From: Phoenix dactylifera
Taxonomy: Eukaryota; Streptophyta; Magnoliopsida; Arecales; Arecaceae
Assembly: GCF_009389715.1 (NCBI RefSeq)
Contig: NW_024068208.1
Location: forward strand, 124,001-188,000
Direction of reading: 5' to 3'
DNA length: 64,000 nucleotides
Position 1 is the stretch's first letter; each line of letters begins with the position of its first letter. The notes under the pieces are model-generated. The model saw nothing but the letters and a program-made list of their open reading frames with translations, was not told the DNA's origin and did not search any database. Both the position numbers and the translations under genes were made by a program. This document shows, in pieces, positions 1-64,000 of the stretch.

Positions 1-1402
1 GATTCTCCATAGATTAACCATTGGTCCTTAGTATTTCTTAAATACTTAAGGATGGTTTTCACCACCTTCCAATGGTTCTCATCCGGATCAGACTGATACC
101 TACTCGCTACTGCTAGTGAGTAAGCAACATCCGGTCTTGTACATGTCATGGCGTACATGATAGAACCTATTGCAGAAGCATATGGGATTCTACTCATACG
201 CTCTCTCTCTTCGGAAGTTGTCGGACAATCTTTCTTAGAGAGAGAAATTCCTTGGCCTATCGGAAGATAGCCCTTCTTGGAATTCTCCATGTTGAACCGC
301 TTCAACATAGTGTCGATGTACGTGGATTGGGACAATCCAAGCAACTTCTTAGATCTATCTCTATAGATCTTCATCCCTAAGATGTAGGATGCTTCTCCCA
401 AATCCTTCATGGAGAATTGTGATGACAGCCAAAGTTTCACATTTTGTAATGCAGGAATGTCATTCCCAATTAAGAGAATGTCATCCACATACAACACAAG
501 AAATGTGATCACTGAACCGTTAACCCACTTGTAGACACAAGGTTCTTCTTCGTTCTTAATGAAGCCATATGTTTTGATAGTTTTATCGAAACGTATGTTC
601 CAACTTCGAGAAGCTTGCTTAAGTCCATAAATGGACTTTTGTAGCTTGCATACTTTGGACTCGTCTATGGATGTGAAACCCTCAGGTTGTATCATATACA
701 CCTCTTCTTCCAGCTCTCCATTTAGAAAAGCTGTTTTCACATCCATTTGCCAGATTTCATAATCCATATATGCTGCTATAGCTAGCATGATCCGAATAGA
801 TTTTAGCATTGCCACAGGGGAAAAAGTCTCGTCATAATCAATACCATAACGTTGACGATACCCCTTGGCAACCAGACGGGCTTTATAGGTTTCCACCTTT
901 CCGTCTGCGCCTCTCTTTCTTTTGAAGATCCATTTGCACCCTATGGATTTTATCCCTTCGGGTGGATCAACTAGTGTCCATACACTATTGATTTCCATGG
1001 ATTCCATTTCGGATCTCATGGCGTTAAGCCATAACTCAGAATCGGACCTTTGCATAGCATCCATATAGGTAATCGGATCCTCATTGTTCTCATCAAGCTC
1101 AATAGGATCTGCATCTTGGACCAAGAAACCGTAGTATCTGTCCACTTGACGCGGTACTCTACCTGATCGCCTTAATGGTGCTTCTACATTGGGCTCCGGG
1201 TTTGATCTAATCGAATCCGGTTCTGTGGGTTCAGTAGTTTGTGTTAAATCTTCCATCTGCTGAGCTTCATTAAGTTCAACCTTAGAGGCAACAATTCCTT
1301 CACTAAGGAATTCTTTTTCCAAAAAGGTTGCCTTAAGTCCTACGAACACCTTTTGTTCATTAGGAAGGTAGAAGTAATAACCCCTAGTTTCCTTGGGGTA
1401 CC
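1..1402 (-). mobile_element. Reverse transcriptase and linker region of the minus-strand copia fossil
   Basis: Conceptual minus-strand translation gives copia RT signatures, including the YVDD catalytic box near 470-500. The integrase-RT linker lies around 1000-1400. The region belongs to the element spanning 1-7474 and continues off the window. It is part of a broken element. Confidence 0.85.
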
Positions 1403-2380
1403 CTACAAAATAACACTTATCGGACCTAGGACCAAGTTTGTCAGTTTGAGAACGTTTAACATAAGCCGGACATCCCCAAACCCTAAGGTATGAAGTGTCG
1501 GCTTACGCCCAGTCCATATCTCATATGGAGTCTTCTCAACAGACTTACTTGGAACCTTATTTAGTATTATACACGCAGACTCTAAAGCATAACCCCAAAA
1601 AGATACAGGCAGACTAGTAAACCCCATCATGGATCGAACCATGTCTAACAGAGTTCGATTCCTCCTTTCGGATACACCATTGTGCTGAGGTGTTCCTGGA
1701 GGGGTCCATTGTGAGAGAATCCCATTCTCCTCTAGATAAGTCAAGAAATCACCAGAAAGGTATTCTCCTCCTCGGTCTGACCGAAGGATCTTAATACTCT
1801 TTCCAATCTGTTTTTCTACTTCATTACGAAATTGTTTGAACATTTCAAATGATTCCGACTTGTGCTTCATCAGATAGACATACCCATACCTGGATAGGTC
1901 ATCTGTGAAGGTTATGAAGTAGGCATAACCACCTTTGGCACTTACGTTCATAGGTCCACATACATCAGTATGTATGAGGCCAAGAACATCGCTGGCTCGT
2001 TCACCCTTTTCAGAAAAAGGTGACTTGGTCATCTTACCCAGAAGACAGGATTCACAAGTTAGCAATGATTCACAATCATTGATTTCTAAAATGCCCTGTT
2101 GGGCTAACCTGTTTATCCTGTTTTTATTTATGTGACCTAACCGGCAATGCCACAAATAGGCTTCATTGACATTATCTAACTTAGGGCGTTTATTAGAGGT
2201 GTACATTACATTCACAGGCAGTGATAGAGTATAAATGCCATATTTCAATTGTCCACGAAAAATTTTAATACCATTCAAAATGATATCACAAAAATTTTTT
2301 TTATTGATAAACAATAACCATTTTTGGCCAAAAGGCCTACAGAGATGATATTCATTAAAAATATTGGACAATAATGACAA
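1403..2380 (-). mobile_element. Integrase region of the minus-strand copia fossil
   Basis: The translation shows the parts of a copia integrase in order: the His-Cys zinc-binding pair (HCRLGH then CESC), the catalytic core with FTDD and RSDRGGEY segments, and the HNGVSERRNRTLLD segment with the last acidic residue. It lies between the gag region and the RT region, as in all Ty1/copia elements. It is a fossil part. Confidence 0.9.
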
Positions 2381-3468
2381 TCATCTAATATGACTACTCT
2401 AGATTCAAAAACAAGCTGAATGACTCCTAAAGCTAGGACTGGAACTGATCTTCCATCTCCAACGTTCAGGAATCTCTCGTCATTCTTGAATCTTCTACTA
2501 ACTTGAAGTCCCTGCAACGAATTGCAAATATTAATTGGACTTCCGGTATCCAATACCCAAGTGGTAGAATCATAAATTGAAAAATTACAAGGTGTTATCA
2601 TATAATTACCTTGTGCAGCAACTGTTTGCTGCTTTTTCTTCTTAGGCCTGTTTGGATCAAGGGACGCTATGTAAGCCGGACAGTTCCGCTTCCAATGACC
2701 CATCTTCTTACAGAAGAAGCACTCTGCCTTGCTCTTATCGGCTTTATGCTTCTTAGTCTGGCTGGGCTTAGAGACCCCAGCACGAGCTTTCTGCACCTTC
2801 TTCTTCTTTCCTTTCTTAAAGAAAGAAAGTCCTGCAGAAGTCCCACCTACCACATTCACCGACTCCTTTTTGAGTTGGTGATCCTTCTCATAGGTCTGCA
2901 GTAAACCTAGCAAACCATGATAGGATACTTCAGGTTTAGTCATTCTATAATGACTAAGGAAGGTCAGGTAGGACTTGGGAAGTGAGTTTAAAATGGCGTC
3001 CTTGCCCAATTGCTCGTGCAAAGGAAAGCCAAGTTTACTTAGGCGATCGATTTGTTCGACCATGTACAATACATGATCGGTGACCGATGCTCCTTCCCTC
3101 ATGCGGGCATTGAATATAGCGCAGGAGGTTTTATGCCGTTCAACATCATCAGGTGTGCCGAAAGACTCCTTCAACATTTGAAGGATTTCCACTGGCTGCG
3201 CTTCCTCGAATTTACGACTAAACTCATCATTCATCGAGGCCCTCATGATGCAACGCACTGTAGTGCGATCGTTGAGCCACTTCTGATAAGCGTCTCTGAT
3301 TGCACGTGGTGCATTGGCTGCAGGTTCCTCAGGTGCAGGATCCGATATCACATACAGGATCCGCTCATGCTCTAATACTATTTTCATCTTTCGATACCAG
3401 CTATCGAAGTTAGGTCCATTAAGCTTATCATTGTCTAATAGTGTTCGGAGGGACAATGAGTTAGCCAT
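2275..3468 (-). mobile_element. Gag-like region of the minus-strand copia fossil
   Basis: About 400 residues beginning MANSLSLRTLL. It has a UBN2-type gag domain over roughly residues 15-200, a Lys-rich stretch, a CCHC zinc knuckle (CFFCKKMGHWKRNC), and then the start of the aspartic protease region with a DTGS motif. This is the usual front of a copia polyprotein. It lies just after the long leader of the element. Confidence 0.9.
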
Positions 3469-5058
3469 ATCTGAAAAATAAAGGAAAAACCCAACTAATC
3501 AGTATATGATTTATTTAATCCTAAAGACTTGGACTTTAGTCTAAAGTTTTCTCCCACTATTTTAATCGAATTAATAGCCTCTACCTTTAATTCGAGGAAT
3601 TACTTTAATTCCCTAGTGGGTACTAGAATCCGCATAGACTGCATACGGGCCCGAGGAAGGCTCGGCCAACCCATGTGCATCTAAGGGTAGGTACATTACC
3701 AATTATTTCTCTAAACAATTTCTAGCAATCAATTTTGCCCCAAGTGGTAATCAGTAGGCGGAGGCCTCCACTGAAAATCCTGGTTAGGTCCAACCATTAA
3801 TGAACTAACTCGATGATACTACCTAATGTATGATCAGGCCCGAGGAAGGCTCGGCCAACCTAATCACAATTAGATAGCTCAAAAAGTTATCATATAATGA
3901 AGGATAATTCCAGTATTTAGAGGAACACCAGAAGGAAGCGTCCTGCATGTTCAACTATAATATTGGACCTATTATCATTCACCTTAATGGGAGGCTATGA
4001 TCTAGTTATCTATATAACTTTATCATTTTAAGGATCTAATAATTTAGAGGATTTTAAATGATATGTAATACTGACCGATAATTCTAAATCCTCCCACTGA
4101 CTTCACCAAATCATATAGAGGACTAGCTCTTATTGGTCTATTAGACACCTAAATCAGTCACACTGATTTTTCTTAATGGCATGGGTGAGTGCCAAGTATC
4201 AAGGTACCTTAATCAAAACTTGATCGACCAAATTGGCCAGGTAAGAGAGATCATGGGAGGGTTACGCCATTAACCTCTTTCCTAGACACCAACTATGTTG
4301 GCCAGGTAAGAGGTAGCCCCAATTAAAAACCATGATCAAATGCCGACTTACCTTAGACACCAATTGGTTTATCAAGTTAATTTAGGTTATCCTTGGGAAC
4401 TCGGGCTCGACCACTAAGCCACAATCAGATCCAATTGAAATGTTTGGATATGATAAACTACAACTATTGAGTTTGATCATTTTATAAACCTTGATTTAGT
4501 CTAGTTCAACTATTGATTAGATTAAATCATGTTTCTTAAGTTAGTCCATTTCAATTTGATTTCATGATTAGGTCTAACCTAGTCAACTAATCTGATTGTG
4601 CTAACCCATCCCCAAATCCCATGTTCAAATTTAAATTTTAATTCGAATTTCAAATTTTGAATTTTAAATCTTTATTTGAAATTCAAATTTTAAATTTTAA
4701 ATTCAACATTTAATTCTTTATTAAATGCATTATGATCATGGATTCAAGGTGTCAATTTATTCCAAATATAAACAATTTATATTTAAATTTTGTGGTCATA
4801 ATAAATTTAAAACTGAAATTTCATAAACATCAATTATGCATAATTTCACAAAAATAAACTATTTATTTTATGATACAAATTAATCTCAATTTTGCGCTAG
4901 GACAACCTTTTCACTATAAGGGGTTAACCTTATTGCAGGACAACCTTATAATTCAGCACAAGATTGATATTTTATCAATAAATCTAGATCTAATCTAAAT
5001 TTAAAAATTAAATCATGCATAATTCTAGATATTATAGGCCAATTCCATCGGCCAACCT
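3469..5058 (-). other. Untranslated leader of the minus-strand copia fossil
   Basis: About 1.6 kb between the primer-binding site and gag with no reading frame of note. It is AT-rich and contains short internal repeats: a GGCCCGAGGAAGGCTCGGCC-type segment near 3649 and again near 3838, and repeated TTAGACACCAA segments between 4140 and 4370. Long leaders occur in some copia lineages. Confidence 0.7.
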
Positions 5059-5071
5059 GGCTCTGATACCA
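5059..5071 (-). other. Primer-binding site, initiator tRNA-Met type
   Basis: Read on the minus strand this is TGGTATCAGAGCC, the standard copia primer-binding site matching the 3' end of initiator tRNA-Met. It lies two bases inside the LTR end at 5074, which fixes the LTR boundary and the orientation of the element. Confidence 0.92.
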
Positions 5072-5073
5072 GT

Positions 5074-7474
5074 TGAAGGAAAAATTTTCCGAGTTGTCCG
5101 ATAAAATCGAACGCCAGGCATGAAAAATCAGTTTTAAAATTTTTTTTTATTTTATTTATAACAATTATAAATATTAAATTTAAATTTTATATAAAATTAC
5201 CTCAAGCCCGTAGCAGAAGTTGGTCGAGGTAATTTGAATCTGGATCTGGATCTGGATCCCTGAAGGTAGCTCTGCAAGGCCTGGATCTGCAAGCCCTCTA
5301 CTTCGCACGCACGTCAAGCTTCGCAAGAAGGTTGGATGATGTCTTTACTCGTGCAAAACAATCTTTTGCAAAAGGGACCCTTGGAAGAAAAGAAATCCAG
5401 AAAAAGGACCTTCCCTTTTCTCTTTCTTTCTTTCTTCTCTTTCTTTCTTTCTTCGGTTTCTTTTCTCCCGTTTCTTCACAGCACGCCTAAGCCACAGACG
5501 CCCGTCTCTTGATCCTGATCACAGAGGGAATAGAAGGGAGGAGAGGACATCGGATCTGGGCCGAGCTCCAAACCACCAGAGAGAAAGGACTCCTTCCTCT
5601 CTCTTCTTCTTCTTCTCCACAGAATCAAAAACTCCTTCTGTCTGACTATTTTCTTCTCAAGAAAATTCTCATCCTCTCATCTTCAAGATGATACGGTGGC
5701 CTCAAATAGGCCAACGCTAAGAGGAGTTAAGAGGCGCTATTGACCAAGCATTAAAGAATTCATTTATGGATGAATTTCATAACACTTGTTTCAAAACAAA
5801 CGGTGGGAAAAAACTAATGAATCGATGAAAACGTGCCAGATTTCAAAGATCTAAATGAACCGGAATGTAGCCGGTTCAAAACCGAACATTCCGGTCCAGA
5901 CGGCAAGCCGAACGGAGTCCGGATGGTGGCACGTCGTGGCGTTGAACCAAGGACGGAGAAGACTCTGTTTTTGCTCCCAGGCTTCCTTTCCATCGCGGCT
6001 CACAAGCATCTCTTAAGGGTCCATGAGCTTAAGGGTCCATGGGTCCACAGGAGGTATTTAAATGGGATTTAAAAACCAAGTCAGCCGTTAACCATTGAAA
6101 TGGTTTTAGCCAAATAGGAAATGGGTTAGCCCATTTTGTAATAAAGCAAGCCTATTTGGTTCTAATCCAAATTGACAGCCGATTTAAATGATTTTTGACT
6201 CGGAAAAAATTCCACATGAGTCCGACTCATGGGGAATTCAATTGGGTCCAGTTTCGGCTCGATCCAAGTCCGACTTAGATCAGAACAAATACGAAATTAA
6301 ATCCCACTTAAATCATGATCGAGCCCAATTACACTAATTTAGACCCAATCAAATCCAATCTCAACAATTGAGTCCTGATCAAATTCCATTACATTAATTG
6401 AAACTTGATTGACCCGAAATACAGACTTAATTAGTTGTTCATCCATGAAATTTAGCATGTACCTCATGTTCAGTGCTAGCTGAACATAGACAGAACCAAA
6501 TTCCAAATGACCCACAATTTAATTCTTAATTAAATTGGGTCAAGACCTTCTTACTTAGTTTGACTAATGTGCGTGACTCCGATAGGTTCGAACACTAAGC
6601 CGGTAGTACATGGACTACTCCATGCACTAATCGAGGTGACCATCTAGCAATGATACCCGACGTCCGGATAGGTCGAATATGCAAAGCAACATTCAAGAAC
6701 CTAGACGTATGGTTGTTGCATAATTCATCCCTATGACCATCGATGCTCAAGATGACCTCAGAGTGAACTGTCGAACTCTGGGTCCGGTCATCCATAGTGT
6801 ATTTCAATTAATCAAATCAAGTGACCATCACTTGGTTTACCCTGGCCAAGGTTTTACTGAATTGAAATACAGCGAGACATCAACTCCTATAATCTGGAGC
6901 GGTCAATCCCATCTTGACTCGTACACAGACTTCGCGAGTACTTGACTGCACCCAGCATCCTTCCGATCCCTGAATTAGAAATTCAGGTCATCCAGTGCCT
7001 AAGTACAGTGAGTTGCTTGCAAGTCACCGTGACAGTCTCAGGTCTAAGAGGTACTTATGCCCATACGCTTTGCGAGCTAACTCCCGACAGTAGAGTGCTA
7101 CGCAGGTGAGTCACTGTTCAGTGATGATGTACTCCTACATCTCACCTGTATGCCATACAGTGTCTCCACACTTCTTGGTTTAAGAGGACAACCAACTAAA
7201 TGACATACAACGACCTATACTTGACATAGCTATTGTCCAATTGACAGCTCATCATTTGGTCGCGAACTGGTTTAAGGACTAAATGATAAAACCTCTTTTA
7301 TCCACTAAATTAGTCCTAAGGACTTCATCACAATACACAGGAGTTCAATTTGAAGATGTAACACTTGTGATGAATAGAAAATTGCCAGAATAAATTTTTA
7401 TTCATTTTAATAAAATATATACATAATCCAATTTCTTACAATTAAAAATTGGCTTTGGGACACAATTCCCAACA
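5074..7474 (-). repeat. 5' LTR of the minus-strand copia fossil (2.4 kb)
   Basis: On the minus strand the LTR begins TGTTGGGAATTGTGTCCC at 7474 and ends CCTTCA at 5074, just outside the primer-binding site, so it has the canonical TG...CA ends. About 2.4 kb is long for a copia LTR. It holds a pyrimidine microsatellite (about 5405-5460) and no gene. The outer flank 7475-7479 (CATCC) should be one copy of the 5-bp target duplication; the other copy lies left of the window. Confidence 0.85.
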
Positions 7475-8174
7475 CATCCTTCTGGTCTCATGCCTTTCAA
7501 ACTGCCATTTATCTCATTAACCGCTTGCCTACACCCCTTCTTCACCATCGTTGTCCTTTTGAAGTGCTCTTTGGACGACCACCCACTCATGCAAAGCTTA
7601 AGGTTTTCGGATGTCAGTGCTACCCATGGCTAAAACCTTACCTTTCTCACAAACTTCAACCCAAGTCGAAGCCATGTCTTTTCCTCGGTTGCTCCACGTC
7701 TCAGAGTGCCTACAAGTGCATGGATCTTGAATCCTCTAAAATTTACATCTCTCGGCACGTTGTCTTTGATGAGTTTTTGTTTCCTTTCACCACCAAAACT
7801 AATTCCTCTTCCTCTCCATCTAGTGCGTAGTAGCAGACTTCATGATCCCACCGGTACCACCTGTGGTTATTTCTCCTCCTAACGTGTCTTCTCTTATAGG
7901 TCCTCGTCTACCGCTCCTTCCAGACACTTCTCCACGACTACATAAGTCATTGCCTTCTCCTGCTTCCCCAGCTTCCTCCGTGCCCATAGCTTTAATTCTT
8001 GTTGCTGCCTCTCCACCTCCAGAACCAACTCGCTTGCATCCCATGGTCACACGATCTCGCAACAATATCTTCAAACCTAAGCATCTTTATCTTGTAACCA
8101 AACATGCTCTTTCTCCGCCAGTAGAGCCCACATGTGTTTCCGAAGCCCTTAAAGATCCTCACTGGTGACACGCC

Positions 8175-9686
8175 ATGTCTGAAGATTTTAATGCCTTACT
8201 TCGTCATGGGACCTGGGACCTAGTACCACGCCTGGACTCTGGTAATCTAGTTGGTTGTAAATGGGTATTCCGAATCAAACGACACCCAGATGGAACTATT
8301 GAACGGTACAAGGCTAGGCTAGTCGCAAAGGGGTTTCATCAACGCCCGGGGATTGATTATGCTGAAACATTTAGTCTGGTTGTAAAGCCGGTCACGGTTC
8401 GCAGTGTGCTCGCCATCGCTGTCTCACAGGGCTGGAGTTTACGGCAGCTGGACGTCAACAATGCTTTTCTTCATGGGACTCTCACTGAATCTGTTTACAT
8501 GGCCCAACCTCCCGGTTTTATCGATTCGGCTTCTCCTTCCCATGTCTGCAGGCTGAAGAAATCTATCTATGGGTTGAAACAGGCTCCACGCGCTTGGTAC
8601 CAGGAACTATGCTCATATCTTCTGGAACTTGGCTTCTTCAATTCTAAAGCAGATTCCTCTCTGTTTATTTATCACAAGGACTCCATCCTTATCTACTTGC
8701 TTGTGTATGTTGATGATCTTACCATCACTGGGAGTAATCTGGCTGAAGTCTCTCATGTTGTCACCAAGCTACGCGCCCATTTCTCTCTCAAAGACTTAGG
8801 GTCCCTGCATTACTTTCTTGGGGTAGAAGTTCTTCCCACTCTACACAGTTTGTTTCTGTCTCAGCACAAATATATTCGGGACCTTTTGGATCGTTCTCAA
8901 ATGAGTGGTGCTAAGGCCATCACTACTTCTCTTGGCACGAAGGGGAGTCTTGTGCTGGATGATGGGTCTGGAGCAGTAGACGGCACTGCGTATCGTCGTA
9001 TCGTTGGCGCTCTTCAATACCTTGCCTTCACTAGACCTGACATTGCCTTTGCCCTGAATAAGCTGGCTCAGTTCATGCACAAACCCACCCAGCAGCATTG
9101 GACAGCCACGAAATGTGTCTTGCGCTATCTGAAACACACCATTGATCACGACATTCTTCTTCGTCACAACAACGTTCTCCATCTTCGGGCTTATTCAGAT
9201 GCCAACTGGGCTGGCAATCGGGATGATCAGACGTCCACGTCTGCTTATCTCGTCTTCCTTGGCGACTGCCCAATCTCCTGGAGCACACGGAAGCAATGCG
9301 CTGTGGCGAGATCCTTGATTGAGGCCGAATATCGAGCACTAGCTACTACTTCTTCTAAACTCGTCTGGATAAGGTCTCTTCTCTTGGTGCTTAGACAACA
9401 GCTTCTTGCCGAACCAACGATATTCTGTGATAACATCAGTGCCACTCAACTCAGTCTCAATCCTGTTATGCACTCTCGCATGAAACATATTGCTATCGAC
9501 CTTCATTTTGTTCGGGATCTCGTTTCCAAGGGAATCCTGGCCGTCTCTCACATCAGCACAGTGGATCAGTTGGCTGATCTGCTCACCAAGGCTCTTCCCC
9601 GTCGACGATTTCAGTTACTTAGTTCCAAGATCGGTGTAACTGAAGGTACACACATCTTGCGGGAGCATAACAGAGATATCGGATGA
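8175..9686 (+). mobile_element. Reverse transcriptase-RNase H region of the plus-strand copia fossil
   Basis: A long open stretch of about 500 residues. It has the copia RT opening (CKWVFRIKRHPDG), QLDVNNAFLHG, the YGLKQAPRAWY segment, the YVDDL catalytic box near residue 180, and a C-terminal RNase H with the SDANWAGN, EAEYRAL and ADLLTKAL segments. It is followed directly by the purine tract and LTR. The domain is unusually well preserved for a split element. Confidence 0.9.
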
Positions 9687-9849
9687 TATTTTAACTTCCA
9701 CACTCTCATCCGATCTTCCTGTATATGGTTCGTTGCTCATTTATATCTACAGGGATATGACTAACTGTGTATCCTTCGATCACTCTCAATCAGTTGTTTT
9801 TTCACTATATATCTGCACATACTCCATTAATAAAGTTTTCGAGATTACA
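9666..9849 (+). repeat. Probable 3' LTR of the plus-strand copia fossil
   Basis: This starts just after the purine tract that follows the RNase H region and ends at the ATTACA sequence, with an AATAAAG polyadenylation-like signal near 9829. The length of about 184 bp is in the range of short copia LTRs. The exact ends are inferred, because the 5' LTR copy is outside the window. Confidence 0.55.
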
Positions 9850-10519
9850 AAATCTTTAGTTGGCACCTTCATGAGGTCCATGGCATGGAATCCATGCTCC
9901 ATATATGGGCTTGGGCAGCTGGGGTAATAAAGCAAAGGGGAAGTCGGCTGGGAATGGAATCCGTGCTCCATCGACATACATGTTACTATGAATGGATATA
10001 TTACAAGTTGAAATAAAATTATGGCAATATATAAGCCCATATGAATGCCAACTCATTCACTTATTCAACCATTGGATATAGCAAAGATCGTATATGGTTG
10101 TCTGGTTCGTATGCATGCATGTGTTTTGTTTAGAAAAAGGAGCAATGGGATGGATGCTTATGATGCCAAGGACAAATTTGTGTGGGATAAAATCCGCAGA
10201 CATGTATTTATTGACAAATTATAGTATAGGAACGGAGGTGTATGTTCTATGCAAAGATTTTGTTCTAGATCTAAACATCCAGTGACAACGATGATATATT
10301 GAAGTACTAGTCACTTACAAAGATTTCTCGAGCAAAAAGTGTGCAGGCTCTAGCACTAGATCCAATCTCAAATTTAGAACATGGATGACAAAAATAATGA
10401 AATTTGTCTAGATTCCAAATTTTATTGAAAAAAACCTGTAATCTCTAATTCCTATAACAATTCAAGCATTGTTTGTACAGTCTCCATTAGTGGTAAGCAT
10501 GGTGCTCCTATCTTTGCTC
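9850..10519. other. Gene-free spacer with a short direct repeat
   Basis: No gene is seen. An 18-base segment, ATGGAATCC(A/G)TGCTCCAT, occurs at 9885-9902 and again at 9954-9971. The rest is AT-rich. Confidence 0.6.
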
Positions 10520-12466
10520 GAGCTAAAAAAGAATTCTTGCAATTTTAAGGCTAATCCTCTCTTGTTTTGAACTTACTTCTGGATTGTCTATCAATTACAA
10601 AAAAGAGCTCAATATAGCCTATTAGCCTAGACTGTAACTTGGCATATGATTGTGTAAAGTAGCTTCACTGCTCTTTTGTTCTTATTCCATTTTAGTATCT
10701 TGGTTCATCACTCTATCTCCGGGGGCCTAAGAAGAGAGATTGGCTATCACTTTTGCGGCGAATTGAAGTTAGATTAGCGATATGAAAGGGTAAATATCAC
10801 TCCTCTGGGGGAAGATTAATTCTAGCTAATTTTGTCGTCACCGTCCTTCCCTTCTATTACACATCCATCTTTAAATTGTCTGTTTGGGTTGTCAAAAGAA
10901 GACAGATATAGAAGATCCTTCCTATGAAGTGATGATAAGAATGGTAAAGGAGGAGGGGGGTTTAGGTTTCAAGAACATTAGTCAGCTCAATCAGTCAGTA
11001 CTCGCCAAATGGAGATGGAGGTATCTTACAAATGATCTAGGCATTTGGGAAAGACAGGTGCATTTTGCTTATAATAAAAAAGTGAAGCTATCTATGAATT
11101 GGAGGCCAAACAAAAAATGTTCCAATCTATGAGAGATGTAGTTAATACTCTACCCGTATTATGGAATGGAGCAAAATATCAGATTTGCAACGGTCAAGAA
11201 ACACTTTTTTGGAAAAATTGTTGGATTTCTAATGCTCCTCTGCAAACCCTCTTCCCTAAGGTCTATGCAATCAATGAGAAAAAGAATGGATGGTGGCTGA
11301 ATTTTTCAACTCAAGCACTTTGGAATGGAAATTTAACAAACCTAGGTGACCCACAACGAATATTCAAACTGAATTTAATAAATTACTAACTCTTCTTGCT
11401 CATGTTTCTCTTAACTAGGATTGGATAGCAAGAATTCCTTCTCAATCATCTGTCTACCAATTCATCAATATGAGAGGCATTAAATACAAGTTCACCGATG
11501 ACCTTTGGAATCTTTATGCACCACTTAAGGTTAGACGATTGCTTGGCTCTCGGTGTTCTGCATCCTCAGTCCTCTTTTGAAGATATTTATTTCATATGGT
11601 AAAAGAGGTCTTTTTCTAAATCGGCCCACCCTATTATCCTCTTGCTCTTCGCTGATATAACTTGGATATGCTAAAAGGAATGGAATGCTAGAATCTTTCT
11701 CAAGAAGTACTCTTCAATCATAGTCATGGCTTTGAAGGGCCTTAGCTTCTTTAACGATTGGTTTTCCTTGTGCAACCAGAAGTAGCTAATTGACTTAGAA
11801 AAAATCTGGATAAGGACAAAGAATATACTATCACTGTTGAATGATGACTATAAGAAGCAGACTCTCTATCAAAAACCTGTTTGTTGAAAAATCAAACCAA
11901 TGCTCACTTGCAAAGATGTAATTGTTAGAAGCCACAAACTAGTCTCGTTCTTTAAATATTTCAGATTACAACCAGCATGGAAGTTATCTTTCCTTTGTTT
12001 TATTTTTCAGAACCAAACTGTTTTCAGCAAGTCTGACCTTCAGGGTGACCTCCTTTGGTAGCAGAACATGTTGTCTTAATCAGGCTATAAAAATTGTTCT
12101 GTTCAGATCATTTCCAAAGCTTTTATGAGCTCCAGCCCCTCAAAGTCTCTTGGGAAAGCTTCAAACAATATTCATATTGGAAACCAGCTGGGAGAGGATG
12201 CCCTGCTCAAAGGCCATTAGCACACTTATGTTTAGCTTTATTGACCAAAGTCATCTACCTAATGACACCTCAAGCTTCCTCCTCTTTTTTTTTGTTTTGT
12301 TTTGCGGGTCAAGTATATTACTTTATTTGCTAAAATTGGATTTTTTTTTATTGGACGGAAATTTTAAATTGGGGAAGATATAGATGCTGTGCTGTAACAT
12401 TTGCAAATCCTTTCCTTCTTTCTATAATTATGTAAATAGCTTTTTTCTCTTTAACAAAAAAAGAAT
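10520..12466 (+). mobile_element. Decayed L1-type LINE, 5'-truncated, with A-rich tail
   Basis: Remnants of a plant non-LTR retrotransposon ORF2, spread over all three frames. A segment near 10555-10610 reads ELTSGLSINYKK, and one near 10690-10870 resembles the thumb region (YLGSSLYLRGPKK, then GGRLILANFVVTVLPFYY). From 10884 come EEGGLGFKNISQLNQSVLAK and ICNGQETLFWKNCWI, then zf-RVT-like remnants (about 11420-11540) and further 3' sequence. It ends at a short A tract near 12455-12466. Many stops and frameshifts interrupt it, so it is old. It is more AT-rich than, and clearly different from, the LINE at 45756. Confidence 0.82.
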
Positions 12467-13263
12467 TTGGGTGGCATTTTTCCTCCCTCACCCCTAAAAA
12501 AAAATGCCAATATACTACATACACATGGCTGACCCAATTAAATCATTTCTCTTCAATTTTACAATAATCATAATTAGGAGGTTTTCATGTATTTTGTAAT
12601 CTATCTATAATATAGTGCTAACTCAATATTAATGTCTGTAAGTACATCTTTGTGGCTATAAAGAAAGGAATTTTTTCTCACTTCGGCCAACTTAGTAGGA
12701 AACTCCAATCTTAGATCCTTCGGTCTATTTTGTGCAATCAAAATTGCAAAAGGCAAATAAATTATCGATAGATTTTTTTTCTTTTCTTCCGTTTGCTCCT
12801 CTGTAATTCTTTTCTCTTTGAATAAATTTCTAGCTTACCTTCCTTCTTTTCCAAAAACAATAAATAAAACTAATTTATGCCCTACCAATAATAAAAAATG
12901 CTAATTTTTTTATTGAAAAATATTGTTAATTTGAAAAATTGCTTTTGAGTCAAATTTTAGATGGGCCTGCTTGGGCAACAAGTTGTTAAGTTCGGCCCAC
13001 TAGCCTGGTACCGGAATTTATAGACTACGAAGATGCGCACACGGTTTCGCTTCTCGAAACACAGACGAATTTCGGGAACCGCTCGAGCTCGAGTTCTCAG
13101 AATCCCAATCCGCTTCCCTCCTCCCTCTTGGCTCGTTTTGTACTCCAAAACCGTCCTTCCTTCGAAGCCCAAAAAATGGAAATCGTTCTCCCATGGAGAG
13201 CCTGATGCCTATTCCCCAAATACCCATGCACTTCTCTTGTGCTTCGCTTTTCGCTCCAAAGTC
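12467..13263. other. AT-rich spacer and probable promoter/5'UTR of the HCC2-type gene
   Basis: There is no separate gene. 12467-12950 is AT-rich. From about 12955 base composition rises and an open frame continuous with exon 1 of the SCO gene begins, so this part is likely 5'UTR or an alternative N-terminal extension. Confidence 0.5.
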
Positions 13264-16200
13264 ATGCTGAGGTCTCGCCTTGTGGGAGTTTCCCTTCGAA
13301 ACGGATCGAGGGTCTTTACTCGGTCTCCTCCATCTACTAGGTAATGGCGATTTCTTTAGGGTTTTCTTGCAATCTTGTAGCATTGTTTTTTTTATAAAAA
13401 AAAAATTGCGGACTATGTGTTTGTGTTAATTCCTCCTATTCTTAGTTTTAGAACTTTGAGCATCACACGGAGCTTGCTGTAAATAAATTTGCGTTGGATG
13501 AGGAACAGTTTAAATGGTTTAACGATGTAATAGTATGAAGCTATTTTTGACAATCGATCTTGGGTTTAGATTATGTATAGAAATTCAGTGAGAAAACAAT
13601 GTTCAGGGAAACGACATTGTTATCAGAATTTTTAAGAGGTGGGAGACTATACAGAGATAGTTGTGGATTTTGTCGATGTATAAAAGGATTCTTTAAAGCA
13701 CTTTTAAGTGGAGAGTCTAGTTGTTGTGGAATTGGGACCATCTGTTTTGCATCACAGATTAATAATGGATGAAACCTGAAGTCATGTCAATGAGTGCAAT
13801 GGGGCTTCTTGATGTGGTCAGTGCTGTTCTGTTATGATGTGGCCTATCTTTTTTTTTTTACTTAAATAGTATTGAATGTAGGCCTATAGAACAGATTTTA
13901 GGAAAATTTATTGGGAAAATAGTCAAAATGGTTGGAAGGATTTTGGAGACCGTAAATTTGGAGAAATGTGAAGTCAGTTCAGCGTGACAAACACTTTACT
14001 GATACTTGTTTTTTTCTCTAAAAAAGGCTTGAAATTTAAATATGTTTGCAATCTAGAAGATGGTAAGAAGGGTACTAGGTGGAAGGAAATTGCCAACATT
14101 GTGAAAGTTATTAATTAAGGGAACTCACCAATAAAGTGAAATGCAAGGAAGTTAAAACAAATGCAACAGAAAGTTGTTCACAAGAACTAAAGGAAATTAA
14201 AGATGTAATTTCCACAGTTTTTGCATGAAAGGTTGCTAGGAAATTTGGGGTGTCTTAGAGTATGCATATGACCTGGCTATTGAGAAGCTGGTGAAACCAT
14301 ATGGACTCTTTGTCAAAAGAAAAATAGGTAACTGCCCAGACTATTTCCTTTTTTTACATTTATGCTTGGTTTTTTATGATGTGTCCCTGTTTTCCCTTGA
14401 ATTTTATCACAACAGAGTTACTTGGACATTTATGTCATTTTCAAAAATCTGTGTTGACATGTACCTGCCAGTTAAATATATCCATCAGACACTTTAGATA
14501 TCTACCATAATTTGGTATATATGGGTGCAAAGTTGAATTCTTCCAGTGCTGAGTCCTGCGTCTCTCACATGAATTTCTTGTTAATCAAAGTGGCTTATAG
14601 TTGTTCTTCGAGCTCATGTACTACTAGAGGCATTTAAAAGCTTGGTGAAATGTCGCAGACTTCTGTACTTAACCTAGGCTTTGGAGTTACAGTTGGGAAC
14701 ATGTATTTCAATAATAATACTACCTGTGTGTCATACAAGATTAGCTTCTTAATTTTTTCCCTTTTTTTTCTACCTTCCGTTAACATTCTTGATGCTCATG
14801 CCCTTAAGTTGTTAAAAAAAGGATATTAAACAATCACTCAAAAATCATGATCTATCTTAGTGATGAAATTTTTAAAGTATATGAATCATCACAAAATTTA
14901 CTATCAAACATACTCATGAATGATTGCGGCCACTTTATGTATGATACCATGTGCAATGTTGTCATGGTTATTTGAACTAATCAATTACTGATAAGTTAGT
15001 ACTAACATCAAATGAACACTTGTCAAGATTATATAAGATAAAACTGATTAATAGATATTACCTTTAACATTTTCTATTCTTCCACTGTAAATTACTTATT
15101 GTACAGTGTAATAAAAAAAATGCCCTGTGTGTCCTCTAACTTGTATTTTTGCTCTTGTCAAGTAAATACTTAAATATGCTTCAAAATGTCACTCTTCTTT
15201 CCCTATCCATGCAACACCGTGATAGCTTGTATGCTTTTTCTTTTTTTTCTTCCTAACTACCAGATAGTCCATGGTGTAAGGATGTGCATCCACATTCTTA
15301 TTCTGATTGAAGCAAGATTTTTTTGGTGTTTGTAGTTGTCAACCACGTGATTGCTAATTTCACAAATATTAAGGATCTAAGAGTGAATAAATGTCAAATT
15401 AAAGTATAATTTGGAAATAAAATGCTGGTCTTGAGCATGCTGAACATTAATTATTAAAGAGAACACCTTCCTGGTGACTGTTTCTTTTTTTTTTTTTTGT
15501 TCACTGTTAATTTAACATAGGAGTAAGCAATTCCTGGAAAATTTTCTTTTGCTGAAAAAAATAAAAAATGTGACTTCTTCCTCTTTGCTTTGCTTTCTTG
15601 TTTGATTATTTGAGGAGAAGATCATTTCCTAGTTATTTTACATCAAAGTAAACCTTAAACTATTTAAGAAAGGAATTTCAATATTGAAGAGTTAACACAT
15701 CGAGGTGTTTAAACGAATTACCAATAAGAGGCTTCTTAGATTGACAGATGGTGTGGGGCTCGTGTAGGGGTTTGTTATACTTAAAATAACTGGAGCAATG
15801 GTTTCAGCTCACCTACTACCAATCTATTCTTAACCAAGTACCATGTCCATACTGTAACCATCATCTTTTTATGGAACCAAGACAACTTTGAAGATATTTT
15901 CTGTTGTCCTTCATTTTACACTTCTTCAGGTTTAACATGTATGTTAAAGAAATCTAAAATCTCTAACAAAACTGAGAGTTCCTTTTTTTTGTTTTTTTTT
16001 TAATTTAGGTGTGTGTGTTGGGTGGGGGGGGGGGGGGGGAGGGGTAAGTTCAAGTCCATAATTAATGTTTCCAACTTTCCATTTTTGCAATCATGAGACT
16101 GGTAAGGATGAGAACTTGAAAAATGCCAGTTAAAAGAAGAGAGTTATTCATGACCTTCCTGAGTTGTTGTAGCTGGCTGACTTAGGCAATCTTACTTTCT

Positions 16201-19200
16201 TTGGCTTTGAGTGGAAGCAGGCTAAACAAATCATGAAGATATTTAAAAGTTTCATATGATTATCAGCTAATGCAACCAAGGTTCCTGAAATGAAAGAATG
16301 TGATTATTGTTGGAGGTCCAGCAAGGGTGGATAGGAATTTGGTCTCTTGTATATGCAGCATGTTGAAGCCTTGGTTTCCAGCTTGTTTCTAGATAAATTC
16401 CTAATATCTGTTTGCGAGTGTAATAGATGGTTGTCCTAGGAAAAAATACATGTCTGGACCTTTTCTAAATAGAAACAGTGTTGATATGAATATATATATC
16501 TAGAAGATGCAATATCTCTATATATGATACAAAAGGCTTTGTTGTCCAGATGCTGTCTGGATTCAGAGGCTCTCAAATTCTTTGTTCTTGGTTTCAAGGT
16601 TTTCTGGAATTCCAGTTTGTTAAGGAAACTAAACGGCCCTGATCCAAGTAGGCTGACATGCCTGCAACCAAATAAAGTGAAAATATTTTCCCCCAAACCC
16701 AGCAGATCTTGTCCATAGCATGTGCATCTATTATAGAAAGAGTAAAATCTATCTGTGCATCTGACATCTTCAGATTAAATGCTGGATGACAATGCCTACT
16801 CTTTTTTCTCTTTTTATAGTAAATGTGAAAACCACCATGTTATATAGGGAACTATATTTAGAGAACTAGGAAGCTTTTCTATTTTGTTGAGATCAATATT
16901 ACTAATTTTGTTGTATATATGTTTTTAGCAGATATACTTTTGAAAAGTCATATTACAAATATCATTTTCATAGGAGATGGGTACCAGCCTTCATGAAGAA
17001 TTTCCCAAGTATTTATGGTCTCTTATTTAGACAAGCAGGACTTACAGCAAATCTCTGTCTATATGCATGTAAATTTGCAAATGCTAATGATGGTTTTGTC
17101 ATTGTAGGGTTTATCCTTTTCAGGGCTTCCAGTCCCGAGGCTATATAGAAGGAACAAACTACAGGGATCATAAGCTACCAAGAAAGCTTCCAGAAGATAA
17201 CGAGTTGCATTCCCAATCATGGAGAAATTATATTATTGTATGCTGACTTCAGAGTACCAAAGTTCCCCATTTACATGTGATAATTTGATGCATTAGTAGT
17301 TTGGAAAAGTCTATCTTTTCATGTCCTCTGAACTCATATTAAGAAGACGTATGTTATAAACTTTACAGTCTAAGTTTTGAATTATGTCTCATGGTTGAAC
17401 AAATATTGGATTTCTTGCAGCCCACAGCTGTACTAGTGATTGCTGGAGCAGGCCTACTTATTCACTACAATGATGAGAAACGAGCAATCCCAAAAGGTGC
17501 CTTCCTTAGAATCTGCAGCATGGTTGATGCGCTAAAATTATTTTGTCTCGTTGGTTACTTATTACATTGTCAAATATTGTAACTTGATCAATCCAGTCCC
17601 TTATATGCACTTATCAATATAAAATAATCCCAGATACACATACATATTGTGAATGCTTTATAAATTTTCATGGTGACTTTTGGAGACCAACCACCCCCCC
17701 CCCCCAACCCGCCCGAAAAATCCAGGGGCTTGGCAGGGGAAAAAAGGAAAAAGAAAACACTTCAACTATAAATAGGAGACTTAGGTGCAAATATTTTTCT
17801 GGACCAATCTCCAAAACAATCATTAAAATACCCTGGAAAATGAAGCCCAATTTATATTGCAATTATGCAAAGATGTCTAAACTAAGTGCAAACTTTAAAT
17901 GCTTCAAACTCTCCTCAATCTGACGGTCCATCGTGTTTTTAGCCTTATTAGGATGTATTAGGTTGTCTTAGATTGCCCATTCTGCTATTTATTGATTTAT
18001 TTACTTACATATTTATTTATTTTTAGTGGTTGTGACTGGGGGCATGGCATCATGATTGTTGTTTAATATGATCCCTTGTGACTGTGATGTCATCACTTGA
18101 TCTTAGGCTGCATTATTGCACGAGGAGCATATGCATTGGTCTTTTTGAGAATTGTCTTGTTGAAGTAGTTTGTTTAGATCTCATTTAGTGAAATCAGTAT
18201 TTTGCCAACAATGGAAGAAGCAATCTACAACTGTCAGCCTTACCATCTTTTAATGCCTACTAATTGAATAATAGGCTGGTGGCAGCTTCAGTTAAAAGTA
18301 TACTTTGACCTCTGGAATCTTCATACTAAAGAAAATATATGTTTTTCAATGCTATGTCTGTCTGTCTGGAAGATGATTATCAAATTTGCTAAAAACTTAT
18401 GGATCTTCCCTGTGCCAAGATTTTGTTATCATGCATTTAATAATAAAAATGTTTCCTATGACGTTTCAGGATGGTAACCATATTCATCTGATTTTGTGAT
18501 TTTTAAATTTATAAACTGGCTATAACAAGTTTGGCAAATCAGGCATATTGGTGATGTTCGTACATTTCTATTCAGTAATTTTGTCCTAGAATTCCTCTTA
18601 TCATCTCTATTTGTGTATTGTTTGTGCATCTTTGTAATTCTAAATACATGTCTACGTTGCCAGTCTTAAGAAACTTCTCTTTTTGCTAGGTGATCTTTAA
18701 CCTGTCATCTGACATCCTTTCATATATATTTTACAGGATCACATCAAAGTACAAACTCTGATGGGAGTAAAGTCAACAGACCTGCAATTGGAGGCCCATT
18801 TAGGCTGTTTGATACAGAAAAAAATTTGGTAACTGAGTCAAACCTTCAGGGAAATTGGACACTCATGTACTTTGGGTACACTTCTTCCCCTGATGTTGGA
18901 CCAGAAGAAGTTAAAAAGATGGCCGAAGTCATCCAGATATTAGGTGGAGCATCTTCTGCCATTCTCAATTGTCTTAAAAACTCTTGGTACTTAAAAACAT
19001 GAGAAGATGATCTGTATGATTGATGTGTATTAGCCTTTTTTGGAATTGGGGCTGCAAGCGGATTGGATTGACCTGCTTCCATTCTGAAACAGATCCAACA
19101 ATAATCTGTCCCAATCTGAACTGAAGTTTTTTAGGCTTGGAATTGAAAATTATGACCCACTTCAAATATGGACTGGATTTGAATCACTAAGCCTTCAATC

Positions 19201-20524
19201 TGTATATGAACTTATCTGAAGCTAACCAGCAATAGTACACTATATACTTTAGAACCCCCCTTAAATGTAAGAAATTAATTTTCCTTTAGTACATAAAGTT
19301 AATGTATTAGTCGTTATTTGTCATGTAAATTACAATTTATATGTGATTACTGATCAAACTTTATGGTGAGTAGGCTGTTGAAACTCTACATGTTGCTTAT
19401 TATTATTTTATAGGCAATCAATTGATACACGTTTATAATGATTTGCACTTGAATTATTTTGACCTGATTTGACTTGAGAAACCAGGTGGATTGATAAAAT
19501 AAATATTAAATCCGATCTGATTTAACCCAAATGGAAACGAATTAGGCTTGGTTCAATTATTTAACTTGATTCAAATATGGGTTGGATTTGGTGTGTGCTG
19601 ATACTGGATCCATTTGTACCTGCTTGCAGTGGTAGTTGGAGCTAAAAGTTTTTGTGCTGGATTTTGCTTCAAATGCATCGACCCATTATTTTTGTCTTTT
19701 TGAGAAACCCTAAATGCCATAATATCAGCATAACATGAAAAACAAAAAGGATATGCAATTTTTACTTCAGATGTCTTATTAATCTTTATAAAAAGAAACA
19801 AAAAAAAGATGGTTTTTGTTGCTTATGGAGGAATGATAAATGTATTCTAAATTTAGGACCAATAAGGGGTGTTTTTAATTTTTCATGATTGGCATTCGTT
19901 GAGCCGTGCCTTCTTGTGTTATCTCCTTCCATTTTGTGGATATTTTCTCTTGTAACATAGATGATGGTTAATTAGTTACCTGACTGCACCTTCAGAGTCT
20001 GAACACAACTTCAAGATCACTCCTATTTTTGTCACCATTGACCCTCAGCGTGATTCCCCTGCTCAACTTAGGGCATACCTTGGAGGTCAGTTATTCTAGT
20101 CTTAACTGCTTAATATTTTCTTCAATCGATTGATTCTCATTATGTCTCTGTACTGAAGATTTTGAAGTTCTTGTCACTTTGTGGTTGCAGAATTTGATTC
20201 AAGAATAATTGGATTAACAGGCCCTATTGCGGCTGTAAGACAGATGGCACAGGAGTACCGCATTTACTTCAAAAAAGTTGATGAAGAAGGCCAAGATTAT
20301 CTTGTGGAATGTTCACATAACATGTAGTGTGCTCTGTATTGCAGAAATTTGTTTAAAAAATAACAGATGCTAAAATCGATGCTTAACTGTTATAATTTAA
20401 TGTATATATTGGCAGGTACCTGTTAGATCCAAACATGGAAATTTTGAGATGTTTTGGAGTGGAATATGATGCTTTGCAGTTGTCTAATGCGATAATGATG
20501 GAGATGAAGAAGGCATCAAAGTGA
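13264..20524 (+). CDS. HCC2: SCO1-family protein lacking the copper-binding cysteines, HCC2 type
   Basis: Seven exons: 13264-13340, 17108-17237, 17421-17496, 18737-18943, 19996-20085, 20191-20323, 20416-20524. All junctions are GT-AG and in phase, giving 273 residues. Residues 1-26 are Arg/Ser-rich and look like a mitochondrial presequence. TAVLVIAGAGLLIHY (about 71-85) is the single membrane segment, followed by a thioredoxin-fold SCO1/SenC domain (about 112-262) with VTIDPQRDSP. SCO proteins pass copper to cytochrome c oxidase through a CxxxC motif; here the matching stretch is GYTSSPDVGPEE (141-152), with Ser145 and Gly149 in place of both Cys. This is the known state of plant HCC2, which is linked to redox and stress roles rather than copper delivery. 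An in-frame upstream ATG at 13033 would add 77 residues; 13264 was chosen because it gives the family length. Confidence 0.9.
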
Positions 20525-21992
20525 CCAACCTTCTATGTACCATTTCTTCCTCTGATTTTTTCTAAGGTGAATTTCTCTTTTGATGTCATTGCTAGCATGT
20601 ATTTGCTTTATTGTATTTTGACACTGAATTGTTCTATGTTTTTCTATGCTATTATAGAGGGTTATGTGTTTGTTGTTTCAGGTGATTCTCAAGAAAGTTT
20701 GAAGGCATAGATTGAATGATAGAGCTCAAGAAAAGTTTTCAACCATTCTGCAGTTAAAAATATGGTTCGGGAAAAAAGAAAAAAAAGCTAGCGACTTTTC
20801 TTCTGAATAAAATTACAGGTGAAATGGCTTTGTAATTTCATGGAAATTTTGTCTTTTCACGACAATTAGTACAAATTTCTAATTCAAGTTATGAAGCTAC
20901 GCAGAACCCATTTGTCTATCTTTGATGATGTTGTGTTTTGTCATCCGCCCTAATAAACATTCTTTCAATTTGGTTGACTTCATCATACTGGATGCATCTT
21001 GTAATTCTTTCCATGTAAAATGGCTAGTGAGCCACATCATCAATTGTTTCCAACCTATAAGCAGGCCTTTAGATCAGTTCAAAATCTCAGGAAGGTCACA
21101 TGCTTGATCTTTCTCCCAGAATCATGACTCTGAATGCTCCAAGAGCCAGTTTCATTTCCTGTAATAACAATTCGTGGTCTACAAAATTCAGCAAACTTGC
21201 ATTATTTTTATATTATGTGTCTTCCTGGGAGACTGATCCTTTTAGAACCTTGCCATATGCCCTGCTGCTCTGTATAACTTACAACCCATCCTCACCCCAG
21301 TTGCCTTCCATTGTTGTTGTCAGAGCTTTCCATCATATGTGCATAATCTGTAATGTGAGGTCCACATGATGGCAAAGTTGTTGCTTCTCATTATTAGGAC
21401 TCAAGGTCACATTATTTGTTATGATGAACTTTTACTTTTTCTTTTTTTCTTTTCTTTTTGTTTTTGCCATTTCCTCTCCAATTCCTTCATATCCCGTGTG
21501 TTGATATTTGCAAGCTCCTCAAGATCTTTGCTTGCCGACCGCGAGCAATATTTCAGATGCCAGTGTTACTTTCCTTCTATTATGTCAAACAAGTTGTTCC
21601 AATCCTCCCTGATATCTCCAAGTTCTGTTAATGGACAGCTTTGTCTGATCAAATAAGCTTGTTGGTTTTGGGATATTTGCCTGTCTCTTGCTTTCAATTT
21701 GTGAAATAAAGGAAGAACTAATAGCTACAATATGTTCTTATACTTAGCTCTGAATGCTAGTTTTCTTGTAACATCATCTTGGATTAGATGGTGCTATAAA
21801 CTCTTCATCCAATGCAATGACATTTGTGAATCTCGAGGACTTCCTTAACAGAACAACATGGCAGGAGGCGATCGGTGTCATTATACCTGTTTCTGATGGT
21901 CCTGTTGTTTGGATGGCTGTGATTGACTGAACTGCTGCTTGCTGTTCGTGGGAAAACAGCAAGTCGCCAACCTGATATGGTGGGAAAACGGC
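20525..21992. other. 3' flank of the HCC2-type gene and gene-free spacer
   Basis: An AATAAAATTACA signal near 20806 is a plausible polyadenylation site for the SCO gene. The rest holds only short, unsupported open frames. No repeat family was recognised before the hAT target duplication at 21993. Confidence 0.5.
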
Positions 21993-22000
21993 AGGGTGGG
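21993..22000. repeat. Left 8-bp target-site duplication of the hAT element
   Basis: AGGGTGGG lies immediately left of the terminal inverted repeat and is identical to 23215-23222. Eight bases is the duplication length made by hAT transposases. Confidence 0.85.
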
Positions 22001-22186
22001 TAGGGCTGGAAGTGGGCCGGGCCGGGCCGGGCCATACCCCTACCCGAGCCCGGCCCGAAATTATTTTTCGGGCTTCGGGCCGGGCCGAGGCCCGAACAGT
22101 TTTACAAAAACTCAGCCCGAGCCCGGCCCGAGCCCGGCTCGAGCCCGGCCCGAGCCCGATTGGGCCAGCCTGATCACGAGCCCGGC

Positions 22187-22925
22187 CAGAGATGTTCGCG
22201 TCCGGAGCAAGCTCCCGAAGCCACAAATCTCTGTGCACCAACATGAAGGCGTGGATGCGATCTGATCATTCCCATGTAGGCCGGACTGCGCCCTCACCTC
22301 TCGGCAGAGGAGCCGAGCTCCAGCTCATGCTCGGTGTCATCGGCGCCGGCGCGCCTCTCGTCTTGTTCCCCATCTAAACCCATAAATTCGCCCTCAGTCA
22401 CCACCTCAAGGAGGATCCGATGGTAGGTCTTCTTCCTTTACTTAAAGGCATAAAGCCGCTGTTCTAATTTTTATCTACTTCCAGCAACTCAAATGGTAAA
22501 GAGGGGCAATCCCTGACTCCCATTCACATAAAAAAAAAAGAAAAAAAACTTTATTTCTTATTCTTCTTCTCTCTCTTTTTCTTGTTTTCCCCCCCGAATA
22601 AATGGCAGGAAGCATCAATGGCAGAATACATAATACAACAATACATCGCGACGTCAGGCGGCGAGCAAGCATTAAACTCGGTGAGTAGTATGTACACCAT
22701 GGGGAAGGTAAGGATGACGGCGACGGAATTCCGAGCAGGCAATGGCAATAACGCCAGCCATGCCAACAAGAAGGCGAGCAAGGGTGGTGGTGGAGGGGAG
22801 ATGGGAGGGTTCGTGCTATGGCAGAAGAAGCCGGACTTGTGGTGTCTTGAACTGGTGGTGGCCGGTTGCAAGATCAGCGCTGGGAGTGACAGCAAGGTGG
22901 CATGGAGGCAGACAGCATGGCTTCG
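22187..22925 (+). pseudogene. Captured DUF620 gene fragment, two exons and one intron
   Basis: Exon a (about 22187-22422) encodes a match to the N-terminal part of the plant DUF620 family: EMF, TNMKAWMRSD and LGVIGAGAPLVLFP, then after one in-frame TAA (22375-22377) KFALSHHLKEDPM. A GTAGGT donor follows at 22423. A pyrimidine-rich intron ends GGCAG at 22608, and exon b resumes in phase with EASMAEYIIQQYIATSGGE, MYTMGKVRM, GGFVLWQKKPDLWCLELVV and GSDSKVAWRQT. Similarity to the family fades near 22925, after which unrelated DNA leads into the right MITE block. Keeping the intron shows that genomic DNA, not mRNA, was captured. The function of DUF620 proteins is not established. Confidence 0.82.
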
Positions 22926-23019
22926 CCTCTGTGCCTCTGCAAATCCCTCGGGCAAGTTGGCAACTGGGTTTAGCCGCGATTCGGCAGACTGCAGACACAA
23001 CTGGGTTTAGCCACGATAC

Positions 23020-23214
23020 GGGCTGGAAGTGGGCTCGGGCTTGGACGGGCCCGAGCTGGGCCAATGAAATACCCGAGCCCGGCCCGAAATAGAAATGGTC
23101 TTAATCATTCAGCCCGAGCCCGGCCCGAAATGCATTGAGCCTAGCCCATAGCCCGGCCCGCGGGCGGCCCGACCCGATGGGCTTCGGGCCGGCCCGAGCC
23201 CACTTCCAGCCCTA
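23020..23214. repeat. Internal MITE-like block forming the right end of the hAT element
   Basis: GGGCTGGAAGTGGGC at 23020-23034 repeats the TIR core in the same orientation as the left end of the large element, and the block closes with the inverted copy at 23200-23214. It therefore has the form of a complete 195-bp MITE. Its own left flank shows no 8-base match to 23215-23222, so it did not insert independently in its present form. Confidence 0.7.
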
Positions 23215-23222
23215 AGGGTGGG
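23215..23222. repeat. Right 8-bp target-site duplication of the hAT element
   Basis: AGGGTGGG, identical to 21993-22000, directly follows the right terminal inverted repeat. Confidence 0.85.
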
Positions 23223-24044
23223 TGGGATTCGGCTATGATCAGAGGCCAGCGTTGGATTACGTGGGCCGGGCTCCCTCCTGTTGCTATTCCCTGTTCCACC
23301 GCTCCCCACCCAACTGAACCTTGGACCGGACGAGGTCGGACTCCGTACCCGTTGTGTTGACTTCTCTCAAAACCGGGCCCTATTTTTGTTTTCTTTTCTT
23401 TGTCTCATACTTCTCTTTGGGGATTACAAGATCAAAGGCTTGTATAAACAAACCACACCTGACCCAGAATGAGAAACAAATCGAGAAATATTATCATCAC
23501 CAAGTATAAATTGCAAGGGCTAGCATCTACTATTAAATTGAGATCAAGGTTGAACTTGGGTTAGAGTGATTTGAATATAATGGCATCCAACCCATTGTTA
23601 GGTCTAGTTTAGCCAATCATACCTAATTTGGGCTTCACTTGGATTAAAAAATGTCGACTTGAGATCTAGTGAAGCTGGTTTAGGTTGAAGGATTAGAACC
23701 CAACCTAACCCACCCTAAACTTGACCCAACTCAACCTAATCTATGTTCTTCCAGAGCCAACCCGGCAAAGCGTGACCTAAACTAACCCAATCCAAATTGC
23801 TTTCTGGTTAAAATTTTCCAATAGTGCCGGCACTTGGACTCCTGTTTTGTCGCCAAGCTGAATGTCGGATACAATTGTGTTAGGATTGGATGGTTTGTTC
23901 ATTGGTTGGACTTTGGTTGGCAATTAAGCTGGATCCAATTCCAATCCATCCAATTTGTGCATTTAGCTTGAATTAGCCTATTCCAATCCAGGGATTTAAA
24001 AAGGATAACAGATGGCCTCAGCCAAATTCCAGCTGGGTTGGTTT
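23223..24044. other. Gene-free spacer, low-complexity CCAACC/GGTTGG-rich DNA
   Basis: No gene is seen. 23550-23990 is rich in CCAACCTAACCC-like and TTGGGTT-like words on both strands, as in decayed MITE ends, but no clear termini were found. Confidence 0.4.
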
Positions 24045-24074
24045 ACGTGAGAAGCACCACTCCTACGTGACGTC
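24045..24074 (+). promoter_or_regulatory. ACGT-core motifs upstream of the TTL-type gene
   Basis: TTTACGTGAGA (ACGTG at 24045) and CTACGTGACGTC (24063-24074) give two ACGTG cores plus an overlapping TGACGTC. These are bZIP-type (ABRE-like) binding words, lying 30-60 bases upstream of a TATA box. TTL proteins are known in abscisic-acid and osmotic-stress responses, so the placement is sensible, but binding is inferred from motifs only. Confidence 0.45.
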
Positions 24075-24103
24075 TGCACGCGGCCGCACCACTTTTATCG
24101 CTG

Positions 24104-24112
24104 TATAAAATA
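24104..24112 (+). promoter_or_regulatory. TATA box, probable TTL-type gene promoter
   Basis: TATAAAATA in a GC-rich to AT-rich transition, about 690 bases before the start codon at 24800. It would place transcription start near 24135 and a long CT-rich 5'UTR after it. Confidence 0.45.
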
Positions 24113-24799
24113 GCACCAAAAAAAAAAAAAACCATCTCTTTTCAAATTAAAAAGTTCTTTTCTAACGGTCCAAAATACAAAAATCCAAATATAGCTAATA
24201 AAAAACACCACCGCCAACTTTTTTTTCCAATTTCACCAGAGATCCACATTCCACCGGCTTCCGGATTTCGCTCCCCACTAGCTATTGCCACCCCAAAACA
24301 GATCTCCAAATCTTAAAATATCACACAAAAAGGCTAAGATACAGCCTTGTTCTTCCGTTCTTCTAATCTGAAATTACTGTTTTCTTTTTTTTTGTGTGTG
24401 TGTGTTAAAATACGGTAAAAATGATCAAAAGGAAGGCAAAAAGGAAGCTTGGCTTCCTGGAGACTTTTCTGAGGTAGATCTCCCAGTTCCAAGTTTCCTA
24501 TGGTAGCACCTTTTTTTCCTTTTTTTTTTTTTTTTTTTTTCTTGCATGCATGTTCTATTCTTCTTCTTATCCAAGCAATCCCAAGTCCTCTTTTTCCCCT
24601 TTCCGCCACCTTTTTTTTCTCTATTATATTGTTGTTCTTATGCTTCCTAGACTTCTCTCCCACTATGTTTTCAGCTCTCAAACCATGACAACCCCACAGG
24701 AATTATGAATTCCCACCAAATTTCCAATCGCATTCACTTTTAAATTCCCCCACCCTTTGCCAAAAAACAAGGCCCGATTCCCACCTCCCTCTACTCTGC

Positions 24800-27700
24800 A
24801 TGGCTATCAGAGCCATGGACGATGCGAAGAAGCCATCGGGGTGCGGCGTGATGGTGTTCTACGGCGACATGTTCCGCCGCCGTGGCTTCTGGCACCGTCG
24901 GTCAGCCTCGACGAGCTCGGTGCCCCAGCGATCCCCAGAACACAGAATTGCGAAGCTGCCATCCTCCAACGGACGGCCTCAGCAGCCTGCATCCGATGAC
25001 AAAGCCATGGTGCTACCAGCAAATTTATCTCAGCCGCCTGCCACCAAGCCTGCAAGCAGCTCCATGCCCGCTACTCCCAGTCCACGGAAGGCTGCTGCTT
25101 CCCGGAGACAGCCGGAGTCGAACAAGGCATCGACGTCGGTTCATTCGAGCAATGGCCTGGCGGCAGAGCTTGACAGCATGATCTATGACCACCGGCGAGC
25201 TAAGGGGAGCGGTAACTTGGTCCGGGTCTCCTCCGGCAATGCGATGGTCTATGGGAACTTGGGCAACATCAGGGGGAATCAGAATTCGACCAATTCTCGA
25301 AACCGGGATGTGTTTGATTACCTCCCGAAGACTGCCAAGGAGTCAAGATTGAATGCCACTTGGAGGAACGATTTCAGTTACCCTGGGACTAGTGGAGTGA
25401 TGGGCAATATAATGAAGAACCCGGCAAAAGAACCAGTAGAGTCCCAACCAGAGCTGTGCCGGGCTCTTTCGAAGAGATTAGATCCGGAGGAGTTGAAGGA
25501 AATGGGCAATGAGGAGTACAAGAAGGGGAGGTTTGCCGAGGCATTGGCTCTGTATCATCGGGCAATTGTCATGAATCCAGAGGTGGCTTCATACTGGAGC
25601 AACAAGGCGGCGGCGCTCATGGGTTTGGGCCGGCTTCTCGAGGCAGTTGGCGAGTGCAAAGAAGCTGTAAGGATTGAACCTTCATATTGCAGAGCGCATC
25701 ACCGGTTGGGTACTCTTTATCTCAGGTAATTGCCAGAGATCGAAGCCTAACCCTTTGAGAACATTCAATAGATCGAAACTGGGTAAATTAGGGTCGGTAC
25801 GACGAATATTTTGATCGAATATTTTGGTTTTCCTTTTTTGTGTGTGATGAGCTATTTTGATAACGACGCTCTATAGTTTATAATGTTTCATGAACTAGAA
25901 TGCCTCTATTTGTTTGGTTTTATAATTCTGAGATGTTGTTCATCTAAATTGCTTCCTGTTCATTCTTCTGGCTTGGAAACATTTTTTCTTACTTGTGGCC
26001 TGTAATTGCTGAATTCTAAAAGATACAATTAGGGCTAACAATTTATAACGGACATTTTTTTCTCATCTACTTATTTGAGTTTACATTTTTTCTTTTTCAG
26101 AACAATGAGTTCATGAGTGCTATTAGTAAGAAAGTCCCACTAATGAAGTAAAGTTCAACTTGTATGTCATGTTGTCTTCTTAAACATCTGAGTACTAATT
26201 TCTGTAACTTGACCATAGGCATCTCTGCATAAATTAGTAAATTTTCGGCAATAGAGCTACTCTTAATCACCTTATTGTGATACATAACATTAAATCGACT
26301 CTGAGGTCTGTAATCTTATTATCCAGTCGTGGTTTTATGTGATTTTTTAGTTCTGAAATGTAGTGTAGCTAAATCTATTTTTAGTCATCGTTCTTCTGGC
26401 TTAGGGGCATTTTCCCTTCATTTGGCGTCTGTTTTCTTGAGTATGTAAAAGTTGCAATATGAAGTATCAAATAATAATATAGAACTTTTGACTTGTTCTT
26501 CAATATACTGGTTTGAGTTTGTGTTTAGCAAAGATCTCTACTGATTTCTTATGATTGGCTTATATTCTAAGTGATCTTCTTCCATGTGGAGTACTAAACT
26601 CAAAGGAAGGGTGGCATCTTTCCTTATAATTTACTTCTTTCATAGCCTTATTTAAACAAAACTTGATATTTCTGCACATATTTCACAGACTGGGAGAAGC
26701 TGAGAAGGCAATTCACCATTACAAGCTATCACGAAAGGAAACCAGCTCTAATGACTTCTCACAAGTGCATGCTCTCCAGACCCATTTGGCCAAGTGTAAT
26801 GAAGCACGTAAGCAAAAGGATTGGCTCACTGTGTTAAAGGAATCACAGGCTGCTGTCTCTGCTGGTGCCGATTCTGCACCACAGGTCTTACATCACAATA
26901 ACCTTTCAGTTTACATGGTGGCAGAAATTATACCTTATCTTGTTTCATGTATTATCTTTGCCTGAAAGTATATATGCCCAAGTTTCCTTATCTATTTCCT
27001 TGCCTAAATTGATTCATTATTTCAAAATGTTAGTTTTTACTTAACATTACTATGTTATATGTTTTTGCCACACCGCATATCGTTGCCCCGTTGAGATGCA
27101 ATCAGGTTCCATTTGAAGATCTAACTGCAATCAAGATTTGAGTAGAACTTACAGTGAGGAACGTCAGTTGAACGCTGTCTAAAAGATTTCCTGTGTCATT
27201 TTGTTTAATATCTTCATAAGAAGAGTATTAACTGTGGTTGGGTAGAGATAATTTAAGTCTATACATTTTTTCTTGTTCAACTTCATCTTACATGCCCATT
27301 GTGTTATGCTCTTAAGGTCTTTGCATTGCAAGAGGAGGCACTTCTGAAGCTCCTGAGGCATGACGACGCAGATTCAGTGTTAAATGGTGCACCCAAATTT
27401 GACATTGAAGCATCCACCAAGTTCTATGGTGCCGCTAGGAATGCATACATCCTCATAATCCGAGCACAGGTTGATATGGCTTTGGGAAGGTTAGTTTCAG
27501 AAGCTCATCATATAGAAACCAAACGACATACTTTGAAATGCATCCCTGATTAATTAGCACATATTAACGGATACTCCTGTTTGATTTGGATGAAAGGTTT
27601 GAGGATGCAGTCGTAGTGGCTCGAAGGGCGTCTGAACTTGACCCCAGCAACCGGGAGATAGGCGTCGTGGTCCGGAGAACCCATGCAGTGGCATCTGCCA

Positions 27701-28190
27701 GGTCCAAAGGCAATGATCTCTTCAAGGCCTCCAAGTATGGCGAGGCATGCATTGCTTATGGAGAAGGCCTTGATCATGATCCACAAAATTCTGTTCTTCT
27801 TTGCAACAGAGCTGCTTGCCGTTCAAAGCTAGGCCACTGGGAGAAAGCCATCGAGGACTGCGATGTTGCGCTTAATGTGCGTCCTTCGTACAGCAAAGCT
27901 CGTCTGAGGAGAGCTGACTGCAATGCAAAGGTGAGAAAACTTGCTTCATTAGGTGCGTTAGAATGCTTAAATACATTGAGCTTTGCTCAAAATAAAGAAA
28001 AGAAATGCATGAATTGGTGGTGTTGTGCAATATGTCATTTTAGATGGAAAGGTGGGAGGCATCAATAAAGGATTATGAAGTGTTAGTACAAGAAATCTCA
28101 GGAGATGAGGAGGTGTGCAGGGCCCTCTTTGAGGCTAAAGCCCAACTCAAGAAGCAACGAGGCCAGCAAGTGCGCACGGTTCAATCCTGA
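24800..28190 (+). CDS. TTL: TTL-type TPR protein without the C-terminal thioredoxin-like domain
   Basis: Five exons: 24800-25725, 26689-26884, 27317-27489, 27597-27930, 28044-28190. All are GT-AG with matching phases, giving 591 residues. Residues 1-225 are Ser/Pro/Arg-rich and low in complexity with a conserved AAELDSMIYDHRR segment. TPR units start at LDPEELKEMGNEEYKKG (about 230) and continue; a second set begins at RSKGNDLFKASKYGEACIAY (about 475) and runs to near 570. Arabidopsis TTL proteins are about 690-700 residues long and end in a thioredoxin-like domain; here a stop follows KKQRGQQVRTVQS, so that domain is absent. TTL proteins act as scaffolds in brassinosteroid and stress signalling. 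Translation could also start at the in-frame ATG at 24815. The 5' exon is GC-rich and the introns AT-rich. Confidence 0.85.
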
Positions 28191-31100
28191 TGTTCTAAAT
28201 GTCAATTATGGGGAATCATCATATTGGCTGGTGCGTATCATTTCCTTCGCAGGTGAATAAAGAAGTCTGTGCTTTAGTTCTGAGGAACCCACAGAATCAA
28301 ATTTTAACATACAGCAATGACTCGATGATCTACAAACAGCTTCAATCTAATCTCCAGCTTCAATCATCTTTAAAGGAGCTAGATGATCGTTTAAATGCGT
28401 CGTTCGGACTTATCTAGAGCTAAGAAGACTGTTGTCTTAGAGTCATCTGATTATAGTAAGATGTGTTCCTTCATTCTCTTAATGAAAGCAGTCAGAGCTT
28501 TGCTCTAGCTTTCTCCCCAGAAAAAATAACATCTGTTCATAGTAGAGTTATCAGGAGTGCATCATGCTTCTTTTCATTTGTTCAGTAAATTAACTGGGGC
28601 TTTGTGCTATTAGACTTTATTGTAAATTTGCTTCTTATAAAGTTGTGGTCCTCCTAGCAATCAGGTGCTAGTCTTTTTAGTTGATCATGGAAACACTCGA
28701 TGCCCGGTAATTATAGGCTCGATCAAATCAAACTTTTTTTGAGAATAAAGGAAGCTATTTTACGAGCTTTTCAAACTTTATGCACGAACTAATCTATCAA
28801 GTTTCTTCTTTTCTACCTTATTTTTTGATGGCAGCTGTCTGTTGCTGTGCTCCTCAGCAAATTTGATTAAAGCTTCAACATGAGCAGTTCTTTGTATGCA
28901 GCAACACTGCATGCATGCTATACCCTTCTTATAAACACCTCATGGAAAACATTCTTCTGAAAAGAAGATGATATCCATAATGATGTACATACCGGTGGAT
29001 CCTTTATGGTGATAGTTTCTGGAGACCCATCATCTAGAATTTAAATTTGCAGGTATTTGAATAGCCAATTATAGAAGATCTGTTGAAGCAAATGGGAACT
29101 CGCAAGTGGTGGCAGGCATCATTGGAATGGAGAAAATATGGAGGGTAAATGAAAAAGGAAACAAGAAAGTCTTTCACCAGGACAGAAGGGAAAACTACAT
29201 GATGGGTGCACTGCGACCATTTTTTCCTCTGTTTCTCTGATGTATAAACAATGCAAAAAATAGTCATATTCTTCTATATCGAACATCTTTCTGCTCTATT
29301 ATCATGACTAAACACTCGATGTTTTCCTGCTCCAAGGTGTCTTGTTCTGGCTCTGCAGTAAACTTTCGACTTTCAGTGAATTTAATAATAATCGAAGTGT
29401 TTATATTTGCTAACTACTTGTGAATTGAGTCTTGCTAATGGCATAATATAGTGAACTTTGTTCCTTGGAGAGCTTTAACTGAGACCGTTGGCGCGTGATG
29501 ACCCGCAGCCGATCAACATGGGAAACTGATAGTCCTGTGACTCAAAATCTTTTAGTGGCATGTTGTGGTCAATCTAAGATTCAAAACGACGTCTAGAAAT
29601 TTTTGTAGTAAATATTGAATTTTGTAGTAAGATAGAAGCCGTAAATTTTTCGTAATAAAGTAAAGGTGTGTATTCAAGTTCTTCCTCTTGTTTGTTGCTT
29701 AGGCTAGTTCAATTGCACTTTTCTTTTTTTCTTTTCTTTTTTTCTTTTGAGGGAAGATAAGGTTGGCATTCCATACACCAGGTTAAAATTCATTCTGGGA
29801 TAAAAATTTACTGGTCCTTTTCCTTAAAAAAAAAATTACAATTACCCTTCTTATGGTGTTCGGTGTTGTGGTTTTCTTTATATGATACCTTAATGACAGC
29901 ATTTTGTGGCGTCATTGCCTTCTCTATGTGCCATCAATGCTGTCTCTTCGTTCATTTGTTTTTTATTTTTATTTTTTGCCGCAGCGGCTATTCACACAGG
30001 TTTTATGGGTACAACCAGCAAAATTATATATAAAAAAAAAAATAGGCAAAGAGGCACATACACATAACTCTTCCAAAGAAACTCTTCTGAATAATGAGCA
30101 AAAATAAGGCGATCCAGTCCGCAGCCATGTTCGCCTTTCGGTAGATATGAGCAGCCTGAAAGGTGCTACAATCTCTCACCAACCTACGAATGTCACAAAG
30201 CACCGGTTGTCCGTCCCCATATCTATGCTCATTCTGGATCTATTCGATCACCGTCCCTCTAAATTAGTTAAGGCTTTGATGAGTTGCCAGCTCCGTAGTT
30301 GATTACTAACCAGTGGAAAAGTTTCCTTCAAGATAGATGCTATCTGCACCCAGAACATCCCTCGCATAAATTTTTTTTCGCATAAGTGATGCCCTCCCAT
30401 GTTCCCAGCTTCACTCTTTCTTGAAAAACTAAGTTCTCGCACTGTAGATACATTAACTCAGAGCCACCGTTTAACAAAATCAAGAATTATTTTCTGGTGG
30501 TATATATTAAAAGTATATTAAACAAAGCAGACAAGACCTTCCAAAGATCTGAGAGGCTAAGGCCAAAGCATAAAGCAAACAAATGAAACTATGCAACTTT
30601 ATCCTTATTTACCATAATGATAATGTCCACAGCAACAGATATGAGCTTTAATCACTGCATTTAGCTCTCTGGTATGTGGACCACAATATTCAAGAAAAAG
30701 GAGGGTAGAGGAGGCGCAACTTGTTTTCTATTCATATAAAGTAGCCATTGTTTCTGAATAACCTTGAAACCTTGAAGTCCAAATATATTCTTATAAAATT
30801 TTTGTTCCATCTCCTATGTGTTTTATTTAAACTGGCTCTATTCATTAGTCAATAAACTGTCGAAAAACAGAGAAATTACGATGCAATCAAAGTTGTATTC
30901 AGGATGAAGAAAGGTTACGGAGGAATAAAAGTTGTGCACTTTCAGATCATCAGCTAAAGCATCCGTAACTTAATTAGTTCTTTTCTAGCTTGTTTTTGTG
31001 GCTAAACCAGATCTGGAAGTGACTTCTTCTATCTTCTCAGTATAATTTTGCTGAAGTTTGTACCTAATGCAGCCTGACACTATCATCAATTATCGTCTAA

Positions 31101-31439
31101 TTTGTTCTTCAAAGTTGTCAGAATCAAATAATATTTTTTCCTTTATCTATTGTACTATTTTTTTATTTAAAGCAAACTGCGTTTGAGCCTCTAGATCTTC
31201 AAAATCGGCCAATAACTGAGGACACTCTGTTTATCTCGAGCCTCCCGTGATTTGTAAAAGTGGAGCTGATCTTTTGTTGCTAGAGAGGGTGCAAATTTCT
31301 TATATTTTGTTCATAGAAGGAAATTGCCATTGGTAAATTCCTTCTCTAACTAAAGACGTGGTAGATCTATTCTCCTTTTCACATGCAGACAGCCTACTAT
31401 ATATTTTAGATGCTTCGTCTTATTAATAATAATTCATTA
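28191..31439. other. 3' flank of the TTL-type gene and gene-free AT-rich DNA
   Basis: Just after the stop, another frame (28189-28258) reads DVLNVNYGESS, which resembles the TPR-thioredoxin linker of TTL proteins, and then loses similarity. The rest holds poly-T and poly-A tracts and short unsupported open frames. No RNA gene was recognised. Confidence 0.45.
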
Positions 31440-33620
31440 GTGCTGGTAATTTGCCGCACCCACAATCTGGGACATAACACGACCATGCTACCATGGAATA
31501 CTGCCCACAACAACATGAAACTAACCATAGCAACTTGTATAAAAATCGATCTCATATAAAATATAAAAAAGTCAAATTTCTGATCAAATTAAATAATAAA
31601 ACAAGTTGCCGAGCTTCTAAACCTAAAATTCAAATATTCAGGATTCCATAAAATTATCAACTATAAATTTATAATTAACTAATAAACTAAAAAATCTTCT
31701 ACAAAAGCCTCTTAGCATAAACTTCGAGTCCGGATCATTCCCCATTTTTAGGAATCTTATTCATCTGAAAAAGTTAGAAAATAAGAGACGTGAGCTACAT
31801 CGCTCAGTAAGTAAATCTTATCTATCTTATTGAATACAGTATAAATTTTTGCATAAATTAATGCACCATTTATAAATCTTTTACTATCATTGAAAAATAG
31901 AATGTTTCTAATAACAATATAGTAAAACAAGTTATAAAACTAATCATGCTCTTGCTTATGCATAAATCATACAAATTTTATAAATATAATTCCAATTGCA
32001 TAGCATAAATAAAATCATAAATCATAAGCCATTTAATTAGTTTATGGTACAAAACATTACTCACAGATATTTAGTGATATAGTCATTTTGTACCCGTGAT
32101 AGGACTGTCATCGTAATCGACAAAGTATAATAATTTGTATTTATTACCAACTTTGTAGCTGTTGGTAAAGGGCTGATTATATTGGATGCTAGCTCTAGAA
32201 TGTTTATTGACCTCTACTTCTAGGGTCTATTATAGCTATCTAAGAGCTTTTAAAATATTTATACTTTTTCTTAAAATATACATATATAACATGCAGAAAA
32301 GTACTAAATGGCATATTCATATTTCATAAACAAGCTATTTACATTAAAATATTCTAGGAACTAATATTTTCATAATAAAGTATAATTTTCATAATACATA
32401 TTTTTTATCCTTATTTTAGGAAAAATATAGAATCATTCTTTTCACGATAAAATAACCAGCAACTCAAAAACTAATAAGGAGTATAAAAATTACGTGTCTC
32501 TTTTCGCTTGAAACTTTAAATTTAATTATGCGAATCAGCTTAACCTATTCAAATCATTCAAAGCCCAATTAAATTTATATTCAATAACTTTAATCATACT
32601 AAAATTTTAAGAGAGAGAAAAAAAGGTATGATTGGTCGATCTGATGGTGTTCGATGGCTTTGAGTAGGTCAGATCTAAGCGATTCGATCCATTAACTATG
32701 AAGTGGGAACTCAATCAAAGCGAAGATTGTTTGACAGGGCTCATCCATAGTGGCATTCAGGGATACTCAACAAAGCTAGGATGATGGGTCCGACATATCG
32801 TTCGAATACTAGGGTGGTGCAGGGCCACTTTTCTAAGGTCATCCTGGATCCATAGCAAAAGGAGACAGGACTTCATACTGGGATCTATATATCTAATTGA
32901 AATAGGAGGAAAAAGAGAGAGAGAAAAAAAAAAAAAAACAGAAATAAGAGAGAAAGAGGGATGCTTTGCCTCTCTTAGAAGAGGAAGGGAAGTCAAGGTT
33001 GCTGAAGACCATGCGAGGGGGCATGGCTGGCAGTCGAAGCCAGTGGACAACAGGCAAGAAAACAGAAGAAAAATGGTTAGAAAATTAGGTGAACATGGGC
33101 TTTTATTTATTTTTGACCATTGGTTGTTCATCGGCAGCCATGGATTCATTGTGGAGGGTCATAAGGAGGCCAAGGAACTCAACTGGGGTAGGGTGTAAAA
33201 AGATGGCAACACTAGTTGCTGGAAAAAGAAAAAGATAGGCTGGAAAATAGGGGAGGAATAGGGTTGTTTTTCACAGTAAGTTTTCGATGAATCTCTCAAC
33301 TAACGATAATGATTTAAAGCCACAGAAAAAAGAGGAAGCAAAGAGAAGAAAGACCGAGGCATTACCTTGGCTCTGGCAAGTATTAAAGCCTCAATTTTGG
33401 CAATGGGGCTAGGCAGCTAAGCCAGGTGTGGGGCTATGAAATAAATGCGAAAACTAGGGTTTTCTAGCCTCCAGTCCTTTCCAAGAACTTCGACTCCTAG
33501 TAAGAGTTTTTGAGGAAGGAGACTCCCATAGGAGGTCTTTCTCCAACAAGGCACGTGCAAGAGACGTGCCCGGCTCTGGCTTGGTGTTGTCCCAGAGATG
33601 GGCTGATCCAATGGACGGAG
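31440..33620. mobile_element. LTR-retrotransposon-derived region (fossil, poorly bounded)
   Basis: Words common in plant LTR sequences occur, such as CATAACACGACCATGCTACC with CCCACAACAACATGAAACTAACC (31475-31530) and GTGAGCTACATCGCTCAGTAAG (31790-31811), in long AT-rich DNA without genes. No coding domain or clean LTR end was found. It is probably a decayed Ty3/gypsy-type LTR; the family is inferred from these words only. Confidence 0.35.
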
Positions 33621-35401
33621 CCATCACAGTAATGATGGGGGTCATTAGAGCATCTAGGTTAAACTTTTTATCTAAAATACTCCAATCAAAAGAGCTGTGG
33701 CATAAGTAACAATCTACTAGAAAATTTTTACAATGATGATGGTACGGAAAAGTGATGACATTATGTATGATACTGCAAATTGAGCTTCTATAATTAGGTG
33801 GGGACACCAGGATTTCAAGTGTGCTTCAGCATCTGTCGGAAGAATGGGAGAGGAAGGATATAGTTAATTTTGAGCAGGTTTATCAGATATGTTGTACATA
33901 TAAATGTAATCGGACCAAACTCATTGAGCAAGAACAAGACGTAAAAGGTGCCTAACCACTATGAGTTCTGAATTAAAAAATCACTGCCTCTGATCTATAC
34001 CCTTCTCTTATATCAGCTAAAAGTTCATTAAAGTCATCATGTCATACTCATGCATGAATTCTTGTAGTAATGAGGTGACTAACATCATAGTATCTCCAGT
34101 GATCCCATTATAACAAATTTCACTTTGCACAACCAAGATTTAGAATCTTCTGAAAATACTTGACCTTCGCAGAAGTGTTTCTCGAGAGGAATCTGCTGAA
34201 ATCTTTCAAGTTTCCAAAGGCTCCATTTTTCAGTAGGTACTTTACTAAAAATTTCTGAGACCGTAAAGAACTAATTTCCCATTATCGATCTTTATTTACT
34301 CGCTAAGAGATCAATCCCCATTCTATAGAACCTGAAGAACATGATTATAATTGCATGCTGAAGCGTACCGAGACTTTGGTCATGTTGTGCTTGTTTCTTT
34401 TACTTCTTTCTTAATTGAATACTAGTGTACGTCTCCATACTTGGCCAACAGCCACTAAATCACCAGAATTAAGCCCAGAGGGTATATCAGTTACTGTAAG
34501 CTCAACATCAGAACTGTTAAAACGGCATGCATGCAGCCATGGAATTGCAGTTGATGCCCCATGACACTCTGGTGCATGCATATATATAATGCCTGGCTGG
34601 GCCTGCACTAGTTTTGCCGTTGCACTCTCAATATTGTAATTGGATAAAGGTTACACCCCTTTTTCCTAAAAGAAAGTAAGTTCAAGATGCATTAGGCCAA
34701 GTTGTTGCCCCACCATGACATTAGGACTTCTTTCATAATAATATTAGTAGAACACAATAAATCCATTCTTAGTGATAGCTTTCCAATAACAATCAGTACT
34801 GCACCCTATTCCTCAACCACCCGCATGTGAAACCATGGAACTTAATTTCCGCATCTATATTCTGCCTGTGCATGTGTTTGTATGTGTACATAGCATTAAT
34901 ACATACGTACATATACATACATGACATAGAATATACATATTATATATGTGTTCACAAATAAAACATATACGAATTTAACATGTAGGCGAGATAAAAATGT
35001 GTGAGATAGAGGGGGGGGGGGGAGAGAGAGAGAGAGAGAGAGAGGAAGGTAGGGCGAGAGAGAGACTAACGAAAGAAGCTATATATATATATTAATCTAT
35101 AAAATCCTTCAAACAAATTAAAAGGGGCAACAACAATAATAGAGATTGTACAAGGTTAACAGTATCAAAATTCAAACAAATCACCTCTGTTGTGTGGATT
35201 GTCCAGAGGAGAGAGAGAGAGAGAGAAACATAAAAATGGGAAAAAAACACACACACAAATACGAGTTTTTATGATCACCAAAAGGAGAGAGGGAGAGAGA
35301 GAGAGACGGGAAAAGAAAAGATATTAAGATACCACCATCACCACAAGCATCGTGTGAAAATTTCGCTATCGCCACCAACAACACCCTTCCCTTATCATCC
35401 A
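33621..35401. other. Gene-free spacer with G-run and GA microsatellites
   Basis: No gene is seen. A G-run followed by a GA repeat lies at 35010-35044, with further GA repeats near 35204-35226 and 35284-35308. The stretch ends in the 3' flank of the minus-strand gene at 35402. Confidence 0.5.
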
Positions 35402-36367
35402 TTATCTCTTCCAGCTCCGACTCCTCGCTAAAGGATCCATGCTCCCGACCACCCAAGTCTCCTTTGCGATTTCTGGCGAGACCTTGAAGAAGTCAGGGGC
35501 ATAGCTCATCAACAACAACCTCTCTTTCTCTTTCTCCTCCTCCCTGATCAACTTTGCAGTCACCTCCTCTCCTGCTCCACCCCTTTCTCCCTCTAACCAC
35601 CCTTTGGATGGAGCCGATCGGCACCTCATGAGCAAGAGAGCATTTGGAGGTGGCACAGAAGAAGGTGGTGCAACATCATTAAAAGTACCATCTCTCTCTT
35701 CTTCTTCTTCTTCTTCTTCTTCTTCTTCTTCTTCTTCTTCTTCCTCCCCTTCTTCTTCTACTTCTTTCTTACATCCAAGATGTTGGTTCTCTTCTAGAGC
35801 CATGAACCACTTAGAGAATATGTTTGTGGAGCCGCTGCTGTCCACTTCCTTCTCTACCTCTTCTTCCTCGTCCTCTTCACCATCTTCTTCATCTGTAGTG
35901 CAATCGACCGAGCCAAAGCACCTCATATCGAAGCGGAGGCCCCGGAGAGCCCCGAGGAACTGCATGATTTCCTTCTTGAAGCCAAGGGCCTCAAGCCAGT
36001 TGGGCCTCTTCCTGTGCTTGTGGAGCTTCTCGATCTCCTCCACCACTGAGAGCCAGTCCTTGTCGCTGGTGCCACTTCTGGGCCTGGGCTTGGCCCTCAC
36101 TTTGATCTGGCCGGCGCAGGTGACCTTGGGAGACGTCGGCTCGGCAATCTCCGAGCTCATGTGCTTGGACTTGGTCTTGAAGAGGGGGCTGGCCTGGCCC
36201 CGGTTGCCGGACCTCGATGAGCGGCGCTTGCTGGGCTCCGTCGGCCGAGATGGGCTGCATATCGGCTTTGGCATCAGGGTTAGATGAGCTCTAGAGGGAA
36301 AGCAGACCAGAAGGTCTGTTGTAGCCCCTCCATTCCCTCCTCCACCTCCTCCTACTCTTCCTTTCAT
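35402..36367 (-). CDS. Plant-specific acidic protein of unknown function (protamine P1-like family name)
   Basis: A single open frame of 321 residues. It resembles a small land-plant family that some genomes label protamine P1-like; no function is known to me. Conserved-looking blocks in order are: a basic Ser/Arg-rich N-terminus (MPKPICSPSRPTEPSKRR), SPKVTCAGQIKVR (about 78-91), WLSVVEEIEKLHKHRKRPNW followed by LEALGFKKEIMQFLGALRGL (about 105-145), RFDMRCFGSVDC, NIFSKWFMALEENQ (about 182-195), a run of about 18 Glu, PPPNALLLMRCRSAPSKG (about 241-258), and a C-terminal SYAPDFFKVSPEIAKETWV. The Glu run comes from a CTT/GAA microsatellite at 35698-35742. No signal peptide or membrane segment is seen, so it is probably nuclear or cytosolic. 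High GC and third-base bias support coding. Confidence 0.78.
   Translation of the reverse strand: MKGRVGGGGGGNGGATTDLLVCFPSRAHLTLMPKPICSPSRPTEPSKRRSSRSGNRGQASPLFKTKSKHMSSEIAEPTSPKVTCAGQIKVRAKPRPRSGTSDKDWLSVVEEIEKLHKHRKRPNWLEALGFKKEIMQFLGALRGLRFDMRCFGSVDCTTDEEDGEEDEEEEVEKEVDSSGSTNIFSKWFMALEENQHLGCKKEVEEEGEEEEEEEEEEEEEEEEERDGTFNDVAPPSSVPPPNALLLMRCRSAPSKGWLEGERGGAGEEVTAKLIREEEKEKERLLLMSYAPDFFKVSPEIAKETWVVGSMDPLARSRSWKR
35698..35742. repeat. CTT trinucleotide microsatellite inside a coding region
   Basis: About 15 near-perfect CTT units encode the poly-Glu tract of the minus-strand gene at 35402-36367. Being trinucleotide, length changes would keep the frame. Confidence 0.9.
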
Positions 36368-39300
36368 GTCGTTTCCTCCTCTTTCTCTCCCTCTCCCTCC
36401 CCCCTCTTTAGTTTCCTTCTCTTTTGTTTGTGCTGTTTGGTTTGCTTCTCTGGGCTTTGAGGAGAAGAAGGGTAGTTTAAAAGGAAGGAGTATGCCAGCT
36501 TTGCCTTCATCCTTTTGTGCTTATTTTAGTGTCTCACAACCTCTTTTTTTTCCTCCATCTCTCTCCTCATTTTGCTTTTGGCTGCTGATCACGGGGAGGC
36601 TCCTGTGTGGGCCTCAGCTTTGTGCATGGCAAATTAATTAGGTAAAGATGGCTCGCATCACTTGCCTCATGATCCAATCAAAGACCGATTTAGAGTTTGT
36701 GCAGGAACTAAAAAGAGAGTTAAGCTTGACAATTAGTTTGTTTATAGCTTCCACTCTTGACGAATTCTGATATATTTCTTGGTTTCGCATGGTAAGTAAT
36801 AGATTGCAAAGAAATCTTATGGCTTAAGGAATAGTTTTCTGGTGATATATCATTGTTGGGAATAACCTTTTCTCAATCTTTTGGAATTACATTTTAACAA
36901 ATAGAGGGCGGCTAGTGTAAGCTTGGACTGAGATAAATGTTGTTCAGCTGAAGCTTCTATCATAAACTATGTAAGATAAATAGTCAAAACATTATGATTC
37001 TTGATTAATTGTTGGCTAATGGAATGTCTGGCTGGTAATTGGATTCAATCAAACGCCTTTTCTTGGACGCTTTTTCTTTTTACTTAACTTTAGCACAAAA
37101 TGTCTGCAACTTTAAGACCGAGAATCCTTTAAATTGACCTATCAATAGAAAATGGATGAAAAAGAAATTAAGGCTCTTAAAAGCCTCTCTAGCAAAAATA
37201 TGCTATAAAATGTATTCTGTTTAATCATGCCAAAGATAAGAAGAACTGTGTTTGCTAAAGAACAATCAAGAGAAAAGAAAATCAAATACCAATAACAAAT
37301 ATATTTTATGAGGAAAAAGAATATATGGGACAAGTAGTACAGGATAGTGATAGAATGGTTTGTGAACATAGTATCAATGATAACCTCCTGATGTAGAAGA
37401 GGGTAGTGCCATGAGTGGGATGCCCACCAAAAAAGGTGAGAGATATATTTAAAAGGCATTGGTTATTTTTCTCAAAATAAGGACAGCATAAGCATGATGT
37501 TTGCTTGTGACTTTGTGGACTTGTCTTTTGGATGTAGGGCACTAATGTTTTACTTATACATGATAAAGAAGGGGTGCAATTATGAAAGGAGTTATGTAAT
37601 TGAGAGCAAGGGGAGGGCCGCCCTCCCCACTAACGTTCCTGTGGTTGATTGCAAGCAGCTTTGTTGTTGGGAACCTTCTCAAGAGCTACTTTTAGGTCCA
37701 TAGCAGATGTAAAGCTCTGCAATTGACTATTATTTTATCCTCCATTGCAACCTTTTGCTTGCATTTCATTTAATTTAAATTAGGAGACGAGGATGCATCA
37801 AGTTTGCTCAACAACCATGGGTAGGAAAAATATAGCCTGATGATGCAATTTGGGTTGGATTGGGTGATCCTGATTTTAATCCTAATCCATCGAGGTTGGA
37901 GAATACTAGCAGGCTAGCTATAGGATGTACAAATGTTAACAAGAAGATCGAAGTTAAATTTTTTTTTCCTAATATCCCCATAGCTGTCTTTGAATTGGGG
38001 TAATGCCCTTATTTGTACATGATAGTGTTAATAAATCAATGTGCAAGAACTTAATTAGTTTGAACATAGGAAGACATGTTAATATGGTGCAGCATGACAT
38101 TTTGTGTTGTGATGTAATGGTTGGATTGGAAATTATTAGCCACATATTGGACCAGATTGTGAGTCCTAGTTAGGTTCATGACAGATGCAATATTCCAAAA
38201 CCCACTTAATCTTCCCTTTAGGTCAATGTCATGCTAGTTCCATTGGCAACCCATGGTGAAGGCCTGTTGTGTCCTGATTGAATTTGTTCAATAAATCTAT
38301 TATCATTGTTCAATAACTCGACTCCAGGTTTCAGCTAATCAAACCAAATTGCAACCAGAAAGCCTACTTGACCAATATCTTGGTAGCCCAACGGCTACTT
38401 GTGGTGCCAAGTTCAGAGAACTCGACCGGGCATCCACCTTATGATCCGCTGGTGGATGGAAGTAAAGCAGCTCTCACAACCCCAATGAGCCTAGAGACAT
38501 TTTACTGGTGTCATGATCAATTTTTTTGAATCGTTTCTTTTCTTGTTAATTCTCAATTATGGACTATAAAAAGGCTTCAATTTAACAAATCACGCTCTGA
38601 TTGTGTAAGGTTGTGACGAACTGCGCCATAACCATTTTGATCATGCTGGTGTATTGCTTATCTAATGCCTGATTCGCCCCCCTTTGTCTGTAACAAGCAA
38701 GCAATGGTATTAAACCACATCAACTTGGACCAAACTAAGGGCCACCAAAACCAAGGGCTATTTTGTGCCTCATCTACTTATCTTGACCCGCATTACATAT
38801 ATTTCGAATAGGCCTCTCCACTCCATGAGGACGGGTGCTAAAATCAAGTTGTTCGGCGTCTCAATCCTGCCGCTTAATTAATAACTATCAAAATCTCTAC
38901 AAACTATAGGCACGTCTTATTGGGGGGTTTGGGATTTGGAATGAAACTAGAAATTAGTGACTTCCATTCCAGCTATTGGGTTGGAAGGAGTTCTATTCCT
39001 ATTCCGATTTTAAGAAGGGATGGAATATGTACCCTAATTCCTCAGAATATAATCCGGACTCTCCTTTAGTATTCAAAGTCTACTTCGATTTCAGTCACGA
39101 ATCCAATACATTGGAGAACATAGCTGTTTTGATTCTCATTCTAATTCAGATGGTGAACCAAATGCATCCTATATTTCTTGACGTTCCTCGTTTTCTTTCT
39201 CCATTGTTCGAACGTGGTCCGTTGGAGTTAAAAATACATGAATAGTTTAAGTTCATGGTAGTTGCATAGCACACCTGAAACCACTTGCTGCAGATCCCTA

Positions 39301-40345
39301 TACCTGTCGACAACTTCAATGGAGAATTATTGGAACGTCCATGGCTTATATCTTTAATTTACCTAAAGTAAATATAGAACCAAGCACATCCGGATGAAAG
39401 ATCTGTTTGATATAAGTGCATGGAAAGAGGCAAAGATATAGGAGACTTATTATTTTATCCCATGTAGTTTTAATAGGTTATTTGATGGAATAGGAATGGA
39501 AGATGAAGACAATTGGGTGTTGCAGAGCTGTGGAAGCCAGTATGGCGAAGGAGGTGAACCAAAAAGGGAAGGGAAAAGGTGCCATGAGCTTTGGGCACCC
39601 GTGCCAACACCTTTAGGTCCACCAAAAGGGTGAAGCGTGCTTGTAGACTGGTACTGGTCTTTGCACTGATACTTAGGTCACGCCCACTGCATTGATACTT
39701 GGACCAAACCGGTTGTCTAAACGAGAAATATTTCTTATTTGGTTGGAAATTTCAAATAAGAGGGATAAAAAAGTAGCATTTCTATAAAAATAAGATATTT
39801 TATTTTATGAAAAAAAATTATAGGGGACATGAAAAAGTTACTTTATCACCGGTTATGAATTGAAATCCGTTTTTTTCCAAAAGTACCCTTAAGCTATCAA
39901 AATCTATGGGTAAAGTCTTTCTTTTTATTAAAGGTACAACAGATATTTCATACAATATTTTTCAGAAAAGTAGATGTTCAATTAAACATAAGCTACTCTA
40001 GAATGTGTCACGATCAACCAAATATGCTAAAATTATTTTCTTGAGCACCATATTCTCAAGAATAATCTTTCTAGAAAAAATATTAAAGAAATTTTCTACG
40101 AACCAAACTTGTTCTTAGATCATACCCATTGGGCTTCTTGGGAAAAACAGGGTTCAAGCACATGTAATGTGCATGCATCTTCTCCGATAGGTTGGTTAGA
40201 TTTAGGTTTATAGGTTTGGATCATATTCTCCACTAGGATTTAAGGCAGGCCCATTGGGCTTGTTAACTACTTTCTATTACCATACAATTAAGAGGTTGGC
40301 ATGTGTGATCCATGGACAGTCTACAATCTTTAAAGTTATATATGC

Positions 40346-40389
<44 letters not shown>

Positions 40390-40839
40390 TTTTGTGTTTG
40401 ATATTTTTGTGATGTCTTCAATTACCAAGAATTAGTTTTAATTAAAAAATAATTCGACAACTATAAGTATTTATAGGAATTATAATTGTTTTTCATAGAT
40501 GGTGGGGGTCTAGACTGCATGTGGAAAGAAAATCTGAAGAATTTTTTCTCTCTTTCTTTTGTTGTGTACGCGCAAAGGAGTCAGAACATCAGATTGGAGC
40601 GTTAGGGGATGACTGGGATTGGGAGATGTGTGGTTTAAGGCTAGGAAGCCAATCCGGATTTATTCCTTTCCCAATAATATATTATAGCAAATGGTAGATA
40701 CTATAATCAAATCTTTCCTCCCTCCCCTCTTCTTTGTTGGATGATTTAAGTCTCACAATTTGCATTCTTGGATAAATATATAAGTCTAACATCAACTCTC
40801 AAAAACTCGATTGGATACCAACATATCTATATCCATATT
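36368..40839. other. Gene-free intergenic DNA
   Basis: 36368-36640 is a pyrimidine-rich 5' flank of the minus-strand gene. The rest is AT-rich with no supported gene. 38920-39245 contains an open frame in DNA full of ATTCC/GGAAT words and is probably a decayed repeat. An AT dinucleotide microsatellite lies at about 40349-40385. Confidence 0.5.
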
Positions 40840-41297
40840 TGTTTTGCTTGATGAATACCGATACGGATATGGATATTAGTTGGATATAAAAATTTATATC
40901 CATATTTGTTTTAAATGTATATGGATACAAATCTGGTAGTCGAAGTATGAATATAAATACGAATATAAATCGGATAATTAAATTTTATTATTATAGAATC
41001 AAAGTTATTACTAAGTGAAAGGTAAATCAAGTTAATAGTATGTTAATATAGTCATTTATTATTTTTTTAAAGTTTATGAATGCTATATAAAATTAAATAG
41101 AATTACAAAATAAAAATCGGATATTTGGATATGGATTAGTTAGCAATCAATCCATATCCATATTTATTTTTTTTTTGACGGAAATGGATATGCATACGGA
41201 TATTAGTCAAATGATGCTCAAATTTATATCTATATCCGAATAAATTTGGATACAAAAATAGATCGGGAGGGATATTATACGGTCCACTTTCACCCCT
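40840..41297. mobile_element. Non-autonomous hAT-like MITE remnant, one end visible
   Basis: The stretch is made of repeated GGATATGGATAT / ATATCCATAT words in both orientations, the usual subterminal pattern of a hAT-type MITE. It ends at 41281-41297 with GGTCCACTTTCACCCCT, a hAT-like terminus. The opposite terminus was not found on the left, so it seems truncated. Confidence 0.45.
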
Positions 41298-43163
41298 ATT
41301 AACTTTAGTAGGTTGGGCTGAACTAAAACAAAGGATTGGACAGAGATTTGGGCTTCTCTGCGGACCTTAGGCCCAGATAATTGTTTAATCCTTGACATAT
41401 ATTACCAAATGTGGATCTGAACAATATTCCCAACCTAACTTGTTAACATCAACGACATTTTCCTGTATGCATGTGTACCAACGGAAACAAAAATCATGAT
41501 TCCCTCAGGTCATTAGGGTATATCTATATGATATAATATAAAAGCTGGTCTTTTCAGCAGGGATGTATATAATGTTGCCAAATGTACGAAAAGTTTGCAT
41601 GTAATATTGCCAAGTGTAGGTAGCAAGGCCACTTGTTTAATGATAATAAATCTCACCTCTAGCTTCTTTATCTTCCTCACCTTTTATAATAGTATAAATG
41701 ATGATAATCCCTGGTCGACCAGTGTAATGCAAGACTAATGGATGCCATATTTATAATATTATAAATAATATTAAATCCCATTTAATTAGTTTTATGTAAG
41801 ACTAATGAATGATGATAAATTATTAATTTTATGAAATCTAAATTCCTATTTAAAATATGTAAATTTAGACATGAACAACCTAAATCAAATTTTTATAAAC
41901 ACAGAAGATACTGCTAACATTTTAACACATGCTTGCTTCTTCTTTTTTTTTTAAGCAAATATATCATATTGGGTACGAATATATCTGATCAATTTTAGAG
42001 GAACCGGCGGAGACGATGGAGGAGGAGAAAAGGAGAAGAAAAACGCCGAATCTGATCACTTTCAGCGTGATTCCCGCCATATCTGGTCATGGCAGACACC
42101 CCCAGATCTAGCCCGTACTCTTACGATTTTATTCAAATAAAATGATTGTCGCATCTAGATCTACTCTCTCTTTTTCGCTGCCTATCAAATCTTTTTTTAT
42201 ATACTGAGACGTTGCCTCCCCTTTCGATTAATAGAACGTGGCATCTTGTAAATAATGAAGAGTGCGGGACCCAAAAGCATCACGCTACCCTCCGAGCACA
42301 AAACGACAATAATTTAAAGAATCGCATGTAGATATGCATGAAATGTCGTCTGGTCCAGTTAGGATGCCTGGCTTTCATCCAGGCGGCGACTCGGGTTCCA
42401 ATCCCGGACTTGGGATATCATTTTCTTAAAATCAAACAAAATTTGATTTAAAATATAATATAATTTACCAAAAGCAGTCAAAATACACGGCAGATTTGGA
42501 AAATCTCGAACTAAGGAGTAAGGCCTAAATATGGTGCTGCTCGCTAAGGCCTAAATATGGTGCTGCTCAGAAATATCCAGATTATATTCAATAATAAAAT
42601 AACATTACAGACAAAGCACGTAAAATCAGCATATAACTAACTATTCTAGAAAGGCCCCGTGGCTGGAAAAGAAAATGCTATCAGGTATACTCTCTAGAAT
42701 TTATTATCTTTTAAGTTTTTTAAATATATTCATACTTGATACTCGATTATCCGATTTGTATGAAACATTCACTTCCGCACAAAAAAAAAAAATCTTAAAT
42801 CTGGTGGCTTAGCAGGCAGGTCTCTTTAGCCCCCATTTTATTAAAAAAAAAGGAGTAAATAATTTAACTTCTATAGGGGGAAAAAGGAAAACTCTAAAGA
42901 AACTCGTTTCCCTTGACCAGACCAACAAGGCCGTGATATGATAAGATCTTCTCATCTCCATCCCTATCTAAACGGACGGTCCAGAACACCTGACCTGCAC
43001 GACCACCGTCGCATCAACGGCTCAGATCATCCCTCGCATTTGCAAAGAAACCAGGAAAAAAAAATAGTAAAACAAGATCACCGCTCAGCCATTTATTTTA
43101 TTAACAAAGCTAAAACCACACAGTACAAATAACAACGCAACCAACCAAAGCCCGGATAAGCTC
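41298..43163. other. Gene-free AT-rich spacer
   Basis: Apart from the tRNA-Glu-like element at 42340, no gene is seen. A 22-base segment, TAAGGCCTAAATATGGTGCTGC, occurs twice in tandem near 42517 and 42544. Confidence 0.5.
42340..42415 (+). pseudogene. tRNA-Glu(UUC)-like sequence with degenerate acceptor stem
   Basis: A five-pair anticodon stem CCTGG/CCAGG (42367-42383) encloses the loop CTTTCAT with anticodon TTC. A T arm, TCGGG-TTCCAAT-CCCGG (42391-42407), and a D-arm-like TCTGGTCCAGTTAGGA precede and follow in tRNA order and spacing. The 7-base acceptor strands do not pair, so this is a tRNA pseudogene or the tRNA-derived head of a SINE, not a working tRNA gene. Confidence 0.55.
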
Positions 43164-43825
43164 TCACACCACGTGCGTCACGTGTCGGCCGATCCGACCG
43201 CCGATCTTTGACTTCTCCTCGGCATTTCCGCGCCCGGTGGTGCAGTAGTCGCGGGCGGCGTAGAGCTGGTAGGGCGCGGCGTCGGTGGCGATCCACTGCT
43301 CGACGGTGAACTGCTGCTGGGCGCACCCCATATGGGGACCTGTGGTTGTGACCTCCACGTAGTTGCAGTACCACCCGTGGTGGGACCCGCTCCCATCTGA
43401 GGTCAGATTCATCCAGCACGGCGTGGTCGAAAGGCACGGTCCCCGGCCGCTGAAGATGTCGAGGTTGCCCCTCTCGAAGTAGTTGTGGCCGGCCTCCATG
43501 ATGCCACCCCACGACTCGATGTCCGTGATGGCCACGCCCCAGCCGTCCGATCCGGCGAGGATGAGGCTGATCACCGAGTCCGTGCCGCCCTTCCAGATGG
43601 AGCCCGTCCTGATGTACACCGTATACACGCACTGGTTCTCATCATCGTCGCCGTTCACGGGCTGTCAACAAGAGAAAAGAAAAGAGTTAGCAGGATAGGA
43701 TGGTAAATAGATGACGATGGAAGCATACTTACTTTTATTGTAATGGGGGTGACGCAGTGGGAGACGATAGCAAGAGAGGAGACGAGGAGGAAGAGGAAGA
43801 CGGCTTTCTTGGCTCCCTTGATCAT
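43164..43825 (-). CDS. PLAT: PLAT-domain (PLAT-plant-stress) secreted protein
   Basis: Two exons on the minus strand, 43825-43733 and 43661-43164, joined in phase 0 across a 71-base GTAAGT-CAG intron, giving 196 residues. Residues 1-24 form a signal peptide (MIKGAKKAVFLFLLVSSLA). A single PLAT/LH2 beta-sandwich fills about residues 38-165: CVYTVYIRTGSIWKGGTDS, GSDGWGVAITDIESWG, NYFERGNLDIFSGRG and GWYCNYVEV. The spaced cysteines would suit disulphides in the ER lumen or apoplast. Plant PLAT proteins of this shape are ER-associated and act positively in abiotic-stress tolerance. Typical length is 180-195, so this one is complete. The tail KSKIGGRIGRHVTHVV is basic and not conserved. The gene is very GC-rich compared with its flanks. 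Confidence 0.93.
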
Positions 43826-45739
43826 CTCCTCTTCTTTTGCGGTGGCTATGGAGGAAAAGAAGGTGAGGGGAACTGGGGGTGTGGGGAGATGATAAAAAGG
43901 AAAGGAGGGGGGTGGTGGGGTCAGTGCCCAGCCAGTAATGTACAAACTGGTGGATATTATTAATGGAGATTTGTAGCTGGAGACGGGATATTCCTGGGAT
44001 TTTAGGGGGATTTGGTTATGTTACTACGAGGGTGATGATTAAGTTTTCCTACACCAGTGGTTTGGAGCCAGTGTGGTAGGGGTCATTGATCATTTCCATA
44101 CATATTCCTAGGGAAAACATTGAAAGCTGGATTAGCAATGTCTTGGGGCTTGAGTCTCAAGCCAGCATGAAAGAATTCTTGGTGGAAAACATTCGGACTG
44201 AACCTATCTGAAGAGCAAATAAAGTTCAATTAGAAGGTAAGGCTGCTCCTTGATAGTTATCGGACAACAGACCAATTAGATTCATCCATTGGTCTCGATC
44301 TAACCAATAGAAATATAAGATCGGAGTTCTCACCATGGGTCGAAACTTTATAGAGTTTGATTAACTTTTCTGATGAGTTGAGGGGTTTAATGTTTAGATA
44401 CTTAAAGGTTTTGCCACAGCAGAATTTGGGATAGAAAGAGTTAGTATATGCAGCATTACTTTTGTACGTCGAGGGACTATTTTCATATTTTGAACGCATG
44501 ATATTTAGATCTCATTCTTTATATTTTTTTATTAAAAAATTATTTTTTACCAAAAAATAAAAATATATTTATTTATTTGTACTTAAGTATTACAAGCATC
44601 TATAATCGGATTCTCAAACCTTGAACCGAGAACCGGGTTCGAGTTGTCTTTCTTTCACCATAGAGAACTCATATATTGGCCAAGCATGTTGTTTATTCTT
44701 AAAATAAAGGATGCAACTTTTATTTGCATATGAGGATATTTTAATTATTATTAGTAATAAGTATAATTTAATAATATCAATTAAATGATCTATTTGAGAC
44801 TTGCAAGGAGGAAATGAGATGGAGATTATTAAAATAACATTAGATGTTTTGCTTACCCATCTAAAACTCTTTCAGAGTTCTTTCTCCTCCCTTAGTCCCT
44901 ATTTGAAATCAAATTCCTTTTTTTTATTTTTTGGGACGATCTAGAACATGAAAAAATCCAGAATTATGGGAGCTAACTCCCAAGTTCAAGTTCGATCCAT
45001 ATAGTTATGAAGAAATAAACATGCCTTGAAATCCAATCAAAACAGAATATAAGCATCTGGCGGTAATAGGTAATCTATCCTAGTGTTCCGGCAGGACATG
45101 TAAAACCGTGTCACGTGAGATCTTAAAAGTACATCCAGGTGCGGCACGTGTTTCGAGAATTATCATCATAAGAAAGGGATATTTTTTTAACGCAAAGTCT
45201 CTCGGCGTTTTTTTTTTTTTTCTCGTGTTGAGGAAACTAGTGGTGTCTTCATTTATTTGTCCCATCTCCGAGTCGGTTGATGCTGGCGATGGTGATTAAA
45301 AAAAAAAAAGAAAAGGACCGACAATCAGGTCCACAGTCCACATTACGACGCACGAATCCAACGCCTGACAAAGTGAGAAACTTTCTGATTCTAGTGGGAC
45401 CAGCACGCACAAAGTTGAATTTTTGGGTACGTGGCCAAGCGTAGGTTTCTGATTGATGATGTCTCATGCGGCAAGTCTCACAGCTGATCTTTATCCGTCC
45501 CATAGTCGGCAATCGAGTGGGCCCAATTAAATTGCCTTTCCTCGAGAGGATGCAGACTCCGGGAGATGGTTCCGGAAGAAAGGTTAATATGGTAAAAAGA
45601 AAGAGAAAGACACACACAATAAAGGGTAAACTGGTAAAAAGAAAATGGTAAAAAAGAAAGATAAAAGACGACAACAACAACAACCGGTGAAATGGTAATA
45701 ATAATAATAAAAAAAGTAAAATGGTAAAACAAAAATGGT
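43826..45739. other. Upstream region of the PLAT gene and gene-free spacer ending in purine-rich repeat
   Basis: 43826-44000 is the likely PLAT promoter; no firm TATA box was assigned. Two CACGTG G-box palindromes occur at about 45112 and 45145 with no gene close by. 45585-45739 is a simple AATGGTAAAA/GAAAGA-rich stretch into which the LINE at 45756 inserted. Confidence 0.45.
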
Positions 45740-45755
45740 AAAGAGAAAGACGATG
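45740..45755. repeat. Left 16-bp target-site duplication of the LINE
   Basis: AAAGAGAAAGACGATG, identical to 48556-48571 after the poly-A tail. It fixes the 5' truncation point of the LINE at 45756. Confidence 0.88.
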
Positions 45756-46028
45756 GGTTCCCACCGGTGTTCTTTCAGCGTTATTGGATGATAGTTGGAC
45801 GGGATGTGACGGAGGCTATACAGCAGTTCTTCAGCACAGCAGTGATGGATGCTGAGTGGCAGAGGACCTTCATTGCCCTGATCCCGAAACAGCAGGATGC
45901 TTCGGAGCCGAGTCATTTTCGTCCGATCAGCCTATGTACGACTTTTGTACAAGATGACGACGAAAATTCTCGCTATCAGGTTGAGGGGTGTGCTCCCTAG
46001 GCTTATTTCTCCGGAGTAGGAAGCTTTT

Positions 46029-47510
46029 TTGGAGGGGCGGAGTATATCTGACAATGTACTCATTGCTCAGGAGTTTATGTTTGATCTTAGCAGAGCTTCG
46101 ATGAGGAGAAGCTTGATGGGGATCAAGCTTGATATGGAGAGGGCTTATGACAGGATGAGGTGGAATTTTGTGCAGCAGTCCTTGCGGATGTTTGGGGTCC
46201 ATGAGACATGGATCAGGTGGGCCATGGGTTGTATCAGGGTGCCCTCCTTTGCTATTTTGGTGAACGGTACGCCCTTCCGTTTCTTCGCGTCGTCTGGGGG
46301 TTTGCGCCAGGGCTGCCCCCTCTCTCCACTGTTGTTTATTATTTGTGCGGATGCATTGTCTAGATTCTTGCGGCAGGCAGTGACTAGTCAGGAGCTGGAG
46401 GCTTACAGACCGGTGGAGGGAGCAGTGGCGATCTCCCATCTGTTATTCGCTGATGATTGCCTGCTTTTAGCCAGGTCTTCGAGGCAGTCGGCTCGAGTTA
46501 TTGGTCAGATTCTTCGGGATTACTGTGCTCTTTCTGGTCAGCAGGTCAATTTGGCCAAATCAGCTGTTATCTTTAGTCCGAAGACGCGCGGGGCGCTGAA
46601 GCTCTCTATACTGGAGGTTCTAGGAGTGGGAGAACAGGGTGGCCTGATGTCTTATCTGGGGGTACCATTATGTGGTCGACGACTGAGGATTAGGGATTGT
46701 GTGTCCCTTGAGACTAGTGTCAGACGCAGGCTGGAGGGTTGGCAGTCTCACTCATTGTCTATGATGGGGAGGATCACCCTGGTTCGTTCTGTACTCTCAT
46801 CTGTCTCTATTTATCTTCTATCCCACGTCGATATTCCGGTGGCAGTCTTGAGGTCCCTTGAGCAGCTTTTCAGGGAGTTTATCTGGGGGAGGAGCAGCGG
46901 TAGAGGTGGGATCCATTTGGTGGCTTGGGAGGTTGTATGCCAGCCGACCAGTGCCGGGGGACTAGGGGTGCAGTCCTTGGTGACGAGACGGGAGGTGTTA
47001 GCGGCGAGGCATGCAGTCAGATTTGTGCTTGAGCCCAAGAGCATGTGGTCCTCACTGATGAGGGCCAAATATGGTGTCTTGGTGCCTGGGGGGCGGGTGG
47101 AGCGCCACCACTCTCCGATCTGGCGAGTGATGTGTGCTAGGCCTATGGCGGTGCTTCCGAAGATCAGATGGGTGATTGGTGATGACCGCTCGATAGATGT
47201 GCTGGAGGACAGCTGGGTGACCAAGTGGCTGATCTATCGTCTGCCGACCATGGTGGACTCTGCGAGATTAGCTGGGTGCAGGGTCAGCGACCTGCTGGAT
47301 TCTGAGGGGAGCCATTGGAGGGTGGGGATGATCAGGGAGGCGTTTGGTGAGCAGCTGGCGGAGCTGATTCTGGCCCTGCCAGTCCCCTCTGGAGGGGTGT
47401 CGAATAGGCTGCTTTGGACTCCGACGGGGCGGTCGCGGGTGCAGGCCAGGGATCTTCTTGCGCTGTTTAGCAGGGCGCCAGCTCGACAGATCGTAGGAGG
47501 CTGGATATGA
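46029..47510 (+). pseudogene. LINE ORF2 reverse-transcriptase segment
   Basis: A continuous open stretch of 493 codons within the LINE. It holds most of the RT fingers and palm (MGIKLDMERAYDRMRW, then the FADD box), the thumb (GRITLVRSVLSSVSIYLLS) and the region after it (GGLGVQSLVTRREVLAARHA, KIRWVIGDDRSIDVLEDSW). The next open stretch continues in the same frame after one TGA, so a single nonsense change separates them. Confidence 0.9.
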
Positions 47511-47531
47511 AGATTACGGATTCACCCCCGG

Positions 47532-48518
47532 GTGGCACTTTTCATCTGGAAGGTGGCTTGGGGATGTCTCCCGACCAGGAGTCTGCTCGTTCGGCGTGGT
47601 ATGCGGGTATCTCAGTTTTGTGAGACGTGCGGTGATATCGTGGAGACCACCGAGCATGTTCTCCTGCAGTGCCCTAGGGCTCGGGAGATATGGCAGAGAT
47701 CTGTGGTTCCCTTGCTTGATGCGGTAGTCTCGGCGCAGGATCTGTTGCGGGTGTTGAGAGATTCCATGTGTAGGCCCAGGTTGGCAGCGGAGGGGATATT
47801 GAAGGCATACCTGTCCTATCATATTTGGTTGGATAGGAACGCAGGCATATTTGAGGGGAGGCGAGCGCTTCCGAGGATGGTGGTGGACAGAGCGGCACGA
47901 CATGCGAGGGAGGTTATGGCGGCTGCCACTGAGTTTTCTTCTGGGATGGCTAGGGACACCTGGGGTACTTCTCACGCTGTTTCAGCGCCCCGTTTTGTTC
48001 TTGTCTCTTGGGTACCCCCACCCCCTGGCTATCTCAAAGTAAACTTCGACGGCAGTAGGTCACTAGATGGTTTGACTGGAGGGGTCGGTTTTGTGATCAG
48101 GGATCACTGTGGTAGGTTGATGGCTGCAGATGGGCGTCGTACACCTGGGATCACAGTTGTTGGAGCGGAGCTGCGGGCTGCTTGGGAGGGCTTATCCTAT
48201 GCCAGGCAGGTCCTTGGCGCCGAGCGAGTGTACCTTGAGGGAGACTCTGCGGTGGTGATCGATTGGATTCGAGGGGTGGACAGGTACGGTGACGGTCACC
48301 CCCTTATTCGGGAGACTCGGAGGATGGCTCAGATGATGGTCGGATTCCAGATTGGTCATGTGTTTAGAGAGGCGAACAGGGCCGCAGACTCGGTCGCCTC
48401 TTTTGTGGCCCGGCATTCCGGGGATGTTTTGTGGACGTCTGCTATAGACGCTCCTTCTCTTTTGTTGTCTTTTATTTCTACGGACGTGGCGGATTGTACT
48501 CATGTTAGATCTATATGA
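47532..48518 (+). pseudogene. LINE ORF2 zinc-finger and RNase H segment
   Basis: 328 codons in the same frame as the preceding RT segment. The start has the zf-RVT pattern, with Cys residues in QFCETCG and VLLQCP. From about residue 160 it is an RNase H fold with D, E, D and D catalytic positions. RNase H at the C-terminus is found in one branch of plant L1-like elements. The stop is followed within 20 bases by the poly-A tail. Confidence 0.9.
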
Positions 48519-48555
48519 ATGAGTAGCCGATTTTTACTAAAAAAAAAAAAAAAAA

Positions 48556-48571
48556 AAAGAGAAAGACGATG
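48556..48571. repeat. Right 16-bp target-site duplication of the LINE
   Basis: AAAGAGAAAGACGATG directly after the poly-A tail; a perfect copy of 45740-45755. Confidence 0.88.
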
Positions 48572-50119
48572 ACCACGAATTCGGCAGCACTATCGCCGAC
48601 AGCAATAAACCAACAACAAGACCAATAATAATAAAAATGCTTATGAAATAATGTAACAATAAAAAAATACGTAATTTTTTTTAAAATTGATATTTGCATA
48701 TATTTTCTCGTAAAATACTTATTTTTGCTATCATACTCTTTTTTTTAATCTATATTTTTTATATATGTATTCATGTCATTTGATGTCGTTAAAAAATTAA
48801 TGGTTTCAAATTAAAATAACTAAAATGCTCTTAATTGGTAGATGTGTAAAAAAAAAATTTATATGATGATCGCGATGAGAGACAAAAATATAATTTCAAA
48901 ATTCTATTTTATTTTTAATTAAATAAATATGATTTTTATTTACGGTGTTAGAAGAATCGTTATATTAGAAGTATTTGTGCAAAAAACAGTATTTTATGAG
49001 GATACAGAAATAAATATAAATTCTAAAATAATAATCATGCAAATTTAAATTTTTAAAGGATATTAATGCAAAAAAAAACTCTAATAAAAATGCTTATGAA
49101 ACAATCTGCTAAATTTCTCTCAAACAATAGTTGAACCAATAGAAGAGTAATTTGATCGAAAAGAGAAGTTTTCATAGCACGCTTATAAATAAACGCATGA
49201 TATCGCTACCATCAAATAATACTGTAATTCTGTTGTGAGCTTGATTTATAGCTGGATTGACTCGTTATTGGGTTGGGAAAGTTTGCTTTGATTTAGTGCA
49301 ATGCAGGTGGTTGGGAAATGGGAGGGTAAAACAGTGAAAATATCATGCGTTATGATATACCTGGAATTGTTGTTAGGAGTTGCTCAGCAGTTTGAAAATT
49401 ATTGCAAAAATGCAGTAAAAAAAGAGGATACCAAAAGGGACTGACTTAAGTTCGCAAATTCTCGAACCCCATTAAACCACATCACTTTGAGAACTTAATT
49501 CGTTTTAACTGCATGACACTATTTTTTTTAAAAAAAAAGAGAAAAAAATCCACCCAATTTATTAAATAATAAATAACAAATATAATATCCATTTACAGAA
49601 CCGAACACTCATACAACCGTACCATATAAGATAGCCAATCCAAAAAAAATATCAGAAATCTCTAAAAGGAAGCATTCATAAGCTCGCTAGACTTAAAATC
49701 CAAATGTCAAATCACATCTTCGAGTAGTTTAAAACTCAACATTGAAACATTCGAATTCAATTTTTGGTCACCAGAAGGTTAACATGATGTAGTATCTGCA
49801 TGGCATGCCACTAATGAATCAGAAGGCGCCAAAGTTCTGAGAAAAGTTCTTGTCGACACAACAAATTGCTCCAGTCATCACTAGATTTGTTCTATCAAAG
49901 AGCTTGAAATAAATTTCGGTAATACACGATTCATGCAAACACGGAGCACACATAGACCCAGTTTATTTAGATATCATCAGATCCTAGAAATGCTCCTAAC
50001 AATAAACCACATTTACATCAGCTTGAGCAAGAGTTTTACCTTGAACATATATAAAACCAACAACAAAACCCCTGAGGCATCTAATTGCCAATACAGAAGC
50101 CCATGCACATCCACAGTAC
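48572..50119. other. Gene-free AT-rich DNA and ferredoxin 3' flank
   Basis: Very AT-rich; no gene or recognised repeat. The last 100-200 bases are the probable 3'UTR of the minus-strand ferredoxin gene. Confidence 0.5.
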
Positions 50120-50575
50120 TCAGAAAAGCTCACCTTCCTTGTGAGTGTGAATGACGCAGTCCCCCCTCGGATAGGAGACGCAGGTCAGGACATAACCCTT
50201 TTCCATCTGCGATTCATCGAGGAAGGATCCATCGGACTGGTCAACTTCGCCGGAGTCCATGCGGCCGGCGCAGGTGCAGCATGCCCCGGCCCTGCATGAG
50301 TAAGGCAGCTCCACTCCTGCAGCCTCAGCAGAGTCCAGAATGTAGGTGTCATCTGGAGCGTCAAACTCGTGCTCCTGCCCCTCTGGCCCAATGAGCTTCA
50401 CCTTGTAAACAGCCATCGCAGATGCCCTGAAGTGGTTGGATACCTTCAGACTGGATGCCTTTGAGATGCTCTTCGAGGAGCTCAGCGAGCAAGCGCTCCT
50501 GAACAGCACAGATGGGGACTGGCTTCTAATGCTGCTTTTGACTGTGTAGGCAGTCGGGGTGGCAACGGTCGACAT
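50120..50575 (-). CDS. FD3: Chloroplast/plastid [2Fe-2S] ferredoxin, root (non-photosynthetic) type
   Basis: One uninterrupted 151-residue frame. Residues 1-53 are Ser/Thr/Lys-rich and lack acidic residues, as in a plastid transit peptide. The mature protein starts near [14 protein letters not shown]. The four cluster ligands are Cys94, Cys99, Cys102 (CRAGACCTC) and Cys132 (VLTC). The C-terminal [18 protein letters not shown] is typical of the root-type group (Arabidopsis FD3, maize FdIII), which receives electrons from NADPH through root FNR and feeds nitrite reductase, sulfite reductase and GOGAT. The extra Cys100 is also seen in this type. The ATG lies 8 bases after a TTATAG splice acceptor (50585), so a 5'UTR intron is likely. 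The length is normal for the family. Confidence 0.95.
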
Positions 50576-50583
50576 TTTGTTAC

Positions 50584-53166
50584 CTATAAGATTGCAAAGT
50601 GCTAGATCTGAATCATTTCATACTTCAAGGAGGTGGACTCTGTTTGATAAACTGCTAATAATCTGGTCCGGGATTGGCGGATGCATTTTATGCACAAGGG
50701 CTAATATATTAGAACTAATCTCTAAAAACATGCTCAGCATATGCAATAGATGATCTGAAGAATTTTCTGATACAATATTTGATCTTACAGCATAAAATAA
50801 ATAATTTAATGACCCCTCTCCATTACTTCCAGGGGAAACAAAACATGCAGTAATTAGATCTAATGTAATTTTACAAAATTCAGCGAAACTCGTGCATATG
50901 GGAATGCAAGATGTTTACAGACACAAGACTTCATGTAGTAATAACAAAGGATCTTGTTTCTAACTTTTCTGTTTACACTGGAAAAATGCTACTTGGATTC
51001 TCAAATGAGAAATAAGATTTTGTCATTGTACTTATATCTAATTCAAACCTAACAAAATCCAACCTATGCAAAAATAAAACAATGCATGCAACTGGATATG
51101 ATACAGAAGCAAAATAGAGGTCAATGTGTAGCTCCCATGAAAAGTCAATTTACTGTCCGGAGCTGAAAAGAGAAGGCAAGCATGTAGCTCCTTACTCTCT
51201 AGTCAAAGATCCATGAGTGAGGAAGGCGATTGATATAAGTTACCTTCTGCTTATGAATAAAGGCTCACAAAACTGGAAGCACAAGAAACCTGGCACACGG
51301 ACTATCACAGGCCAAGCTGACTTGTCAACCATTTCTAACATCCTACCAAAAATACTAAAGTCAGAGAAAGATATGAGATACGAAATTTTGAAGACTATAT
51401 TATTAACTTTTAGAGAATTATCGGTTCTCAACAATGCCCCTGCTGTTTCAAATCTGGACAGAAAAGGTGGAGGGCTGATTTCAGGTTTACACCCAGATTT
51501 ATAGGATAACTGCATCCTCCATGGATGTTGGATGGTGGTGGTGGCAACTTAGGTTATAATTGTTTCCATGCAATATATTTTTCTGTTCACAAGACTTATC
51601 ATCAATACCCATGCTTGCCAACATGTAAAATATAATCTGTGCCACACATATACCACATTCTTATCATCATTGTCAATACTGTTTGAATCCCAATGATGTA
51701 GCTATTCATGAAACAACAGCATGAACAATAGTAACTGTACCCTCAATAATAGAAACAGAAAAACCCAAGCTTAAACTGTAAAAATCCATCAGTTGATGAG
51801 GACACAGCTTCATAGTCAAGTCTAATATACCCCATAACTGCAGGTTTATCTAATTACCGTAAAAAAATTCAAATCATGCATGGTTCTCTTGTTAACTCTA
51901 CAAATATGAACTGACAAGGACACATTGTTCAATATGATGCACAAGTAGCTCATTCAGGAACTGATGTGCTGCCACAAGCTCACGACCATTTCTTAACGCA
52001 AAAATCTCATTCCTGGTAATAAGGAACCATAACCACATATCTATAGAAAAAAACTATTTTTTGAAAGATGAAAGCTGCAAACGATAACATTGGGTCACAA
52101 GAAACATTTAGTTTGTGAGAGTCTTGAAGATGGTGACATGGGATGTCTCCTACAGACCACTTATTCTGAAAATTATGGTATTGGCTGAAGGTATGACACC
52201 AGTTCCGATGAATTTACTCAATTCTTAATATTTACATTACGAACCCCTTCCCTTGTGACAACTAAATGCACTTTACCTACTCCATGCATATGCTTGAATA
52301 ACAATAGTAAAGAGCAAATTGCGACTCCAATCCAGTAATTCTTTTAGAAGCTACCTCTATGGCCTATTTCATCTTAAATATTATAGTTACTTGAAAGACT
52401 TTCTTGCTCTATATATGTCCCTCCACACAACAGAAACAACAAAAATTAAAAATCCACTAGAGACAACAGAAATTGAACTTATGCCCACTAAAATGATCAT
52501 CCTCCAAAACTCTTGAATACTATACATTAAGAGGCTGCAGTACATTTCTTCGAAAAATGAATCGAAATCAACCTACAGGTAAACATGCAACCATTTCATC
52601 AATATTTGTTAGACGACAATGATGCAAGAAACTCATGGTATTAGCTATGCAAGATTTAAATTTTCCAACATTCACCAGTAATCCTTCCACAACTTCAGAT
52701 GAATCCCCTGCAGTTCTTTTCAGCTAATATACCTTTCACATAAAATTATTCAGGAATATAGAGTGCCAAAAAGCTGCTTACCATGTCGCTGGATAAACTA
52801 TGCTGGTTAGCTAAAGCTGAGACAGTAAAACCAATGACGAATACTATGGCTACGACAGCCAAAAAGAAGTACAAACCATAAAAAAAGTAATTTTGGACTA
52901 ACACATCTAAAAATGTTAATTGAACCAACCCTTGCCATCAGAATAACCAGAAGGAAGCCTAAATTTGCATCAAATCAATCCGCCAGAACAATTCAAAGAT
53001 CATACCAGGATTTGGGTCATAATAATTCATATTCAATTATATAAAAATAAATGAACATAAAAGCAACGAATTAATGAAACATAAAACATATATATATGAA
53101 TTAGACCATAAAACATATAAAAGTTTTAAATTGGATCCAAATCAGGAAGAGAGTAAACAGCAGACA

Positions 53167-53213
<47 letters not shown>

Positions 53214-53232
53214 CGATGGAAAGGAATGATAC
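50584..53232 (-). other. Probable 5'UTR intron of the ferredoxin gene
   Basis: On the minus strand a CAG|GTATCATT donor at 53232 and a TTATAG acceptor at 50584 would bound a 2.65 kb intron between a short leader exon (about 53300-53233) and the coding exon. A second GTAAGC donor at about 52782 is possible. The interval is AT-rich and has no supported gene; a GA repeat occurs at about 53171-53208, next to the proposed donor. Confidence 0.5.
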
Positions 53233-53327
53233 CTGGAGCGCGATCAAAGTTTATTGAAAGGGAAATGAAATGGAGGCTCCGCGAGGGTTTTCAACGAGCC
53301 ACTACAGGGGACGAATCTTCTGCCCTA

Positions 53328-53334
53328 TTATATA
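53328..53334 (-). promoter_or_regulatory. TATA box, probable ferredoxin promoter
   Basis: Minus-strand TATATAA inside CTACTATATAATAGGG. Start of transcription about 30 bases on, near 53300, would give a leader exon ending at the CAG|GTATC donor at 53233. Confidence 0.55.
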
Positions 53335-54524
53335 GTAGCGCGGGGGCGGCTTTATGTTGGGCGAGAGGTCACCGGGTTAGAGCCGAAATGCCATGGCAAG
53401 AGGGTCGGCGGAATTGATGAAATCTCAGAAATGCCCCTATTATTTTGCCCCGAAGGATGGAGAATTTTCTACTTTATTGTTTTACTAAGTTTAGCACTAT
53501 ATTTGAAGAAGGTTTCAAAAAGATAAACATTTGCAAAAGATAGAGAATTTTATGATTTAATATTTTAGTAAGTTTTGCACTATATTTTAAAGAAAGTTTC
53601 AAAAAGATAAATATGTACAAAAAAAAATGTTTTAATTTTAAAAAAAGTTAATTAATTTTATTTTATTTTTTTGATACAACGGCTACTCATTCTACTCTAG
53701 TATCGGTATAGCTAACCGAATCAAAAAGAAGGACCTGTCACAACGGTGCTGAAAAAAATTTCCAGATGAGTCCAAAAGATCTCTCCAGAATGTTGCGCCG
53801 CATAAATAGCCACCCAAGCTCAGTTTGCCTTATGGTAGGTTTGCACTTGAAAAAGTAAGTTGCTTATGAAATTGTTGTGCTTCTTTTATTTCACATGATG
53901 ATAACAAGTATAAAATTACTATACGGTAATTTATATATATGTGTAGTATAATAGAGCTTTAAGAGAAGAGTAAGGTATTTTTTACAAAATAAAAAAAAGA
54001 AAAGAACATGATGCTTTTTCTCAAAAAAAAAAGAGATTAAAAAAAAAAGAAAATAATATCAAGAAGGTATAATGGTTTAATATAATCTGCTATTTAAAGT
54101 TATGCTTATTTTTTAACATATTTATGTTTGTCTATAAAGAGGGTTGAAGCATTTTTTTGATTTAATCTATCTTTAGATTTACTTATGAAGTGCCCAATTG
54201 CCCATTAGCCCATATCTAATTTTAGATTAAAAAGTTGAAAAACTACCGAGGGATAATAAGTCAGCAATTTAGTTTGATAAGGGCATTCTGGGCATTAGGC
54301 AGTTAACTAAAGGGGCGCGTCTATTCAGTGGACGCTGGGGCCGGGGATGGCAACCCCTCGAGTCACGGGTGGGACGGGTCACGGCTCCACCGCCTGATGA
54401 TGTGGCAAGCCCCTACTAGCGAAGGTTGCAGAACCCACATTAGTACCTTTATTTCCGGTCGCGATGCCGCGTATCATATCATGACATGACGTGGATCAAA
54501 CGCCCCATAAAAAATAGAGGTAAT
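53335..54524. other. Ferredoxin upstream region and gene-free spacer
   Basis: 53420-53660 contains a decayed direct repeat (ACTAAGTTTAGCACTATATTTGAAG near 53484 and a similar copy near 53568). No gene is seen before the MULE left end. Confidence 0.45.
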
Positions 54525-55418
54525 TAATGGCCAGTCCTGTGTTGGACCGGACTATAATTTTTAGTCCCTGTTTACTTTTTTTTAACAGCCGGTCCATTCC
54601 GTTTTTGGCTTTCTATTTGAGACGAAAATAGCCCTGAAGTTCCCACCGAAACAGCCAGTCCATCCCATTTCTGACTTTCTGTTTGAGACAAAAATATCCC
54701 TGAAGTTCCCACCGATTCGGCTTCATCTCTTCCCATTTTTCACTCTTCTCTTCACACGGAAATAGCTCTCATCGTTAAGGATTCATATTTCTCCGTTTTT
54801 GCAATCCTATCTCCCCACGAAATTTTCCATCTTCCTCACTGATTCCGATTGATCTGGTGTCCCCTGTTTCAAACCCTAAGACTGTAAAGAAGTTCCCACC
54901 GGCAAATCGCTCTTGCTCCCGACTGAGAGTTCCTCTGTCTACTCTATTTTCCGGCAGGTCTCCGACTGAGAGTTCTAAGTCGACGGCATTTTGTCGACTC
55001 CCACACCAGAAGCTTTCCTTGACGCTCGCGACTTCGCTCTGATCGTTGGTCGACGGCGCTTCGTTCGACATCGCTTCCCAAACTCTCTCCGAAGCATCTT
55101 GCCAGTTCTTCGACGGTTTGTAAACTCTGCATCATACTTTCTCGATTTGGTTTTAGTAGCAACAAACTGTTATATAGTATTGTAGGGTATTTATTTTAAA
55201 AATGTGCGAATGCTTAGGATTTGCGAAATTTTCAGACAGGGACGCTGTGATATAAAAATTAAGATTTTTGTCTTCAAAAAGCCTGATTATTTGGGAAACA
55301 ATTCTGTTCGTGCAGCATTTAGTAAATCGAGCAGCCTCTTTCTCTCACTTGCACAATAATGGACAAGCACCTGCATTAACAATAATAAAAGGATGAGATC
55401 ATCAACATCCTAAATTAG

Positions 55419-57073
55419 TTAGATATATTGTATGCTGAAAATTAAAAATATGACTATACATACCTGATTCTTGAAGTTGTCTTTCACATGACGGAAACAA
55501 TATGAGTGGTAACTACCAGAAAAGTACTTCGGCACTGATTTAATAATTCCTTGATGTCTATCCGTCATAAATGTTATTTGCTTACTTCGCCACTCAATGC
55601 AACTATAAATTGCATCTTTCAAATTCCGACAAAACCAGTCCCAATTGTCATCAATCTCCGTATCGACCACACCATAAGCAATAGGAAACATATCGTCGTT
55701 TGCATCTTTGGAAGTCGCGCCAAGTATTACTCCTCCATCCTTATGCTTTATAAATGTTCCATCCATAAAAATCAGAGGTCTACAACCTCTTATGAAACCC
55801 ACTACTGAAGCATGAAATGAAATGAATAGGCGTTTGAATCGACCTTCAATAGTTTCATACTCTGCTATGCTGTCGGGGTTGGTCTCAAGAATGGCATCGC
55901 AATACCAGTATATCCGGTCATAAGATTTTGATCTGTGACCATAAAGGTCCTTCATAGCCACCTCCTTCCCATGCCAAGCTTGATGATACGGCAATTCAAC
56001 ACTATATTCTCGATGAATATCCTTTACGATATCAATCGGCCTATATAACGGCATATCTTAAAGTTTTTCTTTAACTATGTTTGAAACCCAACGTTTCGAA
56101 GTCTTAGGATGTGACCGGACTTGCAACCCTCCGCCACATGTATGCTGACTATTCATTATTTTAATTGCAAAACTTTCTTGATTCCCAAGTCGGGAAGCAT
56201 GGATATGCCATTCACATCCTTCGTATGCATATTCCACGGTCAGTCGCAGGCGATCGTTCTTCACAAATACAAAATCTCTACAATTTGCAATGCAAAAGTT
56301 GCGAATCGTGTCGCGAAGAGTTTCTACATCATTGAACTTCTGACCAACACCCTCAATAGAGGTTTTCCAAGCATCCAAAGAATTTCTTTGACTAGGTTGC
56401 TCTTCGATTGCAGCTCTTGTTTTTTCAACAACTTGACCGAAATTACTTAAGCTACCCTTTGAAAAAAATTTTGATCGGCGGCTACACTCAACATTTTGGG
56501 ATGGGCCACTATCCCTACAATAAGTTTAACAAAAATTCAGCATACTAACTATTAAATTAGTGATTAACATGAAAAAACTAACAAGTGAAATATGCAATAC
56601 AACAAAGAGTTAAACTAAGATTACCAAAATAGAAACAGATGCTATTAACTTCTGCATTACCTCATATCAATTACGACATCGGCTGCTTCGATCAAGCATG
56701 GAATATGACTAACAACCAACTCGATCACCAGCGCATTTAAGTTGACGTGTATTTGATGCATATTCCGAACATCCTTATCGCCCAGGAGCGAAACAAGCAT
56801 TCTAGACTTGTTTGGAATAAAATATTTAACTTCTACCATTGTATCAGACAGATGTCTCCACCTTTTCACTATTTTCTTGTAAATTTGATCGAGCTTTGTG
56901 TCCTCGGAGATGGAAATAATAAGAGCTTTACCACCATAAGAACAAATAGCCATGAAAACAGGGCTACTTGTTTTTTTTTGAAGCCATGACAATGGAAAAA
57001 AGAAAAAAGAGGAAATGATTGAAGTTCCGAATGCTATTACAACAATGAAGCGAAGGGAATGCTGCCACAGCAA
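55419..57073 (-). pseudogene. MuDR-type transposase, broken
   Basis: Three parts in order on the minus strand. 57073-56657 is a PB1-like N-terminal domain (GGKALIISISEDTKLDQIY), usual in plant MULEs. 56378-56058 is the MuDR DNA-binding domain with the conserved WHIHASR-type motif (CEWHIHASRLGN) and CGGGLQVRSHPKTSKRWV. 56054-55419 is the MULE catalytic domain with FMDGTFIKHKDGGVILGA, the PIAYGVVDTEIDDNWDWF segment and TDRHQGI (first two DDE acidic positions visible). One in-frame TAA at 56060-56058 separates the last two parts. A possible splice donor follows NFKNQ, but no next exon with the SWIM finger is found. This is a plain DNA transposon gene, inactive. Confidence 0.88.
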
Positions 57074-57375
57074 CTATTTTTCGAATATGATATCAGCAAT
57101 GAGAGTGACACGTTTAGGTCTCCAAACAGTATATAAGCAATGGCAGTCAAACAACAGGATAATCCAGCTAAAATAGGGTTTTTGTTCAATTACAGTCGGG
57201 AAATAGAGGAGAAAAGAGGGACAGCAACTATTTTTCGAATATGATATCAGCAATGGAAGTCACACGTTTATGTCTCTAAACAGTATATGAGCAATGGCAG
57301 ACACACAACAAGATAAGCCAGCTAAAACAGGGTTTTCGTTCAATAACATTCGGGAAACAGAGGAGAACAGAGGGT
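57068..57375. repeat. Tandem duplication, two 154-bp units
   Basis: CAGCAACTATTTTTCGAATA begins at 57068 and again at 57222. The following 150 bases match closely, with scattered differences, through the CAGGGTTTTCGTTCAAT region. It lies upstream of the MULE transposase, inside the element. Confidence 0.8.
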
Positions 57376-58055
57376 TGCCTCAGTGAATTAAGAGAGATTG
57401 GAGTATCATTTTAACCTCTATTACTCTTGTGCAAAGAAACCATTACCGGTAAATATCGAAAGGGACTCTAAGCAAATAAAAAAGGAGGAACCAGAATTTT
57501 CCGCAACTCACAGAATAATATTTCAACTAGAATTTTCTGCTTGATTATTTCTGGTAGAAGAAGCAGAATTGAAGAATCTGAACTGTATTTCCTATTTGCG
57601 AACGATCTCCTCGACACGCTTCTAATGGAGAAACCATGTTCGTCCACGATTCCAAAGGATAAACTCTTTCCTTTCCGCTTCAAAGTCTTCCCTTTCCGCT
57701 TGATTCTTCCGGATCCAAGAAGCAAAATAGAAGAATCCGAGCCATATCCCATGCGAACGATCTCCCGACTCGCTGCCAATGGAGAAATCCTGTTTGTCCA
57801 CGATTCCAATGGAGAATCCGAGCCATATTTCCCTGTTTGCGGTCGATTTTCCAACTGATTCCACGTTTTCAACCATAACGGCAACGAAAGGGCAGCTTCG
57901 GGAAAAAAAAACAAACCTCTGTTATGGACCGGTAATTAAGATTATCCCTAATCTTGGACCGGAAAGCATGGTTTGGGTCAACAGGGACTTAGCGTTATAC
58001 AGTAGTCAAGGGGAGGGGCGGGAATTAATTTACGCTAAAAAATATGATGGCCAAT

Positions 58056-58162
58056 AGATTGAATACGAGAGGGAAAGGGTGGAGGAAACAATGTGAGCAC
58101 TGTACTCCACAACATAGGCAGGTGGTATAACCAATTGTTTCAACAACAATTTCTTAAGAGAC
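58056..58162. other. Short spacer between the MULE and the minisatellite
   Basis: No feature recognised. Confidence 0.4.
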
Positions 58163-58371
58163 GCTATCCTACGCATAAGCTCATAGAGGTTATCCCATGC
58201 GTAAGCTCGTGGACGCTATCATATGCGTAAGCCACATGGAAGCTATGCAATGCGTAAGCCCGTGGAGGTTATCCCACACATAAGCTCAAGAAAACTATCA
58301 CACGCATAAGCTCGTGGACGCTATCCCACGGATAAGTCTATGGATGCTATCCCACGCATAAGCTTGTGGAG
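58163..58371. repeat. 26-bp minisatellite, about 8 units
   Basis: Units follow GCTATCCCACGCATAAGCTC then GTGGAG with variation. They begin near 58163, 58189, 58215, 58242, 58268, 58295, 58320 and 58346. Some units are 25 or 27 bases long, and divergence between units is moderate. Confidence 0.85.
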
Positions 58372-58599
58372 GCTACTTTATAATGAGATTAGTTCTAACC
58401 ATATTTCGTCCGTATAATTTATATGTTTCTCTTATCAAATCAGTTTTCACTTAGATAGCTCATGGAAACACCCTCACTTCATTCTGCCGATCCCCCCACC
58501 GCACTGCTTCCAACTTCAAAGATGCCCTCTGCCGCGCATTTGCGGTGCACTGGTCTGTGATCCAGCTCATGCATGCTTGTTCACTACTACCTCCTCTTC
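58372..58599. other. Gene-free spacer
   Basis: No feature recognised. Confidence 0.4.
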
Positions 58600-59330
58600 G
58601 CCCGCGCAATCTGTAGTCTTAGGGAGCTCACTGGATCTCTGGCACTGATCATGGGCGCGAACTTTATTCTGAAGGTGATCAATGAGACTACCTTGGAGAC
58701 TCTGGCTATAATGATGAAGATGGTGACTACAAAGAGGATAATGGTGACGATGAAGATGACAGGTCTGATAGCGTTATCGCTGATATGATGATTATAATGG
58801 GATTACGATGACAACCATGGTAGCAACTACCATCGTTAATAGTGATGATGATGGGGGAAGCGGTTCTGGCTCGGATAGCACAAGTGGTTCTGATAGTGAT
58901 GAGGATGGTGAGAAAAGTGGTTCTTTTTCTGATAGATAGTAGAAGTGGCTCTGACAGTGATGAGGACGGTAAGGATGGTAAGCAATTATGCCAACCAGGG
59001 TGCAACAGAAGAGATCACAAGTTGTGGTGATGGTTACAATGATGATGCATGGCAAGGAGCTCATAATGATGATTGCAATGTTGATAACAGGAATAATGAG
59101 GACAGTGGAGAGAGCGTTGATCAGAAAGAACGTAGCGATGAATGCAATGACCATGAGACAATGGTTGCTAATAGTGAATTGCCGGTAAAACCAGATCCAA
59201 AACATTGGCAGTTCACATCCTAAAGGCTAAGTTGGTCTATGGATTTGCACCTTCAGACCTCAATGAATTATAACCGAGGACCGCAAGTACAGGCGCTGAA
59301 CGAACCAATAGATGATGCAGATGAGGCTAG
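58600..59330 (+). pseudogene. Decayed coding stretch for an Asp/Glu/Ser-rich protein, family unknown
   Basis: GATGA-rich DNA. Successive parts in different frames translate to acidic sequence: YNDEDGDYKEDNGDDEDDRS near 58700, SGSDSDEDGKDGK near 58950, and from 59028 CGDGYNDDAWQGAHNDDCN onward to a stop at 59221. This pattern fits a frameshifted acidic disordered region of a gene or of a mobile-element protein. No family was recognised. Confidence 0.4.
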
Positions 59331-59599
59331 TTAGCTTTGAAGAAAGAGCAGCACAAACCTATGCCGTAGTTCTTTAGAAATGGATGCTGAAGTTCTACTT
59401 TGGAAGCTTGATAACAGAAATAATGTGAGCAGGAAATCTAGTTGTTTTTCTCCCTCCTATTTACTTCGACACATATTTCAAGTTGAGGATTATGGAATCA
59501 AATTTGTAGCGTATGTTTTTTTGCTCTTCTATAGACATTGGTAAGCATAATTTTATAGTTCTCAAGTTGTCTCAACTAATTAATATCTGAGATGGCAAG

Positions 59600-59800
59600 T
59601 CTATCTATATTAAGGTTCACTAGGAGGGTCGACCAGAATCTGATGATTTATGGATTACTCGAGAGGACCTACAGAGACTCAACCCAGATCTCCTAGAAAA
59701 GTACCACAGCCAAACCAACCCCAGTTCGATAAAGTCGAATTCTTCCCACCCGGAAGAATTGGTGCGGGCACCAGAATCCAGAAAAGACTCCAATCAATTA
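59600..59800 (+). mobile_element. Ty3/gypsy chromovirus tail (fossil)
   Basis: A short stretch translates to GRPESDDLWITREDLQRLNP and neighbouring residues, which match the chromodomain-type end of gypsy pol. It is followed by LTR-like DNA. Everything upstream in the element is missing, so the copy is a truncated, broken fossil. Confidence 0.65.
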
Positions 59801-59849
59801 ACTCAAGGTCACTGTGATTAACTTAAATTTGATCGAGTCCTGTAAATAA

Positions 59850-61113
59850 AATCAATAAGTCAGAAAGCAAGCCAAGTCAGGACAGATTGCATGTTTCTAC
59901 TACCACCTTGCATGTTTCTACCACCACCTTTGCACACCCTTGGAGCACCACCTCGGCATCCACATCAACATCAGCTGGCCACCTCACCACCACTCCAACC
60001 AATGGAAGCACACCAACCAGGATGAAGTCAAGCATAAGGAGCAGACCACATCATGCCATCTCATCAAAGGAACCAATGCAACATGTTATGTGCCACCTAT
60101 TGGGACGCCACCTCAACACCACATCAGCGATCATCTCAACCAAGAGGATAATGCCAAATGAAAGAGTTAAAATCAAAAGAACCAATCACCATGTCACCTC
60201 ATACAAGTTGACACGTCACCCAAATTCAAAGTCCAAGAGGTCGGCCACAATTTAAATGCAAGAAAATTTCAAATGGGAGCCAACAACTTTTCAAATCCCC
60301 CCTTAAAGCCGGCCAACTTTCTTTCCTTTTCTCTAGCAACCAAGCCTTCAAATGTGGAGCGCCATTCATTATGTGTTTAAATTTCAAATCATGAGGAAAG
60401 TCTATAAATACCTTCTCATGACATCTTGTAATTTCAGTTGATGAATGAATAAAAAAAAGAGCTTCTTTCTTCCTTAGCAATCTTGCTTTGTCACCTTAAA
60501 AGAAGGTTGGGCGTGAGGCCCTTGTTCCAAGTTGGGCGTGAGGCCCTAAAGCCACTTCCACATCCACCGCAACCCTATCTCCTCTCGCCTCCCTTTTCTT
60601 TTGTGATTCCATTCCTCTCTCACGCCAAACCTCTAATCTCTGTTTCTTTGCAGGTCCTTAAAGTACTCCATGTCATTGGGTCTATTATCCTTCCAAACCA
60701 ATAGCAAGGGGGCCCTGTTGCAACGGAAGATGAAGCTTGGTTATCCAATCATCAACCCTCGAGAGTGAGATCAAGGATCCTCCTCTAGAAGAATTCTAGA
60801 AGTTCAATGTTTGGTAAGCCTCAACTCTAGGTCTGATTTATTGAAGAAAGCGTCCTAATCTAGTGGTTTCTCAACCACAACGGTCCATTACTCTAAGTCC
60901 TAAATAAATTAGTATATACGGGTAACTAGTTCTGAAATTACTATGCTCCTCTAGAAGAATTCTAGAAGTTCAATGTTTGGTAAGCCTCAACTCTAGGTCT
61001 GATTTATTGAAGAAAGCGTCCTAATCTAGTGGTTTCTCAACCACAACGGTCCATTACTCTAAATCCTAAATGAATTAGTATATGCGGGTAACTAGTTCTG
61101 AAATTACTATGCT
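59850..61113 (+). repeat. Probable LTR of the Ty3/gypsy fossil
   Basis: After the chromodomain-like tail comes non-coding DNA with a CTATAAATA TATA box (60402-60410) and an AATAAA signal about 40 bases on (60447), spaced as in the U3-R part of an LTR. Two short direct repeats of GTTGGGCGTGAGGCCC occur at about 60506 and 60532. The ends were not fixed. The 3' part overlaps a 166-bp tandem duplication. Confidence 0.4.
60782..61113. repeat. Tandem duplication, two 166-bp units, almost identical
   Basis: CCTCTAGAAGAATTCTAGAA starts both 60782 and 60948; each unit ends ACTATGCT. Only a few differences are seen between the units, so the duplication is recent relative to the surrounding decayed DNA. 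Confidence 0.9.
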
Positions 61114-61800
61114 CATGATAATGCTTTCTTAGCTTATATGTGACTGAATTTTCTGTTGCAATTAGACTAGTTAATCAACATAACTCACTGATAACCCTTA
61201 TGTTTAAATCCCTCACATTCATCCCACATCATTTTTTCTTTCTATTTTTTTTTCCCGGTGTTTTCAATGTTGATGGTTCCTAAGAGAATATAAACATAGT
61301 TTTAGAAGTAAGATTGTGTTTTGAAGTCTCTCAACCACAAACTCCAGCAAGACAGTCTCATATCTGGGGATATAAGGGAATACTAGGAAGAGAGAGACGA
61401 GATTGATTTGAACCCTAACCATTGCATTCATCAACCCAAAATACTTACCATTACTTACTGTTACCATCAACTGCTTGAGGGTGGTACAACTTCCAATATG
61501 AAAACATAACATTGATTATTTTTAAAGCCCTATATATGGTACACCAAAAAATAAAAAAAAACTATATATCTGATCGTGGAGAATTGATACAAATCAAGCA
61601 TTTCACTGAGTCCATACCTATGTTAACAAATTCTGTTCAATGGAAAAACATAGCGGCAGCAAGGACAAAACAATGCTTGTATCTAAATTATGCAGATGAT
61701 CTACCAATCCTTGTATCATGGAATTACAATAGCCTGCACCAAGATTCAAGTAATTCTCTCGCTAATAATATACATGCCAGGGCTCTTTATTTCTCCTCTG
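61114..61800. other. Spacer, probable 3' flank of the minus-strand zinc-ribbon gene
   Basis: No gene is seen. The last 100-200 bases should be the 3'UTR of the gene ending at 61801. Confidence 0.45.
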
Positions 61801-62398
61801 CTAGTCATATTGCTGTCTCAGTTGCATCTCTGTCTCGCTTTTCCAAGTAGAGTGCGACGATTGTCCCTTCATCCTCTTACTCTTCTCCTTATCTTTGACC
61901 GTAAAACCTCTCTGCTTCTCAGACTCTTTCTTTGGGTCTGCAGGAGGGCGATCTCCACAGACCGGGCATGTCATGCCACGGGCATGTGAATAGGTCTTTG
62001 GAATCCCACACTGTACGCATATTCTAAAATAGAAGAGAACGGTGCATTACTATCAAGGACAATAATAAGACAGCATGCTTCTGGGTCAATGGTTCTTTTT
62101 TCAGACAACATAAAGTACCTAAGATTAGCATTTTCTGGCCTAGGTTTTGCAATAACTATTGCTCAACCCACACTGTCCACATGCATTTGTCAAATATCAA
62201 GTCATAAAGTTAAAAAAGAAAAAAGGTACCTTAGCAGGTCAGCAGCATCTTTGGCATCAGGATTTGCTGCAGAGAACACTCGCTTACCATTATCAGATAC
62301 TGTTTTTGTGGCAGAACCTGAAGGATGGCTTCCTTCTACATCACTTCTCACTCGGTCACGAATGCCAACCAATTGAGCTTTGGCCTCCACAACAGCGC
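61801..62398 (-). CDS. Zinc-ribbon protein of unknown function, last two exons (5' part beyond the window)
   Basis: Two minus-strand exons, 62398-62230 and 62023-61801, share a phase-consistent GT-AG intron (AG|A Arg codon). The first encodes AVVEAKAQLVGIRDRVRSDV and on to NPDAKDAADLLR. The second encodes ICVQCGIPKTYSHARGMTCP with a second VCG, then a Lys-rich KDKEKSKRMKGQSSHSTW and the end KSETEMQLRQQYD. The CxxC pairs (VQCG preceded by IC, and CPVCG) about 17 residues apart look like a zinc ribbon. Tidy splice sites and frame point to a real gene. No catalytic motif is visible. The first exon starts in phase 1 after an AG at 62399, so more exons must lie at higher coordinates, probably beyond 64000. 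Confidence 0.72.
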
Positions 62399-64000
62399 CT
62401 GAAAATGAGTGTCAAATTGATGTAACATTATCAAGAACTTAAAATCCATCAGCACTGCAGCACTCGCAAAACCATGAAACAGACACAAGAATCCTATCCA
62501 CTTTAAGTGGTTAGTTGGAACCAATAAATAGCCTTCCAAGATAACATAGAGTACAAGTAAATACTATATAGATACATTTAGGCAATGTGAGCATGGTTGG
62601 ACATCTAACTGGTGGAGGATACAGCATCTCCATCAATTAAACAGACTTGAGTTGCAAATGTCTTTATCCATTTTGTGACTCCCGCTACTAGGATTGTAAA
62701 TTAATAAGAATAGGTTCTTCTTAACCACTCCCCACCCTCTCTGCTCCCACCTCAGAGAAAAAAAGGGAAAAAGGAAAAAAAACCCTTTGTGGGGTCATTG
62801 AATGCCTTACCGTTGCATGAACATTTTTAGCAAGGATAGCCAGGCAAATCAAACAAAATTAAAGGACGCTAAAACAGCATGTTACATGCAGCAAACCAAG
62901 CATACGCTCAGACCATGGTTTAAATAACAGCCGTTATAATGTTAATAGAATGGGAAGAACAGCTATTATCCATCATTTGCATTGGTCACTCGACATACTT
63001 TCAAATTCAAATTTCAGTCGGCTGTTGGGAAAGAATAGTTTCTTATCCAGTCAACATACAAAAATGTCTTTTATTTAGCAAATAGTGGATTGGGCAAGTA
63101 ACAATGTTACTTTTCCCTTATTGATTGTTATTTTCCATTGTAAAAGCAAATAACAGCTGTTGTAACAATTGTTATTCTAAGCCCCAAAACTCTCAAATAT
63201 GGACATTTTTGCACAAACAACGGCTGTTTTGACTGTTGTAATGGTAAATAATGGTTACAGTGGAGGCTGTTATAATGGAATAATAGCATTATGTGACACC
63301 TTGGTGAAACCAGGTCCAACTTGAATCAGCTATTTCGCATTGCAAGGGATACAAGATATAATCTGGTTGGTCCCTTTACTAGGCTGACAAGGCTTGGTGC
63401 AAAGGAGAAAAGGTCAATGATGTTGCAGTAGGTTCGCAAACTAAGGCTTAAGGTGTGGCATATACTCATCAACATCATTCTTTTGTTTTGTTTAGTAGGG
63501 AGAAAAGGGAGATGGAAGGTTGCAGGCTTAAAAATACAGACATAATAGTGTAGGTAGGAAAAAAGAGGGAAGGCGGCTGGGCTGGGGTCTAGTATTCATA
63601 ATGCCAACACGTCATATAGATTAGAAGACTTCTTGGTTAAGTTTATGATAATCATACTTATTCATTTGCAAATAATTTGTGACATGCTTGACATAGGCAT
63701 AATAACTTATACTACCTATGAAAAAATTGACTCATAACCAGCAGTCGACAAACATAACTGTCTGGAAGAACAGAGATAAAAGATGAGGGCTTTCTTATTC
63801 TCCAAGTATAATCTAATGCAAAGTCAAGACTTGTGCAAGGCAATCAGTGTTTTGAAACCAATTTCAGTTTCCATTCATATAAGTGTCCGTACTAACACAA
63901 AACACTTTTAAATTCAAATACGTGACTTTGTATGTCAAAGGACCTTGAAATTGGTGACCTGCATAAAATCTGGACAACCACTTTAAAGCTAAAAAGGATA
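62399..64000. other. Intron or upstream region of the zinc-ribbon gene
   Basis: No further exon of the gene was recognised. A pair of similar segments, AGCCGTTATAATGTTAATAG (about 62930) and GGCTGTTATAATGGAATAAT (about 63265), brackets repeated AACAGCTGTT-like words, a possible MITE remnant. Confidence 0.4.

Follow-up and report, generated by a model that had tools for sequence, protein, structure and literature searches.

A Pack-hAT element carrying a DUF620 gene fragment in date palm, apparently one of several captures by a single hAT family

Introduction

Capture of host gene DNA by hAT elements has already been published for maize, grapevine and frog. In maize, the excerpts of PMC3260210 used here describe Ds2-22, a Ds element containing exons 5-6 and the intron between them, copied from another chromosome. 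The same excerpts count two Ds2 and nine Ds-l4 elements with gene fragments, call these a rare feature of hATs, and put forward the idea of a repair error to account for such capture. In grapevine, Hatvine-6 is presented as a hAT family with common terminal inverted repeats (TIRs) and transposase, and with a variable remainder that matches genic exons and introns (PMC2528002, in part). Gisby and Catoni extended to hATs the tandem-insertion model that had been published for Pack-CACTA elements (PMC8903248, in part). Among animal Pack-TIRs, Pack-hAT-N8_XT is found in the western clawed frog, and template-switching models have been proposed for this group (PMC8277862, in part).

Here we analyse a 64-kb stretch of date palm DNA (hereafter the window, on contig C561). 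A preliminary description, made from the letters alone, had interpreted one segment of it as a hAT element that captured a DUF620 gene piece, and had regarded gene capture by hATs as much less often documented than capture by Pack-MULEs and Helitrons. Our analysis supports both the observation and the Pack-hAT interpretation for positions 22001-23214. The process itself is better documented than that description implied, and the element is a further example of it.

Results

We scanned the whole window for perfect inverted 10- or 15-mers lying 0.3-6 kb apart with identical outer 8-mers. Since exactly one pair of TIRs and target-site duplications (TSDs) was recovered, namely the ends of 22001-23214, and none of 20 block-shuffled windows (10-mers) gave any such pair, a chance arrangement was rejected. 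Running the scan on the reversed sequence is no control, since symmetry makes it give the same pair again. The element is 1,214 bp long. It starts with TAGGGCTGGAAGTGGGC, the left 17-bp TIR (22001-22017, + strand), and closes with the exact reverse complement, the right 17-bp TIR GCCCACTTCCAGCCCTA (23198-23214, - strand); identical 8-bp TSDs, AGGGTGGG, flank it at 21993-22000 and 23215-23222. Short TIRs of the TAGGG/CAGGG type characterise the hAT superfamily, and the element fits this type at both ends.

Internal to the TIRs lies a left subterminal region (22018-22187, +), common in whole or in part to sister and transposase-bearing elements, with 83-94% identity in the window element's pairs with them. 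The right subterminal region (22922-23197, +) contains an internal TIR-like copy, GGGCTGGAAGTGGGC (23020-23034, +), in opposite orientation to the right TIR; many sister elements have similar copies in their right end. The last ~195 bp are the part with most matches elsewhere in the genome. Since they form an inverted-repeat unit by themselves, a MITE nested at the right end was considered. This reading was rejected, because the same right-end arrangement occurs in many family members, transposase-bearing ones included.

The neighbouring genes are a SCO1/SenC-like gene on one side (Pfam piece at ~20184-20324, +) and a TPR gene on the other (~25487-25684, +); the insertion falls outside the Pfam-recognised coding parts in the flanks examined (18500-21990 and 23223-26700). 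Elsewhere in the window, tandem repeats occupy 60780-61114 (period 166, 98% matches), 57067-57374 (period 154, 89%) and 58163-58375 (period 26/79 bp).

Between the subterminal regions lie 734 bp of captured DUF620 gene DNA (22188-22921, +). Six-frame Pfam comparison of the element yielded DUF620 (PF04788) with an E value of 1.1e-26 over profile positions 1-82 of 243; the sole other match up to E 1 was B_solenoid_ydck (0.14), and no transposase family appeared within that limit. The probable donor, judged by sequence comparison, is a DUF620 gene on contig C3, where the domain occurs in two frames (profile pieces 1-90 and 87-243). This locus, C3:23716414-23717144 (- strand), matches element positions 188-921 only, at 94.9% over 740 aligned columns, and no element ends were found within about 4.4 kb of the match. 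A more distant DUF620 paralog is located on C13 (78-83%). Comparison with the donor divides the captured piece into part of one exon (22188-22422, +), whose frame in the donor extends further upstream than the captured edge, an intron (22423-22608, +), and part of the next exon (22609-22921, +), which holds the Pfam match. Because the piece runs from exon part to exon part with the intron included, it was taken from DNA. The preliminary description had thus read the perfect inverted ends, the identical flanking octamers, the missing transposase and the two exons with their intron as we find them; the edges of its DUF620 span, 22187-22925, had to be corrected, and the internal TIR-like copy at 23020-23034 had to be added.

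All three copies of the element (see below) carry TAA at 22375-22377 (+) in place of the donor's CAA, a change that closes the first captured exon. With this premature stop, a functional DUF620 protein is unlikely, and the sharing of the stop by all three copies makes passenger DNA the simplest reading; the captured piece is probably just that. For the same reason, the statement that the unit looks able to move coding DNA should be narrowed to gene fragments. We consider it improbable that the piece has been co-opted, whether as a transcript or small RNA acting on the donor DUF620 gene or as a new protein. It is true that the second exon's frame meets no stop up to 22921 and continues open into the right end, and that captured and donor DNA are about 95% alike; the stop codon shared by the three copies and the position between the SCO1-like and TPR genes, outside recognised coding parts, speak against such a role.

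Besides the window element, the 773-Mb genome contains full-length copies at C8:26119818-26121033 and C13:6513405-6514597, and three is a lower bound on copy number, as 40 of 474 first-look candidates were scored. These two copies have their own perfect 8-bp TSDs, ACTGTATT and GTTGGGTC respectively (window orientation), and the 1-kb flanks of the three copies show no mutual similarity. Over the whole element, the three differ from one another by 4 to 6 substitutions (p 0.0033-0.0050), compared with a donor-to-copy distance of 0.029-0.032. The C13 copy is 22 bp shorter than the C8 copy, near the left end.

We then joined the two window flanks with a single AGGGTGGG and searched the genome with the resulting sequence. 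Apart from the window's own two halves, one uninterrupted match was obtained, at C358:87836-88435, where the site reads GGCAGGGTGGGTGGGATT with one TSD only, the whole 1,214 bp and the other TSD being missing. The exact TIR is absent from 5.1 kb of C358 around this empty site. C358 agrees with the joined flanks at 99.6% (12 mismatches and 7 gap positions in 4,980 aligned columns), and ~10 kb upstream, the best second match of window 10000-12000 is also on C358, at 99% and in matching order and orientation. Given this near-identity and the collinear upstream match, C358 is most likely the other haplotype of the window region or a very recent duplicate; it could be a recent segmental duplicate instead of the other allele. 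Whichever it is, the insertion probably postdates the divergence of the two sequences, and because the near-identical C358 has the site empty, we regard the insertion as young and probably polymorphic. Measured from window position 12000, the empty site lies ~1.1 kb closer on C358, which may reflect a further structural difference.

With three copies, three TSDs and one empty site, the unit has transposed together with its cargo, and its ends, TSDs and empty site support cut-and-paste movement of the hAT kind. The stop codon in the first captured exon of all three copies would also be in keeping with a plain DUF620 pseudogene that arose by duplication, with inverted repeats forming or a MITE inserting close by and the gene piece itself never mobilised. 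Yet the copies share the same two boundaries within unrelated flanks and different 8-bp TSDs, and the empty site lacks the entire element plus one TSD. The empty site and the three TSDs therefore refute the pseudogene reading unless C358 is an artefact, and we attach practically no credence to it.

The TIR 17-mer occurs 297 times genome-wide (151 + 146), and the reversed pattern, as a control, 0 times. Hand-counting among the first 100 of the 297 places gave 31 inward-facing TIR pairs up to 7 kb, 29 of which were fetched. From TIR pairs and similarity, we delimited 38 elements, 32 of them short (548-1,636 bp) and 6 long (4,856-6,201 bp). Their TSDs are perfect in 34 of 38 and carry one mismatch in the other four, a figure favoured both by the choice of element pairs, made partly by best TSD match within a locus, and by leaving L024, L025 and L026, which have no matching-TSD pair, out of the element counts. 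The 38 TSD sequences are distinct, and the next 8 bp outside them differ at 4-8 positions in every element. L051 covers the same place as L019 and was therefore unused.

Genome-wide, 150 of 1,658 candidate matches to the hAT dimerisation domain were scored, and several sit between TIR pairs. An uninterrupted 648-aa transposase frame is present in three of the six long elements (L029, L030 and L033) and broken in the other three. It carries a BED finger, a hAT-like RNase-H domain and Dimer_Tnp_hAT, with E values of 4.3e-33 to 6.5e-34 for PF05699, 3.4e-29 to 4.7e-29 for PF14372 and 3.7e-10 to 8.2e-10 for PF02892. On sequence grounds, these three are candidate autonomous partners of the window element, and the shared ends suggest that it would be mobilised in trans by the family transposase. 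None of its interior (0%) is common to the six long elements. Its ends differ by 8-17% from those of three long elements (L029, L030 and L034, in the main end alignments), so its exact source element was not found. Among these same three, the transposase block is common at 98-99%, and much of the DNA between the block and the ends differs; this variable DNA may itself be captured.

In sum, we put the probability at roughly 95% that 22001-23214 is a Pack-hAT, a non-autonomous element with transposase-bearing family members elsewhere in the genome. The searches that the preliminary description had proposed turned up two more full copies with their own TSDs, same-ended elements with hAT transposase as possible partners, and the DUF620 donor on C3; the empty site with a single AGGGTGGG was likewise found, on another contig of the same genome instead of in a related species as suggested. 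Neither of the two observations that it had named as counter-evidence arose: the termini have many other genomic copies, and the C3 donor matches only the interior.

Grouped by their interiors, the 32 short elements form 22 clusters. Three of them (C4, L046 and C10) share >70% of their interior with a long element and look like deletion derivatives of long elements. Pfam comparison of 17 short interiors in six frames (102 translations) revealed the families PPR (on L036), IPK (L043), Xpo1 (L016) and RINGv (L048), and no transposase family; a weak CNNM match (0.0038) was not traced to a member element. The interiors of L035, L037, L042, L044 and L047 are 0-27% similar to long elements, with no Pfam family placed on them. 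We searched the genome with the interiors of seven of the 22 clusters (the window element, L015, L043, L045, L036, L016 and L021), and strong matches outside known elements were obtained for all seven. Where the whole element was compared with its donor (the window element, L015, L043, L045 and L036), the match stops short of both ends.

These captures differ in cargo and in how far the source can be traced. Six places match the whole L015 interior, three of them delimited; C8:3679088-3679784 (97%), which matches most of it and may be non-coding, is separated by ~2.3 kb from the Pfam domains of a 2OG-Fe(II) oxygenase gene. The IPK-bearing L043 has full-interior matches at four places, of which three were delimited, with a donor at C14:6876706-6877532 (98%) and a paralog on C39 (90%). 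The PPR piece of L036 has its donor at C34:903700-905133, and an L036-type copy on C254 has both TIRs and a perfect TSD. As the donor contains 428 bp more than the element, RNA-based capture of this piece was considered; it was rejected, since the missing 428 bp have no splice sites at their edges and resemble PPR coding DNA by eye, which makes deletion likelier. Different parts of the Xpo1-bearing L016 match C6:3848100-3848602 (93-96%) and C4:8430405-8430641 (99%), and further partial matches lie on C13, C52, C28, C458, C410 and C15, leaving its sources unsettled. The L021 interior matches C8:17352511-17353286 (93%), which is receptor-kinase-like by eye; Pfam gave no match for L021.

L045 is a two-gene element, in which a U-box gene piece is joined to a JmjN/JmjC gene piece from another contig. 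Its U-box part, which derives from upstream of the U-box itself, matches C10:5642292-5642747 (98%). The Jmj part matches C11:7052180-7052639 (96%), between the JmjN and JmjC domains, as well as the solved rice protein Os05g0196500 (E 0.00097). The element occurs at L045:741-2215 and L056:391-1803, each with its own TSD; this second copy, on C10, has a perfect one. Within the ~25-bp join in L045, short stretches of 11 and 15 bases match family subterminal sequence.

We scanned for element ends at the donors of the window element, L015, L043, L045 and L036, those of L016 and L021 being left out. Family ends were found in 0 of 7 loci, comprising six donors (L011, L052, L053, L054, L055 and L057) and the paralog L012, with flanks of ~4.4-4.9 kb for L011, L012 and L052 and ~0.35-0.5 kb for L053, L054, L055 and L057. 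For L052, the + strand alone was scanned for Pfam; one L055 frame without a Pfam match was compared with the PDB and nothing was found. At the capture junctions, inspection by eye, without statistics, indicates at most a few bases of possible microhomology.

In our weighing, acquisition of the gene piece by template switching during repair or replication is the somewhat more probable route. While a family element that had been broken or excised was being copied, synthesis would have jumped to the DUF620 gene as template and then returned, with 187 bp of the left end and 293 bp of the right end remaining; the hybrid element would then have been moved in trans by the family transposase, and the window copy would have entered its site recently. 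Template switching fits because the intron is present, the donors have no element ends, and one element contains pieces from two donors. The same Pack-hAT could have arisen from two neighbouring family insertions that enclosed the gene piece and moved as one unit, a route that PMC8903248, in the part cited, argues for all DNA superfamilies including hAT. In its favour, 23020-23214 within the right end is by itself an almost complete inverted-repeat unit, which is what a fused second element would look like, and the family-like matches in the L045 join point in the same direction. Against this stand the seven loci free of family ends, albeit with short flanks for four, and the internal TIR-like copy, which belongs to the regular right end of many members, among them long elements, and therefore marks no fusion here. 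The clean donors would also fit tandem insertion if an element-free haplotype survived. We judge this second route rather unlikely and retain template switching as the preferred one.

Discussion

The window element seems to be young and belongs to a hAT family with several gene captures. It represents an unusually complete case within a single genome, with a cargo element, sister copies, a probable donor, a likely partner transposase and an empty site. With several recent captures and identifiable donors in one family, donor haplotypes and junctions could be compared to test how genes come to be acquired by cut-and-paste elements. Likewise, where haplotypes differ in an insertion, the effect of captured exons on neighbouring genes can be tested in a natural setting. 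Only tentatively, we suggest that this family captures genes habitually: its non-autonomous copies would for the most part have been refilled with pieces of host genes drawn from many genomic locations, the family would join pieces of two genes in one mobile unit, and it would still be moving, with cargo insertions segregating between haplotypes.

Our literature survey covered titles and the starts of abstracts, with subscription journals mostly outside it; no date palm Pack-hAT or DUF620 capture was among the matches listed, which is weak evidence. Compared with the published systems, as far as the excerpts of each source go, the frog Pack-hAT-N8_XT is likewise a multi-copy hAT with captured DNA, whereas animal Pack-TIRs belong to another kind of host and are mostly single-copy (PMC8277862). 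The maize Pack-hATs are also non-autonomous TIR elements with gene fragments, hAT included, but they have other ends in another species, and their authors favour tandem insertion (PMC8903248). Hatvine-6 resembles our family in its shared ends and variable, partly genic remaining sequence; its elements combine transposase with the variable region, while the 17 short interiors analysed here have no transposase family (PMC2528002). The closest parallel is maize Ds2-22, which is nearly the same in design, with Ds2 ends of ~200 bp around a captured exon-intron-exon piece; capture is there called a rare feature of hATs, whereas the date palm family has several captures, multi-copy sets and one two-gene element among 38 (PMC3260210).
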